Assembly (NCBI RefSeq): GCF_013141825.1
Contig: NZ_RZNH01000010.1
Coordinates: forward strand, 62,001 to 126,000
Direction: 5' to 3'
Length of the DNA: 64,000 bases
Source: Marinifilum caeruleilacunae
Lineage (GTDB): Bacteria; Bacteroidota; Bacteroidia; Bacteroidales; Marinifilaceae
Shown here piece after piece: positions 1 through 64,000 of the stretch (positions within the stretch are counted from its first letter, which is position 1; each line of letters begins with the position of its first letter). A program made the position numbers and the translations under genes. The notes under the pieces were generated by a model. That model was not told the origin of the DNA, made no database searches, and saw only the letters and a list, made by a program, of their open reading frames with translations.

Positions 1-2
1 TA

Positions 3-74
3 GATATTTTTGCAGCTTGTGGTCTACTATCCACAAAGGAGTTGCTAAAACAACAAGAGGAAAAAGATTATTAA
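3..74 (+). CDS. C-terminal end of an unidentified protein (partial)
   Basis: The frame entering from the left edge reads 23 residues ending in KQQEEKDY and stops at 72-74. It is followed within 30 bases by a strong hairpin and T-run, as expected at the end of a gene. Too little is left to name a family. A second frame stays open somewhat further, to about 130, but it would read straight through the terminator stem, so I prefer this one. Confidence 0.45.
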   Translation, partial: DIFAACGLLSTKELLKQQEEKDY

Positions 75-98
75 GCTTAAAGCTGATACAAACAAAAA

Positions 99-124
99 AT
101 CCTGCCAATTGGCAGGATTTTTTT
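99..124. terminator. Bidirectional intrinsic terminator
   Basis: The perfect inverted repeat CCTGCCAATTGGCAGG (101-116) has an A-run on its left and a T-run on its right. It can therefore end both the rightward gene finishing at 74 and the leftward LacI-type gene finishing at 142. Confidence 0.85.
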
Positions 125-141
125 ATATCATAAACTTCAGT

Positions 142-1161
142 TTATTTTTCACTTGATGTTCTCACCAAAAGATCGGCGTGAACTACTACTTCCTTCACAT
201 CCTTAGCTCCTGGCTTGTCTTCCAACTGATCGAACAACAACTTCGCAGCTTCGCGACCAACTTGTTTCGGGTTTTGATCCATGGTTGACATTGATGGTTC
301 CATATAACGAGAACGGCGGCTGTTTGAAAAACCAACTACTGCAACTTCTTCAGGAATCTTAAGCCCCAACTCTTTTGCAGCTGCAATGGCTCCAATGGCC
401 AATTCATCATTAATGGCAAAGAAAGCATCCGGACGATTTGAACGTTTAAGTAATTCCAATGAAGCATTCTTGGCATCTTCAACTGTAAAATCACATCTCG
501 AAATCAAGGTTTCATCAATGGTCATATCCTTGTCTTTCAAAGCCTTTTTATAACCTCTCATACGGTTTCTACCAAAAAGCATGTATTCAGGACCCGTTAA
601 GAAAGCAATTCTTTTGGCACCACCATCGATCAAATGACTTACTGCAGAATGAGCTGCTGCAGCATCATCTGCCACAACTTTTGAAACCTCTAACTCTTTC
701 GATGTTCTATCGAAAAGAACCATAGGTACGCCCATGTCTTTAATTTTCTGAATATGATCGTAGGTATTAGTCGCACGCGATAAAGAAAGAATAATTCCAT
801 CCATTCTCATGTTCAGGAATCCATTCACGTTCTTTTCTTCTTTCTCCATTTTTTCGTTCGAAGAACTCACAAAAACCTGGTATCCGAATTCATCAGCAAC
901 CTGCTCTATCCCTTTTACAACCGATGCATAAAATGAGCTCACAATTTGTGGTACTACAACCCCGATTGTATTCGACTTCTGAGTTTTCAACGCTACTGCC
1001 AATGGATTTGGCTGGTATTTAAGCTCTTTTGCTAACTTCTGAACAGCCTCTCTTGTTTGCAGGCTAATTTCAGGGTTATTTTTTAGGGCACGAGATACGG
1101 TTGAAACAGAAATATTCAATTTTTCTGCAATGTCCTTAATGGTTACAGGTCGGTTTGCCAT
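142..1161 (-). CDS. LacI/GalR-family transcriptional regulator
   Basis: A 339-residue protein of normal LacI length. Residues about 5-55 form the LacI helix-turn-helix and hinge: VTIKDIAEKLNISVSTVSRA, then a hinge ending in NPLAVALKTQ. Residues about 60-335 are the periplasmic-binding-protein-like effector domain, opening with NTIGVVVPQI. Such proteins usually repress sugar-utilisation genes and release DNA on binding a sugar or sugar phosphate. The effector cannot be read from the sequence, and no sugar operon is next to it inside the window; its targets may lie to the left, where the neighbouring gene is cut by the window edge. The start is the first ATG of the HTH domain. It is a separate unit from the aldehyde dehydrogenase gene upstream, which has its own terminator. 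Confidence 0.93.
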   Translation of the reverse strand: MANRPVTIKDIAEKLNISVSTVSRALKNNPEISLQTREAVQKLAKELKYQPNPLAVALKTQKSNTIGVVVPQIVSSFYASVVKGIEQVADEFGYQVFVSSSNEKMEKEEKNVNGFLNMRMDGIILSLSRATNTYDHIQKIKDMGVPMVLFDRTSKELEVSKVVADDAAAAHSAVSHLIDGGAKRIAFLTGPEYMLFGRNRMRGYKKALKDKDMTIDETLISRCDFTVEDAKNASLELLKRSNRPDAFFAINDELAIGAIAAAKELGLKIPEEVAVVGFSNSRRSRYMEPSMSTMDQNPKQVGREAAKLLFDQLEDKPGAKDVKEVVVHADLLVRTSSEK

Positions 1162-1520
1162 AGTACAAAATTTAATCTTATTTCAGTAAATCAGATAAGC
1201 GATCATTAATATAATGACTTTTATCAGTTTATCCAACAACATACAAAGATAGTATAATTTAAATAGGACATGTGATTGCCAGCTTACTTTTTCACCCAAA
1301 TGACATAAGTATTTTTACTCATTCTGAAATTATAATGATCGATTAACTTAACCAATCGACAATCAGCCTCCAAAAGCACGATTAAATGTGACTCTTAGAA
1401 GGTATTTATATTAGACCTTCAGGAATAGACTAATTATTATGATATTTATATCCTAAAAACAATAATGCCTACCAGTTGACACTAGTAGGCATTATTTTAA
1501 ATACTGAATTTGATCTTTAA
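1162..1520. other. Intergenic region: lacI-type promoter side and ALDH terminator
   Basis: A 359-base AT-rich gap. It holds the 5' region of the LacI-type gene and, at its right end, the terminator of the aldehyde dehydrogenase gene. On the minus strand TATCTTTG (1244-1251) matches the Bacteroidota -7 consensus TAnnTTTG and lies about 85 bases upstream of the LacI start, but no clear -33 TTTG accompanies it. I see no ORF and no RNA gene. Confidence 0.5.
1461..1496 (-). terminator. Intrinsic terminator of the aldehyde dehydrogenase gene
   Basis: Read on the minus strand, AATAATGCCTAC pairs with GTAGGCATTATT (1461-1472 with 1485-1496), and a T-rich stretch follows. It lies 25 bases after the stop codon of the aldehyde dehydrogenase gene. 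Confidence 0.8.
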
Positions 1521-2912
1521 TTACAAATGTGATGATTTGATCACCATCAATTTTTCACGTGTCATTTCGTGCATCGAATATGGAATTCCTCCCACTCCAA
1601 TTCCAGACTCATCTCTTCCGCCAAATGGCATCCAATCTACTCTAAAAGCAGTATGATCATTCACCATTACCGTTGCTGCATTGAATTGATTCACTGCATT
1701 CAATGCTTTATCGATATTGCTTGTAAATACTGCCGATTGAAATGCCAGTGGTAAAGAATTTGACAAATCGATAGCTTCCTGCATTTCCTTATAAGTATAC
1801 ACGCAAATTACCGGGCCAAACACCTCATGCTGAGAAACTTTTGAACTCTGACAGGCATTGAGCAAAACAGTTGGCTCATAACATGTGTCAGATATTTTAT
1901 GACCTCCCCACAACAATTTGGCACCGTCAGCAACAGCTTCCTTCACCCATTCGTCTACACGATCTACTTCGTAGGTTTCGATCAAAGGACCCACTTCGGT
2001 TTGAGGATCCAAAGGGTCTCCAACTTTCAAACTCTTGGCAATCTCTACCAATTTACTACAGAATTCATCAGCTATAGCTTCCTGAACATACACCCTTTGA
2101 ACCGATACACAAACCTGACCTGCATGATAGAATCCTCCTTTTGCCAGGGAAGGAATGCAATCCTCCAAATTGGCATCAGCTTCAACAATTACAGGTGCCG
2201 ATCCGCCATGTTCCAATGCGCATCTTGTTCCCGGAGCCAGTTTCGAACGCAAACTCCAACCAACAGCGGCAGAGCCAATAAAGGAAAGGTAATTCACTCT
2301 TGAATCCTTCACCAGGTTTTCAGCATTTGTACGGTCGCATATTACTACCTCAGCCCAATCGGCAGGCAATCCGGCTTCCTTCATCATTTTCACCAACTCT
2401 ATGGCCGACATTGGCGTAGTAGTAGCTGGTTTAATCAGTACAGGACATCCCACTGCAAAAGCTGGAATAATCTGATGTACTGCCAGGTTAAGCGGATGGT
2501 TAAAGGCGCTAATACTCAAAACAACACCTATTGGCTCTCGCATAGTGAATCCCCAACGATGAACCGATGCAGCGGTTGTTCCCATTGGAATTTGTTCCCC
2601 TTTCATCTGACCAATGTGCTCAATGGCCAATTGAACTCCATTGATTGCACGTAATACCTCTACTTTACTATCCTGGTATGGTTTTCCACCTTCGGCAGCA
2701 GCTATTTTGGTCAATTCCTCAACCCGAGTTTGCATGATAGCCTTTGTTTTTTCAAGAATTTCAATTCTTTCAAATGGCTTTAACCATCGCGATTTATCCT
2801 GAAAAAGTGCATATGCATTTGCTATTTTCTCTTCTACCTGCTGACTGTTCAACAAAGGAATTTCCTGAATCAAACTCCCATCAAAGGGCGATTTTACTTG
2901 TATTGTATTCAT
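1521..2912 (-). CDS. NAD(P)-dependent aldehyde dehydrogenase family protein
   Basis: An ALDH-superfamily enzyme that oxidises an aldehyde to its acid or acyl thioester with NAD(P)+. Visible motifs are the cofactor/oxyanion-hole segment REPIGVVLSISAFNHPLN, the catalytic Glu in ALEHGGSAP (LELGG in most members), the catalytic Cys in HAGQVCVS, and the C-terminal HEVFGPV and MPFGGRDESG segments. The frame is open to 2951, but MNTIQVKSPFDG (start 2912, 463 residues) looks like the true N-terminus; the longer form would overlap the upstream gene. The TPP-enzyme gene ends 26 bases upstream in the same direction, so the two are probably co-transcribed. The pair suggests that an aldehyde made or used by the TPP enzyme is the substrate. 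The exact substrate is unknown. Confidence 0.92.
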   Translation of the reverse strand: MNTIQVKSPFDGSLIQEIPLLNSQQVEEKIANAYALFQDKSRWLKPFERIEILEKTKAIMQTRVEELTKIAAAEGGKPYQDSKVEVLRAINGVQLAIEHIGQMKGEQIPMGTTAASVHRWGFTMREPIGVVLSISAFNHPLNLAVHQIIPAFAVGCPVLIKPATTTPMSAIELVKMMKEAGLPADWAEVVICDRTNAENLVKDSRVNYLSFIGSAAVGWSLRSKLAPGTRCALEHGGSAPVIVEADANLEDCIPSLAKGGFYHAGQVCVSVQRVYVQEAIADEFCSKLVEIAKSLKVGDPLDPQTEVGPLIETYEVDRVDEWVKEAVADGAKLLWGGHKISDTCYEPTVLLNACQSSKVSQHEVFGPVICVYTYKEMQEAIDLSNSLPLAFQSAVFTSNIDKALNAVNQFNAATVMVNDHTAFRVDWMPFGGRDESGIGVGGIPYSMHEMTREKLMVIKSSHL

Positions 2913-2938
2913 CGTGATATTAGTGTGTGTTATTTTGT

Positions 2939-4579
2939 TTACAAAATACATGTTTTGGCATAAAGTTCTTCATTTAATACTTTATGATTTTCGGAATAAT
3001 CAACAGGAACATCAATTAAGTGCACCCCTTTTGATTGCAAACATTCATTTAAAATTTTACTGAAATCTTCAGATTTTTCTACTCTGTGCCCCTTTGCACC
3101 GTAGCTTTCTGCATATTTTACGAAATCTGGATTAGCATAATCCAAACCAAAATTTTCAAATTTTTGAGCTGCTTGTTTCCATTTAATCATGCCATAAGCG
3201 CTATCATTTAAAATAACTATTACCACATGCAAACCAAGTCGCACAGCAGTTTCCAATTCCTGCGAGTTCATCATGAAACCGCCATCGCCACAAACCGATA
3301 CAACAGCTCGTTCGGGATACACCATTTTTGCCGCCATTGCCGATGGAAACCCTGCTCCCATGGTAGCCAAAGCATTATCGAGAAGTAAAGTATTGGCATG
3401 GTAGGCCGGAAAATTTCGCGCAAACCAGATTTTGTAAACACCATTATCCAATGTTAGAATCCCATCATCGGGCAAGGCTTTTCTTACTTCGCTAACTAAA
3501 TATTGAGGTAAAATCGGAAATTGAGCACTTTCCGAATTGCTTTTAATGTGCTGGTCCACCTCTATTTTAATCCTGCAGAAGTAATCGAAATCCCAATGAT
3601 TTTGCACCGTAATCATGCGGGTCAGCTCCTTTATCGAAAAGGCAATATCACCAACTACATTTAATTGTGGAAAATAGACATCGTCAACCTGGGCAGCAAA
3701 AAAATTGACGTGGATTACTTTTTTCCCTCCCTGTTCCATAAAAAATGGTGGTTTCTCAATTACATCATGACCAACATTAACAATCAAATCTGCTCTTTCC
3801 AGTGCACAATGCAGATAATCATGATCCGACAAAGCAGCAGTTCCCAAATACAAAGAATGACGCTCATCAACCACACCTTTCCCCATTTGAGTGTTGAAGA
3901 AGTAGATTCCCGTTTTCTCGATAAAATCGCGCAAAGCTTTTGAGGTTCTTTTTCGATTGGCTCCTGCCCCAATCAAAAGCAGCGGACGCTTTGCATTTTG
4001 AATCATATCCACAGCCATTTCCAATGATTTTACTTCCGGATTTGCCCTTCGAATAGGATTGGTTTCAAACAAACTGGCATCAATCTCTTCTGCTGCAATA
4101 TCCTCTGGTAATTCTAAATGAACCGCTCCAGGTCTCTCTTCTACTGCAATTCGAAATGCCTCACGTACCATTGCCGGGATATTGTTTCCATTTACAATCT
4201 GCCTGGTATATTTTGTGATGGGCCTCATCATATCCACTACATCCAGAATCTGGAATCGTCCCTGCTTGCTCTTTTTAATTGGTTTCTGCCCGGTGATCAT
4301 CATCATCGGCATTGCCCCCAGTTGTGCATAAGCCGATGCCGTTACAAAATTGGTTGCTCCAGGCCCTAAAGTTGCCAGGCAAACACCAGGTTTTCCGGTG
4401 AGTCTGCCATAAGTGGCAGCCATAAAACCTGCCGCCTGTTCATGCCTTGTAAGAATCAATTTTATTTTGGAATCTTTTAAAGAATCCAGAATATCCAAAT
4501 TCTCCTCTCCAGGTATACCAAAAATGTATTCAACTCCCTCATTTTCCAACGCTTTTACAAATAAATCTGATGCCTTCAT
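2939..4579 (-). CDS. Acetolactate synthase-like thiamine diphosphate enzyme
   Basis: A 546-residue protein with the three-domain layout of the acetohydroxyacid synthase/pyruvate oxidase family. The N-terminal pyrimidine-binding domain has the catalytic Glu in LTRHEQAAGFMAATYGRL. The middle domain covers roughly residues 190-320. The C-terminal diphosphate-binding domain has GDGGFMMNSQEL followed by ILNDSAYG, the classical GDG-x-N metal/ThDP motif. It most resembles catabolic AlsS-type acetolactate synthases, which join two pyruvates. No ilvN-like regulatory subunit or ilvC/ilvD gene is nearby, so a biosynthetic role in valine/isoleucine synthesis is unlikely. It is followed by an aldehyde dehydrogenase gene in the same operon. 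Assignment to the family is firm; acetolactate as product is an inference from similarity. Confidence 0.88.
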   Translation of the reverse strand: MKASDLFVKALENEGVEYIFGIPGEENLDILDSLKDSKIKLILTRHEQAAGFMAATYGRLTGKPGVCLATLGPGATNFVTASAYAQLGAMPMMMITGQKPIKKSKQGRFQILDVVDMMRPITKYTRQIVNGNNIPAMVREAFRIAVEERPGAVHLELPEDIAAEEIDASLFETNPIRRANPEVKSLEMAVDMIQNAKRPLLLIGAGANRKRTSKALRDFIEKTGIYFFNTQMGKGVVDERHSLYLGTAALSDHDYLHCALERADLIVNVGHDVIEKPPFFMEQGGKKVIHVNFFAAQVDDVYFPQLNVVGDIAFSIKELTRMITVQNHWDFDYFCRIKIEVDQHIKSNSESAQFPILPQYLVSEVRKALPDDGILTLDNGVYKIWFARNFPAYHANTLLLDNALATMGAGFPSAMAAKMVYPERAVVSVCGDGGFMMNSQELETAVRLGLHVVIVILNDSAYGMIKWKQAAQKFENFGLDYANPDFVKYAESYGAKGHRVEKSEDFSKILNECLQSKGVHLIDVPVDYSENHKVLNEELYAKTCIL

Positions 4580-4765
4580 TTTCCACTTATTTACGATATC
4601 GAATTAAGATATCAGGTAAAACCAAATTTGTTTCATTTCAACCACTCCGAAGTAAGAATCTATAATTTACTCAATTAAAACCACTTGAAAGAATTTGATT
4701 TACCAATGCTTCAGTTTACAGGTTAATTCGAGTAAGCGATATGGAAAAGCTAACACTTAAAGCAT

Positions 4766-4773
4766 TACTTTTG
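4766..4773 (+). promoter_or_regulatory. Candidate -7 element for the XRE/S24 regulator
   Basis: TACTTTTG matches the Bacteroidota TAnnTTTG -7 consensus and would start transcription near 4780, about 20 bases before the ATG at 4801. A -33 element at the expected distance is not evident. If used, it excludes the upstream in-frame ATG at 4741 as the start. Confidence 0.35.
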
Positions 4774-4800
4774 TTCACTCTTTTAACATCAGATTCAAGT

Positions 4801-5514
4801 ATGAAAAATCTAAATAAGAACCTAAAACATTTACGAATTCGAAAAAGATTATCGCAGAGCAGACTTTCTGCGCGAATTGGGATTGGAGCCTCATCCATTA
4901 GTTCTTACGAACAAAGAAGGAGTACTCCAAAAATCTCTACCCTTTTAAAGTACTCAGATTATTTTAATCGGAATCTTGATGAGCTTGTAAAATCGGATAT
5001 TGAAGAGGAAGAAAAGGTAAAAAAGCAGGATACAAAAGGAGAAAATTTAAGAATTCTCCCAATTTTGGTTGACGAGAAGAATGATGAAATGATTAGCCTG
5101 GTTCCGGTTAAAGCTGCAGCTGGTTATTTAAATGGTTATTCTGATGCCGAGTTTATCAGTGAACTGCCAAACTTTAGAATGCCATTTAGCGAATTATCGG
5201 AAAACAAAACCTATCGTGCATTTCAAATTGAGGGTGAAAGTATGCTGCCCGTTCCTGCCGGATCTTACGTTATTTGTGAATACCTGCAAGACTGGGAATT
5301 AATTACCGACAACACCTGCCATGTCGTGGTAACAACAGATGATGGCATTGTTTACAAAAGAATCAAAAAGGATTTTGAGAACAATCAGTTGCTACTAAAT
5401 TCAGACAATAAAGATTACTTATCCTTCGAAGTAAGTTTAAACCAGGTTGTAGAGGTTTGGAAAGCCTTAGGATATGTAAGTTTTCAGCTTCCAAATATCA
5501 CTGATATTGAATAA
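4801..5514 (+). CDS. XRE-family regulator with S24 (LexA/CI-like) peptidase domain
   Basis: A 237-residue protein with two parts. Residues about 6-60 are an XRE/Cro helix-turn-helix (NLKHLRIRKRLSQSRLSARI, then SSISSYEQRRSTPKISTL). Residues about 95-230 are an S24 peptidase-like domain. The possible autocleavage site is Ala107-Gly108 in KAAAGYL, the catalytic Ser is S147 in EGESMLP, and the catalytic Lys is K186 in VYKRI, so the Ser-Lys dyad looks intact. The frame extends to an ATG at 4741, but that adds a hydrophobic stretch before the HTH; MKNLNKNL at 4801 fits the family. Such proteins are phage-type repressors or damage-responsive regulators. No phage genes surround it, so it is probably a chromosomal regulator. 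It diverges from the TPP-enzyme operon and could regulate it. Confidence 0.88.
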   Translation: MKNLNKNLKHLRIRKRLSQSRLSARIGIGASSISSYEQRRSTPKISTLLKYSDYFNRNLDELVKSDIEEEEKVKKQDTKGENLRILPILVDEKNDEMISLVPVKAAAGYLNGYSDAEFISELPNFRMPFSELSENKTYRAFQIEGESMLPVPAGSYVICEYLQDWELITDNTCHVVVTTDDGIVYKRIKKDFENNQLLLNSDNKDYLSFEVSLNQVVEVWKALGYVSFQLPNITDIE

Positions 5515-5580
5515 TATAGAAGTAGAAAAATATTTTTCGAAACTTCATCTGGAATTCACATTAGCAATTGAAAAATTTCC

Positions 5581-5588
5581 TACATTTG
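5581..5588 (+). promoter_or_regulatory. Candidate -7 promoter element for the EamA transporter gene
   Basis: TACATTTG matches the TAnnTTTG consensus of the Bacteroidota primary sigma factor and lies 41 bases before the ATG at 5629. The -33 side is not clearly TTTG. Confidence 0.45.
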
Positions 5589-5628
5589 ACTGCTTTTATT
5601 TATTCTAAATAAATTAAAAAAACAGATC

Positions 5629-6576
5629 ATGAACCGACTCAATGCTACAACAAAATACAAGGGTGTAATTTATGCCATGGTTACAGCTTTTCTGTGGGGA
5701 TTTTTACCCATATTTTTAAAAGTTGCTTTACAGGATATTGATCCCATTAGTATCGTATGGTTCCGATTTAGTTTTGCCTTTGCAGTGCTCTTCTTGTACT
5801 ATTTGTTTACAGATAGAAAGCAATTGAATATCATTAAACGTCCGCCTCTTATTCTAATTATTGCTGCCATTGCATTGGGCGTAAATTATATTGGTTTTTT
5901 ACAAGGATTGAACTATACGAGTCCGAGCAATGCTCAAATTATCATTCAAAGTGGCCCAATAATGCTAGCCCTGGCAGGTGTAATTTTCTTTAAAGAAAGA
6001 TTAAACCTGAAGCAGATGATCGGCTTTGGAATTGCAGGAATTGGCCTTTTCCTTTTCTATCGCAACCAATTGCAAGAGTTCATTCACGACACCAATGCTT
6101 TCAACCTTGGATTCTTTTGGGTAGAACTGGCTGCAGTAACCTGGGTATTGTACGCAGTGCTGCAGAAAAAACTTGTTCAACAATATCCCGCCCAGGTATT
6201 AAATATGGTTCTTTATGGAATTCCAGCTTTAATTTATACTCCTATGGCCGATTTTTCAGCCTTTTCGGGATTAGATCTTAAAACATGGGCAATTGTGATC
6301 TTTTTAGGCATCAACACTTTAATTGCCTACGGTTCTATCGCACTGGCTTTTAAATACACCGAAGCCTACAAAGTGAGTATCATTGTAACGCTAAATCCGA
6401 TTATTACTTTGTTAACAATGGCTGTTTTGGCTAAGTTACAGGTAGATTGGATTCAGACCGAAAACCTGAATCTGTTCTCCTTAATTGGTGCTATTTTAGT
6501 GATTGGAGGAGCAGTTACAGCCGTGTTTTTCTCAAGAGAGAAAAAGAAAAAAGCAATGGCTAAATCAACCACTTAA
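5629..6576 (+). CDS. DMT-superfamily (EamA) transporter
   Basis: A 315-residue membrane protein with about ten hydrophobic helices in two EamA repeats (about residues 12-145 and 165-300). The first repeat opens with GVIYAMVTAFLWGFLPIFLK and the second with FWVELAAVTWVLYAVLQK, typical of drug/metabolite transporters that export amino acids or other small metabolites at the inner membrane. The C-terminus is positively charged (REKKKKAMAK). The substrate cannot be predicted. Its stop codon lies in a TTAA that is also the stop of the oppositely oriented CDF gene, so the two genes overlap by four bases tail to tail with no terminator between them. Confidence 0.93.
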   Translation: MNRLNATTKYKGVIYAMVTAFLWGFLPIFLKVALQDIDPISIVWFRFSFAFAVLFLYYLFTDRKQLNIIKRPPLILIIAAIALGVNYIGFLQGLNYTSPSNAQIIIQSGPIMLALAGVIFFKERLNLKQMIGFGIAGIGLFLFYRNQLQEFIHDTNAFNLGFFWVELAAVTWVLYAVLQKKLVQQYPAQVLNMVLYGIPALIYTPMADFSAFSGLDLKTWAIVIFLGINTLIAYGSIALAFKYTEAYKVSIIVTLNPIITLLTMAVLAKLQVDWIQTENLNLFSLIGAILVIGGAVTAVFFSREKKKKAMAKSTT

Positions 6577-7451
6577 ACATGGTCTCGAGGCTCAATATGA
6601 ATTGTAGCAACAAAGCCAAATTTCTTTTTTATCTCTTTTTCTATTTCGGTGGAAATATCATGCCCGGTTTTAATCGACATATCATGAGGTAGCTTAATGT
6701 GGAAGGTTACCTCGGTATGGTCTCCATAATTGTGCACATGAAAATGGTGTGGATCAATGGCATGAGGATAAACCTCTTCACAGGTTTTCTTTAAATCTTC
6801 AAGCAATTTCTTATCGGGGCTTTCGCCAAGCAATGAGTGAATAGAATCTCTGATAATTTCATAGGCGGCATATCCAATCATAAAGGCCACAATCATTCCC
6901 AATGCGCCATCAACCCACCAGAAATATCTTCCAAGAAAAATACCAATCAGAATCACAAAGGAAGAAATAGCATCGCTTCGATGATGCCAGCCATCAGCCT
7001 TCAGGACCTTGGAGTCGGTTTTTCGGGCACCATAAAAAGCAAACTGAGCCAGTGCTTCTTTCACAATTACAGAAATAACCATCACCACAATGGCTATGGT
7101 TCCAAATTGCGATGATTCTCCATCTTTTAAAGTGTGATAGGATTCAATCACAAAATCGAAGGCTACCAATAGCAGCAGAATCCCAATAATAAATGCACTA
7201 ATTAAATCGGCTCTACCATGCCCGAAAGGATGATCATCATCGGCAGGTTTTTTCGAAATTTTTGCTCCAATTAAAACGATAACCGAGCTTAAACTATCTG
7301 ATAAAGTATGCCAGGCATCAGCAATAATCGCAATGGAACCGGTCACCAATCCTGCCCAATACTTTAGTACAAATAAGATCACATTACCGGCAATAGACAG
7401 CCAGCCTTCTGTTTCGGCCCAATTCGATTTATTCAGCTCAAATTTCTTCAT
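6573..7451 (-). CDS. Cation diffusion facilitator (CDF) metal transporter
   Basis: A 292-residue inner-membrane metal/proton antiporter. About six transmembrane helices are followed by a cytosolic ferredoxin-like domain (about residues 210-290). The metal site shows as D45/H48/D52 in IADAWHTLSD of TM2 and as DGWHHRSDAIS in TM5. HPHAIDPHHFHVHNYGD is the His-rich start of the C-terminal domain. Zn2+, Fe2+ or Mn2+ efflux is the usual role; the metal is not decidable here. It lies 34 bases downstream of the metallophosphatase gene in the same direction and may share its transcript, which is notable because 5'-nucleotidases need divalent metals. Confidence 0.93.
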   Translation of the reverse strand: MKKFELNKSNWAETEGWLSIAGNVILFVLKYWAGLVTGSIAIIADAWHTLSDSLSSVIVLIGAKISKKPADDDHPFGHGRADLISAFIIGILLLLVAFDFVIESYHTLKDGESSQFGTIAIVVMVISVIVKEALAQFAFYGARKTDSKVLKADGWHHRSDAISSFVILIGIFLGRYFWWVDGALGMIVAFMIGYAAYEIIRDSIHSLLGESPDKKLLEDLKKTCEEVYPHAIDPHHFHVHNYGDHTEVTFHIKLPHDMSIKTGHDISTEIEKEIKKKFGFVATIHIEPRDHV

Positions 7452-7485
7452 ACAATCTAATAATCAGATACCTAAGTTAACGATT

Positions 7486-8418
7486 TTAAACTATATTCCC
7501 TTTCACTTTTATCAATTGCGAAGCGGCTAATTTTGTATTCTTTTTCGGATCGATATAAAAATCGATTCTTCCCAAAGCAATTCCTGCCCAACCTACCTGG
7601 TTGATCAATACCTCTTCACCATCAAGGTTTTGAACACGCTCTGGTTTTTCAAGCAGCGTATGCGAATGTCCACCTAAAATTACATCCACGCCCCTGGTTT
7701 GCTTGGCAAATTCTGTATCGCAATCCTCACCAATATGGCTGGTATGTCCCAAATGTGACAAGCAAACTACCAAATCGCAATTGTTTTCTTCTTTTAAAAT
7801 GCGAACCATTTTTTTAGATACCTCAACCGGATCGATATAGGTAATTGTTTCCCTGTTGTGAGGCTCTACATAGCCAGTTAAATCGACTCCAACACCAAAA
7901 ACACCCACTTTCAAATCTCCCTTTTCGAAAATATGATAGGGAGGAATCTTGCCCTCCAAGTCGGTTCCCGAAAAATCGTAATTGGCATTTAGCAATGGAA
8001 AGTTCAGGTGTTTTAATTGTGAGGCAATTCCTTTGATTCCATTATCAAACTCATGGTTCCCGATATTACCTGCATCGTAACCAATTTTCGACATCAGTTT
8101 AAATTCTGCTTCTCCCTTAAAAAAGTTAAAATATGGAGTTCCCTGGTACACATCGCCACAATCGAAAAGTAAAACATGCTCCTCTTCTCTCCTGATTTTT
8201 TTCATCAAAGCATTCAAACGGGCAAAACCTCCCAATCCGCCATATTTTGGATCTTTTTCAGGGAAAGGTTCAATCCTGCTGTGCAAATCGTTGGTGTGCA
8301 ACAAGGTAATTTTCAATTTGGATTTCGAAGCTGCAAAAAGTGATTTTGAGAACAATCCACTACCCAGAAAAACACCAGTTAATCCAAGCTTCTTAACAAA
8401 TTCTCTTCTATTCCACAT
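7486..8418 (-). CDS. Exported metallophosphatase: N-terminal half of a split 5'-nucleotidase
   Basis: A calcineurin-like phosphoesterase domain of the UshA/5'-nucleotidase family, about 310 residues, carrying only the metal-binding half. Ligand motifs in order are LLHTNDLHSR, FDCGDVYQG, GNHEFD, CLSHLGH and GGHSHT. The N-terminus WNRREFVKKLGLTG is Tat-like (RRxFxK) and precedes a hydrophobic stretch, so export is likely. I chose ATG 8418 because GGGAGG lies a few bases before it, a strong Shine-Dalgarno sequence in a genome that rarely uses one; the frame itself is open to 8475. The start overlaps the end of the upstream gene, which encodes the missing C-terminal half, so the two are translationally coupled. 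Likely activity: periplasmic hydrolysis of nucleotides. Confidence 0.9.
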   Translation of the reverse strand: MWNRREFVKKLGLTGVFLGSGLFSKSLFAASKSKLKITLLHTNDLHSRIEPFPEKDPKYGGLGGFARLNALMKKIRREEEHVLLFDCGDVYQGTPYFNFFKGEAEFKLMSKIGYDAGNIGNHEFDNGIKGIASQLKHLNFPLLNANYDFSGTDLEGKIPPYHIFEKGDLKVGVFGVGVDLTGYVEPHNRETITYIDPVEVSKKMVRILKEENNCDLVVCLSHLGHTSHIGEDCDTEFAKQTRGVDVILGGHSHTLLEKPERVQNLDGEEVLINQVGWAGIALGRIDFYIDPKKNTKLAASQLIKVKGNIV

Positions 8419-9190
8419 TGTAAATCCTCCCATCTTTTTTAGCTGATATTTTTTCTCCTCGCTTGTGCATTTCACTCATGTAACTGATGATTTCCGATCG
8501 CAATAATTTATGCATATGTCGAAAGGTTTCACGCTGTTCAAAAGCCGTGAAACCGCCACCACCATTCACCAGGTAGTCTACACTCATTACATGATATATT
8601 TTATCATTCTCAATTGCCTGTCCGGCAACTACAACATTTACTGCTTTGCGATCCTTTATTCCCATTCGAAGACCACTCACTCCTTCTCCACCAAAATAGG
8701 CCACTCTATGCATTAGGTTGATCAAGTCTTTTCCTTTCATGCCAACAATAACCAACTTGTTTTTAAAAGGCAACATTTCATACACTCTTCCGGTTGAAAT
8801 CTCTCCTTTCGACAGGGAAGTTCGAATGCCTCCCATGTTCATCAAAACCACATCTACTCCATGATCTAATTTTTGATCAGCACAATACTGATTGCCAATA
8901 TCAAACATGGCATCAGCAATAAAATTAGACAGCAATCCTTCGGGTTTACCGGTCATTAAATCCATTTCGGCTACCGATATAATTGTGTTCATCTCCCCAT
9001 CCAACTGGTGTTTGTAGGAATTGATCAGATTGGTTAAACTGGTATCAATTGTGGAAATCTCATCCAGATCGGAATTAACAGAATAATGCGATTCCACTTG
9101 GTTTGCAGTATGTTTTGCAGGTCCGGCGCAAGAAATCATTACCGAAACAACAAGAACATATAAAAGTGATGTGATCAGGTTTTTCTTCAT
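8408..9190 (-). CDS. Lipoprotein with 5'-nucleotidase C-terminal domain
   Basis: A 260-residue protein with a lipoprotein signal (VSVMISCAG, lipid-modified Cys21). The rest matches the substrate-binding C-terminal domain of UshA-type 5'-nucleotidases: NFIADAM near the start of the domain, the MNMGGIRTSLSKGEIS segment, LPFKNKLVIVGMKG, and the VDYLVNGGGGFTAF loop that stacks on the nucleobase. It has no metallophosphatase domain; that is encoded by the next gene, which overlaps it by 11 bases. Together they should form one functional enzyme tethered to a membrane. This two-gene form is known in Bacteroidota; the physical association is inferred from gene order. Confidence 0.88.
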   Translation of the reverse strand: MKKNLITSLLYVLVVSVMISCAGPAKHTANQVESHYSVNSDLDEISTIDTSLTNLINSYKHQLDGEMNTIISVAEMDLMTGKPEGLLSNFIADAMFDIGNQYCADQKLDHGVDVVLMNMGGIRTSLSKGEISTGRVYEMLPFKNKLVIVGMKGKDLINLMHRVAYFGGEGVSGLRMGIKDRKAVNVVVAGQAIENDKIYHVMSVDYLVNGGGGFTAFEQRETFRHMHKLLRSEIISYMSEMHKRGEKISAKKDGRIYNVE

Positions 9191-9358
9191 TTCTAGAGTA
9201 AAATACTTTAAAGTCTTTTTATTGGCTGGTAAAATTATAAATATATTCGATTATCTTCATTAAATAATTGATAACATTTATTTACCGGTACTTAGATAGA
9301 ATGAATCAGGCTTAGCGTTGAAAGTGTTTAATGCCTGGCCATTTAAATTATTCAGAAC

Positions 9359-10423
9359 CTAAAAATCTATGGTAAGCTGCATGGGTTCCGATTCATTTAT
9401 TCGGTTTGATATGGTAAGGCCAATCAGGCGAATACTGGTTTTCAATTCTTCCTGATCCAATAAATCTTCTGCCAGTTTTTGTATCATTTCTTCCCCTTGT
9501 ATGATTTGCAGTAAAGTTCTGCTTCGGGTTTCCTGTTCAAAATTGCTGTACTTCAGTTTCAAAGTAATGGTTCGCCCTTTAAAATCGCTCTTTTCCAACC
9601 TTCTAACCAAGGATTGGGTGGTCTTCTGAATGTCTTTCTTAATCTCTTTTGTATCGATTAAATCGGATTGATAGGTATGCTCCGTTCCTACCGATTTTCG
9701 AATTCGATTCGGATTCACCGATCTCTCATCAATTCCCCTGGAAATATTGTAGTAATAGGCCCCATGTTTCCCAAACAACCTGCTCAACTCAAGCAGACTT
9801 TTCTTTTTTAAATCTTTTCCTTTAAAAATGCCCAGTTTGTGCATTTTGTCGGCCGTTACTTTGCCAACACCATAAAATTTATCGATTTGTAAATCTTCAA
9901 TAAAAGCCTCAACATCTTTAGGAGGAATGGCAAATAAACCATCTGGCTTATTCACATCAGAAGCTATTTTCGCTAAAAATTTATTCACAGATATTCCTGC
10001 CGATGCAGTCAGCCCGGTTACTTCCTTTATTCGCTTCTTAATTTCTTTGGCAATTAAGGTGGCCGATGGAAGGTTTTTCTTGTTGTGGGTAACATCAAGG
10101 AAAGCCTCATCGATTGATAGTGGCTCCACCAAATCGGTAAATTCATGAAAAATATTCATGATCTGCTTGGATACCTCCTTGTATCTATCGTGCCTTCCTC
10201 TCACAAAAATGAGTTGGGGACATCTTTTTTTGGCAATTTTTGATGACATGGCCGAGCGCACCCCAAACTTGCGCGCTTCGTAGCTGGCAGCTGCAACAAC
10301 TCCTCTATCTCCATCACCTCCAACTGCTATTGGCTTATTACGCAGCTCCGGACGATCCAATTGTTCTACAGATGCAAAAAATGCATCCATATCGATATGT
10401 ATAATTTTTCGAATTTCTTCCAT
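9359..10423 (-). CDS. dinB: DNA polymerase IV (Y-family translesion polymerase)
   Basis: About 354 residues from MEEIRKIIHIDMDAFFASVE. The palm carries the catalytic acidic residues in IHIDMDAFFASVEQ and SIDEAFLDVT. The thumb has tandem helix-hairpin-helix motifs (FYGVGKVTADKMHKLGI), and the little-finger domain follows from about residue 240. DinB copies damaged templates without proofreading. The frame is open to 10477, but the ATG at 10423 gives the standard N-terminus. The C-terminus ends in PMQLTIDF, which resembles a QLxLF-type beta-clamp-binding motif (inference). It is divergent from the MATE gene and has no obvious LexA-like box in front of it. Confidence 0.95.
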   Translation of the reverse strand: MEEIRKIIHIDMDAFFASVEQLDRPELRNKPIAVGGDGDRGVVAAASYEARKFGVRSAMSSKIAKKRCPQLIFVRGRHDRYKEVSKQIMNIFHEFTDLVEPLSIDEAFLDVTHNKKNLPSATLIAKEIKKRIKEVTGLTASAGISVNKFLAKIASDVNKPDGLFAIPPKDVEAFIEDLQIDKFYGVGKVTADKMHKLGIFKGKDLKKKSLLELSRLFGKHGAYYYNISRGIDERSVNPNRIRKSVGTEHTYQSDLIDTKEIKKDIQKTTQSLVRRLEKSDFKGRTITLKLKYSNFEQETRSRTLLQIIQGEEMIQKLAEDLLDQEELKTSIRLIGLTISNRINESEPMQLTIDF

Positions 10424-10533
10424 GTTTTCCAATGCAAATATTTGAATAATCGTGAGGCATTCAAAAAATAATCGCATGCATTTTTGTAATTTTACGGCCT
10501 ACTTATAAAATACAAAATCAAGGATTATTTAAG

Positions 10534-12051
10534 GTGAATAAAATCAAGGATCTCACATCGGGCAATATCTTTTCACAAATTGTGAAGCTGGCAATTCCAA
10601 TCATTGCGACTTCCTTTGTGCAAATGGCCTACAACATGACCGATATGGCATGGTTGGGGCATGTGGGAAAAGAAACGGTTAGTGCAGTTGGAATGGCTTT
10701 GTATTTGGTCTGGTTTGGATCATCGCTCATGTTCATCCCAAAAATTGGAGCAGAAGTTGGGATCTCCCAATCCATTGGAAGGAATCACCTTCCCGATGCT
10801 CAATCATTTGCAAAAAATGCATTCAGCTTGTCATTGCTGATATCATCTGCTTTTGCAGTTTTGGTGTGGATTTTTGCAGTACCCATTATCAGCACATTTA
10901 ATATCGAAAGCGAATATGTAAATGCCACTGCCGTGGATTACCTCCGCTTTGTGGCTTTTGGGATGCCATTTACGTTTACCAACATTAGCATGTCGGGTAT
11001 TTATAACGGAACGGGAAACACCCGAATTCCTTTTGTTGTAAATACCATTGGACTTATCATGAATATCATTCTCGATCCGATTTTAATTTTTGGCTGGGGA
11101 AGTATTCCTGCAATGGGTGCGAAAGGTGCAGCTATTGCTACTGTTAGTTCGCAGTTTTTGGTATTCCTGATCTTTATTTACAATCTACACATCAGGCAGA
11201 ATCCTTTGAATATTAAGCACTATTTGGGAAAAATTCAGAAACAATTTCTCGCTCCCATTTTAAAAGTGGGCGGACCAGTAGCTTTGCAATCGGTTTGTTT
11301 TGCATTTCTGGCCATGCTTCTGGCTCGGGTTTTAAATGGAATTGCCGAAGGAAACGAAATCCCTTTTGCAGTACAATCCATAGGTGCACAAATCGAGGCT
11401 CTTTCCTGGATGACAGCATCTGGTTTTTCTACTGCGCTGGGAACCTTCACCGGACAAAATTTCGGTGCCAAAAAATGGGGCCGAATTCAAAAAGGATTTT
11501 TTATTACCCTTGCAATTGCAGGATTTATTGGCCTTATCAGTACAGTTCTGTTTCTTTTTGTTGGCGAATCGATTTTTGGTTTGTTCATGAAAAACAGTGA
11601 ACAGGGCGTTGTTCAGCTCGGCATTGTATACCTTATTATTTTGAGTTTTTCGCAAGTGTTTATGAGTATAGAAATTACTACTACAGGTGCATTTAACGGA
11701 GTTGGAAGAGCTATTCCACCAGCAATTGTTGGAATAATTGGCAATATACTGCGCATACCATTCGCCTTTTTGTTTAGCTATACTTTGCTGGATTTATTGC
11801 CATTGTTCCAGGATTGGATCTCATCCGAATCGGTTCAGGTTACAGGAGTATGGTGGGGAATTACAGTATCGAGTGTATTAAAAGGGAGTATTTTATTCTT
11901 TTGGTTCCTGATATTGCTATACAAACACCCGGAGAATGAACATCCATTGCCATTTCAAAAGTTTTGGATTCGATTAATACCAAGCAGGTTGCGTCAGACA
12001 TCAATCATTATTAATCCATTGGAAAATGAAGAAATTAAAAAGGGAGCTTAA
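10534..12051 (+). CDS. MATE-family efflux transporter
   Basis: A 505-residue protein with about twelve transmembrane helices in two MatE halves: N-half from IFSQIVKLAIPIIATSFVQM, C-half from about residue 230, GKIQKQFLAPILKVGGPVAL. The loop QMAYNMTDMAWLGHVGKE is typical of the family. MATE pumps export cationic drugs or metabolites using Na+ or H+ gradients at the inner membrane. The start is GTG. The last 26 bases overlap the start of mnmD, so the two are probably translated from one message, although their functions are unrelated. Confidence 0.92.
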   Translation: MNKIKDLTSGNIFSQIVKLAIPIIATSFVQMAYNMTDMAWLGHVGKETVSAVGMALYLVWFGSSLMFIPKIGAEVGISQSIGRNHLPDAQSFAKNAFSLSLLISSAFAVLVWIFAVPIISTFNIESEYVNATAVDYLRFVAFGMPFTFTNISMSGIYNGTGNTRIPFVVNTIGLIMNIILDPILIFGWGSIPAMGAKGAAIATVSSQFLVFLIFIYNLHIRQNPLNIKHYLGKIQKQFLAPILKVGGPVALQSVCFAFLAMLLARVLNGIAEGNEIPFAVQSIGAQIEALSWMTASGFSTALGTFTGQNFGAKKWGRIQKGFFITLAIAGFIGLISTVLFLFVGESIFGLFMKNSEQGVVQLGIVYLIILSFSQVFMSIEITTTGAFNGVGRAIPPAIVGIIGNILRIPFAFLFSYTLLDLLPLFQDWISSESVQVTGVWWGITVSSVLKGSILFFWFLILLYKHPENEHPLPFQKFWIRLIPSRLRQTSIIINPLENEEIKKGA

Positions 12052-12730
12052 ACTTACCGAAGACGGTTCGCATACATTTTACATGCCCGATTTAGATGAA
12101 CATTATCATTCCACTCATGGTGCAATGCAGGAATCGATGCATATTTTCCTCAATGCCGGTTTTGCTTACGCTGATAAGGACCCGATTCATATTCTTGAAA
12201 TCGGTTTTGGAACGGGTTTAAATTGCTACCTCACCCTTAAAGAAGCAGAAAAACAAAACAGGAAAGTCGTTTATCACTCCATCGAACTTTATCCTTTGGA
12301 AAAAGATTTGGTTGCCAAACTGAATTACGCGGACGAAAACGATAAGGCATCTACTGATCTGTTCCAAAAATTACACGATTGCCAGTGGAATACGGACATT
12401 CAAATCAATAACAATTTTACGCTTCGAAAGCTTCAGGGCGATCTACTTGATTACAAATTTTCGGCTAAATATGACCTGGTATATTTCGATGCCTTTGCTC
12501 CTGATGTTCAACCAGACCTATGGAGTCGCGAGATCTTTGAAAAAATTTATCAGGCTAGCAATTCAGAAGCCATACTAGTGACATATTGCACCAAAGGAAT
12601 CGTAAAAAGAGCCTTGCGTGCAGCTGGTTTTAAAGTAAAACGATTGCCTGGACCTCCCGGTAAGAGACAAATGTTACGTGCCACTCGAATTGATGATTTT
12701 GAGCCGCTTGATGAGCAAAAATATTTGTAA
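12026..12730 (+). CDS. mnmD: tRNA (mnm5s2U34)-methyltransferase MnmD, stand-alone
   Basis: A 234-residue DUF752/MnmD methyltransferase. The SAM-binding motif ILEIGFGTGLNC is at about residue 55. The acidic motif YFDAFAPDVQPDLWS follows, and the C-terminal GFKVKRLPGPPGKRQMLRA closes the family signature. It methylates 5-aminomethyl-2-thiouridine at the tRNA wobble position. In Escherichia coli this domain is fused to an FAD domain (MnmC); here it stands alone, as in many bacteria. It starts inside the 3' end of the MATE gene. Confidence 0.92.
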   Translation: MKKLKRELKLTEDGSHTFYMPDLDEHYHSTHGAMQESMHIFLNAGFAYADKDPIHILEIGFGTGLNCYLTLKEAEKQNRKVVYHSIELYPLEKDLVAKLNYADENDKASTDLFQKLHDCQWNTDIQINNNFTLRKLQGDLLDYKFSAKYDLVYFDAFAPDVQPDLWSREIFEKIYQASNSEAILVTYCTKGIVKRALRAAGFKVKRLPGPPGKRQMLRATRIDDFEPLDEQKYL

Positions 12731-12847
12731 AAAAAGCTTAAAATTCCGGCTAATTTCGAATATGTGAAGGAAAAGCCTTACCTTAGTCGATCTTTATGAT
12801 CATACTAATCATAAGTTTAAACAAGAAATAACAAATAATTATATAAA

Positions 12848-13450
12848 ATGAAGTACACAGAAGAACAAGATAAGGTAAGCTATTGCCTTGGTTTAAGTAT
12901 CGCAAGCAACCTAATTACATCAGGAGTAAAAACAATTAGTGTTGAACCTTTCATGGAAGCACTTGATGCAGCATTCAATGGTAAAATGCCAGAACTATCA
13001 CCAGAAGAAGCTAATTCTATTCTACAGGAATATTTTGGAAGAATTCAGGAAGAGCAAGCTGGGGCAGCAATCGAAGCTGGTAAAAAATTCTTAGCTGAAA
13101 ATGCTAAAAAAGAAGGTGTAGTTGCTTTGGAAAGTGGTCTTCAGTACGAAATCGTGAACGAAGGAAATGGTGATTTACCTAAGGGAACTGATAGCGTAAA
13201 ATGTCACTACCACGGTACTTTAATTGATGGAACAGTATTCGATAGCTCTGTGAACAGAGGCGAGCCTGCTACATTCCCTGTAAATGGTGTAATTGCAGGA
13301 TGGGTTGAAGCTCTTCAATTAATGCCAGTTGGTTCGAAATGGAAATTATATGTTCCTTCTGATTTGGCTTACGGCGCGCAAGGTGCTGGTAACCTAATTG
13401 GACCTCACACAACTCTTATTTTCGAAGTTGAGTTGTTAGAAATCGTTTAA
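12848..13450 (+). CDS. FKBP-type peptidyl-prolyl isomerase (cytosolic)
   Basis: A 200-residue FklB/FkpA-type isomerase without a signal peptide. Residues about 1-75 form the helical dimerisation domain (FKBP_N), and residues about 95-200 the FKBP catalytic domain: VKCHYHGTLIDGTVFDSS, then GWVEALQLMPVGSKWKLYVP and a LAYGAQGAG flap. It is 24 bases upstream of a paralogue carrying a lipoprotein signal. The shared stretches (AENAKKEG, EALQLMPVGSK, LIFEVELLEIV) indicate tandem duplication followed by division between cytosol and envelope. Confidence 0.93.
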   Translation: MKYTEEQDKVSYCLGLSIASNLITSGVKTISVEPFMEALDAAFNGKMPELSPEEANSILQEYFGRIQEEQAGAAIEAGKKFLAENAKKEGVVALESGLQYEIVNEGNGDLPKGTDSVKCHYHGTLIDGTVFDSSVNRGEPATFPVNGVIAGWVEALQLMPVGSKWKLYVPSDLAYGAQGAGNLIGPHTTLIFEVELLEIV

Positions 13451-13473
13451 TTATAACCAAAATATAACGCAAA

Positions 13474-14166
13474 ATGAAGTTAAAAGTATTGTCTCTTGCA
13501 CTAGGTTTGGGTGCAATGGCTCTAGTTTCTTGTAACCAGAACGGGAACAAGGATGTTGCCTTAAACAATCAGATTGATTCAGTAAGCTACAGTATTGGTG
13601 TGAACTTCGGTTCAAACCTTAAGAAAAGTCAAATCACTGAATTTAACGAAGCAGCAATTCTCGCTGGTATTTATGATGTAATGGATGACGATTCGCTAAA
13701 AATCGAATTACGTGAAAGCGGTCAGGTAATCAATACATACATTCGTGATTTACAAGCAAAAGTAGGAGAAGAAAACCTTGCAAAAGGAGAGAAATTCTTA
13801 TCAGAAAACGCTAAAAAAGAAGGTATTATTACTACTGCCAGCGGTCTACAATACAGAGTAATTACAGAAGGTACTGGCGATAAACCAGCTGCTACTGATA
13901 AAGTTAAAGTTCACTATCGTGGAACAACAATTGATGGAAAAGAATTTGATTCTTCTTTCAAGAGAAACGAGCCTGCAACTTTTGCTGCTAACCGCGTGAT
14001 TAAAGGTTGGACAGAAGCACTTCAGCTAATGCCTGTTGGTTCTAAGTACGAATTGTTCATTCCTGCTAAATTGGCTTACGGTCCTCGTGGTGCAGGTGGC
14101 GATATCGGTCCAAACGAAACCCTAATTTTCGAAGTTGAGCTTTTGGAAATTGTTGGTGCAGAATAA
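13474..14166 (+). CDS. FKBP-type peptidyl-prolyl isomerase, lipoprotein
   Basis: A 230-residue paralogue of the preceding gene with a lipoprotein signal (GAMALVSCNQ, lipobox Cys at about residue 20), so it folds envelope proteins while membrane-attached. The helical N-terminal domain (about 30-100) and the FKBP domain (about 120-230: VKVHYRGTTIDGKEFDSS, GWTEALQLMPVGSKYELFIP, LAYGPRGAGGDIGP) are complete. It is likely co-transcribed with the upstream FKBP gene and is followed by a strong terminator. Confidence 0.93.
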   Translation: MKLKVLSLALGLGAMALVSCNQNGNKDVALNNQIDSVSYSIGVNFGSNLKKSQITEFNEAAILAGIYDVMDDDSLKIELRESGQVINTYIRDLQAKVGEENLAKGEKFLSENAKKEGIITTASGLQYRVITEGTGDKPAATDKVKVHYRGTTIDGKEFDSSFKRNEPATFAANRVIKGWTEALQLMPVGSKYELFIPAKLAYGPRGAGGDIGPNETLIFEVELLEIVGAE

Positions 14167-14214
14167 TAAAAAATAATTGACCTGTAATAAATCAGGACAA
14201 TATATTAAAAACAG

Positions 14215-14248
14215 AACCCCTTTTGATGTCAATCGAAAGGGGTTTTTT
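14215..14248 (+). terminator. Intrinsic terminator after the FKBP pair
   Basis: AACCCCTTTTGATG pairs with CAATCGAAAGGGGTT (with small mismatches near the loop), and a run of six T follows. It closes the two-gene FKBP unit. Confidence 0.85.
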
Positions 14249-14447
14249 GAAACTTTTATCCGCTTAAAAAGAACACACCATTACTTCGTTCTGAGCCAGA
14301 TCCACAGCCGACAATTTTTTAAGCCGATTTCTTTTTTTTAGATTTGCATTCCTTTGCAACTCACAGCACGATGTTGTAAATTTAAATTCTTGTTTTCGAA
14401 AACTGAAAACGAATAAAACTGTATAATAACCAATAAAATAAATAGTC

Positions 14448-14882
14448 ATGTACGCTGAAATTCATACCGAAAAAGGAGTGATGAAAGTAGAATTCTACGA
14501 AAAAGACGCTCCAAAAACTGTTGAAAACTTTGTAAACCTATCGGAATCCGGATTTTACGACGGACTAAATTTTCACCGTGTAATTCCTAGCTTTGTAATT
14601 CAAGGTGGATGCCCTGATGGAACAGGTGCTGGCGGACCAGGTTACTCAATTAACTGTGAGTTAGATGGAGACAACCAATATCACGACAGAGGAGTTCTTT
14701 CTATGGCACACGCAGGTAGAAACACAGGTGGATCGCAGTTTTTCATTTGCCACAACCGCGACAACACTTCTCACCTTGACAGAAACCACACTTGTTTCGG
14801 TAAAGTTGTAGAAGGTGTTGATATTGTTGATGATATCCGCGCTGGCGATAAAATCGAGAAAATTGTAATCATTAAAGAGTAA
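14448..14882 (+). CDS. Cyclophilin-type peptidyl-prolyl isomerase
   Basis: A 144-residue minimal cyclophilin (PpiB-like) without a signal peptide, so cytosolic. Recognisable segments are the catalytic FHRVIPSFVIQGG (active-site Arg), GVLSMAHAGRNTGGSQFFIC, and HLDRNHTCFGKVVEG (the Trp common at the cyclosporin site is His or Leu in small bacterial forms). It is the third prolyl isomerase gene in a row. DUF3127 follows 24 bases downstream and is probably co-transcribed. Confidence 0.94.
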   Translation: MYAEIHTEKGVMKVEFYEKDAPKTVENFVNLSESGFYDGLNFHRVIPSFVIQGGCPDGTGAGGPGYSINCELDGDNQYHDRGVLSMAHAGRNTGGSQFFICHNRDNTSHLDRNHTCFGKVVEGVDIVDDIRAGDKIEKIVIIKE

Positions 14883-14906
14883 TTCCTAAAAGATAATTAG
14901 ATACAG

Positions 14907-15278
14907 ATGAATTTTGAAATCAACGGAAAAGTAATCGTTAAAGATGATACTCAACAAATTAGCGATCGCTTTAAGAAAAGAGAATTTGTAATTGAAGTAG
15001 AAAATGAAAGAAATTCGGAGTGGAACGATTTCATTAAATTCCAATTAACTCAAGACAGATGTGACCTATTGGAACCAATTTCTTTGAACGAAGAAATTAA
15101 AGTTTCTTTCAACATTCGTGGTCGCAAGTGGGAGAAAGATGGAAAAGTGAACTACTTCTCTAATTTGGAAGCCTGGAGAATTGAAAAAGTGCAAGCTGAA
15201 GCTGCAATTCCTGAAATGCCGGAATTTACTGCTGATGATGTACCACCAGCTCCGGAAGAAGATGATCTTCCTTTTTAA
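14907..15278 (+). CDS. DUF3127 domain-containing protein
   Basis: A 123-residue protein matching DUF3127, a family found mainly in Bacteroidota and predicted to adopt an OB-like fold. Visible features are an N-terminal strand MNFEINGKVIV, the block FKKREFVIEVENERNSEW, then IRGRKWEKDGKVNYFSNLEAW. The acidic Pro-rich tail ending PAPEEDDLPF resembles the acidic tail of single-stranded-DNA-binding proteins (DDDIPF type). A nucleic-acid role is suggested by that tail but is not established. It is co-oriented with the cyclophilin gene. Confidence 0.85.
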   Translation: MNFEINGKVIVKDDTQQISDRFKKREFVIEVENERNSEWNDFIKFQLTQDRCDLLEPISLNEEIKVSFNIRGRKWEKDGKVNYFSNLEAWRIEKVQAEAAIPEMPEFTADDVPPAPEEDDLPF

Positions 15279-15287
15279 TTAAAATAT

Positions 15288-15318
15288 AAAAGCCGCCCAA
15301 GAGCGGCTTTTTTTTATT
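15288..15318 (+). terminator. Intrinsic terminator after DUF3127
   Basis: AAAGCCGCCCAAGAGCGGCTTT forms a GC-rich stem with an eight-T tail ten bases after the stop codon. Confidence 0.9.
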
Positions 15319-15322
15319 AAAA

Positions 15323-15350
15323 AAACTGCCCTCCTGGAGAAGAGCAGTTT
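15323..15350 (-). terminator. Second terminator for the leftward sigma/anti-sigma unit
   Basis: On the minus strand AAACTGC pairs with GCAGTTT around a CTCC/GGAG inner stem, followed by a long T-run. It backs up the hairpin at 15371-15388. Confidence 0.7.
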
Positions 15351-15370
15351 ATCGTCAAAAAATATTGAAA

Positions 15371-15388
15371 AAATCCGGTCGGCACCGG
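15371..15388 (-). terminator. Intrinsic terminator of the sigma/anti-sigma unit
   Basis: CCGGT pairs with ACCGG around a short loop (15375-15388), followed on the minus strand by ATTTTTT, 13 bases after the stop at 15401. The stem is short but GC-rich. Confidence 0.65.
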
Positions 15389-15400
15389 CTGTGTTTGAAC

Positions 15401-15826
15401 TTACCTAAAGTGAAGAAATTTATTCACAATTCTGTCGAATGCTGCCAATGAAGCCATGGCAACCACCACCACATAAACAATTACAGGAACTTTCGACAAG
15501 CTAACAAAAACTCCATTTAGCAACTGATTAATTGGTGTCAGGAATATTTTATCCAGTTGAGTAAAGAAAGGATGATCTAAATCGCTTACCAGCGTTCTTA
15601 CATCGGTTCCCAGAAGAATTAAGCCTAATACCACCAGTACACCAATAATACCGAACCATTGCTTTCGCGATCGGGTTTGCTTCACCTCAATTGGCTTAGC
15701 CAGCCAATCCTGCATCACATCATCCATCACCTTATTGGTAAAGCGATCCGATGGTTCTTCCAACTCAACATCTTTCATTAAATTCTTAATGAATTCGTCT
15801 TTATAGATATCTTCTTGCTTGTTCAT
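15401..15826 (-). CDS. Small membrane protein, putative anti-sigma factor
   Basis: A 141-residue protein with a charged N-terminal cytosolic region (about 1-55) and two predicted membrane helices (about 58-74, GIIGVLVVLGLILLG, and about 114-130, PVIVYVVVVAMASLAAF). It begins 21 bases after the ECF sigma gene in the same operon, the usual place for an anti-sigma factor. The N-terminus (MKDVELEEPSDRFTNKVM) resembles the short segment seen before the membrane helix in other Bacteroidota sigma-operon proteins. I see no zinc-binding HxxxCxxC motif, so it would be a non-ZAS type. The anti-sigma role is inferred from position. Confidence 0.75.
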   Translation of the reverse strand: MNKQEDIYKDEFIKNLMKDVELEEPSDRFTNKVMDDVMQDWLAKPIEVKQTRSRKQWFGIIGVLVVLGLILLGTDVRTLVSDLDHPFFTQLDKIFLTPINQLLNGVFVSLSKVPVIVYVVVVAMASLAAFDRIVNKFLHFR

Positions 15827-15847
15827 GATCTCCTTATTTTTCGAAAT

Positions 15848-16423
15848 CTATAATATTGTTTTTAGCTCTCCGTGCAAAATCATTTCCAATTCGGAATATA
15901 ATTTTTTTCGTGCACGATGCAACTTTACTTTCACGTTTGACTGGCTTAAACCGGTTACCGAACAAACTTCTTCAACCGAATTTTCTTCCAGGTAAAATAG
16001 AGTTAATAATGTTCTGTCCTCTGCACTCATGTTTTGTAAAGCCTTTGTAAGGTACTTTTTTCTTTCTTCTGAGCGCAGCTCCTGCAAAGCCGATTGAGTA
16101 GACTTGATATTTACCGATGCCGAATAATCTTCATCAATGGAGCTTACATCAAGTTTTTTTTTTCTCAATTTCGATATTGCAGTATTGTAGATGATTCGAT
16201 AAACCCAGGTCGAAAATTTTGCATCGCCCTTATAAGTATCTATGGCTTGATATGCTTTCAAAAAAGCATCCTGGGCAACTTCTTCGGCATCTTCGCGATT
16301 GCCCATTAATTGCAAAGCCACATTAAACGCCATTTTCTTGTATTTATCTACAAGAACAGCATAGGCTCCAGGATCTCCCTCCTTTATTTTTGCAATGTAA
16401 TAGCTATCTCTTCTAAATGCCAT
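15848..16423 (-). CDS. ECF-type RNA polymerase sigma factor
   Basis: A 191-residue sigma-70 family ECF factor with region 2 (about residues 15-90: NREDAEEVAQDAFLKAYQAI, then KFSTWVYRIIYNTAISKLRK) and region 4 (about 130-185: LTLFYLEENSVEEVCSVTGL, then SNVKVKLHRARKKL). The N-terminus MAFRRDSYYI at 16423 fits better than the in-frame ATG at 16441. Its own promoter is probably the GTAAC-N17-CGTC element about 110 bases upstream, and the same element drives the divergent gene at 16782. It is followed by a putative anti-sigma gene. Confidence 0.93.
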   Translation of the reverse strand: MAFRRDSYYIAKIKEGDPGAYAVLVDKYKKMAFNVALQLMGNREDAEEVAQDAFLKAYQAIDTYKGDAKFSTWVYRIIYNTAISKLRKKKLDVSSIDEDYSASVNIKSTQSALQELRSEERKKYLTKALQNMSAEDRTLLTLFYLEENSVEEVCSVTGLSQSNVKVKLHRARKKLYSELEMILHGELKTIL

Positions 16424-16534
16424 GTTCAATTCAATTTTCAATTAGGCCCAACAATTAAAAAGACAAACTTTCGTCGATAAATGTTGCTTCAAAAGCGAAA
16501 TTTTTGTGCTTTTATTTCAATCATCTGTAACTTA

Positions 16535-16560
16535 GACGCACAAGTTCTACAATCGGTTAC
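16535..16560 (-). promoter_or_regulatory. ECF-type promoter in front of the sigma gene (autoregulation)
   Basis: On the minus strand GTAAC (16556-16560) and CGTC (16535-16538) are separated by exactly 17 bases, the spacing and sequence typical of ECF sigma promoters. The wider match TGTAACCGATT is shared with the divergent promoter at 16673-16698. Confidence 0.75.
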
Positions 16561-16672
16561 AGTTAAATTACAATTCGTTTCAATTTTCTTTTTCTTCAAG
16601 CTTTACATGCAAGTTAAGGCAATGATTTTCATCTGAATAATTTATCACGTTAAAACTTTCTTAAAATTTTTT

Positions 16673-16698
16673 GTAACCGATTTAAAAGAGGTGGCGTC
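16673..16698 (+). promoter_or_regulatory. ECF-type promoter in front of the DUF6249 gene
   Basis: GTAAC (16673-16677) and CGTC (16695-16698) are 17 bases apart, with TGTAACCGATT at the -35 side and GGCGTC at the -10 side. Transcription would begin near 16705, about 75 bases before the ATG at 16782. It closely matches the opposite-facing element at 16535-16560. Confidence 0.75.
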
Positions 16699-16781
16699 AT
16701 AAAGATGAAAGCAAAAATCAATAAACGGTTTTAGCGCATAAATAAAGAAATAATTTAAAGTTTAACCTTAAATCACATATT

Positions 16782-17117
16782 ATGGATATCACAGGAGTAG
16801 TAGCAATAATTTCGGTATTTGGAGTAATTCCTTTGGTAGTATTTTTGGTACACCGCCACAGAGAAAGAAAAGCATTAATCGAAAAAGGCATGGACATTAG
16901 TTTATTGCAAGGAGAAAAGAAGTGTAGTACACTTGAAAGCTTAAAGTATGGAATTTTATTAATCGGATTCGCAGTTGGAATTCTTATTGGTAACATTTTG
17001 GATGCTTATACAAGATTGAACGAAGAAGTTGCATATTTTTCAATGATCTTCTTATTTGGTGGACTGGCACTCTTAATTTTTTACAGCATTGCAAAAAAGC
17101 AGCAGGAAACTGAATAG
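16782..17117 (+). CDS. DUF6249-type small membrane protein
   Basis: A 111-residue protein with three hydrophobic helices (about residues 5-24, 55-73 and 84-103) and a basic/acidic linker RHRERKALIEKGMDISLL after the first. This RxxxxxLIEKG pattern is typical of the small DUF6249 proteins often found beside ECF sigma genes in Bacteroidota. Function is unknown. It is divergent from the sigma factor and is preceded by an ECF-type promoter matching the sigma gene's own, so it is probably a direct regulon member. Confidence 0.82.
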   Translation: MDITGVVAIISVFGVIPLVVFLVHRHRERKALIEKGMDISLLQGEKKCSTLESLKYGILLIGFAVGILIGNILDAYTRLNEEVAYFSMIFLFGGLALLIFYSIAKKQQETE

Positions 17118-17135
17118 AACTGTTTTGGCCCAAAC

Positions 17136-17171
17136 AAAAAAATGCGCTTCGGTATGAAGCGCATTTTTTTT
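17136..17171. terminator. Bidirectional terminator between DUF6249 and M64 genes
   Basis: ATGCGCTTC (17142-17150) pairs with GAAGCGCAT (17156-17164), flanked by an A-run on the left and a T-run on the right. It serves both converging genes. Confidence 0.9.
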
Positions 17172-17191
17172 ATATCTACGAAGTCGTGCTT

Positions 17192-18475
17192 CTATTTCCC
17201 AATATGGAATAGAATTACCTTTTCGGCAGCTCTTTCGCAAACCGGGCAGAAATGTTTCTCGTTGTTCGATTTCATTTTACAATCCTGAACCGGAGAATAA
17301 ATTCCTTTTGACATATATCCTCCACCTTCGAACACACCTAAAGTTTTTTCATATTCGGGAGTTCGTGGAGTTGGAACTGGTGTCGATTCATCCAGCATAT
17401 CCTTCCATTTCGAATCAAAATCGACCATGGTGGTGATATTGGGTTCCCAAGGTTCCACTTCCAGGTTGTAGAAACCATCATATGCCACTGTCGAATTGTA
17501 ATACTCATCGCCAAGTCCAACAAAACCATGTCCAAACTCGTGGCTCGATACTTCGTATGTCAATTGATTATCGGCCGAACAGCTTGAGTAGTAATTATAA
17601 AAACCTCCTCCACCATATCGGTCGGTATTAATCAATACAAATATCTGGTCGTAAGGCACATTGGCACAAATATCATGAAGCGCTTTAATGTCGAAAGTAG
17701 TTAGGTATCTTGGCACATCGAAAGTGTAGAATGTGGTATTTACCGCTGTGTTCTTGTAAATGTTTTCTCCCGGAATATCCGTTCCCGATTCCTCTGATAC
17801 CGATTCCAATGCATAAATATTAAATCGCTTTGCATACTTATCGAAAGGAGGAACATCCAATAAATAACCAGCCACTCTTTTTACATCGGCTCGGAATTTA
17901 TCCATTTCTTCGGCAGTGTAGCCTTCTGCAATAAAGGCAATATCAACACTCTCTTCCGGATTTCCTTTTCCCATCACCTTTGTAAATGGCACATGCATAG
18001 GCTTGTCCCTGCCGATAAAATAATTGGCAGGATTAATTTCGTACTCCCAGATTTTCTCCATGCTCCCATCCCATTTTCTCGATTCCAAAACAAAACGAGC
18101 CGTCTTTTTAGGAAATGGCATCACATTTACCTGGTAAAATGCCTTTTTCAATTCCTTTGCCTCGGCAGTAGTTTGCCATTCCTGGAACAAGGAGTTAAAA
18201 CCTTTCGAATAAATCAATTCATTCGACGCCACATCGTAAAGCTGAAAGCGGAAAGTACCATAGCCAAATATATCTACCAAATTAACCGTACTCCCACCCC
18301 AGTGTGGCTCTTCTTTAAGCTCCTTAAGAAAAACGGTTTGTGATTCAGCATCACCACCCATCAGGTAATCGATACGAAGGGTTTTATTTTCGAAGTATTT
18401 CTCAAATTTGTCTTGTCCGTAGCTTACAAAGCCAATTGCAATAAAAAACAGAACAAGTAAAGTTTTAGCTTTCAT
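17192..18475 (-). CDS. Secreted M64-family zinc metallopeptidase
   Basis: About 427 residues from MKAKTLLVLFFIAIGF, with a signal peptide ending near SYGQ. Residues about 20-140 form an N-terminal beta domain (M64_N-like: YFENKTLRIDYLMGGDAE). The C-terminal half is the peptidase domain with VDIAFIAEGYTAEEMDKF, the metal site SSHEFGHGFVGLGDEYY (HExxH with downstream Gly and Asp) and a Cys-rich tail (CKMKSNNEKHFCPVCE). The family includes IgA1-degrading peptidases of gut bacteria, but most members have unknown substrates. ATG 18475 was chosen over the in-frame ATG at 18523 because it directly precedes the signal peptide. It probably acts in the periplasm or outside the cell. Confidence 0.92.
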   Translation of the reverse strand: MKAKTLLVLFFIAIGFVSYGQDKFEKYFENKTLRIDYLMGGDAESQTVFLKELKEEPHWGGSTVNLVDIFGYGTFRFQLYDVASNELIYSKGFNSLFQEWQTTAEAKELKKAFYQVNVMPFPKKTARFVLESRKWDGSMEKIWEYEINPANYFIGRDKPMHVPFTKVMGKGNPEESVDIAFIAEGYTAEEMDKFRADVKRVAGYLLDVPPFDKYAKRFNIYALESVSEESGTDIPGENIYKNTAVNTTFYTFDVPRYLTTFDIKALHDICANVPYDQIFVLINTDRYGGGGFYNYYSSCSADNQLTYEVSSHEFGHGFVGLGDEYYNSTVAYDGFYNLEVEPWEPNITTMVDFDSKWKDMLDESTPVPTPRTPEYEKTLGVFEGGGYMSKGIYSPVQDCKMKSNNEKHFCPVCERAAEKVILFHIGK

Positions 18476-18615
18476 TTTAAAGTTGTTTAAGTTGAAGTGA
18501 TAAAAATACGAAACGTGAATCATAAAAACACCATGAAATATTCAAGTTCATTTTTCTTTTCCTGATCGAAATAGATATCTTAGATTTTTAATTCACACAC
18601 AAATATTATTCTAGC

Positions 18616-19854
18616 ATGAAAGAACTTTTGGGAGTTCAATTAAAGAACTGGTTAATAAATGAAGGTATTACGGAATACTGGGCTGTTATTTTGCAATCAG
18701 CCATTGCAGCAGTTGTTGTAATTCTTATCGCTTGGTTATCTGATTTTATAGCAAAAAAGATACTAATTGCATTTATAACCAGGGTTGTTCGCAAAACTAA
18801 AACTCATTGGGACGATATCTTACTGGAACGCAAAGTTTTTAATAAGATATCACATTTTGCACCTGCTTTAATCATCTATTCGAGTGCCAGCTTAATCGAT
18901 CATCCATCCTGGAGTAATTTCATTGAAAATGGAGCATATGTATACATGGTTGTCTTGGCCATTATGCTACTTGATACTTTCCTAAATGCCAGTAATGATA
19001 TTTACAATACCATGCCGGTGAGTAAAACCCGGCCTATAAAAGGATACATACAAATTGTAAAAATCTTCTTTTATGCCTTGGGAATTATAGCCATAATAGC
19101 GGTTTTATTCGATAAAAATCCGCTAACCATTATTGCCGGGATGGGAGCCTTTGCAGCTGTTATTCTCTTGATTTTTAAAGATACCATTTTAGGTTTCGTT
19201 GCTTCCATTCAGCTTTCGGCCAACAAAATGGTGAACATTGGCGATTGGATTTCCATGCCATCGAAAGGTGCCGACGGAACTGTAATTGATATCAGTTTAA
19301 ATACAGTAAAAGTTCAAAACTGGGACAAAACCATCAGCACCATTCCTACTTATGCATTGGTTTCTGAATCATTCAACAACTGGAAAGGAATGGAAGAATC
19401 AGGCGGTAGAAGAATAAAACGCCATTTGAATATTGATGTAAAATCGATTCATTTTCTTTCTGAAGAAGACATTAACAAGTTTGAAAAGATCCATTTGATT
19501 CAGGATTACATGAAAGAAAAGATGGAAGAAATTCGATCTGCTAATCCCGAAGGAGAAATTCCTGTAAACCAAAGAAGGCTAACCAATGTAGGTACATTCA
19601 GAAAATACATCGAAGCATATTTACAAAGCCATCCAAAAATTCATAAGAACATGACCTTCCTGGTTCGCCAGTTGCAACCTTCCGAAAAAGGCTTGCCTAT
19701 TGAGATTTATGTATTCTCGAACGACCAGGCATGGGCAAATTACGAGGCAATTCAGGCCGATATTTTCGATCACATCTTTGCCATTGTACCAGAATTCAAC
19801 TTAAAAGTTTTCCAGAACCCTACTGGCGACGATTTCCAAAAATTAATGAACTAA
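18616..19854 (+). CDS. MscS-family mechanosensitive channel (YbdG-like)
   Basis: A 412-residue protein with about five membrane helices and the MscS core. The pore-lining segment is GMGAFAAVILLIFKDTILGFVASIQL (about residues 174-200), followed by the beta domain NKMVNIGDWISMPSKGADGTV. The C-terminal soluble domain has an insertion (about residues 265-330, rich in Lys/Glu), which resembles the longer YbdG/YnaI branch. It releases solutes during hypo-osmotic shock. The small SemiSWEET gene begins six bases after its stop and is presumably co-transcribed. Confidence 0.93.
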   Translation: MKELLGVQLKNWLINEGITEYWAVILQSAIAAVVVILIAWLSDFIAKKILIAFITRVVRKTKTHWDDILLERKVFNKISHFAPALIIYSSASLIDHPSWSNFIENGAYVYMVVLAIMLLDTFLNASNDIYNTMPVSKTRPIKGYIQIVKIFFYALGIIAIIAVLFDKNPLTIIAGMGAFAAVILLIFKDTILGFVASIQLSANKMVNIGDWISMPSKGADGTVIDISLNTVKVQNWDKTISTIPTYALVSESFNNWKGMEESGGRRIKRHLNIDVKSIHFLSEEDINKFEKIHLIQDYMKEKMEEIRSANPEGEIPVNQRRLTNVGTFRKYIEAYLQSHPKIHKNMTFLVRQLQPSEKGLPIEIYVFSNDQAWANYEAIQADIFDHIFAIVPEFNLKVFQNPTGDDFQKLMN

Positions 19855-19859
19855 TATCA

Positions 19860-20153
19860 ATGAAAAATTTTCTTAAAAATCTCACCTTTTTCGAATCCTT
19901 AGGCTGGTTTGGAAACATTATACTAAGTATCGGGGTGATTCCACAGGTTGTTCAGACCTGGAAAACACATGATGTAGACAGCTTTAACTGGCCATTTCTG
20001 CTGATGTGGGCTTTTGGAGTACTCTTTACTTTTATCTATATTGTGAATGGCGATTTAAATTCGGGCAAGAGGCAATACCCACTTTGGCTAAACTATATGG
20101 TAAATATTGTGGCCACCTTTTACCTCTGCTATGCCAAATTAATTTATTCATAA
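19860..20153 (+). CDS. SemiSWEET / PQ-loop sugar transporter-like protein
   Basis: A 97-residue protein with three transmembrane helices (about residues 10-30, 42-62 and 76-95) and the PQ-loop motif SIGVIPQVVQTWKTHDVDSF. SemiSWEETs form dimers that move sugars along their gradient across the inner membrane. The frame is open to 19731, but that would lie deep inside the MscS gene; ATG 19860, just after the MscS stop, fits the family length. The substrate is unknown. Confidence 0.88.
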   Translation: MKNFLKNLTFFESLGWFGNIILSIGVIPQVVQTWKTHDVDSFNWPFLLMWAFGVLFTFIYIVNGDLNSGKRQYPLWLNYMVNIVATFYLCYAKLIYS

Positions 20154-20184
20154 ACACGAAATCTAAGCTTAATCCAAAATTGAT

Positions 20185-20739
20185 ATGAAGAAATTTTTTA
20201 CCCTTATTCTTATACTAAGCAGTTTATGCTCATTCGCTCAAACCAAAGTTGGTAATGTTGAACTGCCATCGGAAATGATGGTTAAGGAGACCAAAATGCA
20301 TTTACAGGGAGCTGGAACCAGAGTAAAACTTTGGATGGATATGTATGCAATGGGATTATATCTTGAAAACAAAAGCAATGATGCCATGCAAATTATTAAT
20401 GAAGACAAGTGCATGGGCATACGACTTGAAATTATTTCGGGTTTAATAACTGCTGAGAAAATGGAAAAAGCCACACGCGATGGTTTCAAAAACTCTACCA
20501 AAAACAACACAAAAGCCGTCGATTCCAGGATCAACGATTTCTTATCGGTATTCTTAAGTGGAGTGGAAAAGAAGGATGTATTCGAATTTGTTTACAATCC
20601 GGACGAAGGAACACTGGTTTATAAAAATGGCGAGCTGAAAAAAGAGATTAATGGCCTGGATTTTAAAAAGGCACTTTTTGGAATTTGGCTCTGCGATAAA
20701 CCTGCCGATAAAAATTTGAAAGAAGATCTTTTAAAGTAG
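20185..20739 (+). CDS. Exported chalcone isomerase-like protein
   Basis: A 184-residue protein with a signal peptide (MKKFFTLILILSSLCSFAQ). The body matches the bacterial chalcone-isomerase-like family: KVGNVELPSEMMVK, GAGTRVKLWMDMYAMGLYLE, and the C-terminal FKKALFGIWLCDKP, where the LFGIWLG signature normally has a final Gly and here has Cys. Bacterial members lack known flavonoid activity and probably bind a lipid-like or other hydrophobic ligand; the role here is unknown. It lies 31 bases after the SemiSWEET gene and ends at a terminator. Confidence 0.87.
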   Translation: MKKFFTLILILSSLCSFAQTKVGNVELPSEMMVKETKMHLQGAGTRVKLWMDMYAMGLYLENKSNDAMQIINEDKCMGIRLEIISGLITAEKMEKATRDGFKNSTKNNTKAVDSRINDFLSVFLSGVEKKDVFEFVYNPDEGTLVYKNGELKKEINGLDFKKALFGIWLCDKPADKNLKEDLLK

Positions 20740-20753
20740 AAGCAAAATAGAAT

Positions 20754-20782
20754 AAGGAGTGATATTAAGTCACTCCTTTTTT
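20754..20782 (+). terminator. Intrinsic terminator after the chalcone isomerase-like gene
   Basis: AAGGAGTGA pairs with TCACTCCTT around a seven-base loop, followed by TTTTTA. It closes the MscS-SemiSWEET-CHI-like unit. Confidence 0.88.
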
Positions 20783-20874
20783 ATTCGTCCATATTTTATT
20801 GCTTTGTGTAAACATGGGAATTGTATTCTAAATAATGCATTTACAAATGCGGTTCGAAAAAAAACTCTATCTTA

Positions 20875-20983
20875 GCGCACACACCAAACTTATTATCCTG
20901 CGGGATAACTTTTATTACAACTCTTTCGGACTTTAGAAATCTGTTTCTTGAGCTAATATTTTGCGCACATAAATTGCGCACAT
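20875..20983 (+). repeat. Three GCGCACA direct repeats upstream of the KASIII-like gene
   Basis: GCGCACA occurs at 20875, 20963 and 20976. The last two lie in a 10-base repeat, TTGCGCACAT, at 20961 and 20974, 13 bases apart and 17 bases before the start codon. Placement in a promoter region suggests an operator or leader element; nothing else in the window identifies the binder. Confidence 0.4.
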
Positions 20984-20999
20984 TTATGAAACAAAAACA

Positions 21000-22091
21000 A
21001 TGACAATGAGTACCAAGAGATTTTCAAAAATTGTAGGTTCAGGTAGCTATTTACCTAGTATCGAAGTAAAAAACTCCCACTTTTTGAACCATGATTTTTT
21101 TGAACCGAACGGACAAAAAATTGAAACTCCAAACGAGGAAGTCATCGAAAAGTTCCGCGAGATTACCGGAATTGAGGAGAGAAAATACGCTACCGAAAAG
21201 CAGCAGGCATCCGATTTGGCTTACCTGGCCGCAAAAGATGCGCTCGATTCTTCGAACATCGATAAAGAAAGTATCGATTACATTCTGGTTGCGCATAATT
21301 ATGGCGATATCAAGCCAAATTCTACTTTAACCAACCAGCTACCTTGCCTGGCTGCAAAAGTGAAAAACCTTCTGCAAATCGAAAACCCAAAGTGTATTGC
21401 CTACGATATTCTTTTTGGCTGTCCAGGTTGGGTTCAGTTAATGATTCAGGCCAACTATTACATTAAATCGGGCGACGCCGACAGGGTATTGGTAATTGGT
21501 GCAGAAACGCTTTCGCGTGTTTGCGATCCGCACGACAGAGACAGTATGATTTATTCTGATGGTGCCGGAGCAACCATTTTGGAAGCTTACGAATCGGATG
21601 AAAATACGGGCATCCTGTCACATGCCATGAGAACAGACACAAAAGATCAGGCCTATTTTTTAAGATCAGACATTTCTGACAATGCCGATTTTGAAGGAAA
21701 CAGTAACAGCCATTTCATTAAGATGTTCGGACGTAAAATTTATGAATATGCCATTACCAATGTTCCGGGTGTTGTAAAGGAAAGTATCGATAAGGCTGGT
21801 TTAGACATCAAAGACATTAAGAAAATCTTAATACACCAGGCAAACGAAAAAATGGACGAAGCCATTGGTAAACGCTTATTCAGACTGTACAAAGAGAGAG
21901 AAGTACCAGAAGATATCATGCCAATTATCCTAAAAAACATGGGTAATAATTCGGTTGCCACAGTGCCGGTGCTTTACGATCAAATTGCAAAAGGAACACT
22001 AAATGGACACAATCTGAATGAAGGCGATTACGTTGTTTTTGCATCGGTTGGAGCAGGAATGAATATCAATTCATTCGTTTATAAGGTTTGA
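21000..22091 (+). CDS. 3-oxoacyl-ACP synthase III (KASIII)-like enzyme
   Basis: A 363-residue thiolase-fold condensing enzyme. The KASIII triad is complete: C141 in ILFGCPGWV, H279 in LIHQANEK and N316 in NMGNNSVAT. It differs from housekeeping FabH: the N-terminal region has an insertion (about residues 25-55, HFLNHDFFEPNGQKIE) and it stands alone outside any fatty-acid operon. This FabH-like branch is common in Bacteroidota and may use an unusual acyl starter. An ATG six bases downstream (21006) is an equally possible start. It has its own upstream repeats and downstream terminator. Confidence 0.88.
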   Translation: MTMSTKRFSKIVGSGSYLPSIEVKNSHFLNHDFFEPNGQKIETPNEEVIEKFREITGIEERKYATEKQQASDLAYLAAKDALDSSNIDKESIDYILVAHNYGDIKPNSTLTNQLPCLAAKVKNLLQIENPKCIAYDILFGCPGWVQLMIQANYYIKSGDADRVLVIGAETLSRVCDPHDRDSMIYSDGAGATILEAYESDENTGILSHAMRTDTKDQAYFLRSDISDNADFEGNSNSHFIKMFGRKIYEYAITNVPGVVKESIDKAGLDIKDIKKILIHQANEKMDEAIGKRLFRLYKEREVPEDIMPIILKNMGNNSVATVPVLYDQIAKGTLNGHNLNEGDYVVFASVGAGMNINSFVYKV

Positions 22092-22418
22092 TGTTAAAGC
22101 ATGTATGAAATGTTAAAATTTTATCTTTTTTAATAAAGATTTATCTAAAAGTGTTGGATTCAAAAATAATTTTTCTAAATTAGCAGGGCTGAATCTGATA
22201 GAGGCTAGAGAATAAAAGGGATTGAGGAGAATAGGATATTATCAGATTTGATTTTAAAATTGCATTCTAACCCTAAAATTACTATAAATATTACCCGAAT
22301 CAAGACTACTTGGTTCGGGTAATTTTTTGTCCGAAAATGACGAGAAAGAATCCAAATTAGATGCACCAAATGGATTCCCTGAAAAAATCCTTTATCTTTC
22401 CGCTCTAACCTTATTCTA
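22092..22418. other. Intergenic region between KASIII-like and RdhA-like genes
   Basis: A 327-base AT-rich gap. It contains the terminator at 22290-22328. The 200 bases between the stop and that terminator carry no ORF of note and no recognised RNA; whether they are just a long 3' UTR or a small RNA cannot be decided by eye. Confidence 0.4.
22290..22328 (+). terminator. Intrinsic terminator
   Basis: ATTACCCGAA pairs with TTCGGGTAAT around a 14-base loop and runs into TTTTTT. It lies 200 bases after the KASIII-like stop codon. Confidence 0.82.
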
Positions 22419-23792
22419 ATGAGCCTAATCTATCAAATATCAATCCTTACCTGCCTGATTTTTTCGATTATTCTGTTGGCAGGATTAGTTTACGCATCTA
22501 TCATTTTTTACCAGGAAAAGGAAAACAGGGCTGCATTCAGAGCACTTTTATTGGCCTTGTTACTGCCACCTATTTACTTTCTAAGCTGGTTTTACAATTG
22601 GGAAATTGTTGCATTAATACTTAGTGCCGACCTTGTACTAATGGGCATTTTATTCTTTATCTCTTTTGGTAAAAAAGCTCAGATCACCGATGATATTCCA
22701 AAACATCAGATTGATGAAAGAGATATCATGTTTGCCAGAAATGAGCTTAAAGTGAATACAGATCGATACAAGGAGTACTATTCTAAAAACCCCGACAAGC
22801 TGGATCTTGACAATGGGTTTAGAAAAGAACCAGGTTTAACGGCTGAAAAATCGATTTTCTATAATGAAGTAGCATATAAAGCAGGTAATTCTAGCTTTTT
22901 TGCAGTTGAGCAGTTTAAAAATTCGGTAGATGGACCGGTTCATCACAGCAAGTCTGATATCAGCAGTAGTGAACTAAGCAAATTCCTTAAAGACTGGAGC
23001 AAAAAACTGGGAGCATTGGATGTTGGTATCACCAAACTGGAAAACTATCACTTCTATTCGCATAAAGGAAGAGGTGAAGAGTACGGCAATCCCATTGAGA
23101 GTGTTCACAGTCATGCCATCGCATTTACGGTTGAAATGAGCCAGGAGATGGTGGCAGCGGCGCCACAATCCTCCATTGTAATGGAATCGGCACAGCAATA
23201 TTTAGAAGCTGGACGAATTGCCGTTCAGCTGGCACAATTTCTTCGAAGCATGGGCTTTTCGGCCCGCGCTCATATCGATGGCAACTACCAATTGGTTTGT
23301 CCGTTGGTAGCTCGCGATGCCGGTTTGGGCGAAATTGGCAGAATGGGCTTACTAATGACTCCCAAAGAAGGTCCAAGGGTGAGATTGGGTGTGGTTAGTA
23401 CAGATTTTAAACTGCGAACAGACACAAGGATAAAAGACAACTCGATGCTCGACTTTTGTTTGCAATGTAAGAAGTGCGCCGAGGTGTGTCCAAGCAAATC
23501 CATTTCTTTTGATGATCCGAAATTGGTAAATGGCATTAAGAGATGGCAGATCAATTCGGAATCCTGTTTTACCTACTGGTGCAAAGCCGGAACCGATTGT
23601 GGTCGTTGCATGGCATGCTGTCCTTATTCTCATCCCGACAACTTGCTGCACAATTTCATTCGATTCGGCATTAAAAAATCATCTCTTTTCAGAATGTTGG
23701 CAGTGCATCTGGATGATTTCTTTTATGGGAGAAAACCAAAATCGGCCGAGCTTCCATCCTGGATTCCAAATCATGAAAAAGCGCAGAAATAA
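22419..23792 (+). CDS. Membrane-anchored reductive dehalogenase-like 4Fe-4S protein
   Basis: A 457-residue protein. Residues about 8-84 contain three hydrophobic helices. Residues about 150-340 match the corrinoid-binding domain of reductive dehalogenases and QueG relatives (HSHAIAFTVEM, then GLGEIGRMGLLMTPKEGPRV). Residues 347-357 form a cluster motif CxxCxxCxxxCP, and a second Cys set is at 383-401 (C383, C388, C394, C397, C400, C401). Classical RdhA proteins have a Tat signal and a separate RdhB anchor; here the membrane segments are fused at the N-terminus and no rdhB is nearby. Activity on organohalides is unproven; related Bacteroidota proteins are uncharacterised. The cobQ gene in this window is consistent with corrinoid supply. 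Confidence 0.82.
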   Translation: MSLIYQISILTCLIFSIILLAGLVYASIIFYQEKENRAAFRALLLALLLPPIYFLSWFYNWEIVALILSADLVLMGILFFISFGKKAQITDDIPKHQIDERDIMFARNELKVNTDRYKEYYSKNPDKLDLDNGFRKEPGLTAEKSIFYNEVAYKAGNSSFFAVEQFKNSVDGPVHHSKSDISSSELSKFLKDWSKKLGALDVGITKLENYHFYSHKGRGEEYGNPIESVHSHAIAFTVEMSQEMVAAAPQSSIVMESAQQYLEAGRIAVQLAQFLRSMGFSARAHIDGNYQLVCPLVARDAGLGEIGRMGLLMTPKEGPRVRLGVVSTDFKLRTDTRIKDNSMLDFCLQCKKCAEVCPSKSISFDDPKLVNGIKRWQINSESCFTYWCKAGTDCGRCMACCPYSHPDNLLHNFIRFGIKKSSLFRMLAVHLDDFFYGRKPKSAELPSWIPNHEKAQK

Positions 23793-23804
23793 ATATTCCT
23801 GCGC
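23776..23804 (-). terminator. Terminator of the TPR gene lying inside the end of the RdhA-like gene
   Basis: On the minus strand GCGCAG pairs with CTGCGC (23781-23786 with 23799-23804) and TTTTTC follows. The T-run and one stem arm fall inside the last codons of the converging RdhA-like gene. Confidence 0.6.
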
Positions 23805-23821
23805 CATTGGTTGATCTTGAT

Positions 23822-24682
23822 TTACTGATACTGCTTTGCAGTCTCAAAATCGTTGCACTTTTTATACAGGTTATACAAGGCGTTCTTCAAGTTTTTGTTG
23901 GGCTTGGCTTTGTAAGCAATCAGTAACATGGGTTCTGCTTCTCGCATTTTCTTGCGATAAACGGCCAATTTCTGCTTACATTTCTGATAATCATCATCAC
24001 TTGGCTTTGCCAGGGATTCATAGGATTTTACCGCTTTGTCGTATCCAGCATTGGCTTTTAAAAACAAAATCATTCCCAGGTTCATATTAGAGCTGGCATC
24101 GCTTGGCTTTAGTTCAATTGCCTTTCGATATTCAGTCTTCGCACTCTCCAAATCTTTTAACTTTTGATGCGCAACTGCTTTGAAATAATGATACTTGTGA
24201 TTTGTAGGATACCATGCAATCAATTCTTCGCAAACAGGCAATAATTTCTCGAACTGTTTTGAGTTCATGTACAGGTAAGATAAACTCTTCACGGCCTTTC
24301 GATATTCGTGAGGCATATTTACTTTTTTGGCCAGCAGTACAAATTCCTGGCCTTCAATATTCTTTTCCGATTTATAAATGGCCAGGCATTTTGAATAAAA
24401 ACTCGGACCTGGAGTACCCATTTCCATAGCCTTTCTGTAGTTTGTTTTTGCCTCCTCAATATTTCCCAGTTCCTGCTGGCAAACACCAATATAGCCATAT
24501 GCCCACGATTTTTGCATGCGATCTCCAATACCACTTTCCACCAATTTTTGGTAATCGTGTAAAGCTTCTTTGTATTTTTTTTCGAAAAACTTGCTGTTCG
24601 CCTTATTCAATTCGGTGTCGAAATCTTGTGCATACAAAATCAACGAAAACAAGACCAATAGAGATGTAAATATTCCTTTCAT
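23822..24682 (-). CDS. Exported tetratricopeptide-repeat protein
   Basis: A 286-residue protein with a signal peptide (MKGIFTSLLVLFSLILYAQ) followed by at least four TPR-like helical hairpins: WAYGYIGVCQQELGNIEEAK, YHYFKAVAHQKLKDLESAKT with a following YRKAIELKPSDASSNMNLG, and a degenerate pair at each end. TPRs mediate protein contacts, so it is probably a periplasmic scaffold; the partner is unknown. It converges on the RdhA-like gene and forms a single-gene unit ended by a hairpin. Confidence 0.87.
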   Translation of the reverse strand: MKGIFTSLLVLFSLILYAQDFDTELNKANSKFFEKKYKEALHDYQKLVESGIGDRMQKSWAYGYIGVCQQELGNIEEAKTNYRKAMEMGTPGPSFYSKCLAIYKSEKNIEGQEFVLLAKKVNMPHEYRKAVKSLSYLYMNSKQFEKLLPVCEELIAWYPTNHKYHYFKAVAHQKLKDLESAKTEYRKAIELKPSDASSNMNLGMILFLKANAGYDKAVKSYESLAKPSDDDYQKCKQKLAVYRKKMREAEPMLLIAYKAKPNKNLKNALYNLYKKCNDFETAKQYQ

Positions 24683-24763
24683 AATTCAAGTTTGTTAATG
24701 ATTCTCTACTATTCTGACGCTTATTAAGTCGTTTAGGGTGAATCATCATTCACAATTAGACAC

Positions 24764-24792
24764 AAAAAAACGCAGAAAGTTTATTCCTGCGT
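24764..24792 (-). terminator. Intrinsic terminator after rlmB
   Basis: On the minus strand ACGCAG pairs with CTGCGT (24770-24775 with 24787-24792), followed by seven T. It closes the DUF418-rlmB unit. Confidence 0.85.
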
Positions 24793-24817
24793 TACAATAT
24801 TTTTTGACCTGATCGCT

Positions 24818-25558
24818 TTATTTTCTTTGTCGAACCGCTTCGTAAACCATTAATGAAGCTGCAACCGATACATTCAAGGATTCAATCTGCCCCAAAATTG
24901 GCACTTTCACCTTTTCGTCCGCCAAACGAAGCAAAGCCTCATCAATACCAGTATCTTCCGATCCCATAATAATGGCCGTTGCAAGGGTTAAATCGGCTTC
25001 GGTATAAAATTGTTCTGCCTTTTCGGTAGAAGCAACAATTCTTATTCCTTCCTTCTTTAGGTTACGAACACAAGTTTTTAAGTTTTGAACACGGCAAACC
25101 GGGATTTGATATAATGCTCCTGCCGAAGTTTTTATCGAATCAGGGGTAATTTTAGCTGAGTTCTTAAATGGAATGATAATGGCATCAACACCAGCACACT
25201 CGGCAGAACGCGCAATGGCTCCAAAGTTTCTCACATCAGTAATCTGATCCAGAATCAGGATCAAAGGCGTTCTTCCTTCGGCCATAATCTGTGGCACAAC
25301 ATCTTCTACCTCCTGGTAAGCAATTGGTGCCACCAAAGTTACTACACCCTGGTTATTTTTTTGATTCAATGAGTTGATTTTCTCAGCTGGAACAAACTGG
25401 TACTCTACATTCTCGTCACGAATCAAATCGAATAGGTCCTGATACAAACGACCGGTTAATCCTTTACGGATCAATACCTTTTCAATTTCTTTACCACTTT
25501 TAATTGCTTCCATTGTTGCTCTAATTCCGAACAACATCTCCTGTTTTTGTTTAGCCAT
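24818..25558 (-). CDS. rlmB: 23S rRNA (guanosine-2'-O)-methyltransferase RlmB-type
   Basis: A 246-residue SpoU-family methyltransferase. An N-terminal L30-like substrate-binding domain (about residues 1-80, LFGIRATMEAIKSG) precedes the trefoil-knot SPOUT domain: DQITDVRNFGAIARSAECAG (motif 1, N-x-G-x3-R), AIIMGSEDTGI (motif 2) and LNVSVAASLMVYEA (motif 3). RlmB methylates the 2'-O of G2251 in the peptidyl-transferase loop of 23S rRNA. Its ATG directly abuts the DUF418 stop codon (zero-base spacing), so translation is probably coupled. Confidence 0.92.
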   Translation of the reverse strand: MAKQKQEMLFGIRATMEAIKSGKEIEKVLIRKGLTGRLYQDLFDLIRDENVEYQFVPAEKINSLNQKNNQGVVTLVAPIAYQEVEDVVPQIMAEGRTPLILILDQITDVRNFGAIARSAECAGVDAIIIPFKNSAKITPDSIKTSAGALYQIPVCRVQNLKTCVRNLKKEGIRIVASTEKAEQFYTEADLTLATAIIMGSEDTGIDEALLRLADEKVKVPILGQIESLNVSVAASLMVYEAVRQRK

Positions 25559-26806
25559 CTATCTAAAACTTGATTTTACACTTAATCTCAATTGCGGTTT
25601 TTCCTTGTAGGTTAGGTATCTCCACAACCATTCCAATGGTCCCATTCTATAATACTTCAACCAAATATAGGAAGAAGCCATTTGGAAAATCCAGATTCCA
25701 ATCATCCAGAAAAGCAACTCGAATCTTGTAAACTCGCCGAATAATCCAAAGCCGTAACTATAAAAAATGATGGAACAAATTACGGATTGGCAAAGGTAGT
25801 TCGTAAAAGCCAATCGACCAACTGCTTCGAGACCTTTCATTAAAAATTTAAGCACATTTAATTGGTAAATCAAAATGATTAAACCAATGTACCCTAAGGA
25901 AGTGAAGATGCTTGAAAAGTAATTGTATTGATATCCGTACTTGAAATAATGGATTACTTCCCACCTGTGTTCAGACATTTCCTGTACTCCAAAATGCGAG
26001 ATGATAGCTCCTACTCCAATTCCCAAAACTGCTAATATTGTATAAAACAATTTCGTTTTTTTTGCTGATAAAATCCCCTGGTTCAACAGCACCATTCCCA
26101 ACAGCATCATTCCTGTTGTTCTCCAAATTGAAAGCATAAAGAATGATCCTACCTGGTAGTTTATATTCAACTCGGCCCTTTTGATAAAGATCTCGAACCA
26201 CGAGCCATTCTGATACAATTCAATTTCTGCCGCTAAAGCTTCCGCAGAAGGAAGCATTTCCGCCATTGATTCTTCCAGCATCGATTCGGGCATTGTTTGG
26301 AAAAAACCACCTACAGCATAGAAAAACAACATTGGAATAAAATACAAAAACACGACCAGAACCAATTTCCAGGCGTCTTTCATTTTGCGCATTAACAGCA
26401 CAATTAATCCGATAATTGAATAGGCAACCAGGATATCGCCAAACCAAATAAAATAGGCATGTATCATTCCAAAAAGCAAGAGCCACATCATTCTTCTAAT
26501 GTGGATTTTTGCTCCATCCATTTCTTTTTCGGCCAATCGATTCACAAAAAGCAACATTCCTGCTCCAAAAAGAATAGAGAATATCGTCATGAATTTTAGC
26601 TCAGCAAAAACATGCACAAACCAATATGAAAAATGATCCAAACTACTCATTTCGCCCAAAACCAAAGGATTGGCAAAAGAAGCATTCGGCAAAGAAAACA
26701 GTTGTATGTTGATAAAAAGAATTCCTAAAAGAGCAAAGCCTCGTAGAATATCAAGCGAACGAATTCTTTCTTTCAGGGCAGTTGGGGCAGGATGTGGTTT
26801 TTGCAT
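25559..26806 (-). CDS. DUF418-domain membrane protein
   Basis: A 415-residue integral membrane protein with about ten hydrophobic helices. It begins with the pattern RIRSLDILRGFALLGILFIN, shared by DUF418 and heparan acetyltransferase-type proteins, and ends with the DUF418 block (about residues 270-400: LEAVGRLAFTNYLCQSVICS, then GPLEWLWRYLTY). Function is unknown; membrane acyl transfer or transport is the usual guess. The stop codon touches the rlmB start. Confidence 0.87.
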   Translation of the reverse strand: MQKPHPAPTALKERIRSLDILRGFALLGILFINIQLFSLPNASFANPLVLGEMSSLDHFSYWFVHVFAELKFMTIFSILFGAGMLLFVNRLAEKEMDGAKIHIRRMMWLLLFGMIHAYFIWFGDILVAYSIIGLIVLLMRKMKDAWKLVLVVFLYFIPMLFFYAVGGFFQTMPESMLEESMAEMLPSAEALAAEIELYQNGSWFEIFIKRAELNINYQVGSFFMLSIWRTTGMMLLGMVLLNQGILSAKKTKLFYTILAVLGIGVGAIISHFGVQEMSEHRWEVIHYFKYGYQYNYFSSIFTSLGYIGLIILIYQLNVLKFLMKGLEAVGRLAFTNYLCQSVICSIIFYSYGFGLFGEFTRFELLFWMIGIWIFQMASSYIWLKYYRMGPLEWLWRYLTYKEKPQLRLSVKSSFR

Positions 26807-26941
26807 TTTTTTGTTTTCAAGTTAGCACTTTTCGCGCAAACATTTAATCATAAAGATAATTCCCGGGCAGAATACAGCTACACGAAAATATCCATATATC
26901 TTTAAAAAACAGAATAAGCTTTTTTGATCTGCAGAAAACTC

Positions 26942-28882
26942 CTACTCCCCACGCTCTGCTATCAATTCCTCCAATTGTTCATTGAACTCTTCCCAGGCCA
27001 TCATTTCTTTCTCAAGGTCCTGCTTGGCATCTTCGTATTGGGTAAATAAGGATTGATCCTGCATTTTCTCAGGATTCGAAAGCAGTTCTTCCATTTCAGC
27101 AATCTGCTCTTCGAATTTTGCAATGTTTTCTTCAGCTTTGGCCACATTGCGCTCCATTTTGGTAATTTTCTTGCTCAGTTCTTTTCGTTCCAGGTAGTTC
27201 AATTTATTTTCAGATGGTGCTTCTTCCACCTTCTCCTGTACAATCGCCTTTTTTACCTCAAGTTCCTGTAGCGATTCCATTCTTTTGGCGCGAAGGAAGT
27301 CGTAAATCCCGCCAAGGTGTTCTTTGATTTTTTTATTCCCAAATTCATAAACCTTCGATGCCAAACCATCTAAAAATTCACGGTCGTGAGAAACCACAAT
27401 CACTGTTCCTTCAAACTGCGACAAGGCCTCTTTCAACACATCTTTCGATTTCATATCCAAATGGTTGGTAGGCTCATCGAGCACCAATAAATTTACTGGT
27501 TCAAGTAGCAGACGAATCATGGCCAATCGGGATCTTTCACCACCCGAAAGCACTTTCACCTTCTTGTCAACATCCTCGCCCCGGAACATAAATGCACCCA
27601 GAATATCCCTGATTTTTGTTCTTACGTCGCCAACAGCAACATCGTCTATGGTATCGAAAACGGTTTTGTTTTCGTCTAAAAGCTGGGCCTGATTTTGGGC
27701 AAAATAACCGATTTTAACATTGTGGCCAATCTTACACAAACCGCTGTATTCCAACTCTCCCATCAAGACCTTAACCAGTGTTGATTTTCCTTCACCATTC
27801 TTTCCAACAAAGGCAAGTTTTTCTCCTCTTTCTATTACAAACTCGAGTTCACTCAAAACCAAATGCTCTCCATAAGCCTTACTTAAACCCTTGGCTTCAC
27901 AAACCAAATCGCCAGAGCGAGGTGCTGGTGGAAATTTCAAATTCAGTTTCGATAAATCTTCCTCATCCACCTCAATTCTATCCAGCTTTTCGAGTTGTTT
28001 GATTCTCGACTGAACCTGCACAGCTTTTGTAGCTTTATACCTAAATCTTTCGATGAAATCTTCGGTATCCTTAATCATCTTTTGCTGATTAATATAGGCC
28101 TTCATTTGTTGTTCGCGACGCTCTGCATGCAAAACAACATACTCAGAATAAGGAACTTTGTAATCGTATATTTTCCCTACAGAAATCTCAACTGTTCTGT
28201 TGGTGATATTATCCAAAAATGCACGGTCGTGCGATACCAAAACCACGGCTCCCGGATACACTTTCAGAAAATCCTCCAGCCATTGAATCGATTCAATATC
28301 CAAATGGTTGGTAGGCTCATCGAGCAGAAATACATCAGGTCGGCGCAAAAGAATCTTTGCCAGCTCGATACGCATTCGCCAACCACCGCTAAACTCTTCG
28401 GTTTGTCTGTCAAAGTCACTACGCACAAAACCAAGTCCCATCAGAGTTTTCTCCGCTTCTGCATCAACATTTTCACCACCCATCATGTGGTAACGGTCGT
28501 TCTTATCAGTCAAACTGTTAATCAGCTTCATGTACTCTTCCGACTCGTAATCGGTACGTTCAGCAATTTCAGCATTAATTTTGGCAATCTCCTTCTCCAG
28601 GCCTAAAACTTCTTCGAAAGCTGTAAGAGTTTCCTCCATTACGGTTCTGCCATCTACATGGTTCATTTGCTGAGGCAGATATCCAATCTTAATTTCGGAA
28701 GGGATGGAAACATTTCCTTTGGTAGCTCCCTGTAATCCTGCAAATATCTTTAACAAAGTTGATTTACCAGCACCGTTTTTTCCAACAAGGCCAATTCTGT
28801 CTCTTGAATTCACAAGAAAACTAACCTCTTTAAAAAGAGTAAAACCACCAAATTCAACTGTAAGATTATTTATAGAGATCAT
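26942..28882 (-). CDS. ABC-F family ATP-binding protein (Uup/EttA type)
   Basis: A 646-residue soluble protein with two ABC ATPase domains and no membrane segments. Domain 1 (about 1-250) has Walker A GLVGKNGAGKST, signature SGGWRMRIELA and Walker B LLDEPTNHLD. Domain 2 (about 330-530) has VGKNGEGKST, LSGGERSRLA and LVLDEPTNHLD. The linker between them (about 250-320) is the P-site-tRNA interaction motif region. The C-terminal 100 residues are a charged coiled coil (KKITKMERNVAKAEENIAKF). ABC-F proteins act on the ribosome. It looks like a housekeeping subtype, not a resistance protein, though sequence alone cannot exclude the latter. Confidence 0.92.
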   Translation of the reverse strand: MISINNLTVEFGGFTLFKEVSFLVNSRDRIGLVGKNGAGKSTLLKIFAGLQGATKGNVSIPSEIKIGYLPQQMNHVDGRTVMEETLTAFEEVLGLEKEIAKINAEIAERTDYESEEYMKLINSLTDKNDRYHMMGGENVDAEAEKTLMGLGFVRSDFDRQTEEFSGGWRMRIELAKILLRRPDVFLLDEPTNHLDIESIQWLEDFLKVYPGAVVLVSHDRAFLDNITNRTVEISVGKIYDYKVPYSEYVVLHAERREQQMKAYINQQKMIKDTEDFIERFRYKATKAVQVQSRIKQLEKLDRIEVDEEDLSKLNLKFPPAPRSGDLVCEAKGLSKAYGEHLVLSELEFVIERGEKLAFVGKNGEGKSTLVKVLMGELEYSGLCKIGHNVKIGYFAQNQAQLLDENKTVFDTIDDVAVGDVRTKIRDILGAFMFRGEDVDKKVKVLSGGERSRLAMIRLLLEPVNLLVLDEPTNHLDMKSKDVLKEALSQFEGTVIVVSHDREFLDGLASKVYEFGNKKIKEHLGGIYDFLRAKRMESLQELEVKKAIVQEKVEEAPSENKLNYLERKELSKKITKMERNVAKAEENIAKFEEQIAEMEELLSNPEKMQDQSLFTQYEDAKQDLEKEMMAWEEFNEQLEELIAERGE

Positions 28883-29002
28883 TCTGTTCCGATTTTAGAT
28901 ATGGCGACAAAAATAATGAAGAATGAACAATTAATCATGCTCAGTTCAACACTATTTGTCATTAGGTTTCAGGACTTGTTTAGTACTAAAGAAGAAAATT
29001 GT

Positions 29003-29743
29003 TTACAGATGAGTTTCAACAGCTACTTCTTCGCCAATTGTGGCTTTTTTTAACATTTCCGACTGAATGATATTCTCTTTCACTTCAGTCATTACAATAT
29101 TTTCTGCTTCGGCAAAGGAAATATCGTACACGCGATTTACTTTGGCATACTCCTCAGGAAATCTGGCCAACAGCTTATCGTATAAACGATCCAAATCCTG
29201 TTTTTTCGGATTCTGAAACTCCAATTTCAATTCGAATCTACGAATCAACGCCTCATCAATCATGTCAATTTGATTGGTAGCAGCAATCATGATCGAATTC
29301 TTTGGCAAATGGTCCATCATCTGAATCATACCGTTTACAACTCGTTTCATTTCGCTACTATCGGTATTGTCGTAATTGCGTTCTTTTCCCAAAGAATCGA
29401 ATTCATCGAAGAATAAAACTGCTTCCTGGGTTTCGATCATTTTAAAAGCCGAAGCAATATTTCTTGAGGTTTCTCCCAGTTTGGAAGAAATAATGTTCCC
29501 AAGATTAATTGTCTTGATTTTTTTATTCAGTTTATTGGCAATTGCCTTGGCTGTCATGGTTTTACCACAACCCGATTTTCCGTATAGTAAAATCTTGTTG
29601 ATAACAGGCAATCCGTACTTTGTAAGGATTTCAACATGTTCATATTCTCTCATAAACTGAGAAATCTGCGAAAAAAGTCGTTCGTCAAAAACTACATCGT
29701 TCAAATCAACTTTTCCTTTGTTGGGTATAAACAAGTGATTCAT
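29003..29743 (-). CDS. AAA-family ATPase (single AAA module)
   Basis: A 246-residue protein that is essentially one AAA module. Walker A GKSGCGKT is at residues 55-62, Walker B LFFDEFDS at about 110-117, sensor-1 ATNQ at about 155-158 and the arginine-finger pair RRFE at about 168. It has neither an N-terminal substrate domain nor a protease domain. Such short AAA proteins usually work with a partner encoded elsewhere; the neighbours give no clue. The minus-strand element TAAGTTTG (complement of 29792-29799) is a plausible -7 box about 50 bases before the ATG. Confidence 0.87.
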   Translation of the reverse strand: MNHLFIPNKGKVDLNDVVFDERLFSQISQFMREYEHVEILTKYGLPVINKILLYGKSGCGKTMTAKAIANKLNKKIKTINLGNIISSKLGETSRNIASAFKMIETQEAVLFFDEFDSLGKERNYDNTDSSEMKRVVNGMIQMMDHLPKNSIMIAATNQIDMIDEALIRRFELKLEFQNPKKQDLDRLYDKLLARFPEEYAKVNRVYDISFAEAENIVMTEVKENIIQSEMLKKATIGEEVAVETHL

Positions 29744-29830
29744 GCTTAATTATTGTGTTTGCTGTATTTTGTTGTTGTTAATTTAATTCTGCAAACTTAG
29801 TATTTTATCCGTAAACCTAAACAAGATCAT

Positions 29831-29860
29831 TTTGAGAGTTTTAGAAAAGAATTACATTTG
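29831..29860 (+). promoter_or_regulatory. Bacteroidota-type promoter for the STAS-like gene
   Basis: TTTG (29831-29834) and TACATTTG (29853-29860) are separated by 18 bases, close to the -33 TTTG and -7 TAnnTTTG arrangement of the Bacteroidota primary sigma factor. Transcription would start near 29867, about 55 bases before the ATG at 29922. Confidence 0.6.
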
Positions 29861-29921
29861 CGGACCATTTTGTAATTCAACTTACTCTGTAATAAATAAT
29901 AATTGAATTGTTGAGGTAGAG

Positions 29922-30365
29922 ATGAAATATATACGTTATTCGTATTTGAAGAATGAAAAGCAGTTAATTATTGCTTGCAGTGGAAAAATTATCCGTACTG
30001 AATTAATTGCTGAATTTCAACAGATGTTTTCTCTTCTGGATATTAAAACCAATGTGGATGTTTTAATTGATGTGAAGAATGTAAACCTAAAAGCATCGAT
30101 AGAAGCCAGCAAGATCTACACTGATTTTTTTAACGATGACAAACTGTATCGTTATATCAATAAAATTGCAGTTTTGGCTGATAGTCCCGATCAGGTTGTG
30201 CAAACCATGTTGTTTATGGATGGGGTAAAACACCTGGGAACATCGATTAAAATTTTTAGCATGGAGAGTTCAGCAACCGATTGGCTGAATCGCAAAACTG
30301 ATCAACAAAAAACTTTAAGTGTCCACAAAGCATTATCGAAGCTTGTTTTAAGAAAAGCTTCATAA
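29922..30365 (+). CDS. SpoIIAA/STAS-like small protein
   Basis: A 147-residue soluble protein with alternating strands and helices and the segment NVDVLIDVKNVNLKASIEASKIYTDFF, similar to the core of STAS-like (SpoIIAA-like) proteins found in Bacteroidota. I see no canonical phosphorylatable Ser motif of classical anti-anti-sigma factors. The family assignment is by fold-like pattern, and the function is unknown. It is monocistronic, with its own promoter and a shared terminator. Confidence 0.6.
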   Translation: MKYIRYSYLKNEKQLIIACSGKIIRTELIAEFQQMFSLLDIKTNVDVLIDVKNVNLKASIEASKIYTDFFNDDKLYRYINKIAVLADSPDQVVQTMLFMDGVKHLGTSIKIFSMESSATDWLNRKTDQQKTLSVHKALSKLVLRKAS

Positions 30366-30397
30366 AAAAAGGAGAGTTTTTACAACTCTCCTTTTTT
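30366..30397. terminator. Bidirectional terminator
   Basis: GGAGAGTT (30371-30378) pairs with AACTCTCC (30384-30391), with A-run and T-run on either side. It is shared by the converging STAS-like and glycosidase-like genes. Confidence 0.9.
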
Positions 30398-30402
30398 ATA
30401 TT

Positions 30403-31518
30403 TTACTGTTTCGAATAGTCTTTATAGATTGCTTTTTCGAACTCTACCCAATGTTCATCGGTCATTCTACCTGGTGTAAACAAGCAAATTCCTGTAGCAC
30501 CATTTACCATTGATTCGCGAATTGCCTCGCCTATTTCTTCTGGCAACAGACCGTGGTTTTCCGGATCGGCCTCTTTTAATTTAGTTGCAGGATTAGGACA
30601 AATAAACAGGCCACTGTACACTGGTCGTTCTCCATTTAAACTCTCTACTGATTCTTTACACATTTTACCAATCCACTCTGTTCCTTCCAGGTAAAAATCG
30701 TTGTAATTCATTGGCAGAAATGCATCCAGATTCCATTGATCCCACTCCTGGCGCACCATTTTTACAGCATGCGAATGTGGTCCCGGAAATACTGCAGCCG
30801 TAATGTCTTTTCCTTGTGCATGCACATCTTCTACCAGGCGGTTTACAATTTTTGTAATCAGATCCTGGCGGAATTTTTTCCACTCCTGAAGCTCTCTCGC
30901 TTCTGCCTGATCGGTAATTTCGATTCCTGTTTTTGCTTTAAAATCGGCCTTGCATTTATCGCAATAGCAATAATCAAAATCGGGATATTCCTTATCCATC
31001 ACCAAATCATATTTGTTCCATAGGCCCTTTGCAAGAATCACATCCGGGTAACGGATATAATCCAAATGTACACCGTCTACTTCGGGCAATCGGGCAATGG
31101 TCACATACAAATTCGATAGAAATTTATAAACCTCCTCTTTATTGGGGCACAAAAAAGTATAATGATCCACATAGGCTGGTTTATCGTAAGCCGATTCCCC
31201 ATTGCCATTTACGGCATACAATTCAGCAGGGATATTCTTGTCTCTGCCCTGCACCATTGTTGGTATCCAGGTATGGAACTCCAGTCCAACCTCTTTGGCA
31301 ATTTTCCCAACACGTTGATAAACGGCCGGATCGTGACCTCCGTTGTACATCAATCCATCAATCCCTTTTTCTTTTAAATCGGTAAATTTTTCCAACAGTT
31401 CGGTGTCTGTTGCTTCGCCAGGACCACCTAACCATGCAAAACATGGAACTTTTGTTGATTGATTGGTACCACAAGACACCAACAACAACAAACTGATAAC
31501 AGCAAGTAGCTTGTTCAT
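30403..31518 (-). CDS. Lipoprotein with GHL10-like (glycosyl hydrolase-like) TIM-barrel domain
   Basis: A 371-residue lipoprotein (LLLVSCG, lipid-modified Cys16). The body looks like a TIM barrel: GIDGLMYNGGHDPAVYQRVG, EVGLEFHTWIPTM, the signature VDGVHLDYIRYP, then ITAAVFPGPHSHAV and WNLDAFLPMNYNDFY. The DxxHLDYIRYP pattern is characteristic of the GHL10 / DUF187-type glycosyl hydrolase-like family. A CYCDKCKADFKAKTG segment (about residues 185-200) may bind a metal. The substrate is unknown, probably a polysaccharide at the cell surface. Confidence 0.82.
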   Translation of the reverse strand: MNKLLAVISLLLLVSCGTNQSTKVPCFAWLGGPGEATDTELLEKFTDLKEKGIDGLMYNGGHDPAVYQRVGKIAKEVGLEFHTWIPTMVQGRDKNIPAELYAVNGNGESAYDKPAYVDHYTFLCPNKEEVYKFLSNLYVTIARLPEVDGVHLDYIRYPDVILAKGLWNKYDLVMDKEYPDFDYCYCDKCKADFKAKTGIEITDQAEARELQEWKKFRQDLITKIVNRLVEDVHAQGKDITAAVFPGPHSHAVKMVRQEWDQWNLDAFLPMNYNDFYLEGTEWIGKMCKESVESLNGERPVYSGLFICPNPATKLKEADPENHGLLPEEIGEAIRESMVNGATGICLFTPGRMTDEHWVEFEKAIYKDYSKQ

Positions 31519-31658
31519 AGTAAGATTATAAATAAGATTTGTGGCTTTGGAATACTCGCTAAAGATAACAAATTAAACTTACATGTATCAAGATTAAAGT
31601 ATCGAGAAATACAGTAATACTTTTTGACGATTCAACTTTTCGACTGTTCGACTTTTTA

Positions 31659-31666
31659 TATCTTTG
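31659..31666 (+). promoter_or_regulatory. Candidate -7 promoter element for rlmD
   Basis: TATCTTTG matches TAnnTTTG and lies 25 bases before the GTG start at 31692. A T-rich -33 region precedes it but is not a clean TTTG. Confidence 0.45.
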
Positions 31667-31691
31667 TGCCCAAATTAAAAATAGATAACAA

Positions 31692-33101
31692 GTGGGAAGA
31701 AGAAGAAACAGAAAACCCCTTCTGCAAAACATTAGAATTGAGAAGTTAGCCGCCGAGGGAAAGGCCATCGCAAAAGTGGAAGAAAAAGTATTGTTTGTAA
31801 CAAACGTGATTCCGGGCGATGTAGTGGATGTACAGGTGACCAAAAAACGCAAAAGTTATATGGAAGGTAATCCTGTTTTTTTTCACGAACATTCGCCTTT
31901 AAAGAAGGATGCTTTTTGCGAACATTTTGGTGTTTGTGGTGGATGCAAGTGGCAAAACCTGCCTTACGAAGAACAGTTAAAGTTCAAACAGCAGGAAGTA
32001 ATCGACAATTTGGAGCGTATTGGTAAAGTAGAATTGCCTGAAGTGAATGATATTCTGGCATCGGCTAAAACTGAATTCTACCGCAACAAACTGGAATATA
32101 CTTTCTCGAGCAAACGCTACCTAACCAATGAAGAAATTGCCAGTGGTGAGGATCTAAATCGTACTCCTGCGGTTGGTTTCCATGTGCCAAGATTATTTGA
32201 TAAGATTGTTGACATCAACAAATGTCACCTGCAGCCGGAACCTTCGAATGCCATTCGTTTGGCGATTAAAAAATTTGCTTTTGCCAACGACTTAAGCTTT
32301 TTCGACATTCGCAACCATGAAGGATTTTTGAGAACTTTGATCATTCGAACTGCATCAACAGGTGAAAACATGGTAATCGTTACTTTCTATCACGAAGATG
32401 TTGAAAAGAGAGAAGCTTTATTGAACCACCTGGTAGAAAAATTCCCTGAAATCACATCATTAATGTATGTGATTAACGAAAAGGCGAACGATACCATTAC
32501 CGATCAGGATGTAATCTTGTTTAAAGGACGCGATCATATTTTTGAGCAAATGGAAGATTTGAAGTTCAAGATTGGACCTAAATCATTCTATCAGACCAAT
32601 TCGGACCAGGCTTATGAGTTGTATTGCAAAACAAGGGAATTTGCTGAGCTTACAGGCGACGAAGTAGTTTACGATTTGTACACAGGAACCGGAACAATTG
32701 CGAATTTTGTGGCGAAAAAAGCAAAACAGGTTATTGGTATTGAGTACGTACCAGAAGCCATTGAAGATGCTAAGGTAAACTCTGAAATTAACGGAATTGA
32801 CAATACAAAATTCTTTGCCGGTGATATGAAAAAGGTACTGACCAAAGAATTTATCGAACTTCACGGTCAGCCGGATACCATGATTGTTGATCCGCCAAGA
32901 GCAGGAATGCACGCAGATGTTGTTGAAACCATTCTGCACGCTGCTCCAAAACGAATTGTTTACGTAAGTTGTAATTCGGCAACCCAGGCACGCGATTTGG
33001 CCATGATGGACGAAAGCTATAAAGTAACAAAAGTACAGGCTGTAGATATGTTCCCACACACACATCATGTGGAGAATATTGTGCAGTTGGAGAAAAGATA
33101 A
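31692..33101 (+). CDS. rlmD: 23S rRNA (uracil-C5)-methyltransferase RlmD/RumA-type
   Basis: A 469-residue RumA-family enzyme starting at GTG. Residues about 8-65 are a TRAM RNA-binding domain. The [4Fe-4S] ligands appear in CEHFGVCGGCKWQ plus a later Cys in DINKCHLQPE. The SAM-binding motif is YDLYTGTGTIANF, followed by IVDPPRAGMH, and the catalytic Cys lies in VYVSCNSATQARD. It methylates a specific uridine of 23S rRNA; U1939 is the E. coli target, but Gram-positive relatives can have different specificity, so the exact site is inferred. Confidence 0.92.
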   Translation: MGRRRNRKPLLQNIRIEKLAAEGKAIAKVEEKVLFVTNVIPGDVVDVQVTKKRKSYMEGNPVFFHEHSPLKKDAFCEHFGVCGGCKWQNLPYEEQLKFKQQEVIDNLERIGKVELPEVNDILASAKTEFYRNKLEYTFSSKRYLTNEEIASGEDLNRTPAVGFHVPRLFDKIVDINKCHLQPEPSNAIRLAIKKFAFANDLSFFDIRNHEGFLRTLIIRTASTGENMVIVTFYHEDVEKREALLNHLVEKFPEITSLMYVINEKANDTITDQDVILFKGRDHIFEQMEDLKFKIGPKSFYQTNSDQAYELYCKTREFAELTGDEVVYDLYTGTGTIANFVAKKAKQVIGIEYVPEAIEDAKVNSEINGIDNTKFFAGDMKKVLTKEFIELHGQPDTMIVDPPRAGMHADVVETILHAAPKRIVYVSCNSATQARDLAMMDESYKVTKVQAVDMFPHTHHVENIVQLEKR

Positions 33102-33123
33102 CAATTCCTAAAAAGGAAAAAAT

Positions 33124-33158
33124 AAAAAAGCTCGCAAATGATTCTTGCGAGCTTTTTT
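33124..33158. terminator. Bidirectional terminator between rlmD and the PAS kinase
   Basis: AAAAAAGCTCGCAA pairs with TTGCGAGCTTTTTT around a seven-base loop. It serves both converging genes. Confidence 0.92.
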
Positions 33159-33159
33159 A

Positions 33160-35517
33160 TTATCCTATTTTTTTGGGTATGGTAAAACTAAATTTTGAAC
33201 CTCTGCCAACATCCGATTCCACCCATAATTCACCGCCAAGGAATTCTACAATTTGCTTGGATATGGAAAGCCCCAATCCAATTCCTCCATGCTCTCGTGT
33301 AAGGTGATTTTCGATTTGTCGGAACCTGCTGAAAATGATTTTCTGATGCTCGGGTGATATTCCAATTCCTGAATCCTGTACGTAAAACAAAACCGTATCT
33401 TTCAGGTTTTCGCAACCAATAATAATTTCTCCAACATTGGTAAATTTTATCGCATTCTGTATGAGATTGTTCAATACCTGAACCAGTTTCCCTTTATCTG
33501 TTTGTATCCTCAACTTGGCATTGTACAAATGATCCAATTGAATGTTCAATTTTTTTCTGTTCGCCTCTAATTGGTGAAGATCTTTAATTCCATCGAGCAA
33601 ATGATCGATACACACCGTTTCAATATTTAAATCGAGCTGTTTGGCCTCCAGAAGCGAGGCATTCAAGATATCATCCATAATTGTCATCAGCTGATTTCCA
33701 CAATCTTTAATGATGGTACCATACTCTTTGCGTTCTTCGGCCGTAACTTTCTCGTCGCTAATAAAATCGGTAAAACCTAAAATTCCGTTTAATGGAGTTC
33801 TCACCTCGTGACTTAGGTTGGCCAGGAAAGCACTTTTTAACCTGTCGTTTTCTTCAGCTTTTAAAAGAGCATGCGTTAATTTTGCTTCGGTATTTTTCTT
33901 TTCAGTGATATCGAGTCCAACTTTGATATAGCCAATAATTTTTTGCGCTTCGTCGAGAACCGGCGAAATCGATGCTGATTCCCAGTAATAACTACCATTT
34001 TTGGTTTTGTTGAAAAACTCTCCTTCCCATTTCATTCCTGAGGATATTTTACCCCACAAATCGCGATATACATCAGCCGATTGCTTTCCTGATTTTAAAA
34101 TTCTTGGATTTTTTCCTAGCAATTCTTCAATTTCGTAACCAGTAACTTTACAGGTTCTTGGGTTTACATATTCAATATCACCATCCAGGTTTGTAATTAC
34201 TATGGAAACCGGGCTTTGCTCTACAGCATTCGATAATTTTGTAATTTTTAGAAGGTTTTTATTCCTGGTGGTTACGTCTCTAACCACACAGTGTAATAAT
34301 TCCTTTCCTTCAAACTGTACAATATTGGCATTCACCTCTACTTCCTTCACCTCTTTAGATGCGGTGCGATGTTTTGCCTTGCAGGTTCCCCTTGGGTTTT
34401 TGATTACTTTCTCAATATTTTTCCAGGCAGTTGATTGTCCTCCAATATTTAAATCCCAAATTTTCAGGTTCTGTAATTGTCTTTTGCTATACCCATAAAA
34501 TTCACAAGCCTCATCATTCACATCTTTTATGGCTCCATCTTCGAGCGAAATCAGCATCATTACCGATGAGCTGGAATAAAAGATATTCTTGTAACGATTT
34601 TCAACCTCGCTTAGCTTTTCCTGCAGTTTGACCTTATCGGTTAAGTCAACAGCCGAAACAACAAACTCCTTTTCGTTTAAAGGGAATGAATCGGTATAAA
34701 TGTATTTTCCAATATCGGAATGATAGGAGTAAAAGCTTGTGTTCTTATTATCTTTGATTACCGTATTAAAATGCGCAATCCATTCAGGTTCAGTATTGGG
34801 GAACAAATCCAATAAGGTTTTGCCAACCGCATTTTCTCTCGATATTTCTATAATTTTTTCATTGGCAGGATTCATATCCTTATAAATCAGATCGACCAAA
34901 TCACCTGCTTCATTTTGTACTGCTTCGAAAATTACAATTGCAGAATTCGTAGATGAAAAAAGAGTTTTGTATTTCCTTTCACTCTGAATAAGCTGTTCTA
35001 CCAACTTTTCATTTTCCAATCTATGCTCTTCTATAAGCAAATGATCTTTAGATAAGCTGACTAGCGCTTTATCCTTTTTGTTTTTCAAGGAACTTAAGTC
35101 TTCTTCTATCATGTTTTTAAATTCCTTAAAGAATTTCTTTACTGCAGAATCGAACTTTCGCTTGTTTTTATCAACAATGCACAAGCTGCCAAACCATTGG
35201 CCGTTATCAGCCTTTAAAGGATATCCCAGGTAGGTGATTTCATTGGAGTTTTCCAATAAAAAATCATCGGCTCCAAGCTTTTTATCGCTTGTGAATACCT
35301 TTCCATAATGGGAAGAATCGAGTCGTTCTTTTACACCCAGTTTGAATTCCTTCTGACTGGAATTGCTTTTCAAAAGCAACTCAATATCGGAATTACTTAC
35401 ACGGGTTATAAACACATTGGATATATTGAATGATTTAGAAGTTAAATCCAACACATCCTGCCATTTACTTAAAACAGCATTGGAAATTTTTAATTGGGTA
35501 GTAGTAGTGCCAGACAT
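33160..35517 (-). CDS. Soluble multi-PAS sensor histidine kinase
   Basis: A 785-residue cytosolic kinase without membrane helices. Domains in order: a GAF-like region (about 10-140), three PAS domains (about 180-300, 305-420 and 425-540), HisKA with the phospho-acceptor H570 in LANLSHEVRTPLNG, and the HATPase domain (about 670-785: N-box NLIQNAIKFT, G1 VQDSGIGIS, G2 GGIGLGLSI). PAS3 lacks the NCRFLQ cysteine motif of LOV photoreceptors. No receiver domain or response regulator is adjacent on its strand. It diverges from the cobalamin-sensor operon, which may put it in the same signalling network. Confidence 0.92.
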   Translation of the reverse strand: MSGTTTTQLKISNAVLSKWQDVLDLTSKSFNISNVFITRVSNSDIELLLKSNSSQKEFKLGVKERLDSSHYGKVFTSDKKLGADDFLLENSNEITYLGYPLKADNGQWFGSLCIVDKNKRKFDSAVKKFFKEFKNMIEEDLSSLKNKKDKALVSLSKDHLLIEEHRLENEKLVEQLIQSERKYKTLFSSTNSAIVIFEAVQNEAGDLVDLIYKDMNPANEKIIEISRENAVGKTLLDLFPNTEPEWIAHFNTVIKDNKNTSFYSYHSDIGKYIYTDSFPLNEKEFVVSAVDLTDKVKLQEKLSEVENRYKNIFYSSSSVMMLISLEDGAIKDVNDEACEFYGYSKRQLQNLKIWDLNIGGQSTAWKNIEKVIKNPRGTCKAKHRTASKEVKEVEVNANIVQFEGKELLHCVVRDVTTRNKNLLKITKLSNAVEQSPVSIVITNLDGDIEYVNPRTCKVTGYEIEELLGKNPRILKSGKQSADVYRDLWGKISSGMKWEGEFFNKTKNGSYYWESASISPVLDEAQKIIGYIKVGLDITEKKNTEAKLTHALLKAEENDRLKSAFLANLSHEVRTPLNGILGFTDFISDEKVTAEERKEYGTIIKDCGNQLMTIMDDILNASLLEAKQLDLNIETVCIDHLLDGIKDLHQLEANRKKLNIQLDHLYNAKLRIQTDKGKLVQVLNNLIQNAIKFTNVGEIIIGCENLKDTVLFYVQDSGIGISPEHQKIIFSRFRQIENHLTREHGGIGLGLSISKQIVEFLGGELWVESDVGRGSKFSFTIPKKIG

Positions 35518-35830
35518 TATATATCGTTAGATTTAAGAGTAGTATTTACAGTCTAATTAAATGCTTACATGAATCAATACGACTAAACATAGAAATTGTT
35601 TTAAAAAGATAATGATTTTATTAAATAAATGATTCATAAATGCTTACAAAATTACAATTTACTCACTTACTTTAAATAACCCTAAGCCCACTATCCTTCA
35701 TTTTGTTTACTATTTTATCTACTTAAAAATCATAGATATGTTCATTAATAACAGGAAGTAATTGTAATATGAATAGAATCTTAAAAAAAAATACGGTAAA
35801 TTAAAGGGATAAAAGCATTGAAACTACAAC
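35518..35830. other. Divergent promoter region between PAS kinase and B12-sensor operon
   Basis: A 313-base AT-rich gap with no ORF. On the minus strand TAATTTTG (complement of 35647-35654) matches the -7 consensus for the PAS kinase, with a long leader of about 120 bases. I found no clean consensus for the rightward operon and no obvious palindrome. Confidence 0.4.
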
Positions 35831-36475
35831 ATGACTATTACTACTGAAACTTACCACCAATTTATCAACTCATTGCTTCTTGGCGATCGAAATCAGTGTC
35901 ATCATATCATTAATGAGCACTGGGAGAAACAGTTCCCTTTGTTGATCATTTACGAAGAGATGATTAAAAAAGCAATGTACGAGGTTGGCGATTTATGGGA
36001 AGCCAATAAAATAAGTGTGGCAACCGAGCATTTATCCTCGGGAATTATCGAATCTATTCTCAATGATTTACAGCTAAAGCTTAAGCATTCGGCAAACAAA
36101 AAAAACACGGTTTTAACCGCTTGCGTAGAAAACGAATTCCACCAAATTGGCATTAAAATGATTGGTGATGTTTTTGAAAAAAATGGTTGGAAATCGTATT
36201 TTCTTGGAGCCAATACTCCAAATAGAGAACTTGTAAAGTTTGCCTCTCTTATACAACCTGATGTATTTGCCGTATCCTTAAGTATTTATTCTCATTTGCC
36301 CGCATTGGAAAAACTGATACTTGCGATCAGAACAAAATTTCCTAAACATCTAATTGCAGTTGGCGGACAAGCCTTTCGACATGGAGGAGAAGAAACCATA
36401 GCTCAATATGAAAATGTTGTTTTGTTACAAGACACTTTTCACACCGAAAAATTCATAAAAACACTTTCAGCATGA
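35831..36475 (+). CDS. CarH-like cobalamin-binding sensor without DNA-binding domain
   Basis: A 214-residue two-domain protein. Residues about 1-85 form the helical B12-binding-2-type bundle and carry W56 and E66-H67, an exact Wx9EH motif, which in CarH photoreceptors surrounds the 5'-deoxyadenosyl group. Residues about 93-212 form the Rossmann-like B12 domain with E102-F-H104-Q-I-G107 (ExHxxG, H104 as lower cobalt ligand), FLGANTP and VGGQAF. The N-terminal MerR helix-turn-helix of CarH is absent. The residue after W56 is Glu, whereas Thermus CarH has the His that ligates cobalt in the light state. Its stop overlaps the next start by four bases (ATGA), and two histidine kinase genes follow. 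A light or redox sensor feeding a kinase is the inference. Confidence 0.88.
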   Translation: MTITTETYHQFINSLLLGDRNQCHHIINEHWEKQFPLLIIYEEMIKKAMYEVGDLWEANKISVATEHLSSGIIESILNDLQLKLKHSANKKNTVLTACVENEFHQIGIKMIGDVFEKNGWKSYFLGANTPNRELVKFASLIQPDVFAVSLSIYSHLPALEKLILAIRTKFPKHLIAVGGQAFRHGGEETIAQYENVVLLQDTFHTEKFIKTLSA

Positions 36476-36903
36476 ATAAATCAGATTTGATATCTAGTGC
36501 GAATCAAATTCCTAAAATTGGGGACAAAGCTCTCGAAGACTACCATAAAAATGCCGACAAACTAATTGCCAGGGTAAACGACTTAATGACAGAACAAGCT
36601 GATTTAAAAACCCTGATAGGTGATGAAAACCTGGACATGATGAAGGATAATCATAAAAACCACCTGGATTTTATGGCTTCTCTTATGGCTAATTTTAATG
36701 CTCAAGTATTGGTCGAAACCATTATTTGGGTATTTAAAGCTTATCAGAATCATGGTTTTAACACAAAATACTGGCCCGTTCAACTTGAATCATGGAAAAA
36801 ATCCTTAGAGGAATATTTACCCCTTCAATCTTGTAAAGAAATAATGCCCCTTTATGATTGGATGCACTCCAACATTCAGCATTTTTCGAAATTGAGCAAA
36901 TAA
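36472..36903 (+). CDS. Unknown small helical protein coupled to the B12 sensor
   Basis: A 143-residue soluble protein I do not recognise. It looks all-helical, with a charged N-terminal half (DYHKNADKLIARVNDLMTEQ), a hydrophobic central helix (NAQVLVETIIWVFKAYQNHG) and a Trp/Tyr-rich C-terminal half (KYWPVQLESWKKSLEEYLPL). Its start overlaps the stop of the cobalamin sensor by four bases, and the kinase gene starts 14 bases after it, so co-translation with both is likely. A globin-like or RsbR-N-like sensory module is conceivable from its size and helicity but not shown. It probably links the B12 sensor to the kinase. Confidence 0.75.
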   Translation: MNKSDLISSANQIPKIGDKALEDYHKNADKLIARVNDLMTEQADLKTLIGDENLDMMKDNHKNHLDFMASLMANFNAQVLVETIIWVFKAYQNHGFNTKYWPVQLESWKKSLEEYLPLQSCKEIMPLYDWMHSNIQHFSKLSK

Positions 36904-36917
36904 TATAGTAAAGGCAT

Positions 36918-38078
36918 ATGTCAAACATCAATCGCATCATTCAAGGTTGGCAACATGAAATCGCCAGTGTCATTTCAAATGAAGAGCTGGTATATATCAT
37001 ACTTTTAAACGACAATGAGGAAATTTTGTACCTGAACGATTCGATGTCTCAACTACTAGGCAAGAACAGACTGCAGGCCTTTATCAATCCAAATATTCGA
37101 ACTTTACTTGAATTGGATACTGATCCTAATCCAATTTTTGTGGGTTACATTACCATTGGCGATTTGCAAACAGTAAATACTTCGCTATATGCTCATGTAT
37201 ATCGAAAAAAAGATGAAATCCTAATTCTTGCCGGTGCAAAAGTTCTGGAGCTGCTCGATCAGAATAAGCAAATGGCAGAGCTCAACCGAGAAGTAAATAC
37301 CCTGCAACGAGATTTGATTCTTAAGAATCATGAACTGGAAGAAACTCTGAATCAACTTCACGAAAGCAATCAAAAATTAGAAGAACTCAACAACAACAAA
37401 GATTTGTTTTTATCCATTTTGGCCCATGATTTAAAAAGTCCTTTCAATTCTCTACTTGGCTTCTCATCTCTTTTGGTTGACGACCTTGATACTTTGGATC
37501 AGGAGTCCATTCAAAAATATGCCAAAATTATCAATGAAATTTCAACACAGTCCTACCACTTACTCGAAGACATTTTGAATTGGCAAAACTCAAACAGTGG
37601 TAAAATTCCTTATACCCCAAAATCCTTTGCCCTGGCAGAAATCCTGACACCAATTTATAAACAGGTTAAATCAAGGGCAAGCGAAAAGAATATTCATTTG
37701 GATATCTTGCATCACAGCCAGGATTTCGTTTATGCAGATTACGACATGCTTTCAGTTATTCTAAGAAACTTGATAGCCAATGCCATTAAATTTACTTCGA
37801 CAGGGGGAAGAGTATCTATGAATATCGAGCAAAAGCAAAAACATATGGAATTTAGAATTTCTGATACAGGAATCGGAATGACAGAGAAAGAGGTTCAAAG
37901 AATTGTTGGGTCCTCCGAAATCAAGAGTAAAGCCGGCACAAAGAATGAAAAAGGAACAGGGCTGGGATTATTAATGTGCAAAGAATTTATCACCAGGCAT
38001 GGTGGAGAATTTGAAATTAATTCGACTCCCGGTGAAGGAAGTACAATTATTTTTCGCCTTCCACAAAGGTCAAACTAA
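36918..38078 (+). CDS. Soluble sensor histidine kinase
   Basis: A 386-residue kinase without membrane helices. Residues about 15-110 resemble a PAS domain (ELVYIILLNDNEEILYLNDS), followed by a coiled coil (about 112-160). HisKA has H170 in SILAHDLKSPFNSLLGFS, and the HATPase domain (about 265-386) has NLIANAIKFTS, ISDTGIGMT and KGTGLGLLMC. It is the third gene of the cobalamin-sensor run. Its input could be the sensor protein and not a small ligand, since PAS plus coiled coil suits protein contacts. No receiver is fused to it. Confidence 0.92.
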   Translation: MSNINRIIQGWQHEIASVISNEELVYIILLNDNEEILYLNDSMSQLLGKNRLQAFINPNIRTLLELDTDPNPIFVGYITIGDLQTVNTSLYAHVYRKKDEILILAGAKVLELLDQNKQMAELNREVNTLQRDLILKNHELEETLNQLHESNQKLEELNNNKDLFLSILAHDLKSPFNSLLGFSSLLVDDLDTLDQESIQKYAKIINEISTQSYHLLEDILNWQNSNSGKIPYTPKSFALAEILTPIYKQVKSRASEKNIHLDILHHSQDFVYADYDMLSVILRNLIANAIKFTSTGGRVSMNIEQKQKHMEFRISDTGIGMTEKEVQRIVGSSEIKSKAGTKNEKGTGLGLLMCKEFITRHGGEFEINSTPGEGSTIIFRLPQRSN

Positions 38079-38190
38079 CTTACTTGAATCCTTTCAGTTC
38101 ATAAAAACTTAACTTGCAATTCTATATTTTGTTGATTATATTGAAGTTACAATCTAACGACTACTTAAATAACCAACAACCACACTCATT

Positions 38191-40161
38191 ATGAAAGGAC
38201 TCAAATTTCAAACCCGACTAATTTTAGGCTTTTCTCTCATCCTGTTTTTTAGCTTTATTATTGGAATAATTTCTTTTATCGAAATTAAAAACATAAGCAA
38301 GAAAACAGAAGCTATCTACCGTCATCCACTAGCTGTAAGTAATTCTGTTCGTGACATTAACATCAGCATTAATGCCATTCATCGTTCGATGAAAGATGTT
38401 GTGCTTGCCAAAAATATCGAAGAATTATACGAATCGATTTTAGTGGTCAACAAGCATGACAGACAAGTTTACACTTCCTTTAAGGTTGTACAGGAACGCT
38501 TTTTAGGCGAAAAAGAAGTTGTAAATGATGCCTACCAGGCTTATCGCGATTGGGAAAAAATCAGAAATGAAGTAATCATGCTCAAAAAAGGTGGACATGA
38601 TGAAAGAGCCGCGGACATTACACGAGGACGAGGAGCGTTCCATGTAAATCTACTATTCGAAAAAACAAAAATCCTGACCGATTTTGCACAAAACAAAGCT
38701 GATGAATTCTATCTAAGTACCCTGGAATCGGAGCAAAAAAGTTTTGCCATCCTCATTACCAGTATTTCATTAATATTACTGATAAGTATTGGTACTGCAC
38801 TTTGGCTTTCCAAAAGTATTTCCAGACCAATTCATCGCTTTATCGATGAAATTAGTACCATTTTTACGAATGAAGATGATTTAATTCAGAACATTCAGAA
38901 CAAGAGTGAACAGGAAATTTTAGGAATTACTTCCAAGAAACTAAAATCTTCCTATCAAAAACTCAACGATTTTAACAAAGAACTCGACAAACAAATTGAA
39001 CAGCGTACTTCTGAATTAAAAGAAGCAAAAGAAAAAGCGGAAGAAAGTGAACAGCTAAAATCGGCTTTCCTGGCAAATATGTCACACGAAATCAGGACGC
39101 CCTTAAATTCGATCCTGGGTTTTTCGGAGTTCTTGCATAAAGATGACCTTCCACGAGAAAAGAAAAAACTGTATTTAGATATGATTGACAATGGCGGTCA
39201 GAGGTTGCTAACGATTATATCTGATATTGTTGATATTTCGAAAATTGAAGCAAAACAATTTAGTTTAAGTTACGAAATTGCAATGCTGAACGAAATTATC
39301 GATAAACTTCACCAGCAATTTTCAATTGCGACTGGTAAAAAAGGGATTGAGCTCAAAACGTTGAAAGCATTAGACGATTACTCGAGTTTTATATCCACCG
39401 ATATCACAAGGCTTTCCCAGGTGTTCTCCAATTTATTGGAAAATTCGATCAAGTTTACCAATGAGGGCGAAATTGAATTTGGCTACCAAGTACACGAAAA
39501 CAGGCTAGTCATGCATGTTCGCGATACAGGTATTGGTATCCCGAAAGATTTTCATCATTTAATTTTTGAACGCTTCAGGCAAACCGATTTACAGGAAGCA
39601 ACACTTCCAACCGGAACAGGTCTTGGTCTTTCTATTGCCCAAGGTATTGTAGAGCTGTTTGGTGGTAAAATATGGCTTGAGTCGGAAGAAGGAACTGGTG
39701 CATGTTTTTATTTCGAACTTCCTTATTTGCCTACTTCCACTAAACAGGTAAATAAAAAGATAAAGGCCGATGAATTCTTTTATCACACCAGTGGAAAAAC
39801 AATTCTTGTGGTTGAAGATGAACCTTCAAACTATATCTATGTAAGAGATTTACTGAGTGAATACAATTACAATATTTTACATGCCGAAAATGGCAAAGAT
39901 GCTGTTGATATTATCAATAACGATATTAAAGTGGATTTGATCTTAATGGATATAAAAATGCCGGTTATGAACGGTTTACAGGCCACCAGGGAAATCCGTA
40001 AAACAAATAAAACCATTCCTGTAATTGCCCAAACTGCTCATGCCATGTCCGACGATAAGAGGCAAGCATTTAATGCTGGTTGTAACGACTTTTTAGCCAA
40101 GCCAATTACCTTTCAATCCTTCTCAGAGATTGTACAAAAACATTTGAGTCAATCCAATTAA
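38191..40161 (+). CDS. Membrane hybrid histidine kinase with receiver domain
   Basis: A 656-residue protein. Two membrane helices (about 10-30 and 185-205) flank a periplasmic four-helix-bundle sensor of the 4HB_MCP type, followed by a HAMP-like region and coiled coil (about 206-285). HisKA has H299 in ANMSHEIRTPLNSILGFS, and the HATPase domain spans about 400-512 (NLLENSIKFTN, VRDTGIGI, GTGLGLSI). A receiver domain (about 537-655) carries the phospho-acceptor D587 in LILMDIKMPVMNG. It may accept phosphate from the preceding kinase as well as from itself. A 112-base gap separates it from that kinase. Confidence 0.93.
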   Translation: MKGLKFQTRLILGFSLILFFSFIIGIISFIEIKNISKKTEAIYRHPLAVSNSVRDINISINAIHRSMKDVVLAKNIEELYESILVVNKHDRQVYTSFKVVQERFLGEKEVVNDAYQAYRDWEKIRNEVIMLKKGGHDERAADITRGRGAFHVNLLFEKTKILTDFAQNKADEFYLSTLESEQKSFAILITSISLILLISIGTALWLSKSISRPIHRFIDEISTIFTNEDDLIQNIQNKSEQEILGITSKKLKSSYQKLNDFNKELDKQIEQRTSELKEAKEKAEESEQLKSAFLANMSHEIRTPLNSILGFSEFLHKDDLPREKKKLYLDMIDNGGQRLLTIISDIVDISKIEAKQFSLSYEIAMLNEIIDKLHQQFSIATGKKGIELKTLKALDDYSSFISTDITRLSQVFSNLLENSIKFTNEGEIEFGYQVHENRLVMHVRDTGIGIPKDFHHLIFERFRQTDLQEATLPTGTGLGLSIAQGIVELFGGKIWLESEEGTGACFYFELPYLPTSTKQVNKKIKADEFFYHTSGKTILVVEDEPSNYIYVRDLLSEYNYNILHAENGKDAVDIINNDIKVDLILMDIKMPVMNGLQATREIRKTNKTIPVIAQTAHAMSDDKRQAFNAGCNDFLAKPITFQSFSEIVQKHLSQSN

Positions 40162-40216
40162 GCAATTCTTTTCTCATTATTTTGTAGGTTTATATCAGTA
40201 ATAAAACCACATTAAC

Positions 40217-40678
40217 ATGAGACGAAAAGAACGAGAAATAACTGATCCTAAGTTGCTAGAGGAAATATTGAAAGGGGCGAACATTTGCCGCCTGGCCATT
40301 AGCAACCATCCTTACCCATATATTGTAGCTTTGAATTACGGTTATGCCGATAATTCACTCTTTATTCATTGCGCCAAAGAAGGCAAGAAAATTGATCTTT
40401 TAAGGAAGAACAATAAGGTAGGTTTTCAAATTGAAAGGGGCAGTGAAATTATTCCTCATGAAGAATCGTGCCAATGGACTACAAAATATCGTTCGATTAT
40501 TGGAACAGGAGAAGTTGAAATGATTGATGATTTCGATGAAAAATGTAAAGGCTTGGATGTGATTATGAATCATTCTGGCAAAGCCGATAATTCTTACCAT
40601 CCCAAAGCAGTTGATAAAGTACTGATTCTGAAAGTAAAAATTAATGAGTTTAGTGGCAAACAGGCAGGTGATTGGTAA
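40217..40678 (+). CDS. Pyridoxamine 5'-phosphate oxidase-like (NimA-type) flavoprotein
   Basis: A 153-residue split-barrel protein. MRRKEREITDPKLLEEILKG, then ICRLAISNHPYPYIVALNYGY and the IHCAKEGKKIDLLRKN segment are typical of the Nim (nitroimidazole reductase-like) branch of FMN-binding PNPOx proteins. Chromosomal relatives are widespread and usually have no proven resistance role. It is 55 bases downstream of the hybrid kinase and may be part of that unit. Confidence 0.88.
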   Translation: MRRKEREITDPKLLEEILKGANICRLAISNHPYPYIVALNYGYADNSLFIHCAKEGKKIDLLRKNNKVGFQIERGSEIIPHEESCQWTTKYRSIIGTGEVEMIDDFDEKCKGLDVIMNHSGKADNSYHPKAVDKVLILKVKINEFSGKQAGDW

Positions 40679-40681
40679 AAA

Positions 40682-40717
40682 ATAAGCTTCATCAGAAAAA
40701 GATTCCCGATGAAGCTT
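40682..40717 (-). terminator. Intrinsic terminator of the second MATE gene
   Basis: AAGCTTCATC (40684-40693) pairs perfectly with GATGAAGCTT (40708-40717). On the minus strand it runs into ATTTTTT. On the plus strand there is no T-run, so it acts mainly leftward. Confidence 0.8.
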
Positions 40718-40743
40718 AACTCAATTTCCTTAAAAGGATTTAT

Positions 40744-42180
40744 TTACACCTTCTTTAATTTCCACCTGCCGGTTTTAAACCAGTACAAGGCAATTAAAGT
40801 AAGTACAGCTTCGGCAATAATGATGGAATAAAAAACTCCATCCTGATTCCATCCGAACTGAATGGCCAAGAGGTAAGCTACCGGAATTTCAACAATCCAG
40901 AAGCTAATCAGATTTAATAAGGTTGGTGTTTGGGTATCGCCGGCCCCGTTAATCGCGTTCAGCAGCACCATTCCCATACCGTAAAAAATAAACCCACAGC
41001 TAATAATTTTTAGCGCCTGTATCCCATTTTCAACAATTCCCTGGTCGAGGGTAAACAGCTCGATAAAAAATCGTGGAAACAAGAAGAAAAGCACTCCTAT
41101 TAATCCCAGGAATATGACATTGATTTTTCCTGCTGCCCATACCGATTTCTCAGCTCTTTCGGCCTGGTTGGCACCCAAATTTTGCCCTACCAGTGTTGCT
41201 GCCGCATTGCTCAATCCCCAGGAAGGCAGGAGAATAAAAATTAAAATGCGGATGGCAATGGTATAACCAGCAATAGCGGCACTTCCAAATTCTGCCATAA
41301 TTCTCATTAAACCAATCCAGCTGGATGTTGCAATAATGTTTTGCCCAATTCCTCCGAGCGATAGATTGATCAGTTTCTGAATGGTTTTCCATCGTAGGGT
41401 AAAATGCTCTTTTTTGATGTGAATTTTTCCAACCCCTTTAAAAAGCAAAACAAACTGATAAATTACGGCCACTCCCCTACCAATACAAGTTGCAATTGCA
41501 GCCCCTTCCACTCCCATTCCTGGAATAGGTCCTAATCCAAAAATCAGCAATGGATCCAAAACAATATTCAAGCAGTTGGCAATAATTAAAACTCGCATGG
41601 AAAGTGCAGCATCGCCAGCCGAACGAAATATGGCATTGTTAATAAACAGCAGCATGATAATCATGTTACTGCCCAAAATGATGCTTGCATAACCCGACAT
41701 CTCGTTCACGATAGTTGAGTTGGCTCCCATTAATCGAAGCAGGTCTTTCGAAAAGAAAATGCCTACAAATGCAATAAACACCGATGCGATTGCTCCTGTT
41801 GCAATGGCCTGAACAGAAACTTTAGCTGCTTTTGAATATTTCTTTTCGCCCACTCTTCGGGCAACCAGTGCTGTTGTGGCCATTGATAGCCCAAAACCAA
41901 TGGCATATACTATGGTTGTTATCGATTCTGTAATTCCCACAGTGGCAACAGCATCGTCGCCAAGTTGAGATACAAAAAAGATATCGGCCACAGCAAAAAC
42001 CGATTCGAAGATCATTTCCAATACCATTGGAATGGCCAACATAAATAAGGCCTTTCTAATGTTTCCATTGGTATAATCTCTCTCTTCGCCCGAAAGGGCT
42101 TCCTTTACTAATTTAATGAATTGAGCCAGGCGATCAATTCCTTCTATTTTTGTTCTTTTATCCTTTATATTTTGTTGCAT
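40744..42180 (-). CDS. MATE-family efflux transporter
   Basis: A 478-residue protein with about twelve membrane helices, preceded by a charged 40-residue N-terminal extension. MatE halves start at NIRKALFMLAIPMVLEMIFES (about residue 40) and about residue 265. FGLSMATTALVARRVGEK is a typical loop. It shares little with the other MATE protein at 10534 beyond family signatures. The ATG has no ribosome binding site of its own and lies inside a 46-codon ORF that has a strong one, so translation is probably coupled to that ORF. It is likely a drug or metabolite exporter, with expression set by the unusual leader. Confidence 0.92.
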   Translation of the reverse strand: MQQNIKDKRTKIEGIDRLAQFIKLVKEALSGEERDYTNGNIRKALFMLAIPMVLEMIFESVFAVADIFFVSQLGDDAVATVGITESITTIVYAIGFGLSMATTALVARRVGEKKYSKAAKVSVQAIATGAIASVFIAFVGIFFSKDLLRLMGANSTIVNEMSGYASIILGSNMIIMLLFINNAIFRSAGDAALSMRVLIIANCLNIVLDPLLIFGLGPIPGMGVEGAAIATCIGRGVAVIYQFVLLFKGVGKIHIKKEHFTLRWKTIQKLINLSLGGIGQNIIATSSWIGLMRIMAEFGSAAIAGYTIAIRILIFILLPSWGLSNAAATLVGQNLGANQAERAEKSVWAAGKINVIFLGLIGVLFFLFPRFFIELFTLDQGIVENGIQALKIISCGFIFYGMGMVLLNAINGAGDTQTPTLLNLISFWIVEIPVAYLLAIQFGWNQDGVFYSIIIAEAVLTLIALYWFKTGRWKLKKV

Positions 42181-42298
42181 TAGGTTTTCGCTTATGATGA
42201 TGAATTAAAATGCTTGCAATTCTCTTTGGTTTAAAATATCCTGTTTCGACATTTACGAGCTCCGTTTTGGGAGCACAATCATACATTGATGTATTCAT
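42158..42298 (-). CDS. 46-residue leader ORF overlapping the MATE start
   Basis: A short ORF (MNTSMYDCAPKTEL..., ending NATKYKG) preceded by GGAGG seven bases before its ATG, a near-perfect Shine-Dalgarno sequence in a genome that seldom uses one. It ends 23 bases inside the MATE gene in another frame, so ribosomes finishing it sit at the MATE start. The C-terminal half is basic with three consecutive His. I know no family for it. It could be a regulatory peptide or a device for translational coupling. Confidence 0.6.
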   Translation of the reverse strand: MNTSMYDCAPKTELVNVETGYFKPKRIASILIHHHKRKPNATKYKG

Positions 42299-42407
42299 AA
42301 TTTTTCCTCCAATAAATTTAGGTGTGTACAAATGGTAATTCGGGCGGCTTACGCCTCCGTTACTTGTGATTCATAAAGATCAATAGAAATGGGAAAGCCT
42401 AAGCTAA

Positions 42408-42452
42408 TTAGCTCTTGCAGATATTAGGTAAAAATGTGACATTCATATTCAT
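42408..42452 (-). CDS. 14-residue leader peptide upstream of the MATE unit
   Basis: MNMNVTFLPNICKS is encoded directly after GAGGAGG with six bases of spacing, again an exceptional ribosome binding site. An ATG six codons upstream in the same frame overlaps that site and is less likely to be used. It begins about 20 bases after the predicted transcription start. Small peptides in this position usually control downstream translation or transcription through ribosome stalling. Confidence 0.5.
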   Translation of the reverse strand: MNMNVTFLPNICKS

Positions 42453-42467
42453 AGCTTTCCTCCTCAT

Positions 42468-42484
42468 TTTGTGAGTATCACAAA
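42468..42484. promoter_or_regulatory. Palindromic operator candidate overlapping the MATE promoter
   Basis: TTTGTGA, a three-base spacer, then TCACAAA: a perfect 7-3-7 inverted repeat that overlaps the -7 box at 42481-42488 and the predicted start site. This is where a repressor would sit. The half-site TGTGA recalls CRP/FNR-type sites, but the spacing (three instead of six) does not fit CRP. Confidence 0.6.
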
Positions 42485-42510
42485 TATAGATCAAATAATT
42501 CAATTCACAA
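42481..42510 (-). promoter_or_regulatory. Bacteroidota-type promoter for the MATE leader transcript
   Basis: On the minus strand TATATTTG (42481-42488) matches the -7 consensus TAnnTTTG. TTG (42508-42510) lies 19 bases upstream at the -33 position. Transcription would begin just before the 14-codon leader ORF. Confidence 0.6.
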
Positions 42511-42637
42511 CACTTTTTTTTATTAGTCTCTGAATACCAGTTGTAAAATCGATCGGATGCTAACAAATGTTCTTTTTTATGCTCAGAAATTTCCGTACTA
42601 TTGAAGTCTGGCAACAAACCAAATAAATTCTAAAAAC

Positions 42638-45223
42638 ATGAATAAGATTTTTGTATCAGCATTAGCTGTGATACTAAGTGTAAACATTTGTTTTGCAAAC
42701 TCTACCGATGAGAACAAGCAAAAAACCATAAAAAACTGGCTGATAACAGACGCCATAGAACTGCACTTGCCTGCATTCAATTCAACCGAAGATTTTAGTG
42801 GTAGCACCTTCGATTTGAAAAATCTTTTACAGGAAAATCAAATTGATCTTTGTAAGATGAATCCGAAGGAGTCGGACAAATTGAACTGGAATGAATCGGT
42901 ATTGACCTGGAAAAAGAAAAAAGCCAATTCTAAAAACTTTGTATCGCTTCCATCCAATGAGAATCAATTGTACTATTTGGTTTCTTATTTGTATACCGAT
43001 GAGTGGTGCGAACTGGAGTTGGAGATGAAAAGTTATCCAATGATCGAGGTTTATATTGATGGAAAAAAACAATTATCTCAATACAAACACGAGTCGGATG
43101 AAGCCAAAGAGTCGAGCAAAAGCTTAAAACTTGAACAAGGACATCATAAAATTGTGGTGAAACTTTTAAGCGGTGAAAAGAACAATCAGTTTTCATTATC
43201 GCTTAAAGCGAAAAAAGACTGGAACAGCGATTTATTTGACCTGAGTTTATCGTCAAAACAATATATGGATATCCATAAAGTATTGGATGGAACAAAAGTA
43301 AAAAGCACCTCTTTATCATTCGATGGCAAATATGCTTTGATTTCTTACAGCAGAACATTGCCTCCATCGGATAAAAGTGAAAACTGGAAAGAGATACAGG
43401 AAATTGAAAGCGGAAAGATTCTGTACTCGTTTAGAGGCACACAGCTGTCCAATATCAGTTGGTTGCCAACGGGAAATCAAATTTCTTACACCAAAGCATA
43501 CAATGGCAAAACATCTGTTTTTGTTTTCGATTTTGAGAAGAACACAGAGAAGCAAATTGCAGGAAGTATTGCAGATTTTTCATCTTACACCTGGGCACCT
43601 AATGGAAAATCGATAATTTACAGTGTTGGAAAAAGCCATTCGAAAGACTGGAAAATGAAAAAATTCCAAGGCATGGAAGATCGTTTACCATGGTACAGAT
43701 ACCGATCGTTCTTGTACAAACTTGATGTTGCAAGTGGAGTAAAACAACGCCTTACATATGGAACTTTAAGCACCAGCCTGGCCGATATCAGTCCTGATGG
43801 AAAAAAGATTCTTTTCACAACCTCACGCCCCGATTACAGTGGATATCCTTATTTCAAACAAAACCTTTACCAGATGGATGTGGAAACTTTTGCAGTAGAT
43901 ACCATTTGGAAAGACAAACTTGTTGGTGGGCAAGCACAGTATTCGCCCGACGGAAAACACTTGCTGGTTCAGGGTGGTCCATCCTGTTTTGGGAAAATTG
44001 GCGAAAACATTGGCGATCATCCGATTGCTAACAATTACGACGGTCAGCTTTACATTTATGAATTAGCAAGTAAAAAAGTTGATCCGATTACTTACAATTT
44101 TAATCCTGCAATTGATGCTGCTGTTTGGAGCAAAAAGGATGGCAAGATCTATATCAAAGCACAGGATCAGGATTACGTAAAATTATTCTCTTACAACACC
44201 TCTTCCAAAGAATTTACAGAACTGAATACCAGTTCGGATGTAGTTCGAGGATTCGATTTATCAGAAAATGGTTCAGCATTAAGCTATGTTGCCTGCGGAA
44301 TTTCCAGTCAGTACAAAGCTTTTGTTTACAATGTCGCAGACAGTAAGGTAAAAGTGATTTCAAATCCTGAAAAGGCACATTTAGCCAATGTTGAATTTGG
44401 GATGACTAAGGATTGGAACTTTACGAAAGAAGATGGTACTACCATTATTGGCCGCGTATATTTCCCTCCTAATTTCGATTCGAGCAAAAAATACCCGCTA
44501 ATTGTAAATTACTATGGTGGTACTTCGCCGGTAGAGAGAAGCTTTGGAGGCCGATATCCATTAAATATGTATGCCGCCATGGGATATGTGGTGTACTTGT
44601 TACAACCAAGTGGTGCAACTGGTTTCGGACAAGAATTTTCTGCTCGCCACCAAAACAATTGGGGAATTATTACTGCCGATGAAATTATCGATGGAACCAA
44701 AAAATTCATCAAGGATCATCAATTTATCGATGCCGATAAAGTAGGTTGTATTGGAGCATCCTATGGTGGATTTACCACCCAATTGTTACAAACCAGAACC
44801 GATATTTTTGCTGCTGCCATTTCGCATGCCGGCATTAGCGATATTACCAGTTACTGGGGCGAAGGTTATTGGGGATATTCTTACAGCATGAATGCAACAG
44901 GAAAATCTTTCCCATGGAACAGAAAAGACATTTATGTGGATCAGAGTCCTTTATTTAATGCTGATAAAATTACAACTCCTATGTTATTGCTTCACGGAAG
45001 CGACGATACCAACGTGCCATTGGGAGAAAGTATTCAAATGTACCAGGCTCTTAAATTACTAGGCAAAGATGTTGAGTTTGTACAGGTAAAAGGTCAGGAT
45101 CACCTGATACAAAACTATACCAAACGCATTCTTTGGAACAACACCATTTTCGCATATTTTGCAAAATATTTGAAAGATCAGCCGCAATGGTGGAATGATT
45201 TGTATCCGGATAAAAATTTATAA
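42638..45223 (+). CDS. Exported S9-family prolyl-oligopeptidase-type peptidase
   Basis: An 861-residue protein with a signal peptide (MNKIFVSALAVILSVNICFA). Residues about 30-200 are an extra N-terminal beta region. Residues about 215-590 form the TolB/WD40-like propeller, with repeats such as ISYTKAYNGKTSVFVFDF and DISPDGKKILFTTSRPD. Residues about 610-861 are the alpha/beta-hydrolase domain with the catalytic triad S708 (GASYGGF), D790 (GSDDTNVP) and H822 (GQDHLI). It resembles dipeptidyl aminopeptidase/acylaminoacyl peptidases that trim peptides in the periplasm. It is a single-gene unit with its own terminator. Confidence 0.93.
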   Translation: MNKIFVSALAVILSVNICFANSTDENKQKTIKNWLITDAIELHLPAFNSTEDFSGSTFDLKNLLQENQIDLCKMNPKESDKLNWNESVLTWKKKKANSKNFVSLPSNENQLYYLVSYLYTDEWCELELEMKSYPMIEVYIDGKKQLSQYKHESDEAKESSKSLKLEQGHHKIVVKLLSGEKNNQFSLSLKAKKDWNSDLFDLSLSSKQYMDIHKVLDGTKVKSTSLSFDGKYALISYSRTLPPSDKSENWKEIQEIESGKILYSFRGTQLSNISWLPTGNQISYTKAYNGKTSVFVFDFEKNTEKQIAGSIADFSSYTWAPNGKSIIYSVGKSHSKDWKMKKFQGMEDRLPWYRYRSFLYKLDVASGVKQRLTYGTLSTSLADISPDGKKILFTTSRPDYSGYPYFKQNLYQMDVETFAVDTIWKDKLVGGQAQYSPDGKHLLVQGGPSCFGKIGENIGDHPIANNYDGQLYIYELASKKVDPITYNFNPAIDAAVWSKKDGKIYIKAQDQDYVKLFSYNTSSKEFTELNTSSDVVRGFDLSENGSALSYVACGISSQYKAFVYNVADSKVKVISNPEKAHLANVEFGMTKDWNFTKEDGTTIIGRVYFPPNFDSSKKYPLIVNYYGGTSPVERSFGGRYPLNMYAAMGYVVYLLQPSGATGFGQEFSARHQNNWGIITADEIIDGTKKFIKDHQFIDADKVGCIGASYGGFTTQLLQTRTDIFAAAISHAGISDITSYWGEGYWGYSYSMNATGKSFPWNRKDIYVDQSPLFNADKITTPMLLLHGSDDTNVPLGESIQMYQALKLLGKDVEFVQVKGQDHLIQNYTKRILWNNTIFAYFAKYLKDQPQWWNDLYPDKNL

Positions 45224-45230
45224 AGTATGT

Positions 45231-45260
45231 AAAGGATGTCTAACAAGGCATCCTTTTTTA
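45231..45260 (+). terminator. Intrinsic terminator after the S9 peptidase gene
   Basis: AAGGATG pairs with CATCCTT around an eleven-base loop, followed by TTTTTTA. Confidence 0.8.
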
Positions 45261-45403
45261 TTGCTTTAGCAGATAGAGAAAAACTAAGTCATTATCAATA
45301 ATGATAAACACTATTGATGCTTATGTGAATTATACTTACTTTTATTACCGCTAACATTTTAATAGGTGTAGCATTAAAAATCAATCATTTAAAAGAACAA
45401 AAC

Positions 45404-46174
45404 ATGCTTATCGTTATATCCCCTGCCAAAAGTTTAGATTTTGAATCATCGGTACCTACCAAACTGCATTCCGATGCTGGTTTTACAAAGGATGCCGAAC
45501 AGCTGATTAAAATTCTCCGCAAATTAAAAGTGGACGAAATTCAGGAATTAATGAGTGTTAGCCCAAAACTTGCGCAGTTAAACTTCGAACGCTTTCACCA
45601 GTGGAGCCTGCCATTTACATCGGAAAATGCAAAGCAAGCCTTACTGGCTTTTAAAGGCGATGTTTATACAGGCATTGATGCGGATAGTTTAACAGACAAA
45701 GATTTTGAATATGCTCAATCGAAACTTCGTATTCTTTCGGGTTTGTATGGTGTTTTAAAACCAATGGACCTGATACAGGCCTACCGCCTTGAGATGGGAA
45801 AGAAATTAGGGAATCGCCGGGGAAAAGATTTGTATGAATTCTGGGGCGATCGAATCACAAAATCCATCAACCAGGATTTGAAAGAATATGGCCATAAAAA
45901 TCTGATTAATTTGGCCTCAAATGAGTATTTTAAATCGATAAACTCAAAGAAAATTAATGCTGATATTGTGACTCCGGCTTTTAAAGATTTAAAGAATGGA
46001 CAATACAAAATGATCAGCTTCTTTGCCAAGAAAGCACGCGGATTAATGACACGATTCATTATTCAGAATGAAATCACAAATCCGGAAGACTTAAAAGCAT
46101 TTGATTTAGATGGATATATTTTTAATCCGAATTTATCAAAAGAAAATGCTCCTGTTTTTACACGCGATCATTAA
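45404..46174 (+). CDS. yaaA: Peroxide stress protein YaaA
   Basis: A 256-residue DUF328/YaaA-family protein of standard length. It opens with the invariant MLIVISPAKSLDFES and contains LRILSGLYGVLKPMDLIQAYRLEMG, NLASNEYFKSI and FFAKKARGLMTRFII. In E. coli YaaA limits free iron and DNA damage during peroxide stress and binds DNA. It is monocistronic, with no visible OxyR or PerR site in the 180-base region upstream. Confidence 0.94.
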   Translation: MLIVISPAKSLDFESSVPTKLHSDAGFTKDAEQLIKILRKLKVDEIQELMSVSPKLAQLNFERFHQWSLPFTSENAKQALLAFKGDVYTGIDADSLTDKDFEYAQSKLRILSGLYGVLKPMDLIQAYRLEMGKKLGNRRGKDLYEFWGDRITKSINQDLKEYGHKNLINLASNEYFKSINSKKINADIVTPAFKDLKNGQYKMISFFAKKARGLMTRFIIQNEITNPEDLKAFDLDGYIFNPNLSKENAPVFTRDH

Positions 46175-46281
46175 AGAAAATTTACATTATTAAAAAGAGT
46201 TTTAGGTCTTGTTTTTACTCTCAAATTTTACTATGTTTAAATGTAAGACAATCCGAGTATTAACCCCTTAATCCTTCTACT

Positions 46282-46995
46282 ATGACTGCTGAAAACTATG
46301 TTGTGAAGTATGGGAGTCTTCTAAAAGAAGAAACCTTAGAAGTTATTGATGATAAAATTTTACCTAATACCATTGTTCTGGAAGCTACCAATCCGTTCCC
46401 GGGATATTATGAGTATTATGATGGTTTTCAGAAAGATGTTCAGCCTCATTATATCTATTTGGTATTAGACAGAAAGTATGATTTAGAGGAGTTCACCAGG
46501 GCAACTCAGAAGATCATGAGTTATTTCGAAGCAAATTTTCATGCGGCAATTGGTAACATTACCATTTACAATGATGTGTACCATGCAATTCGTATCAGAA
46601 GGCTAACAGCTTATGATCAGATTAAGGAACTTCAATCGTGTTACAGAGAAGAAGGAATTGATTTTAAATCGGGTGCTACGATTCCTCACAATTCAAAGGC
46701 AATGATTCAGCTTGACAAGTTTTTTGCTTTAGATATTATCGAGGATGGGTTTTTCAAGGATCACATTGAGCCTAACCATGGGTATTTTACCATCCCTCAG
46801 AAGCTAAATTGGAAGCAGTTTGAGCAACTTACCAAGCAAGTGAAGTACAATATGGAAATGATACATTTCGACGTTTCCCTGGGCTTTATTTACGATCATT
46901 TTAGAGCAATTGACATGATAAGGGTATATGCTGAAGATTTGAACCTTGATTTAATGAAAAAGATCAAAGCAAAATATCTTGAGAGAATTAAATAA
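46282..46995 (+). CDS. Conserved-looking protein of unknown function
   Basis: A 237-residue soluble protein that I do not recognise. It has no signal peptide or membrane segment. An early segment, IVLEATNPFPGYYEYY, is followed by PHYIYLVLDRKYDLEEFTRA, which appears to recur in weaker form later as HGYFTIPQKLNWKQFEQL, so the protein may consist of two related halves of about 115 residues. Codon use and composition look like those of its neighbours. It converges with the porP/sprF gene and shares a strong terminator with it. Confidence 0.75.
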   Translation: MTAENYVVKYGSLLKEETLEVIDDKILPNTIVLEATNPFPGYYEYYDGFQKDVQPHYIYLVLDRKYDLEEFTRATQKIMSYFEANFHAAIGNITIYNDVYHAIRIRRLTAYDQIKELQSCYREEGIDFKSGATIPHNSKAMIQLDKFFALDIIEDGFFKDHIEPNHGYFTIPQKLNWKQFEQLTKQVKYNMEMIHFDVSLGFIYDHFRAIDMIRVYAEDLNLDLMKKIKAKYLERIK

Positions 46996-47010
46996 ACAGA
47001 GATAAAAAAC

Positions 47011-47050
47011 AAAAAAGGGAGGTTTTCAAATTTGAAAACCTCCCTTTTTT
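47011..47050. terminator. Bidirectional terminator, perfect 28-base palindrome
   Basis: GGGAGGTTTTCAAA and its exact complement TTTGAAAACCTCCC (47017-47044) are flanked by A6 and T6. It is shared by the converging unknown gene and the porP/sprF gene. Confidence 0.93.
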
Positions 47051-47063
47051 GTAGGCAGTATGT

Positions 47064-48059
47064 TTAAAACACAGGCGAACGAACCGCCTTAATTCTTTTT
47101 CTTCTTTTGTTGGTATCCACTGATAAAGGAAAGGAGAAGGAAATTTCGTGCGCCCCCGTATTGGTGTGTATCAGCTTAGAAATGGCATAGTCGTAGCTAT
47201 AAGCCACTTTAAATCGTTCGGTAACAAAACCTGCCATAGCAATGAAAGAGTCGTAGTTTGGCTCAAAATTCTGATTGAACCACAAACCAAATACAATTGA
47301 ACTTTTACTGGCATAAACACCGTAATTCATTTGTGAAAAATCGCCCTGTTTCTGATATAACAAAGCTGGTGCAATGACCCAATTGTCTGCGTAGGTTCTG
47401 CCTCGCCCTCCCAAAACAAACTCAGCTCCGGCATGAACCGTATATTTTGTTTGCAACTTATCTTCCTGTTCATCATCAAAACTCAAATCAGGTTTTGCCA
47501 GGTGATGGGCTGCAATTCCAAAATAGTAATCTTTGTAGTAAGCAATCGTACCTAACGAAAAATCCCATCCATCTTTTCTTCGATTTACAGGGTCGCCCGA
47601 TGAATTATGCGGAAAAATATTTCCATAAATCGGAGAAACCTGGTCGGGAAAAACGAGGTTTTGCCAGTCGACCTTTTTCTGCATAAAAGCAGCCTGTATT
47701 GCAGGTCGAACCACAAACTCATCGTTAATTCGAAGGTAGAAGGAATACATTCCGGCAAAGGTGGTTGTTTTAAGCGCTCCATCGCCCTGATCGTCCTGAA
47801 TGACCATTATCCCTATCCCACCATTTAAAGCCTCGTAGAAGTTATCAAAAGCAACGCTATAGGTAACATAGGGCAAGTCGAGATTTGGCCACTGATTACG
47901 ATAATTCAAACTTACATTGGAATTGTTAGTAGACCCCGCCAAAGCCGGATTTAGATATAGTTTATTTGCGTAAAATTGTGAAAATCGGATATCCTGTGCA
48001 AAGCTATACACCAGGGAACCAAAAAATAATACGCAAAAAACAATCAGAGCTTTCTTCAT
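47064..48059 (-). CDS. PorP/SprF family type IX secretion-associated outer-membrane protein
   Basis: A 331-residue protein with a signal peptide (ending VYSFAQ). The diagnostic PorP/SprF opening DIRFSQFYANKLYLNPALAG is followed by alternating amphipathic strands of an outer-membrane barrel (GIGIMVIQDDQGDG, FYLRINDEFVVRPAIQAAFM). Members help T9SS deliver specific large cargo, usually the type-B CTD protein encoded next door. That is the arrangement here: the giant type-B protein gene lies directly upstream in the same direction, as in sprF-sprB of Flavobacterium. Confidence 0.92.
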   Translation of the reverse strand: MKKALIVFCVLFFGSLVYSFAQDIRFSQFYANKLYLNPALAGSTNNSNVSLNYRNQWPNLDLPYVTYSVAFDNFYEALNGGIGIMVIQDDQGDGALKTTTFAGMYSFYLRINDEFVVRPAIQAAFMQKKVDWQNLVFPDQVSPIYGNIFPHNSSGDPVNRRKDGWDFSLGTIAYYKDYYFGIAAHHLAKPDLSFDDEQEDKLQTKYTVHAGAEFVLGGRGRTYADNWVIAPALLYQKQGDFSQMNYGVYASKSSIVFGLWFNQNFEPNYDSFIAMAGFVTERFKVAYSYDYAISKLIHTNTGAHEISFSFPLSVDTNKRRKRIKAVRSPVF

Positions 48060-48102
48060 CGATTCGTAATTTATAATTCCACCGAATTATTCAAGGTTTA
48101 GG

Positions 48103-48142
48103 AAGTGATTTCGGACTTTTAGGTATAAGTCCGAAATCACTT
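48103..48142. other. Long stem-loop between the giant gene and porP/sprF
   Basis: AAGTGATTTCGGACTT (48103-48118) pairs perfectly with AAGTCCGAAATCACTT (48127-48142) around an eight-base loop. Neither strand has the T-run of a classical terminator. In the leftward message it lies between the stop of the giant gene and the porP/sprF start. It may reduce read-through or stabilise one of the two messages after cleavage. Confidence 0.65.
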
Positions 48143-48185
48143 GTAAAATAAATTTATTTTATTGATAAAATAAAACTTTTCTTCA

Positions 48186-51100
48186 TTATCTAATCAACAT
48201 GAAGGTTCCTTTATTGGTTAACTCACCGTTGATAAATACCATCCAGACATATGCTCCTGCCGGACAAAGGTTTCCATTGTATTTACCATCCCAACCTCCG
48301 TTGCGACCAACTTCATTGGTTGTGTACAGTAATTCACCCCAACGGTTGTACACGTACATTTCAAACTTCTCAATATCGTAGTTGATATCCTTTAAGTAGA
48401 AACGATCATTTTCGTTGTTAGAATTTGGTGTAAATGCGTTAGGTGATTCAAGACCTACCGGCTTCACATCAATTTCAACAGAGTCGATGGCTGTACAACC
48501 CAGGTTATCTTGTACTATCAGTTTATAGATACCTGTCTCCGAAGCCTCATATCGCTGTAGAATACTACCATCTTGCCATTCGAAGAAGTATGGTGAGTAT
48601 TCCAATGGAAGGTTGGGTGCAATTGTCACCGTTTGTCCTTCAAATATGCTTACAGGTCTTCCTTCTGTTAGCTCCAGCTCATCCGGACCATCATAAATCA
48701 GGTTGTTTCTTAAATCCAGATTTGGTGTTGGATTGATTACAAAGTTTTGCTCATCGCCACAACCATGCTCATTTTCTACCGTTAACAGGTATTTTCCTGG
48801 CTGATCAATTGTTCGGGCCTCATCTGTGAAACCATCATCCCAGATCGGATTATCCATACCTGCAATGTTCACCTCGAACTGATCTCCTTCACAACCGAAT
48901 TGATCTTCATCCAATGTAGGATCGGCTACCATATTTACAACTACTTCGTCCTCAGCTTCACAACCATAAAGATCTGTAACGCTAATTTTATAGGTATATG
49001 TTCCTTCCGGAGCATTAATAATTTTAGGACTTCTTGTATCAGGAGCATCCAGGTGATCTGGATTTGTCCAGGTTATTTCACCAGCATCTCCAACAATATC
49101 CGTAAGCAATTGCAGTTGATTACACTGACCAACGGTAGTGTCGGCTATGCTTGTAACAATTGGTAATGGAGCTACTGTTATTTCAACCAAATCCATATTT
49201 GTACAACCATGTTCATCCATAACAGTGGCAATTAACACCTGCGATTCACCTGGTGTAAAAGTTGGTGTCATCGAGTTGGCATCATCCAAGTCTGTTGCTG
49301 GCGACCATTGAATATTATTCTCGTCGGTTTGTGCATTTAATGCAAATGGCTTACAGCTACCAATCGTAACATTATCTGTAATATTTACTGTTGGTAACGG
49401 ATCTACATTAAGCGTAGTTTTAGAGGTTACATTCGAACATCCGTTCTCATCGGTATAGGTATAATGTATATTGTAGGTTCCCGGGCCTTTCTCTGCCGGA
49501 TCGAATACCTCTTCCGAGATATCGTTAACCCAATAAATACCACCTTCCGGATATCCTCCTGCAAGCGTGAAGCTTTCCTCACAAACACCTTTCGACTCGA
49601 ATGCATTCAAATTAACAGTTGGCAATGCATTTAGGGTAACCAATGAGTCTACTTTTGCCTCACAACCTGTTTCTATATCAGAAATAAATACTGATAATTG
49701 ACCTGTATCATCGTCACCCCATGTAACCCTGGTTCTTAAACCAGCGTTAGGTCCGGCAAGCACACCACCATCAACCGACCATCCATATTCATTATCATCA
49801 ATCTGATTGGTTAAATAAGTAACACGGTCTTCTTTTGCACAAAGCTTCATTCTTCCGAAAATAGCTGTATTTGGCAATTCGTGTACTGTTAATAGTGTTG
49901 GCTTGGTCGATCTTGAATCTGTACAATTATCAGATACGATACAGGTATAATAACCATTATCGGCACTTGTTGTTACACCCAGGTTCAATACTGAACTGGT
50001 TTCTCCAGCAAGGTCAACACCATTTAATTTCCATTGATATGTTACATTATTTCCATCTACATCAGCAGTTAGTGTAACTTCTTCGCCTGAACATACTTCA
50101 ATATCAGCAATTTCAGACAAAATTCTCAATTGAGGTGTAACAGTAAGAGTAATATCTGTACCAATTGCCTCTGAACAGGAATTGTATACTCTACAGCTAT
50201 ATACTGCATCATCATCTAGTTGAATATTAGTTAAACTTAGCACCGGAGAAGTTTTTCCAGCCATATCAACTCCATCTTTTCTCCACTGGTACTTAAGGTT
50301 TTCGCCAGTAGCTTCAACATTAAATTCTACCAATGATGTGTTCTCACAAACTTCATTACTTGCACTTACACTTGTAATACTCGGTAATTCTATCACTTCA
50401 AGCGATCCTGACGTAGAAACATCACCACATAATCCGCTCACCTGAACCTCATAATCACCTTCCTGGCTTAATAATATTGCGTCGTAGTGCAGGATTTTGT
50501 CTGTCGAAACTTCAACACCGCCAAACATCCATTTGTATTCAATATCTGAAGCTCCCGAAACATTTGGAATCCAACTCAGTTCATCACCTTCACAAACTGT
50601 TTGGGTACCCAATGCTGCAAGTAGTGTTGTATTTTCATAAACGCGAACGGTAACCTCTTCTATAATACCACCTGCTGGTGCGCCTTCACCTTCAATAATG
50701 CATCGGTACACACCGGCATCTGCACTTGTAAGTTCAGCAATGTATAGTGTAAGCTCGGTATTCGCAAGCGGAGTACCATCTTTGGTCCACGAAACACTTG
50801 AAATTTGCCCACTCGCATTAATTGTTAGGTTTAATGGTTCGCCAATACATTTCTCTTCAAGACTAGCCAATCCATCTTCAACCACAACAGGCTCTTTCAC
50901 AGTTAGTTTACCTGATGCCAATCGTATTCCACAAGAACCTGTAATTTCACAGTTGTAATATCCGGCATCATCCATCTGAATATCAGTAAAATTAATAGAT
51001 GGTCCTGTTTGAGGTAGTGCTGTTGTTACACCATCTTTCACATGAGTCCAGCTGTAGGTTAGGTTATGTCCTGTTACATCAACAGTCATTGTATAATCTT

Positions 51101-54100
51101 CGCCTACAAATTTTACTACGTTCTTTAAAGTGGCTTTCAGAATCGTTCCCGGATTTACAGTAAGTTGAGCGGTTTCTGTAAGTGTTCCACCGCATCCATT
51201 ATCATCCGTTACAATACATTCTACTGTATAAGTTTTAGGAGTAAACGGATCGTCTGGTAAGATATCTAATCCACTTCTTAGTAAAGTTGGAATGCTAACA
51301 CCCAGGTCAACCCCATCAATTTTCCATTGATATTTCAAGTCGCGGCCCGTTGCTTTGGCTCTAAACACTACATCTTCACCTTCACATACGACCTGATCTG
51401 CAATAGGCTCAAGAGTAGGTTTTGGGTTCACAACTTGTGTTCCCACCGATTCACTACTACCACAAACATTAGAAACTGCCACTTTGTAATTTCCTTCCAT
51501 TGCAGGAGTCGCATTTCCTAAATCTAAGGTTAAACCTGATGTTGTATCTTCAGAATCATCGCTAAGTGTCCACTTAATTTCATCATAAGAACCACTTACG
51601 CTAATTGCACCTAATACCAGTGGATCACCTTCACAAACAGCCGTAAGGTTTTCAATTCCTGTTCCATCAATACTTGGAGCATCAATGATCGAAATATCGA
51701 TTGTATATGTAATTACACTTCCACAATGATGTTCTATTTCACATCTATATGTTCCAGCATTTGCTAAAGTTACTTCAGCTACAATATAATTTGTAGTGGC
51801 TGCCAAAGGATTTCCATCATGTGTCCATGTATAAGATTTCACATCACCACTTGTCTGAACCTCAAGGTTCAACTCACTGCCAACACAAATCTCATCATTT
51901 GCATCCCATGTATTAATTGCTACAACAGGTTCAAATACATTCACATATCCAGAAATGGATTGAGTAGAACAACCATCGCTAACTTCCAACTTGTATTGGC
52001 CCGACTGATTTTTAGCAGTTGCTACCAAGCTGTAATCTGCTGTTGTAACACCTGTATCTACTTCATCTTTATACCATTTGTAGGTAGTTGATCCTGTTAA
52101 TCCAGCATCAAAATCTACGATTGCTGTAAGTGTTTCCGTGTTTCCAACACATACCTCACTTGCATTATCCCAAGGATCAATACTTAATTCTTTATAATGA
52201 GATACTTCAAAAGTATCAGTAAAATCAGGACAAACACCATTTGACATTGTAACTTCATAGTTGCCATTATCGGTATCAGCAATTGTATGAATTGTGTTTG
52301 TAGTGGCTAATGCAATTCCATCTTTTTTCCATTCATAGGTGATATTGCCTGTTCCATTCAAGCCCGATAATTCGATCTGCTTGCTTTCACCAGAACATAA
52401 GTTTTGATCATCTACAGGAGCAAAACCAACAGGCTTAACCACCTCAACAGCAACTATATTCGAAACATCATCGGTACTTGAACCGTCTTTTACAATACAA
52501 CGGAAAGTCCAAGTATTCATTGCAGTAGTTACATTAGCGATACGTAGTTTGGAACCATTTGCAGTTAATACCTCGGACATGCCTGCTACCACTTCGGCAT
52601 TGGCATAAGCACCACCAGTACTGTACTCCCAATCGTATGTATAACCGGTATTGGTTCCGGTAATTTCAAACTCTACCGCATCAGCCTCACAAGCTTGAAG
52701 ATTAGCTGGTTGAGTAAATATTTTAATCAATGCATTTACAGATAAACTTACTGCTGCACTTGTTACCGAGTTCGAACATCCATTGTCAACAATGCACTGA
52801 TATTGATTTCCACTTAGGGCAAGTCCGGCATCAGCAATGGTTAATGTTGCTGCATTTTCGCCAGGCATATCTGCAAAAGCTCCACCTGTACTTACCTGCC
52901 ATTGGTAAGTAATTATCGGTTCACCCGAAGCTACCACTGTAAATACTGCATCATCGCCATCAACAATTGTAATATCAACAGGTTGTGTTGTAATGGCCAC
53001 TTCTTCTAATACAGTAACAACTGCTGCATTGGAATTAATGGTATTACATGCTCCTGTAACTTCACAATAGTATGATTCTCCGTCGGTTAAAGTTCCTACG
53101 GTATATGAATCTGAAGTTTCTGTACCAATTGCACCCGCGCTGTTATACCATTGATAAGAGAATGGACCATCTCCGCTTGGAGTAATTGTAAATGTAGGGT
53201 GTGCTGCACTTTCGCAAACATCTACATTATTTATGGTATTTAGAGTTACGAATTCTTTTACATCTACATTAAAGTTAACGATTTGATTATTACAAGCTTG
53301 ATCGTTATATACTTCACATGTATAGTCTCCTTCTTCGGCCAGGCTAACATTTGCTAAATTCAGACTGGAATTTGTAGAAAGTATTGTTGCAGGATCAGAA
53401 TCTTTATACCATTTGTATTTGATATCTGATCCAGTAGCGCTAACGCTCATATTTACAACTTCATTCATACATGGCGTAAAGTTGATCGTACCAGGAGTTA
53501 TCGAAATATCTTCTAATACCCTAACTTCTACTATACTCGATTCCTCTGGAGTAAATCCGGCATCAACATCACATCTAAATTTCCAATTGTTAATGTCTAA
53601 ATCTGTTGCAGGAATTGTTAATGTTGAAACATTCCCAACAGTTGACATGCTCATACCAGCTTGTGCCACTATGGTTACAAATCCACCTCCACTTCCATCG
53701 TCATATTTCCATACATAATTTAAACCTCCAACATTTCCTTCTACCGATAGCGAAGCATTATCATTAAAACAAACTTCATCATCCGTTGGCTGAACCAAAA
53801 TTTTATCAACAGGAACAATTGTTAAAATTGCCTCCCCACTTGTTTTGTCTGAAATACAAATACCTCCATCGGTACTTACAATACACTGATATTTGTAGCC
53901 ATTGAAAGTAGCTTGATCTGCTCCTGTAATCACAAGTGTTTCGGTTGTAGTTCCAGAATATTTTCCTACGTCTGAAATATTTACGAAACCTGATCCAGAA
54001 TCTTCCTGCCATTGGTAAGAATAATTTGGTTCACCAGAAGCTGTCACACTAAATATTGCAGTTCCTCCATCGGCAATAGTTAAATCTCCCGGATTTGTAA

Positions 54101-57100
54101 CATCCAAAGGTTCAACTACATTTAGCGTTGCACTCTTAGAATTTACAGTATTACAAGCAGTACTCACTTCACAATAATAATACTCGCCATCAACAGGAGT
54201 AGTTTCTGTAAATGAGTTACTTGTTGCACCTGCAATTTCGCCTGTACTATTGTACCACTTGTAGGTAAATGGTCCATCGCCACTTGCAGTTACGGTAAAT
54301 GTTGGGTTAGGATCTGAAGAACACATTGTTACATGAAGCGGATCGCTAACTGTTGCCAATTCACGTACGTCAACATTAAATGTTCTTGTGATATCATTAC
54401 ATCCCAGGTCATTATAAATTTCACACTTATAATCTCCTTCATCAGTCAGGTCTACATTACCAAAATTGTAGGTTGCACTGGTAGATAAAATTGTTGATTC
54501 TGCTCCAACTTTGTACCATTTGTATTTGATTTCATCACCTGTAGCTGATACAGTAATAGCAAAAGGCTCGTTGAAACATGGTGTAAAGTTTGCATCTAAA
54601 GTTGAAACTGCAATATCTTCCAACACACGAATTGCCACCTCATTGGAATACTCATTCGTACTTGATCCATCACTAACCAAACAACGAAATTTCCAGGTGT
54701 TCATTCCTGTATTAACAGAAGGTATAGTTAATGTTGATACTTTTCCAACTACATTCGAAGTCATGCTATGATCACCAACAGCTGATTGATAACCACTTCC
54801 GTCATCATATTGCCATGTATAAGTTAAAGCATCAAAATATCCTTCAATAGTTAAATCTACACTTGATCCATCACATGCATCCATTCCCACTGGATGAGAA
54901 GCAATCTTAATTACAGAATTAATGCTTAAAGTTGCGGCACCACTTGTTTTGGTCGGAACACAAACTCCACCATCAGTATTCACAACACATCTGTATTGAT
55001 TATTATTGAATGTAGCTATATCAGCATTGGTAATTAAAAGGTCAGCAGTTTTTGTTCCAGAATATTTTCCAGCTTCTGCAATATTATTCCAACCCGAACC
55101 AGTATTTTCCTGCCATTGGTACGTATAGTTTGGTTCACCTGTTGCCACAACCTTAAATGTTGCGTTGGCTCCATCGGCAATATTTTGATTCAATGGATTA
55201 ATTACATCCAGTTCCTGAACAACAGTTAATGTCGCTTTTTCTGAAGTTGCTGTACCACAAGCATCACCACTCACAACACAATAGTAAGCTTCACCATCAA
55301 CCGGAGTATTTTCGGTGTAGGTCGCAGCTGTTGCTCCAACAATAACTCCACCATTATTGTACCACTGGTAATTCACTGTTCCCTGTGCATCTCCAACAAC
55401 TGTAAAATCGACACTTGCCTGAGTTTCACAAATCACTTTAGAAATTGGATTTGTTACACTTGGATTTTTATTCACAACAAGATCGAACGACTCTACTGTA
55501 TTTCCGCAGTTAAGATCATTTGTTAAAGATACTTCATAAGTACCTGCTGCTGCCAAAGCTACAGTTCCCAAATCAAGAGTTGGCTGATTCGACAAAATTG
55601 TAGTAGGATCAGTAGTTTTGTACCATTTGTAAATGATATCATCTCCATTGGCAGCAACAAACAAACTAACTGTCTGATTTTCACAAACGGTTGTATTTGC
55701 AGCTGATTTAGATGTTACCACAATTTGGTTTCGAATATCAAGGCTAATTGACACCTGGTTATCGCCACAATAATCGGAGCTTACTTTGGCAATATAAGTT
55801 CCGTCGTGAGTTGGACTTGCCGCAGGATCAATCACATAGTTAGTTGCATCTGCATTTCCATCGGTGATTAAAACGCCATTTTTCCACCATGTAATGCCGT
55901 TGTGTTCGCCACTTTCCGTGATATTTAACTCAACGAGACCGGCGCATTTTTGCAGGTCGTTATCAATGGTACTCAAAACTGGCTTCTCATGAACTTGAAC
56001 AATATAGTTTTTATTCAAGTTGTCACAGAAAGATGTCACTTTTGCTTTATAGGTAAATGTTCCCGGCGTATTGTGAACACCAAGCTGAACCTGATTCAAA
56101 TCACCTAATCCTAAAGAAACATCACTTGAATTTGTCCAGTCAATGGTATAATCATCTGAATTTCCATTCACTTCAATTTCAAGAACCGGTTGCTCACCCT
56201 CACAAATGTGAATGGTCTCGTCGGCTGGATTGATGATAGAAACATGTTCATTAACGATTAAATCTCTTTGAATTGAAATTTCGTCACCACATTCCAAAAT
56301 CACCTTACAATAATAAGTTCCTGCATCAGCAGTGGTTAATGATGCAATTGCATAAAAATCTGCATTACTAATTACCGCTCCAGAAGGATTATTAAATCTC
56401 CATTCAAAAGTTGGAGTTCCCAAGTATGCAATGTCAATTCTAAAATCTGTATCACCAACACATTTTTCAATGGCCGCTCCTGTTGAAGCAGTTGTTACCT
56501 TTTGAATATCCAAATCAGCACTTACTTGTTTTGACCTGCCACACTGATCGGTAACAGTACAAGTATAGGTACCAGTATTTGCTTCTTGCACATTGGTTAT
56601 ACTAAGAACATCTGTAGTAGCACCTGCAATTACATTATTGTTATTGTCTTTCCACTCATAAGTTAAGTTCGATAATGCTGGAACATTGTCGATATCTACA
56701 TTAAAATCAACATCTTTGCCAATACAGGTTACAATGTCGTTCATTGTAGCTGTACCAAAATCAGGAATCATTTGCCATGTAAAGGCATGGCTCACCGGAT
56801 CACCAGTACAATTTGGTTCGGCAATAAATTCCCAGCTACCTTCCGTCGTTGTATTTACTTCGAAAGTATACGGATTTGTGATCACAATTTCGGATCCGTC
56901 AGGTTTCTTTGCTTTGTACTGGGCAACTGCACCATTATCAGCAAAAGTAACTGTAACATTTGTTGGGTTACAGAATGGCCCAGCTTCATCGGCAGTAATG
57001 CTACTCACTACCATTTTTGCTACAACCGTTAAGTCTGCAGTAGAAACTTCTGTGTCACAACGGTTCGAGACTGTTACTTTATATTCTGCATCATCACTTA

Positions 57101-60100
57101 ATTCGATTGGTGCAATAATTTTTTGTGCACCTGCATCTGCCTGAGGTACTCCATCTTTCTCCCAGCTAAAACTATAATAGGATTCTGGCTGGTTAAGAAC
57201 AACTTCAAATGTATGGTTACCACTACCTTCACATAGAGTAACATCATCCAAAGGGTCTGTTATAGTTACATTTGGATAAATATCTAAGTTATCAATTGAC
57301 AATGTCAGGTCGTTAGGACATTCAACATTCCCACCTGTAGTTGTATAAATACTTGAAACACTAACAGAAAAAATAGAAGATCGATGATCCATTGTAGCAG
57401 GAAAAGTTAAAACTGAACCGTTTTCAGCTAAATCAGTAATTCCTTCTTTCCAATAGTAAGTCAAAGTTCCACTACCACTAGCATCGGCAGTAAGAATAAT
57501 ATCGTCATCCTCGCAAAGGTCGGCGTTTACAGTCAAATCATTTAACACTGGTGCAGCCAACACCTCTAATGTTACTTCATCAAAAGACAAGCTACATCCA
57601 TTTTCTACTTCGCATCGCACAGTGTAGGTGCCTGCAGGATTATCTGCTGCAAAAACAAATGGATTCTCTAATGATACAGGATCGGCTCCACCGTTCACAT
57701 ACCACTTTACCTCACCGGCATCACCTGTTACCAAAGCAGATAAGGTAGATGTTGTACCAAAACAGAAATCTGTTTTATCAGCATCAATGCTTACAGTAGC
57801 AGGTTCATCAACCAATACGGATAAATCTACATGCACATCATCAGCACTCGAACCACATTGTTGGTACTCCTCTTTAAAACTAATTGTACACCTGTAATCT
57901 CCTTCACTCTCTTGCTGAGGATCAAGGAAAATAAGTTCATGAGTCTTGGTTCCTGAGAATTCGGCACCATCTGTTAAGTCGATATAATTTTCTGTTCCCG
58001 CTTCTTTTTTCGACCAGGAATAGTTGTACCAGCTTGTATCTCCATTTGAAACGTCCAAAGAATTTTGAACACTCTCACAAAACTGGAATTCTTTACCACT
58101 GTTTGAATAACTGTAGTTAGGAATTACTCGAGCTACAAAAACGGCTGTATCTTGCACCGCCTGTACAAAAGAAATACTATCCAGTGCAAAAATGGCATCT
58201 TGTCCGGATAGGTTTTTATTTACAATTTTAATGGTAGCTTTTTTCGCCCCATTTGGTTTCCAAAGAGCTGAAGCCGATTGCCATGTACTTACATCATCAA
58301 TCTTAAAATTATCGATTACCGTATCATTATTAATCAATACCTGGAGAGATTGATCGAAATAATTTACTCCATCTATTGGCTTTGCCAATCTACCATTCAA
58401 TTTCAGAATGTAGTTAAACTCCTCTTCAACCGGAGTTGGGTAATGTTTGTAAATGGTATCACCTTGATTTTCTGAATAGGCTATAAACATATCCCAATCA
58501 TCCATTGCCGGAAAATCTTCCAAAATTGGATTTACCTTTACAGGAGAATTGTCAATTGCAAATTGTCCTTGCTCCACCAGGTTCCCTGTTACCAACTCAT
58601 ATTCAGATTCAATCAGGTTGGTTCCATCGGCAAAGTCACCATTACTTAAAATATCTAATTCGGGGTCGCGATAATACCCAACTACATAATACGAAGTTTC
58701 CTCATCTGGTGCAGGCACCACAAGAGGATCATTTACAATTATTGGGTCATTCACAAAATCGTTTACATACCATTCATAAAAATCTGGTGTTGGTTCTTTG
58801 ATACTCACCTGGATATCATCGTCATAACTTTCACAAATCAAATCCAAAGTACCATCCACATCCACATCCAATTCAGGAATAATTTTTGAGATTGCTTTGG
58901 TAAAACCAGAATAGTAACCGGCGGCACCAACATAACCATCGCGAACCACCCATGCAACATTAATTGCTTTATTCGATTTGAATCTATAGTTCCCTTCAAG
59001 GTTGTTTATCGTATAGCTAACCCACTCATCATTTCCGGGAACAGGTACAGCTGAACTTTTTGGAACTGTATACTCTGTAGTCGTTCCTCCTAATGTTTGT
59101 TCATATAAAATCTGTGCACTTTTCTGAGCCAAAATTGTGACAATAGCATCCTGAACTTCTTCCTGCGCCAAATAATCGGCATAAGGAACAACCACCTCTT
59201 TAATACCTGTTGCAGCCAATGGAGGGATAAAGTTTACACCTACGGTAGGACCGTGAGTACTTTTATCACCAGACATGGTTTGATACACATAAACATCTTT
59301 TTCTTTTGTATCAATAAATAAATTGTCATGCAATGCCGTTGTTCCTGAGAAGAAATTATCAACTACATAATAATCTCCAGCGTCCAAAGGAGCACCAGGA
59401 TTTTGATGTACACCATTCACCCATACTTCTGTTCCATCAACAGTTGCTACAACAATAGGACGCTCTGTAGTATTATCCTTTCCTTTACCACGCATCACAA
59501 CATACTGGTCACGCACCTCACCAATCGGAACAATTTGGTCAAATCCCATATCCTGACCATCATTTGGACCTGATGTCCACGAACCTGATGTTACAGCAAT
59601 TTTCGCTGTAGAAGTAATAGATGTACCGTTCATTCCATTCCAGGTACTCCATCCTCCATTTTTGAAGGCAGTAAATTCATGATCAACACCAATTACGTAA
59701 CTTTCACCTTTGCTAAGGTTCACTTTAATTTCGTAGTCTGAATCAATAGATTCAAGTGAAATGGCATTCGTTCCATTGTATTTTGTAAGGTAACCACATT
59801 TAATATCAGTAAAAGTCACCTCACAATCTTCAACTGCCATTACCGAGATAAAATGGCTTCGTCTTGATTGGGCATGATATGCATCGGTGTACAAATGACC
59901 TGATCTAAACTCTGTACCATAGGCATAGGTTCCCTTTGTTGTTAAGGATCCACCTTGCACAGATGATATGTGTCGAATATTCACAAAGAAAGGTGCATCC
60001 GGAGAATACAAACGAATCCCTTCCTGAGTCAGGACTTTATTCAGCTCTACGGCTCCAATTACCCCTAGAGGAAAATCATAGTTATATGGATAATTGTAAA

Positions 60101-60422
60101 TTTTACCTTTACTGGCACCACTTGGTGTCTCGAATACATATTCATAAGGTGTATTCCTTGAAATCACAATCGGTTCACTTGCATTCAGCAATGTGCCATC
60201 ACCCTTATAAATATATACATTCACATCCTTTGTCGAGTTGGTTGACAAAACGGCTGTATGCTTTCCAATATCACCATTATTACTGGAACCATTATAAAAT
60301 GGAGGTACATAATGTTCATAGTCATACTGAGCAAATCCAGACATAGGAATTGCAAAGAGTATGAAAATTGATATTGACTTTAAAATTTTTTGAAAACGAG
60401 TAAAAATTTTACCATTTCTCAT
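48186..60422 (-). CDS. Giant secreted Ig-repeat protein with T9SS type-B C-terminal domain
   Basis: A 4,078-residue protein from MRNGKIFTRFQKI (an in-frame ATG at 60452 is the alternative start). A signal peptide ends near MSGFAQ. Residues about 50-530 resemble the IgGFc-binding N-terminal domain (HTAVLSTNSTKDVNVYIYKG). A segment with carbohydrate-binding character follows to about 770 (ILSNGDFADGTNLIES). Then come roughly thirty Ig-like domains, each with a Cys near its start, a central YxWxxxG and a YxCxV near its end. Residues about 3560-3990 hold several PKD-like domains. The last 90 residues (PNAFTPNSNNENDRF, then MYVYNRWGELLY and GGWDGKYNG) are the gliding-motility-associated type-B sorting domain. 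It should be exported by T9SS with the adjacent PorP/SprF partner and act as a surface adhesin or gliding filament. Confidence 0.94.
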   Translation of the reverse strand: MRNGKIFTRFQKILKSISIFILFAIPMSGFAQYDYEHYVPPFYNGSSNNGDIGKHTAVLSTNSTKDVNVYIYKGDGTLLNASEPIVISRNTPYEYVFETPSGASKGKIYNYPYNYDFPLGVIGAVELNKVLTQEGIRLYSPDAPFFVNIRHISSVQGGSLTTKGTYAYGTEFRSGHLYTDAYHAQSRRSHFISVMAVEDCEVTFTDIKCGYLTKYNGTNAISLESIDSDYEIKVNLSKGESYVIGVDHEFTAFKNGGWSTWNGMNGTSITSTAKIAVTSGSWTSGPNDGQDMGFDQIVPIGEVRDQYVVMRGKGKDNTTERPIVVATVDGTEVWVNGVHQNPGAPLDAGDYYVVDNFFSGTTALHDNLFIDTKEKDVYVYQTMSGDKSTHGPTVGVNFIPPLAATGIKEVVVPYADYLAQEEVQDAIVTILAQKSAQILYEQTLGGTTTEYTVPKSSAVPVPGNDEWVSYTINNLEGNYRFKSNKAINVAWVVRDGYVGAAGYYSGFTKAISKIIPELDVDVDGTLDLICESYDDDIQVSIKEPTPDFYEWYVNDFVNDPIIVNDPLVVPAPDEETSYYVVGYYRDPELDILSNGDFADGTNLIESEYELVTGNLVEQGQFAIDNSPVKVNPILEDFPAMDDWDMFIAYSENQGDTIYKHYPTPVEEEFNYILKLNGRLAKPIDGVNYFDQSLQVLINNDTVIDNFKIDDVSTWQSASALWKPNGAKKATIKIVNKNLSGQDAIFALDSISFVQAVQDTAVFVARVIPNYSYSNSGKEFQFCESVQNSLDVSNGDTSWYNYSWSKKEAGTENYIDLTDGAEFSGTKTHELIFLDPQQESEGDYRCTISFKEEYQQCGSSADDVHVDLSVLVDEPATVSIDADKTDFCFGTTSTLSALVTGDAGEVKWYVNGGADPVSLENPFVFAADNPAGTYTVRCEVENGCSLSFDEVTLEVLAAPVLNDLTVNADLCEDDDIILTADASGSGTLTYYWKEGITDLAENGSVLTFPATMDHRSSIFSVSVSSIYTTTGGNVECPNDLTLSIDNLDIYPNVTITDPLDDVTLCEGSGNHTFEVVLNQPESYYSFSWEKDGVPQADAGAQKIIAPIELSDDAEYKVTVSNRCDTEVSTADLTVVAKMVVSSITADEAGPFCNPTNVTVTFADNGAVAQYKAKKPDGSEIVITNPYTFEVNTTTEGSWEFIAEPNCTGDPVSHAFTWQMIPDFGTATMNDIVTCIGKDVDFNVDIDNVPALSNLTYEWKDNNNNVIAGATTDVLSITNVQEANTGTYTCTVTDQCGRSKQVSADLDIQKVTTASTGAAIEKCVGDTDFRIDIAYLGTPTFEWRFNNPSGAVISNADFYAIASLTTADAGTYYCKVILECGDEISIQRDLIVNEHVSIINPADETIHICEGEQPVLEIEVNGNSDDYTIDWTNSSDVSLGLGDLNQVQLGVHNTPGTFTYKAKVTSFCDNLNKNYIVQVHEKPVLSTIDNDLQKCAGLVELNITESGEHNGITWWKNGVLITDGNADATNYVIDPAASPTHDGTYIAKVSSDYCGDNQVSISLDIRNQIVVTSKSAANTTVCENQTVSLFVAANGDDIIYKWYKTTDPTTILSNQPTLDLGTVALAAAGTYEVSLTNDLNCGNTVESFDLVVNKNPSVTNPISKVICETQASVDFTVVGDAQGTVNYQWYNNGGVIVGATAATYTENTPVDGEAYYCVVSGDACGTATSEKATLTVVQELDVINPLNQNIADGANATFKVVATGEPNYTYQWQENTGSGWNNIAEAGKYSGTKTADLLITNADIATFNNNQYRCVVNTDGGVCVPTKTSGAATLSINSVIKIASHPVGMDACDGSSVDLTIEGYFDALTYTWQYDDGSGYQSAVGDHSMTSNVVGKVSTLTIPSVNTGMNTWKFRCLVSDGSSTNEYSNEVAIRVLEDIAVSTLDANFTPCFNEPFAITVSATGDEIKYKWYKVGAESTILSTSATYNFGNVDLTDEGDYKCEIYNDLGCNDITRTFNVDVRELATVSDPLHVTMCSSDPNPTFTVTASGDGPFTYKWYNSTGEIAGATSNSFTETTPVDGEYYYCEVSTACNTVNSKSATLNVVEPLDVTNPGDLTIADGGTAIFSVTASGEPNYSYQWQEDSGSGFVNISDVGKYSGTTTETLVITGADQATFNGYKYQCIVSTDGGICISDKTSGEAILTIVPVDKILVQPTDDEVCFNDNASLSVEGNVGGLNYVWKYDDGSGGGFVTIVAQAGMSMSTVGNVSTLTIPATDLDINNWKFRCDVDAGFTPEESSIVEVRVLEDISITPGTINFTPCMNEVVNMSVSATGSDIKYKWYKDSDPATILSTNSSLNLANVSLAEEGDYTCEVYNDQACNNQIVNFNVDVKEFVTLNTINNVDVCESAAHPTFTITPSGDGPFSYQWYNSAGAIGTETSDSYTVGTLTDGESYYCEVTGACNTINSNAAVVTVLEEVAITTQPVDITIVDGDDAVFTVVASGEPIITYQWQVSTGGAFADMPGENAATLTIADAGLALSGNQYQCIVDNGCSNSVTSAAVSLSVNALIKIFTQPANLQACEADAVEFEITGTNTGYTYDWEYSTGGAYANAEVVAGMSEVLTANGSKLRIANVTTAMNTWTFRCIVKDGSSTDDVSNIVAVEVVKPVGFAPVDDQNLCSGESKQIELSGLNGTGNITYEWKKDGIALATTNTIHTIADTDNGNYEVTMSNGVCPDFTDTFEVSHYKELSIDPWDNASEVCVGNTETLTAIVDFDAGLTGSTTYKWYKDEVDTGVTTADYSLVATAKNQSGQYKLEVSDGCSTQSISGYVNVFEPVVAINTWDANDEICVGSELNLEVQTSGDVKSYTWTHDGNPLAATTNYIVAEVTLANAGTYRCEIEHHCGSVITYTIDISIIDAPSIDGTGIENLTAVCEGDPLVLGAISVSGSYDEIKWTLSDDSEDTTSGLTLDLGNATPAMEGNYKVAVSNVCGSSESVGTQVVNPKPTLEPIADQVVCEGEDVVFRAKATGRDLKYQWKIDGVDLGVSIPTLLRSGLDILPDDPFTPKTYTVECIVTDDNGCGGTLTETAQLTVNPGTILKATLKNVVKFVGEDYTMTVDVTGHNLTYSWTHVKDGVTTALPQTGPSINFTDIQMDDAGYYNCEITGSCGIRLASGKLTVKEPVVVEDGLASLEEKCIGEPLNLTINASGQISSVSWTKDGTPLANTELTLYIAELTSADAGVYRCIIEGEGAPAGGIIEEVTVRVYENTTLLAALGTQTVCEGDELSWIPNVSGASDIEYKWMFGGVEVSTDKILHYDAILLSQEGDYEVQVSGLCGDVSTSGSLEVIELPSITSVSASNEVCENTSLVEFNVEATGENLKYQWRKDGVDMAGKTSPVLSLTNIQLDDDAVYSCRVYNSCSEAIGTDITLTVTPQLRILSEIADIEVCSGEEVTLTADVDGNNVTYQWKLNGVDLAGETSSVLNLGVTTSADNGYYTCIVSDNCTDSRSTKPTLLTVHELPNTAIFGRMKLCAKEDRVTYLTNQIDDNEYGWSVDGGVLAGPNAGLRTRVTWGDDDTGQLSVFISDIETGCEAKVDSLVTLNALPTVNLNAFESKGVCEESFTLAGGYPEGGIYWVNDISEEVFDPAEKGPGTYNIHYTYTDENGCSNVTSKTTLNVDPLPTVNITDNVTIGSCKPFALNAQTDENNIQWSPATDLDDANSMTPTFTPGESQVLIATVMDEHGCTNMDLVEITVAPLPIVTSIADTTVGQCNQLQLLTDIVGDAGEITWTNPDHLDAPDTRSPKIINAPEGTYTYKISVTDLYGCEAEDEVVVNMVADPTLDEDQFGCEGDQFEVNIAGMDNPIWDDGFTDEARTIDQPGKYLLTVENEHGCGDEQNFVINPTPNLDLRNNLIYDGPDELELTEGRPVSIFEGQTVTIAPNLPLEYSPYFFEWQDGSILQRYEASETGIYKLIVQDNLGCTAIDSVEIDVKPVGLESPNAFTPNSNNENDRFYLKDINYDIEKFEMYVYNRWGELLYTTNEVGRNGGWDGKYNGNLCPAGAYVWMVFINGELTNKGTFMLIR
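52440..55715 (-). repeat. Threefold super-repeat of four Ig-like domains within the giant gene
   Basis: A four-domain block (called C-D-A-B here) occurs three times in tandem, with C domains beginning near 55715, 54615 and 53510, about 1.1 kb apart. Matching landmarks are IKYKWYK and TILS in C, YYCEV in D, QWQ and QYQC or QYRC in A, and WKFRC or WTFRC in B. The third copy is the most diverged. Confidence 0.8.
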
Positions 60423-60691
60423 ATCTATAGATTCAAGATTATAATTGTTCAATCCAAAAGAGTTCTTTGTACTAATTTCAAATCACTACTTTCTTTCAAT
60501 CCGCCTCAATCCAACAAAGACAAGGTCAGCGAGTTAGAGTAAAAACAAACAAAGCATATTTACTAATCATTGTATGTATGGTTTCATTTGTTCCACAAAC
60601 CTACCTTTTAAACTGATAAAAGGAGTATTTTGTTACACATTTGTATAAATATTTAGTAAAGTTAAAAAAAATTAAACAAGCGGTCAAAAAT

Positions 60692-60722
60692 AAAAAAAAG
60701 GCCTCCCCAAAGGAAGGCCTTT
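60692..60722 (-). terminator. Intrinsic terminator of the aminopeptidase P gene
   Basis: AAAGGCCT (60698-60705) pairs with AGGCCTTT (60715-60722). On the minus strand it is followed by eight T. Confidence 0.88.
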
Positions 60723-60747
60723 CTTTACTATATTTATGGTATTACGT

Positions 60748-62133
60748 TTACTTCATAATTGCCTCAACTTCTTCAACCGAGACTGGAATTCTTTTACCAA
60801 TTAATCGATTGCCATTTTCAGTTACCAACACATCATCTTCAAGACGAATTCCACCAAATTCACGATACTCATTTACTTTATCGTAATTGATAAAATCAGT
60901 ATGTAATCCTTCATTCTGGAATTTATCTATTAAAGCTGGAATAAAGTAGATTCCTGGTTCATTGGTCAATACGAATCCTGGTTTCAATTCTTTACCTAAA
61001 CGCAAATAGGCTGTTCCGAACTGATCGATTCTTTGAACCTCATCATCATAACCAACATAGTTTTCACCAAAGTCTTCCATGTCATGAACATCAAGTCCCA
61101 TCATGTGACCCAAACCATGTGGCATAAACAATGCATGTGCACCTGCCTTAACAGCTTCTTCAACATCACCTTTCATTAAACCAAGTTTCTTCAATCCTGT
61201 CGCCAGAACTTTACAAACCTCTAAATGAATACTTTGATAAGTAACACCCGGACGAATCAATTCGTTTCCTTTATTAATTCCTTCAAGCACAATTTCGTAA
61301 ATTTCTCTTTGCTTTTGAGAGAACTTACCACCAACAGGAATTGTTCTGGTATTATCAGAAGCATAATGAGTATCGGTTTCAGCACCACAATCTACAAGCA
61401 ATAAATCACCTGCTTTTAACAAGTTACCATGTTCGTGATTGTGAAGAGTTTCACCTCTTTTAGAAACAATGGCAGGGAAAGAAAGCATTCCTCCTGCTCT
61501 AAGAGCAATGGCTTCAACTTCTCCAGCAACCTCTCTTTCATACACACCATCTTTTGCCATTTTCATAGCGGTAGTATGCATTTCGTAACCAATGGCAGCA
61601 GCTCTTTCTAATTCTTTAATCTCATACTCATCTTTAATTTCACGCAAAGCAACAACTGCTTTGATAAATTCTACCGATGCACTTTCTTTAATTGCATCAA
61701 GAGGAGTACCTAGCATTTCGTGAATTAAAATTTTATTCTCTGCTCTGTAAACAGGCAGGAAGTGAATTTTACGCCCAGCTTTTACTGCATCAGCAACAAA
61801 AGTTTTCAAGTCGGCAAATGGAGCAGTATTCTCCAAACCAAACTCAGCAGCCTGATCAACAACACTTGGCTGAGGTCCCATCCAAATGATGTCATCAATA
61901 TCTACATCATTACCAAAAACGTAATCTTTGTTATTGTCAATATCAAAAACACCTGCAAATCCTGGATGATCGATACCGAAAAAATATAGGAAAGTACTAT
62001 CCTGACGGTAATGATAAATATTACCGGCATAGTTCATTGGAGCGTCTGGGTTACCTAAAACAATTGCAATTCCATCTTTCATTGATGCACGCAATTTCTC
62101 GCGTCTGTTTATATAAACTTCTTTTGGAAACAT
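60748..62133 (-). CDS. Xaa-Pro aminopeptidase (M24B, aminopeptidase P)
   Basis: A 461-residue enzyme that removes the N-terminal residue before proline. The N-terminal creatinase-like domain (about 1-165) is followed by the pita-bread domain. Its metal ligands are visible: two Asp in VDCGAETDTHYASDNTR, His in MPHGLGHMMGLDVHD, Glu in VLTNEPGIYF and Glu in GGIRLEDDVLV. It is cytosolic, without a signal peptide. A -7-like TATTTTTG (complement of 62170-62177) lies about 35 bases before the ATG, and a terminator follows, so it is monocistronic. Confidence 0.94.
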   Translation of the reverse strand: MFPKEVYINRREKLRASMKDGIAIVLGNPDAPMNYAGNIYHYRQDSTFLYFFGIDHPGFAGVFDIDNNKDYVFGNDVDIDDIIWMGPQPSVVDQAAEFGLENTAPFADLKTFVADAVKAGRKIHFLPVYRAENKILIHEMLGTPLDAIKESASVEFIKAVVALREIKDEYEIKELERAAAIGYEMHTTAMKMAKDGVYEREVAGEVEAIALRAGGMLSFPAIVSKRGETLHNHEHGNLLKAGDLLLVDCGAETDTHYASDNTRTIPVGGKFSQKQREIYEIVLEGINKGNELIRPGVTYQSIHLEVCKVLATGLKKLGLMKGDVEEAVKAGAHALFMPHGLGHMMGLDVHDMEDFGENYVGYDDEVQRIDQFGTAYLRLGKELKPGFVLTNEPGIYFIPALIDKFQNEGLHTDFINYDKVNEYREFGGIRLEDDVLVTENGNRLIGKRIPVSVEEVEAIMK

Positions 62134-62169
62134 GTTAATAGTATTTAAATTTTAAGATTTTGTAAGATA

Positions 62170-62177
62170 CAAAAATA
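62170..62177 (-). promoter_or_regulatory. Candidate -7 element for the aminopeptidase P gene
   Basis: TATTTTTG on the minus strand matches TAnnTTTG and predicts a leader of about 30 bases. The -33 region is not clear. Confidence 0.4.
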
Positions 62178-62222
62178 GCTCGCTTTTAAATTCTTTTTTA
62201 TGTCATTTATCAGTTTAGTCCA

Positions 62223-62260
62223 TAAAAAAAAAGGCTTCCAAGATGAAAGCCTTTTTTTAA
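62223..62260 (-). terminator. Intrinsic terminator of the Lrp/AsnC gene
   Basis: AAAGGCTT pairs with AAGCCTTT (62230-62237 with 62247-62254). T-runs occur on both sides, so it could work in either direction, but the only gene ending here is the leftward regulator. Confidence 0.88.
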
Positions 62261-62274
62261 ATCGTATATCGATA

Positions 62275-62730
62275 TTATAATTTAATTTCTCTGTCGACAG
62301 TCTGTTCTAAAGAGATCAAAGTTTCAGTTTTCGACACTCCAGGAATATTTTGAAGCGTGTTAATTAAAACATCCATCAAATGCTGATTGTCTCGACACAA
62401 CATTTTTACAAGGAAAGTATAGTTTCCAGTCGTAAAATGACACTCTACAATTTCAGGAATTGCATCAATTTTGTCAACAACCATTTTATACTGATGTGCG
62501 TGATCTAAAATGATCCCCACAAATGCACAAACTTCGTATCCTAATGCTCTAGGTTTTACAATAAATCGAGAGCCATCAATAATACCAGCATCTTCAAGTT
62601 TTTTTACACGCTGATGAATTGCAGCTCCAGAAATTCCACACTCTCTTGCAATTTCAAGAAATGGTATACGTGCATTTTTGATCAAATAAGATAATATCTT
62701 CTGATCTACTTCATCAATTTGAATTTTCAT
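62275..62730 (-). CDS. Lrp/AsnC-family transcriptional regulator
   Basis: A 151-residue protein with an N-terminal winged helix-turn-helix (about 5-55: DEVDQKILSYLIKNARIPFL, then ISGAAIHQRVKKLEDAGII) and a C-terminal RAM/AsnC ligand-binding ferredoxin-like domain (about 70-145: CHFTTGNYTFLVKMLCRDN). These regulators bind amino acids and control amino-acid metabolism. Target genes are not evident. It is divergent from cobQ across a 294-base AT-rich region. Confidence 0.93.
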   Translation of the reverse strand: MKIQIDEVDQKILSYLIKNARIPFLEIARECGISGAAIHQRVKKLEDAGIIDGSRFIVKPRALGYEVCAFVGIILDHAHQYKMVVDKIDAIPEIVECHFTTGNYTFLVKMLCRDNQHLMDVLINTLQNIPGVSKTETLISLEQTVDREIKL

Positions 62731-63024
62731 ATTCTAATAGTTAGGGTAAATCATAAAAGGTTTATTATATTCAGTTGCCCGAAAACCTTGTTACAAATCA
62801 TTACAATAACAGCAAAATTAATAATAATTTATAACCACATAAAATCTATTTGCCTTTGATTGCGAATTTAGAATGAATAAATTCTATTCTATGGAAATAA
62901 ATTGATTATTACACGATTAATCATTAAAAACAGACTAGAATGTTATACAAGTAATATATCTCTGTAATAAAAAATTAATTTTGTGGCTTAAACACAGTAA
63001 ATACAGAGCATAAGACTTTAAAGA
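62731..63024. other. Divergent region between Lrp/AsnC and cobQ
   Basis: A 294-base, very AT-rich gap. TAATTTTG at 62976-62983 could be a -7 element for cobQ, and TAATTTTG on the minus strand (complement of 62813-62820) could serve the regulator. Neither has a clear -33 partner. There is no B12-box (GCCACTG) or other sign of a cobalamin riboswitch. Confidence 0.4.
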
Positions 63025-64000
63025 ATGAAAAAATTAAAACCTGTAATGTTTGTTGGAACAGGATCTGATGTAGGTAAAAGCATCGTAAACACAGGATTCT
63101 GTCGTATTTTATTGCAAGATGGATATCAACCTGCTCCATTTAAGGCTCAAAATATGTCTTTAAATTCTTTTGCAACACCAGAAGGGTTTGAAATCGGCCG
63201 CGCACAAGCTGTTCAAGCCGAGGCGTGCGGAATTAGTTGTCATACCGACATGAATCCAATCCTATTGAAACCTACAAATGATAAAAGCTCACAAGTGGTT
63301 TTGAATGGAAAACCTGTTGGTACCCAAAGTGCTTACGATTACTTTATGGGCAACAATAAATCTGCATTGTTCAACGAAGCCAAAGCTGCATTTTATCGTC
63401 TGGAAAAACGATACAATCCAATTGTTCTTGAGGGTGCTGGAAGTATTTCAGAGCTGAATCTTAAATCGAGAGATATTACCAATATGAAAATGGCAACCGA
63501 AACCGATGCGGTAACCTATCTTATTGCTGATATTGATAAAGGAGGCGTATTTGCAAGTGTTTATGGAAGTATTGCACTTCTTGATGAAGAGGAAAGAAAT
63601 CAGATTAAGGGAATACTGATTAATAAATTCCGTGGTGATATCAATTTATTTGAAGAAGGGAAAAAGATTATTGAGGATTTAACCGGTAAGCCTGTTATTG
63701 GTGTTCTTCCATATTTTAGAGACATTCACATTGAGGAAGAGGATTCTGTGAGCCTGGAGAAAAAATTTAGCAATGCCCAGGCTGGAAAAATAAACTGTGC
63801 TGTAGTATTGCTTCCCCGCATGGCAAATTTCACCGACTTTAATGTATTGGAACACGATCCGCGTGTGCATTTGTACTACACAAACAATATAACAGAAATT
63901 GAAAATGCCGACATTGTAATTATTCCTGGTAGTAAAAACACGATTTCTGACTTACAGGAATTAAAGAACAATGGTGTAGCAAAGGCCATTATCAATGCTC
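63025..64000 (+). CDS. cobQ: Cobyric acid synthase CobQ (partial, cut by window end)
   Basis: The first 325 codons of an ORF that runs off the right edge. MKKLKPVMFVGTGSDVGKSI contains the dethiobiotin-synthetase-like P-loop of CobQ. PFKAQNMSLNSFATPEGFEIGRAQ, NPILLKPTNDKSSQVV and VLEGAGSISELNL are typical of the ATP-dependent amidating domain. From about residue 250 the type-1 glutamine-amidotransferase part begins (VVLLPRMANFTDFNVLE, then IIPGSKNTISDL). CobQ amidates adenosylcobyrinic acid a,c-diamide at four side chains during B12 synthesis. Other cobalamin genes may follow beyond the window. Confidence 0.95.
   Translation, partial: MKKLKPVMFVGTGSDVGKSIVNTGFCRILLQDGYQPAPFKAQNMSLNSFATPEGFEIGRAQAVQAEACGISCHTDMNPILLKPTNDKSSQVVLNGKPVGTQSAYDYFMGNNKSALFNEAKAAFYRLEKRYNPIVLEGAGSISELNLKSRDITNMKMATETDAVTYLIADIDKGGVFASVYGSIALLDEEERNQIKGILINKFRGDINLFEEGKKIIEDLTGKPVIGVLPYFRDIHIEEEDSVSLEKKFSNAQAGKINCAVVLLPRMANFTDFNVLEHDPRVHLYYTNNITEIENADIVIIPGSKNTISDLQELKNNGVAKAIINA

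Follow-up and report, generated by a model that had tools for sequence, protein, structure and literature searches.

A probable split, kinase-coupled photocobilin-like sensor in Marinifilum caeruleilacunae

Background

What does a CarH-like cobalamin domain sense, and to what does it report, when it has no DNA-binding domain and its gene stands next to genes of histidine kinases? This question is raised by a locus of Marinifilum caeruleilacunae lying in a stretch of DNA of 64,000 nt, which we call, as a whole, the window. The initial annotation, made from the sequence alone, had proposed that B12-based, possibly light-driven, sensing is relayed there by phosphotransfer, in a manner for which it knew no described system.

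Photoglobins, ascribed to Schneider et al. 2022, are reportedly a family with a globin fold related to phycobiliproteins and tied to B12-binding and signalling domains. A role of photoglobin and B12-binding modules in signal transduction was proposed earlier (Schneider 2022, as cited in the available parts of PMC10979010 and PMC11796333). Photocobilins are characterised by a response to both red and green light, with biliverdin and AdoCbl as ligands. In the photocobilin SasPcob, according to the available part of PMC10979010, Asp270 holds biliverdin and Trp296 touches both the bilin and the corrin, and AbPcob, with His in place of the Asp, binds biliverdin poorly, yet is called a photocobilin. 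Neither SasPcob (Gln) nor the regulator CtMerR (Arg) has the second His of CarH, and a water- or hydroxide-type light state is described for both (PMC10979010 and PMC11796333, same parts).

Loci and counts

Contigs were scanned for relatives of the globin gene using two DNA patterns, one containing the Asn motif discussed below and one omitting it. We obtained 188 globin relatives, 80 of which were listed, the other 108 being outside all counts. The window and 18 further loci were added to the 80, and 7 duplicates were dropped from the resulting 99, hence 92 loci were considered, and all counts of loci, globins and homologues in these loci hold among the matches listed. Precisely, 3 of the 88 B12 homologues were cut off before the column of the motif Trp, so that 85 were scored there.

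The cobalamin-binding protein and its neighbours

The locus comprises the genes for a 214-aa cobalamin-binding protein (35831..36475, +), recognised from the ORF list and its Pfam domains, for a 143-aa globin-fold protein (36472..36903, +), recognised from its structure model, fold matches and a fusion in Ilyobacter, and for a 386-aa soluble histidine kinase (36918..38078, +); these three genes are called the trio below. The B12 gene and the globin gene overlap by 4 bp in an ATGA (36472..36475, +). The gene for a membrane-type hybrid kinase of 656 aa (38191..40161, +), with 4HB_MCP_1, HisKA, HATPase_c and receiver domains by Pfam, starts 112 bp downstream of the gene for the 386-aa kinase. The four ORFs and the overlap were as initially annotated. 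The 143-aa gene had been mentioned there but left unidentified; with its globin fold it is the most informative part of the locus. Outside the conserved trio, a gene for a 785-aa multi-PAS histidine kinase (33160-35517, -) is divergent from the B12 gene, and the hybrid kinase gene is followed by a 153-aa ORF (40217-40678), which we take to resemble a pyridoxamine-oxidase-fold flavoprotein.

Two Pfam domains use the whole length of the 214-aa protein, i.e. a four-helix cap (B12-binding_2, residues 9-78, E 1.1e-13) and a Rossmann domain (B12-binding, residues 93-192, E 2.1e-16). No HTH family of Pfam matched up to E 1, which agrees with the absence of a MerR DNA-binding domain already noticed. 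Two motifs reported as exact are indeed so, namely W56-x9-E66-H67 (35996..36031, +), whose counterpart in CarH and SasPcob touches the adenosyl moiety, and E102-x-H104-x-x-G107 (36134..36151, +). They do not occur by chance, since 84 of the 85 neighbouring homologues extending as far as the W column, among the matches listed, keep both exactly (the exception is L112); W, E and H of the first motif are each found in 85/85 and His104 in 88/88. By its sequence, His104 should serve as lower axial ligand of the cobalt, in the place of SasPcob His108. The Glu that follows W56, singled out earlier as standing in the place of the light-state His, proved to be a family trait: residue 57 is Glu in 83, Gln in 2 and His in none of the 85 listed homologues.

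The likeness to CarH stood only in part. The domain is CarH-like and HTH-less, but the closest PDB chains are photocobilins (8J2X/8J2W, E 1.8e-18; 8J2Y, E 6.6e-18), CarH 5C8A being a weaker match (E 8.2e-6). Membership of CarH was rejected because the protein has neither the HTH nor the second His and matches CarH less well than photocobilins. SignatureFinder defines light-responsive cobalamin proteins by GxxW, EH, GxxH and GxxxP together (PMC11796333, available part). Three of these four elements are present (G53xxW56, E66H67, G126xxxP130); in place of GxxH the protein has N101xxH104, Gly at 101 being found in 13 of the 88 listed homologues.

The globin-fold protein and its possible ligand

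The structure model of the 143-aa protein has a globin/phycobiliprotein fold (pLDDT 95.3), close to phycobiliproteins in the fold matches, in which heme globins score equally well. Neither Pfam nor NCBIfam gave a match up to E 1, and sequence and profile searches of the PDB found nothing meaningful. The hhalign alignments with the globins of fused photocobilins were gapless and in the expected register (P 0.012 and 0.0083; control P 0.19), with probabilities of 3.7 and 4.8%, a marginal result that lowers the odds for a photoglobin. In Ilyobacter polytropus, WP_013388897 (plasmid pILYOP01) has the globin and the B12 domain in one chain, globin first; it is the only such fusion among the loci of this type that were read, none of the 92 loci among the matches listed having both in one ORF. 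From model and sequence, the 143-aa protein is best read as a stand-alone photoglobin, i.e. as the globin half of a photocobilin.

By alignment, SasPcob Asp270 corresponds to Asn60 of the window globin and Trp296 to Trp86 (36727..36729, +), with a spacing of 26 residues in either protein; the offset, 210, is also that at which the structural alignment of the model starts (17 on 227). Asn60 lies in the stretch D59-N60-H61-x-N63-H64 (36646..36663, +), where Asn60 and Asn63 are found in all 92, His61 in 91 and His64 in 89 of the listed globins; Trp86 is shared by all 92 and by the five fused proteins of the comparison. The Asp270 column has Asp in the fused globins of Azospirillum, Skermanella, Streptomyces and Saccharothrix and Asn in that of Ilyobacter. 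The invariance of Asn60 is no artefact of the scan, because it is also found in every one of the 15 globins, of the 92 listed, that do not fit the Asn-containing pattern. With Asn60 throughout where SasPcob has Asp270, biliverdin binding is doubtful: as the globin ligand, biliverdin looks unlikely, and heme, another bilin or none remain.

The supply of biliverdin was considered as well. Heme oxygenase (PF01126) is lacking in 19/19 and in 28/29 globin-bearing genomes, hence in 47/48 overall, the set of 29 being one for which completeness is not given and which does not include the genome of L091; the sole exception is the SAR324 bin of L077. Since the enzyme is equally lacking in all 198 genomes that were sampled in the window's order, its absence is a mark of the lineage and not of the system, and as a link to the sensor it was weakened. 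The anaerobic heme-breakdown enzyme TIGR04107 was above its cut-off in 0/19 globin-bearing genomes, and matches below it, found in 19/19 globin genomes and in 14/14 controls, are uninformative.

Instead of being a bilin protein, the globin might sense gas through heme or be a scaffold without ligand, in which case the unit would integrate gas and B12 signals. We hold this to be a serious possibility, though not the probable one. Against heme, there is no invariant His in helix 77-93 among the 92 listed globins, and His94, just past this helix, is found in 59 of them, so that the classical proximal heme ligand is not constant. Both versions are also opposed by the invariant Trp86 and by the Ilyobacter fusion, which has the architecture of photocobilins.

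The kinase and its outputs

PAS matches of Pfam in the 386-aa kinase are below their cut-offs (19.5 vs 27 bits and 18.2 vs 22.6 bits), and in the model made of residues 1-154 about residues 1-108 adopt a PAS-like fold, with one long helix (109-153) after it, the two being encoded by 36918..37376 (+). The transmitter (37398..38069, +) is without receiver domain and has, as expected of a two-component kinase, HisKA (161-223) with the conserved phospho-acceptor H170 and HATPase_c (274-384); both domains were found in 39/39 scanned homologues. The annotated succession of a soluble kinase with a PAS-like N-terminus and a hybrid kinase was thus confirmed by Pfam and by the model. The PAS-like domain is the system's own adaptor. 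It occurs in 9/9 genomes with the globin, only at the trio locus, and in 0/8 genomes without the globin, and it is found also on the GGDEF protein encoded after Ilyobacter WP_013388897.

The gene directly after the trio was classified in 76 loci among the matches listed, 5 further loci at contig edges being set aside: it was receiver-bearing in 21, another kinase in 3 and some other gene in 24, and none lay within 300 bp in 28. No fixed downstream receiver partner was therefore found among these 76 loci. Receiver-PAS-GGDEF proteins are encoded beside the trio in L076 and L106 and receiver-SpoIIE proteins in L077 and L083; in L077 the module kinase, which precedes the receiver-SpoIIE gene, is itself an HK-receiver-HPt protein, and six module kinases among the matches listed have a receiver of their own. 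In L105 the gene after the module (6485-10264) encodes a CheB-CheR-PAS-HisKA-receiver protein. Because no downstream partner is constant, the 656-aa hybrid kinase is a possible but unproven, weakly supported, relay partner of the 386-aa kinase.

Conservation of the gene set

Among the 92 loci of the matches listed, a B12 gene is near the globin gene in 88, a kinase gene in 83 and both in 81, the orders being B12-globin-kinase in 59, B12-kinase-globin in 18 and others in the remaining 15. Gene order in relatives, which the initial annotation had chosen as a test of its reading, is therefore kept. Its idea of a phosphotransfer relay held as far as the cobalamin domain is tied to a soluble kinase in these 81 loci; the relay itself is only plausible, given the receivers, HPt or adjoining receiver genes of some loci.

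The globin loci span at least 11 named NCBI phyla, as labelled in records that are mostly metagenome bins, the labels being only as good as the bins. By profile, the complete trio occurs in at least 7 of the 11 (Bacteroidota, Thermodesulfobacteriota, Lentisphaerota, Balneolota, Fibrobacterota, Planctomycetota and Myxococcota) and also in SAR324 and Riflebacteria bins, and a Spirochaetota locus has the globin with a HisKA_2 kinase. The presence of the globin is patchy: it was found in 16 of 344 genomes of the window's order and, of the 6 genomes of the genus tested, only in that of the window, the 5 others lacking the trio. Marinifilum breve and Natronoflexus pectinivorans are further hosts of the trio.

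No B12 gene was found in L040, L079, L082 and L103, the last of which has no more than 52 bp of sequence before the globin. No kinase was found by profile in L059, L066, L079, L082, L089, L093, L110, L112 and L119. Among these, L119 has a HisKA_2 kinase, the adaptor domain of L059, L089 and L110 is cut off by the contig end, the contigs of L066 and L093 end within 800 bp, and L079, L082 and L112 remain kinase-less. L040 (genome G253) has the globin and only a 110-aa kinase fragment, the same-genus L041 having the full set, and is possibly a decaying copy. In L071 (Geofilum rubicundum) a single ORF (4026-6008) runs through the kinase, a stretch of low complexity and the B12 domain; it may result from a frameshift in the assembly and be no true fusion.

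Globin, B12 protein and kinase N-terminus have correlated pairwise distances (r 0.61-0.64; 0/999 permutations as high), which is not specific to joint function, since shared species history would give the same. The globin tree has very long outgroup branches and 43/94 inner branches open, and for this reason was used for the phylum tally alone. Cobalamin adenosyltransferase is encoded in 17/19 globin-bearing genomes.

Proposed mechanism and natural signal

In our judgement the locus is, with reasonable though not high confidence, a split, kinase-coupled photocobilin-like sensor. Its motifs, globin fold, conserved gene set and system-specific PAS-like domain were established by computation. Judging by motif and homology, the 214-aa protein would bind AdoCbl base-off/His-on, and together with the globin would form one sensor unit of two chains, as suggested by the near-constant gene pairing and by the Ilyobacter fusion. 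This unit may dock on the PAS-like N-terminal domain of the kinase and alter its autophosphorylation, the domain being found only with the system and also on other output enzymes; B12-dependent control of the kinase is likely. The helix of E66-H67 would be moved by the signal, which may be AdoCbl occupancy or else photolysis in green light that removes the adenosyl group. Since residue 57 is Glu and not His, the light state is expected to have water or hydroxide as ligand, like that of SasPcob, and not to be bis-His. The phosphate could then reach a receiver, perhaps that of the downstream hybrid kinase.

Light is a plausible natural signal, because residue 57 is as in the His-less SasPcob and CtMerR and three of the four SignatureFinder elements are there. 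The same module could respond instead to AdoCbl level or to redox/oxygen state, photolysis being incidental, which we regard as less likely. This would fit the many listed loci whose records point to sediment, sulfate reducers or other oxygen-poor settings (habitat inferred from titles), the absence of any light-linked gene beside the trio at the loci examined, and the alteration of AbDPcob diguanylate cyclase activity by AdoCbl binding alone (PMC10979010, available part). On the other side, the full W-x9-EH adenosyl pocket, kept in 85/85 homologues among the matches listed, goes with photolysis in characterised relatives, and the window's genome also has a MerR-type CarH-like protein with both motifs. 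The latter is a 296-aa CarH/LitR-like protein with Wx9EH and ExHxxG (L002, contig C1, 1096-1986), so that AdoCbl probably has two signalling uses in this organism. Its gene stands beside what we take, from the translations, to be a fasciclin-like and a sigma-factor-like ORF.

It is very improbable that the 214-aa protein serves a methyltransferase system as its corrinoid protein, and this candidate was rejected. Matches to the MtaC, MtbC, MtgC and MetH models, with which it has the fold in common, are far below cut-off (e.g. 37.8 vs 450 bits), the top NCBIfam match, itself below cut-off, is the CarH model TransRegCarH (50.2 vs 400 bits), and the PDB ranking, the W-x9-EH motif and the globin and kinase neighbours in 81/92 listed loci point elsewhere. 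Mere adjacency with an unrelated kinase, suggested by the many kinases of these genomes and by the five genomes of the genus without trio, is scarcely credible given the kept gene set with its two main orders and an adaptor domain whose occurrence follows that of the globin.

If the sensor reading is true, B12 photoreception is not limited to repressors and single-chain fusions, and has a three-protein phosphorelay version in several phyla, including lineages not thought light-responsive. Green-light optogenetics could make use of a natural example of kinase control by a cobalamin sensor, and there would be a globin family all without the known biliverdin anchor, in which the photoglobin ligand in the absence of biliverdin is directly testable. 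More speculatively, and with low confidence, this could be a separate B12-photoreceptor branch of bacteria without heme-oxygenase biliverdin, its photoglobin rebuilt round the Asn and the near-invariant His-x-Asn-His for another ligand (an unknown or anaerobic-route bilin, heme or none), with the PAS-like adaptor driving interchangeable outputs: HisKA, HisKA_2, HPt relays to SpoIIE/GGDEF receivers, or GGDEF directly.

Comparison with known systems

CarH/LitR (5C8A, 5C8D) and the 214-aa protein share the cap and Rossmann domains for AdoCbl and the motifs Wx9EH and ExHxxG, but the window protein is without the MerR HTH and without the His after Trp (TtCarH His132, bis-His light state). CtMerR (8JBS) resembles it in having a light-sensitive cobalamin domain without second His (Arg in CtMerR) and differs in being a DNA-binding regulator without globin (PMC11796333, available part).

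In the BBAG-2 globins of Myxococcales a stand-alone globin gene also adjoins a stand-alone B12-binding gene, hence the splitting of globin and B12 protein as such has precedent (available part of PMC10151467). Those globins bind biliverdin and are tied to heme oxygenase and a pre-2 bilin reductase (same source); here there is a kinase instead, and heme oxygenase is lacking in nearly all globin-bearing genomes. Ilyobacter WP_013388897 has a globin with the same Asn, a B12 domain and a PAS-like adaptor on the output protein, whereas its globin and B12 domain are fused and its output is GGDEF. As regards photoglobins, the window globin has a fold near that of phycobiliproteins and a link to a B12 domain, in 88/92 loci among the matches listed and in the Ilyobacter fusion.

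The photocobilins (SasPcob, 8J2W/8J2X; AbDPcob, 8J2Y) have in common with this locus the CarH-like cobalamin domain and its W, EH and ExH motifs, a globin-like partner domain, a non-His residue after the Trp and a regulated output enzyme (PMC10979010, available part). They are single chains, whereas here there are two polypeptides; Asn60 replaces the biliverdin-holding Asp270 of SasPcob, no sign of a biliverdin supply was found here, and the output goes through a histidine kinase that is a protein apart and has a PAS-like adaptor of its own. The main text of PMC10979010 and PMC11796333, in the parts available, does not contain the term "histidine kinase", from which we do not claim that a kinase-coupled form is absent from print. 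Since two defining features tested, the single chain and the biliverdin Asp, fail, the locus was not filed as a photocobilin. An HTH-less cobalamin domain tied to a soluble kinase is supported; the system is less isolated than the view that it matches no described one suggests, because the globin makes the locus a split photocobilin-like module, which works like a photocobilin in its testable parts.
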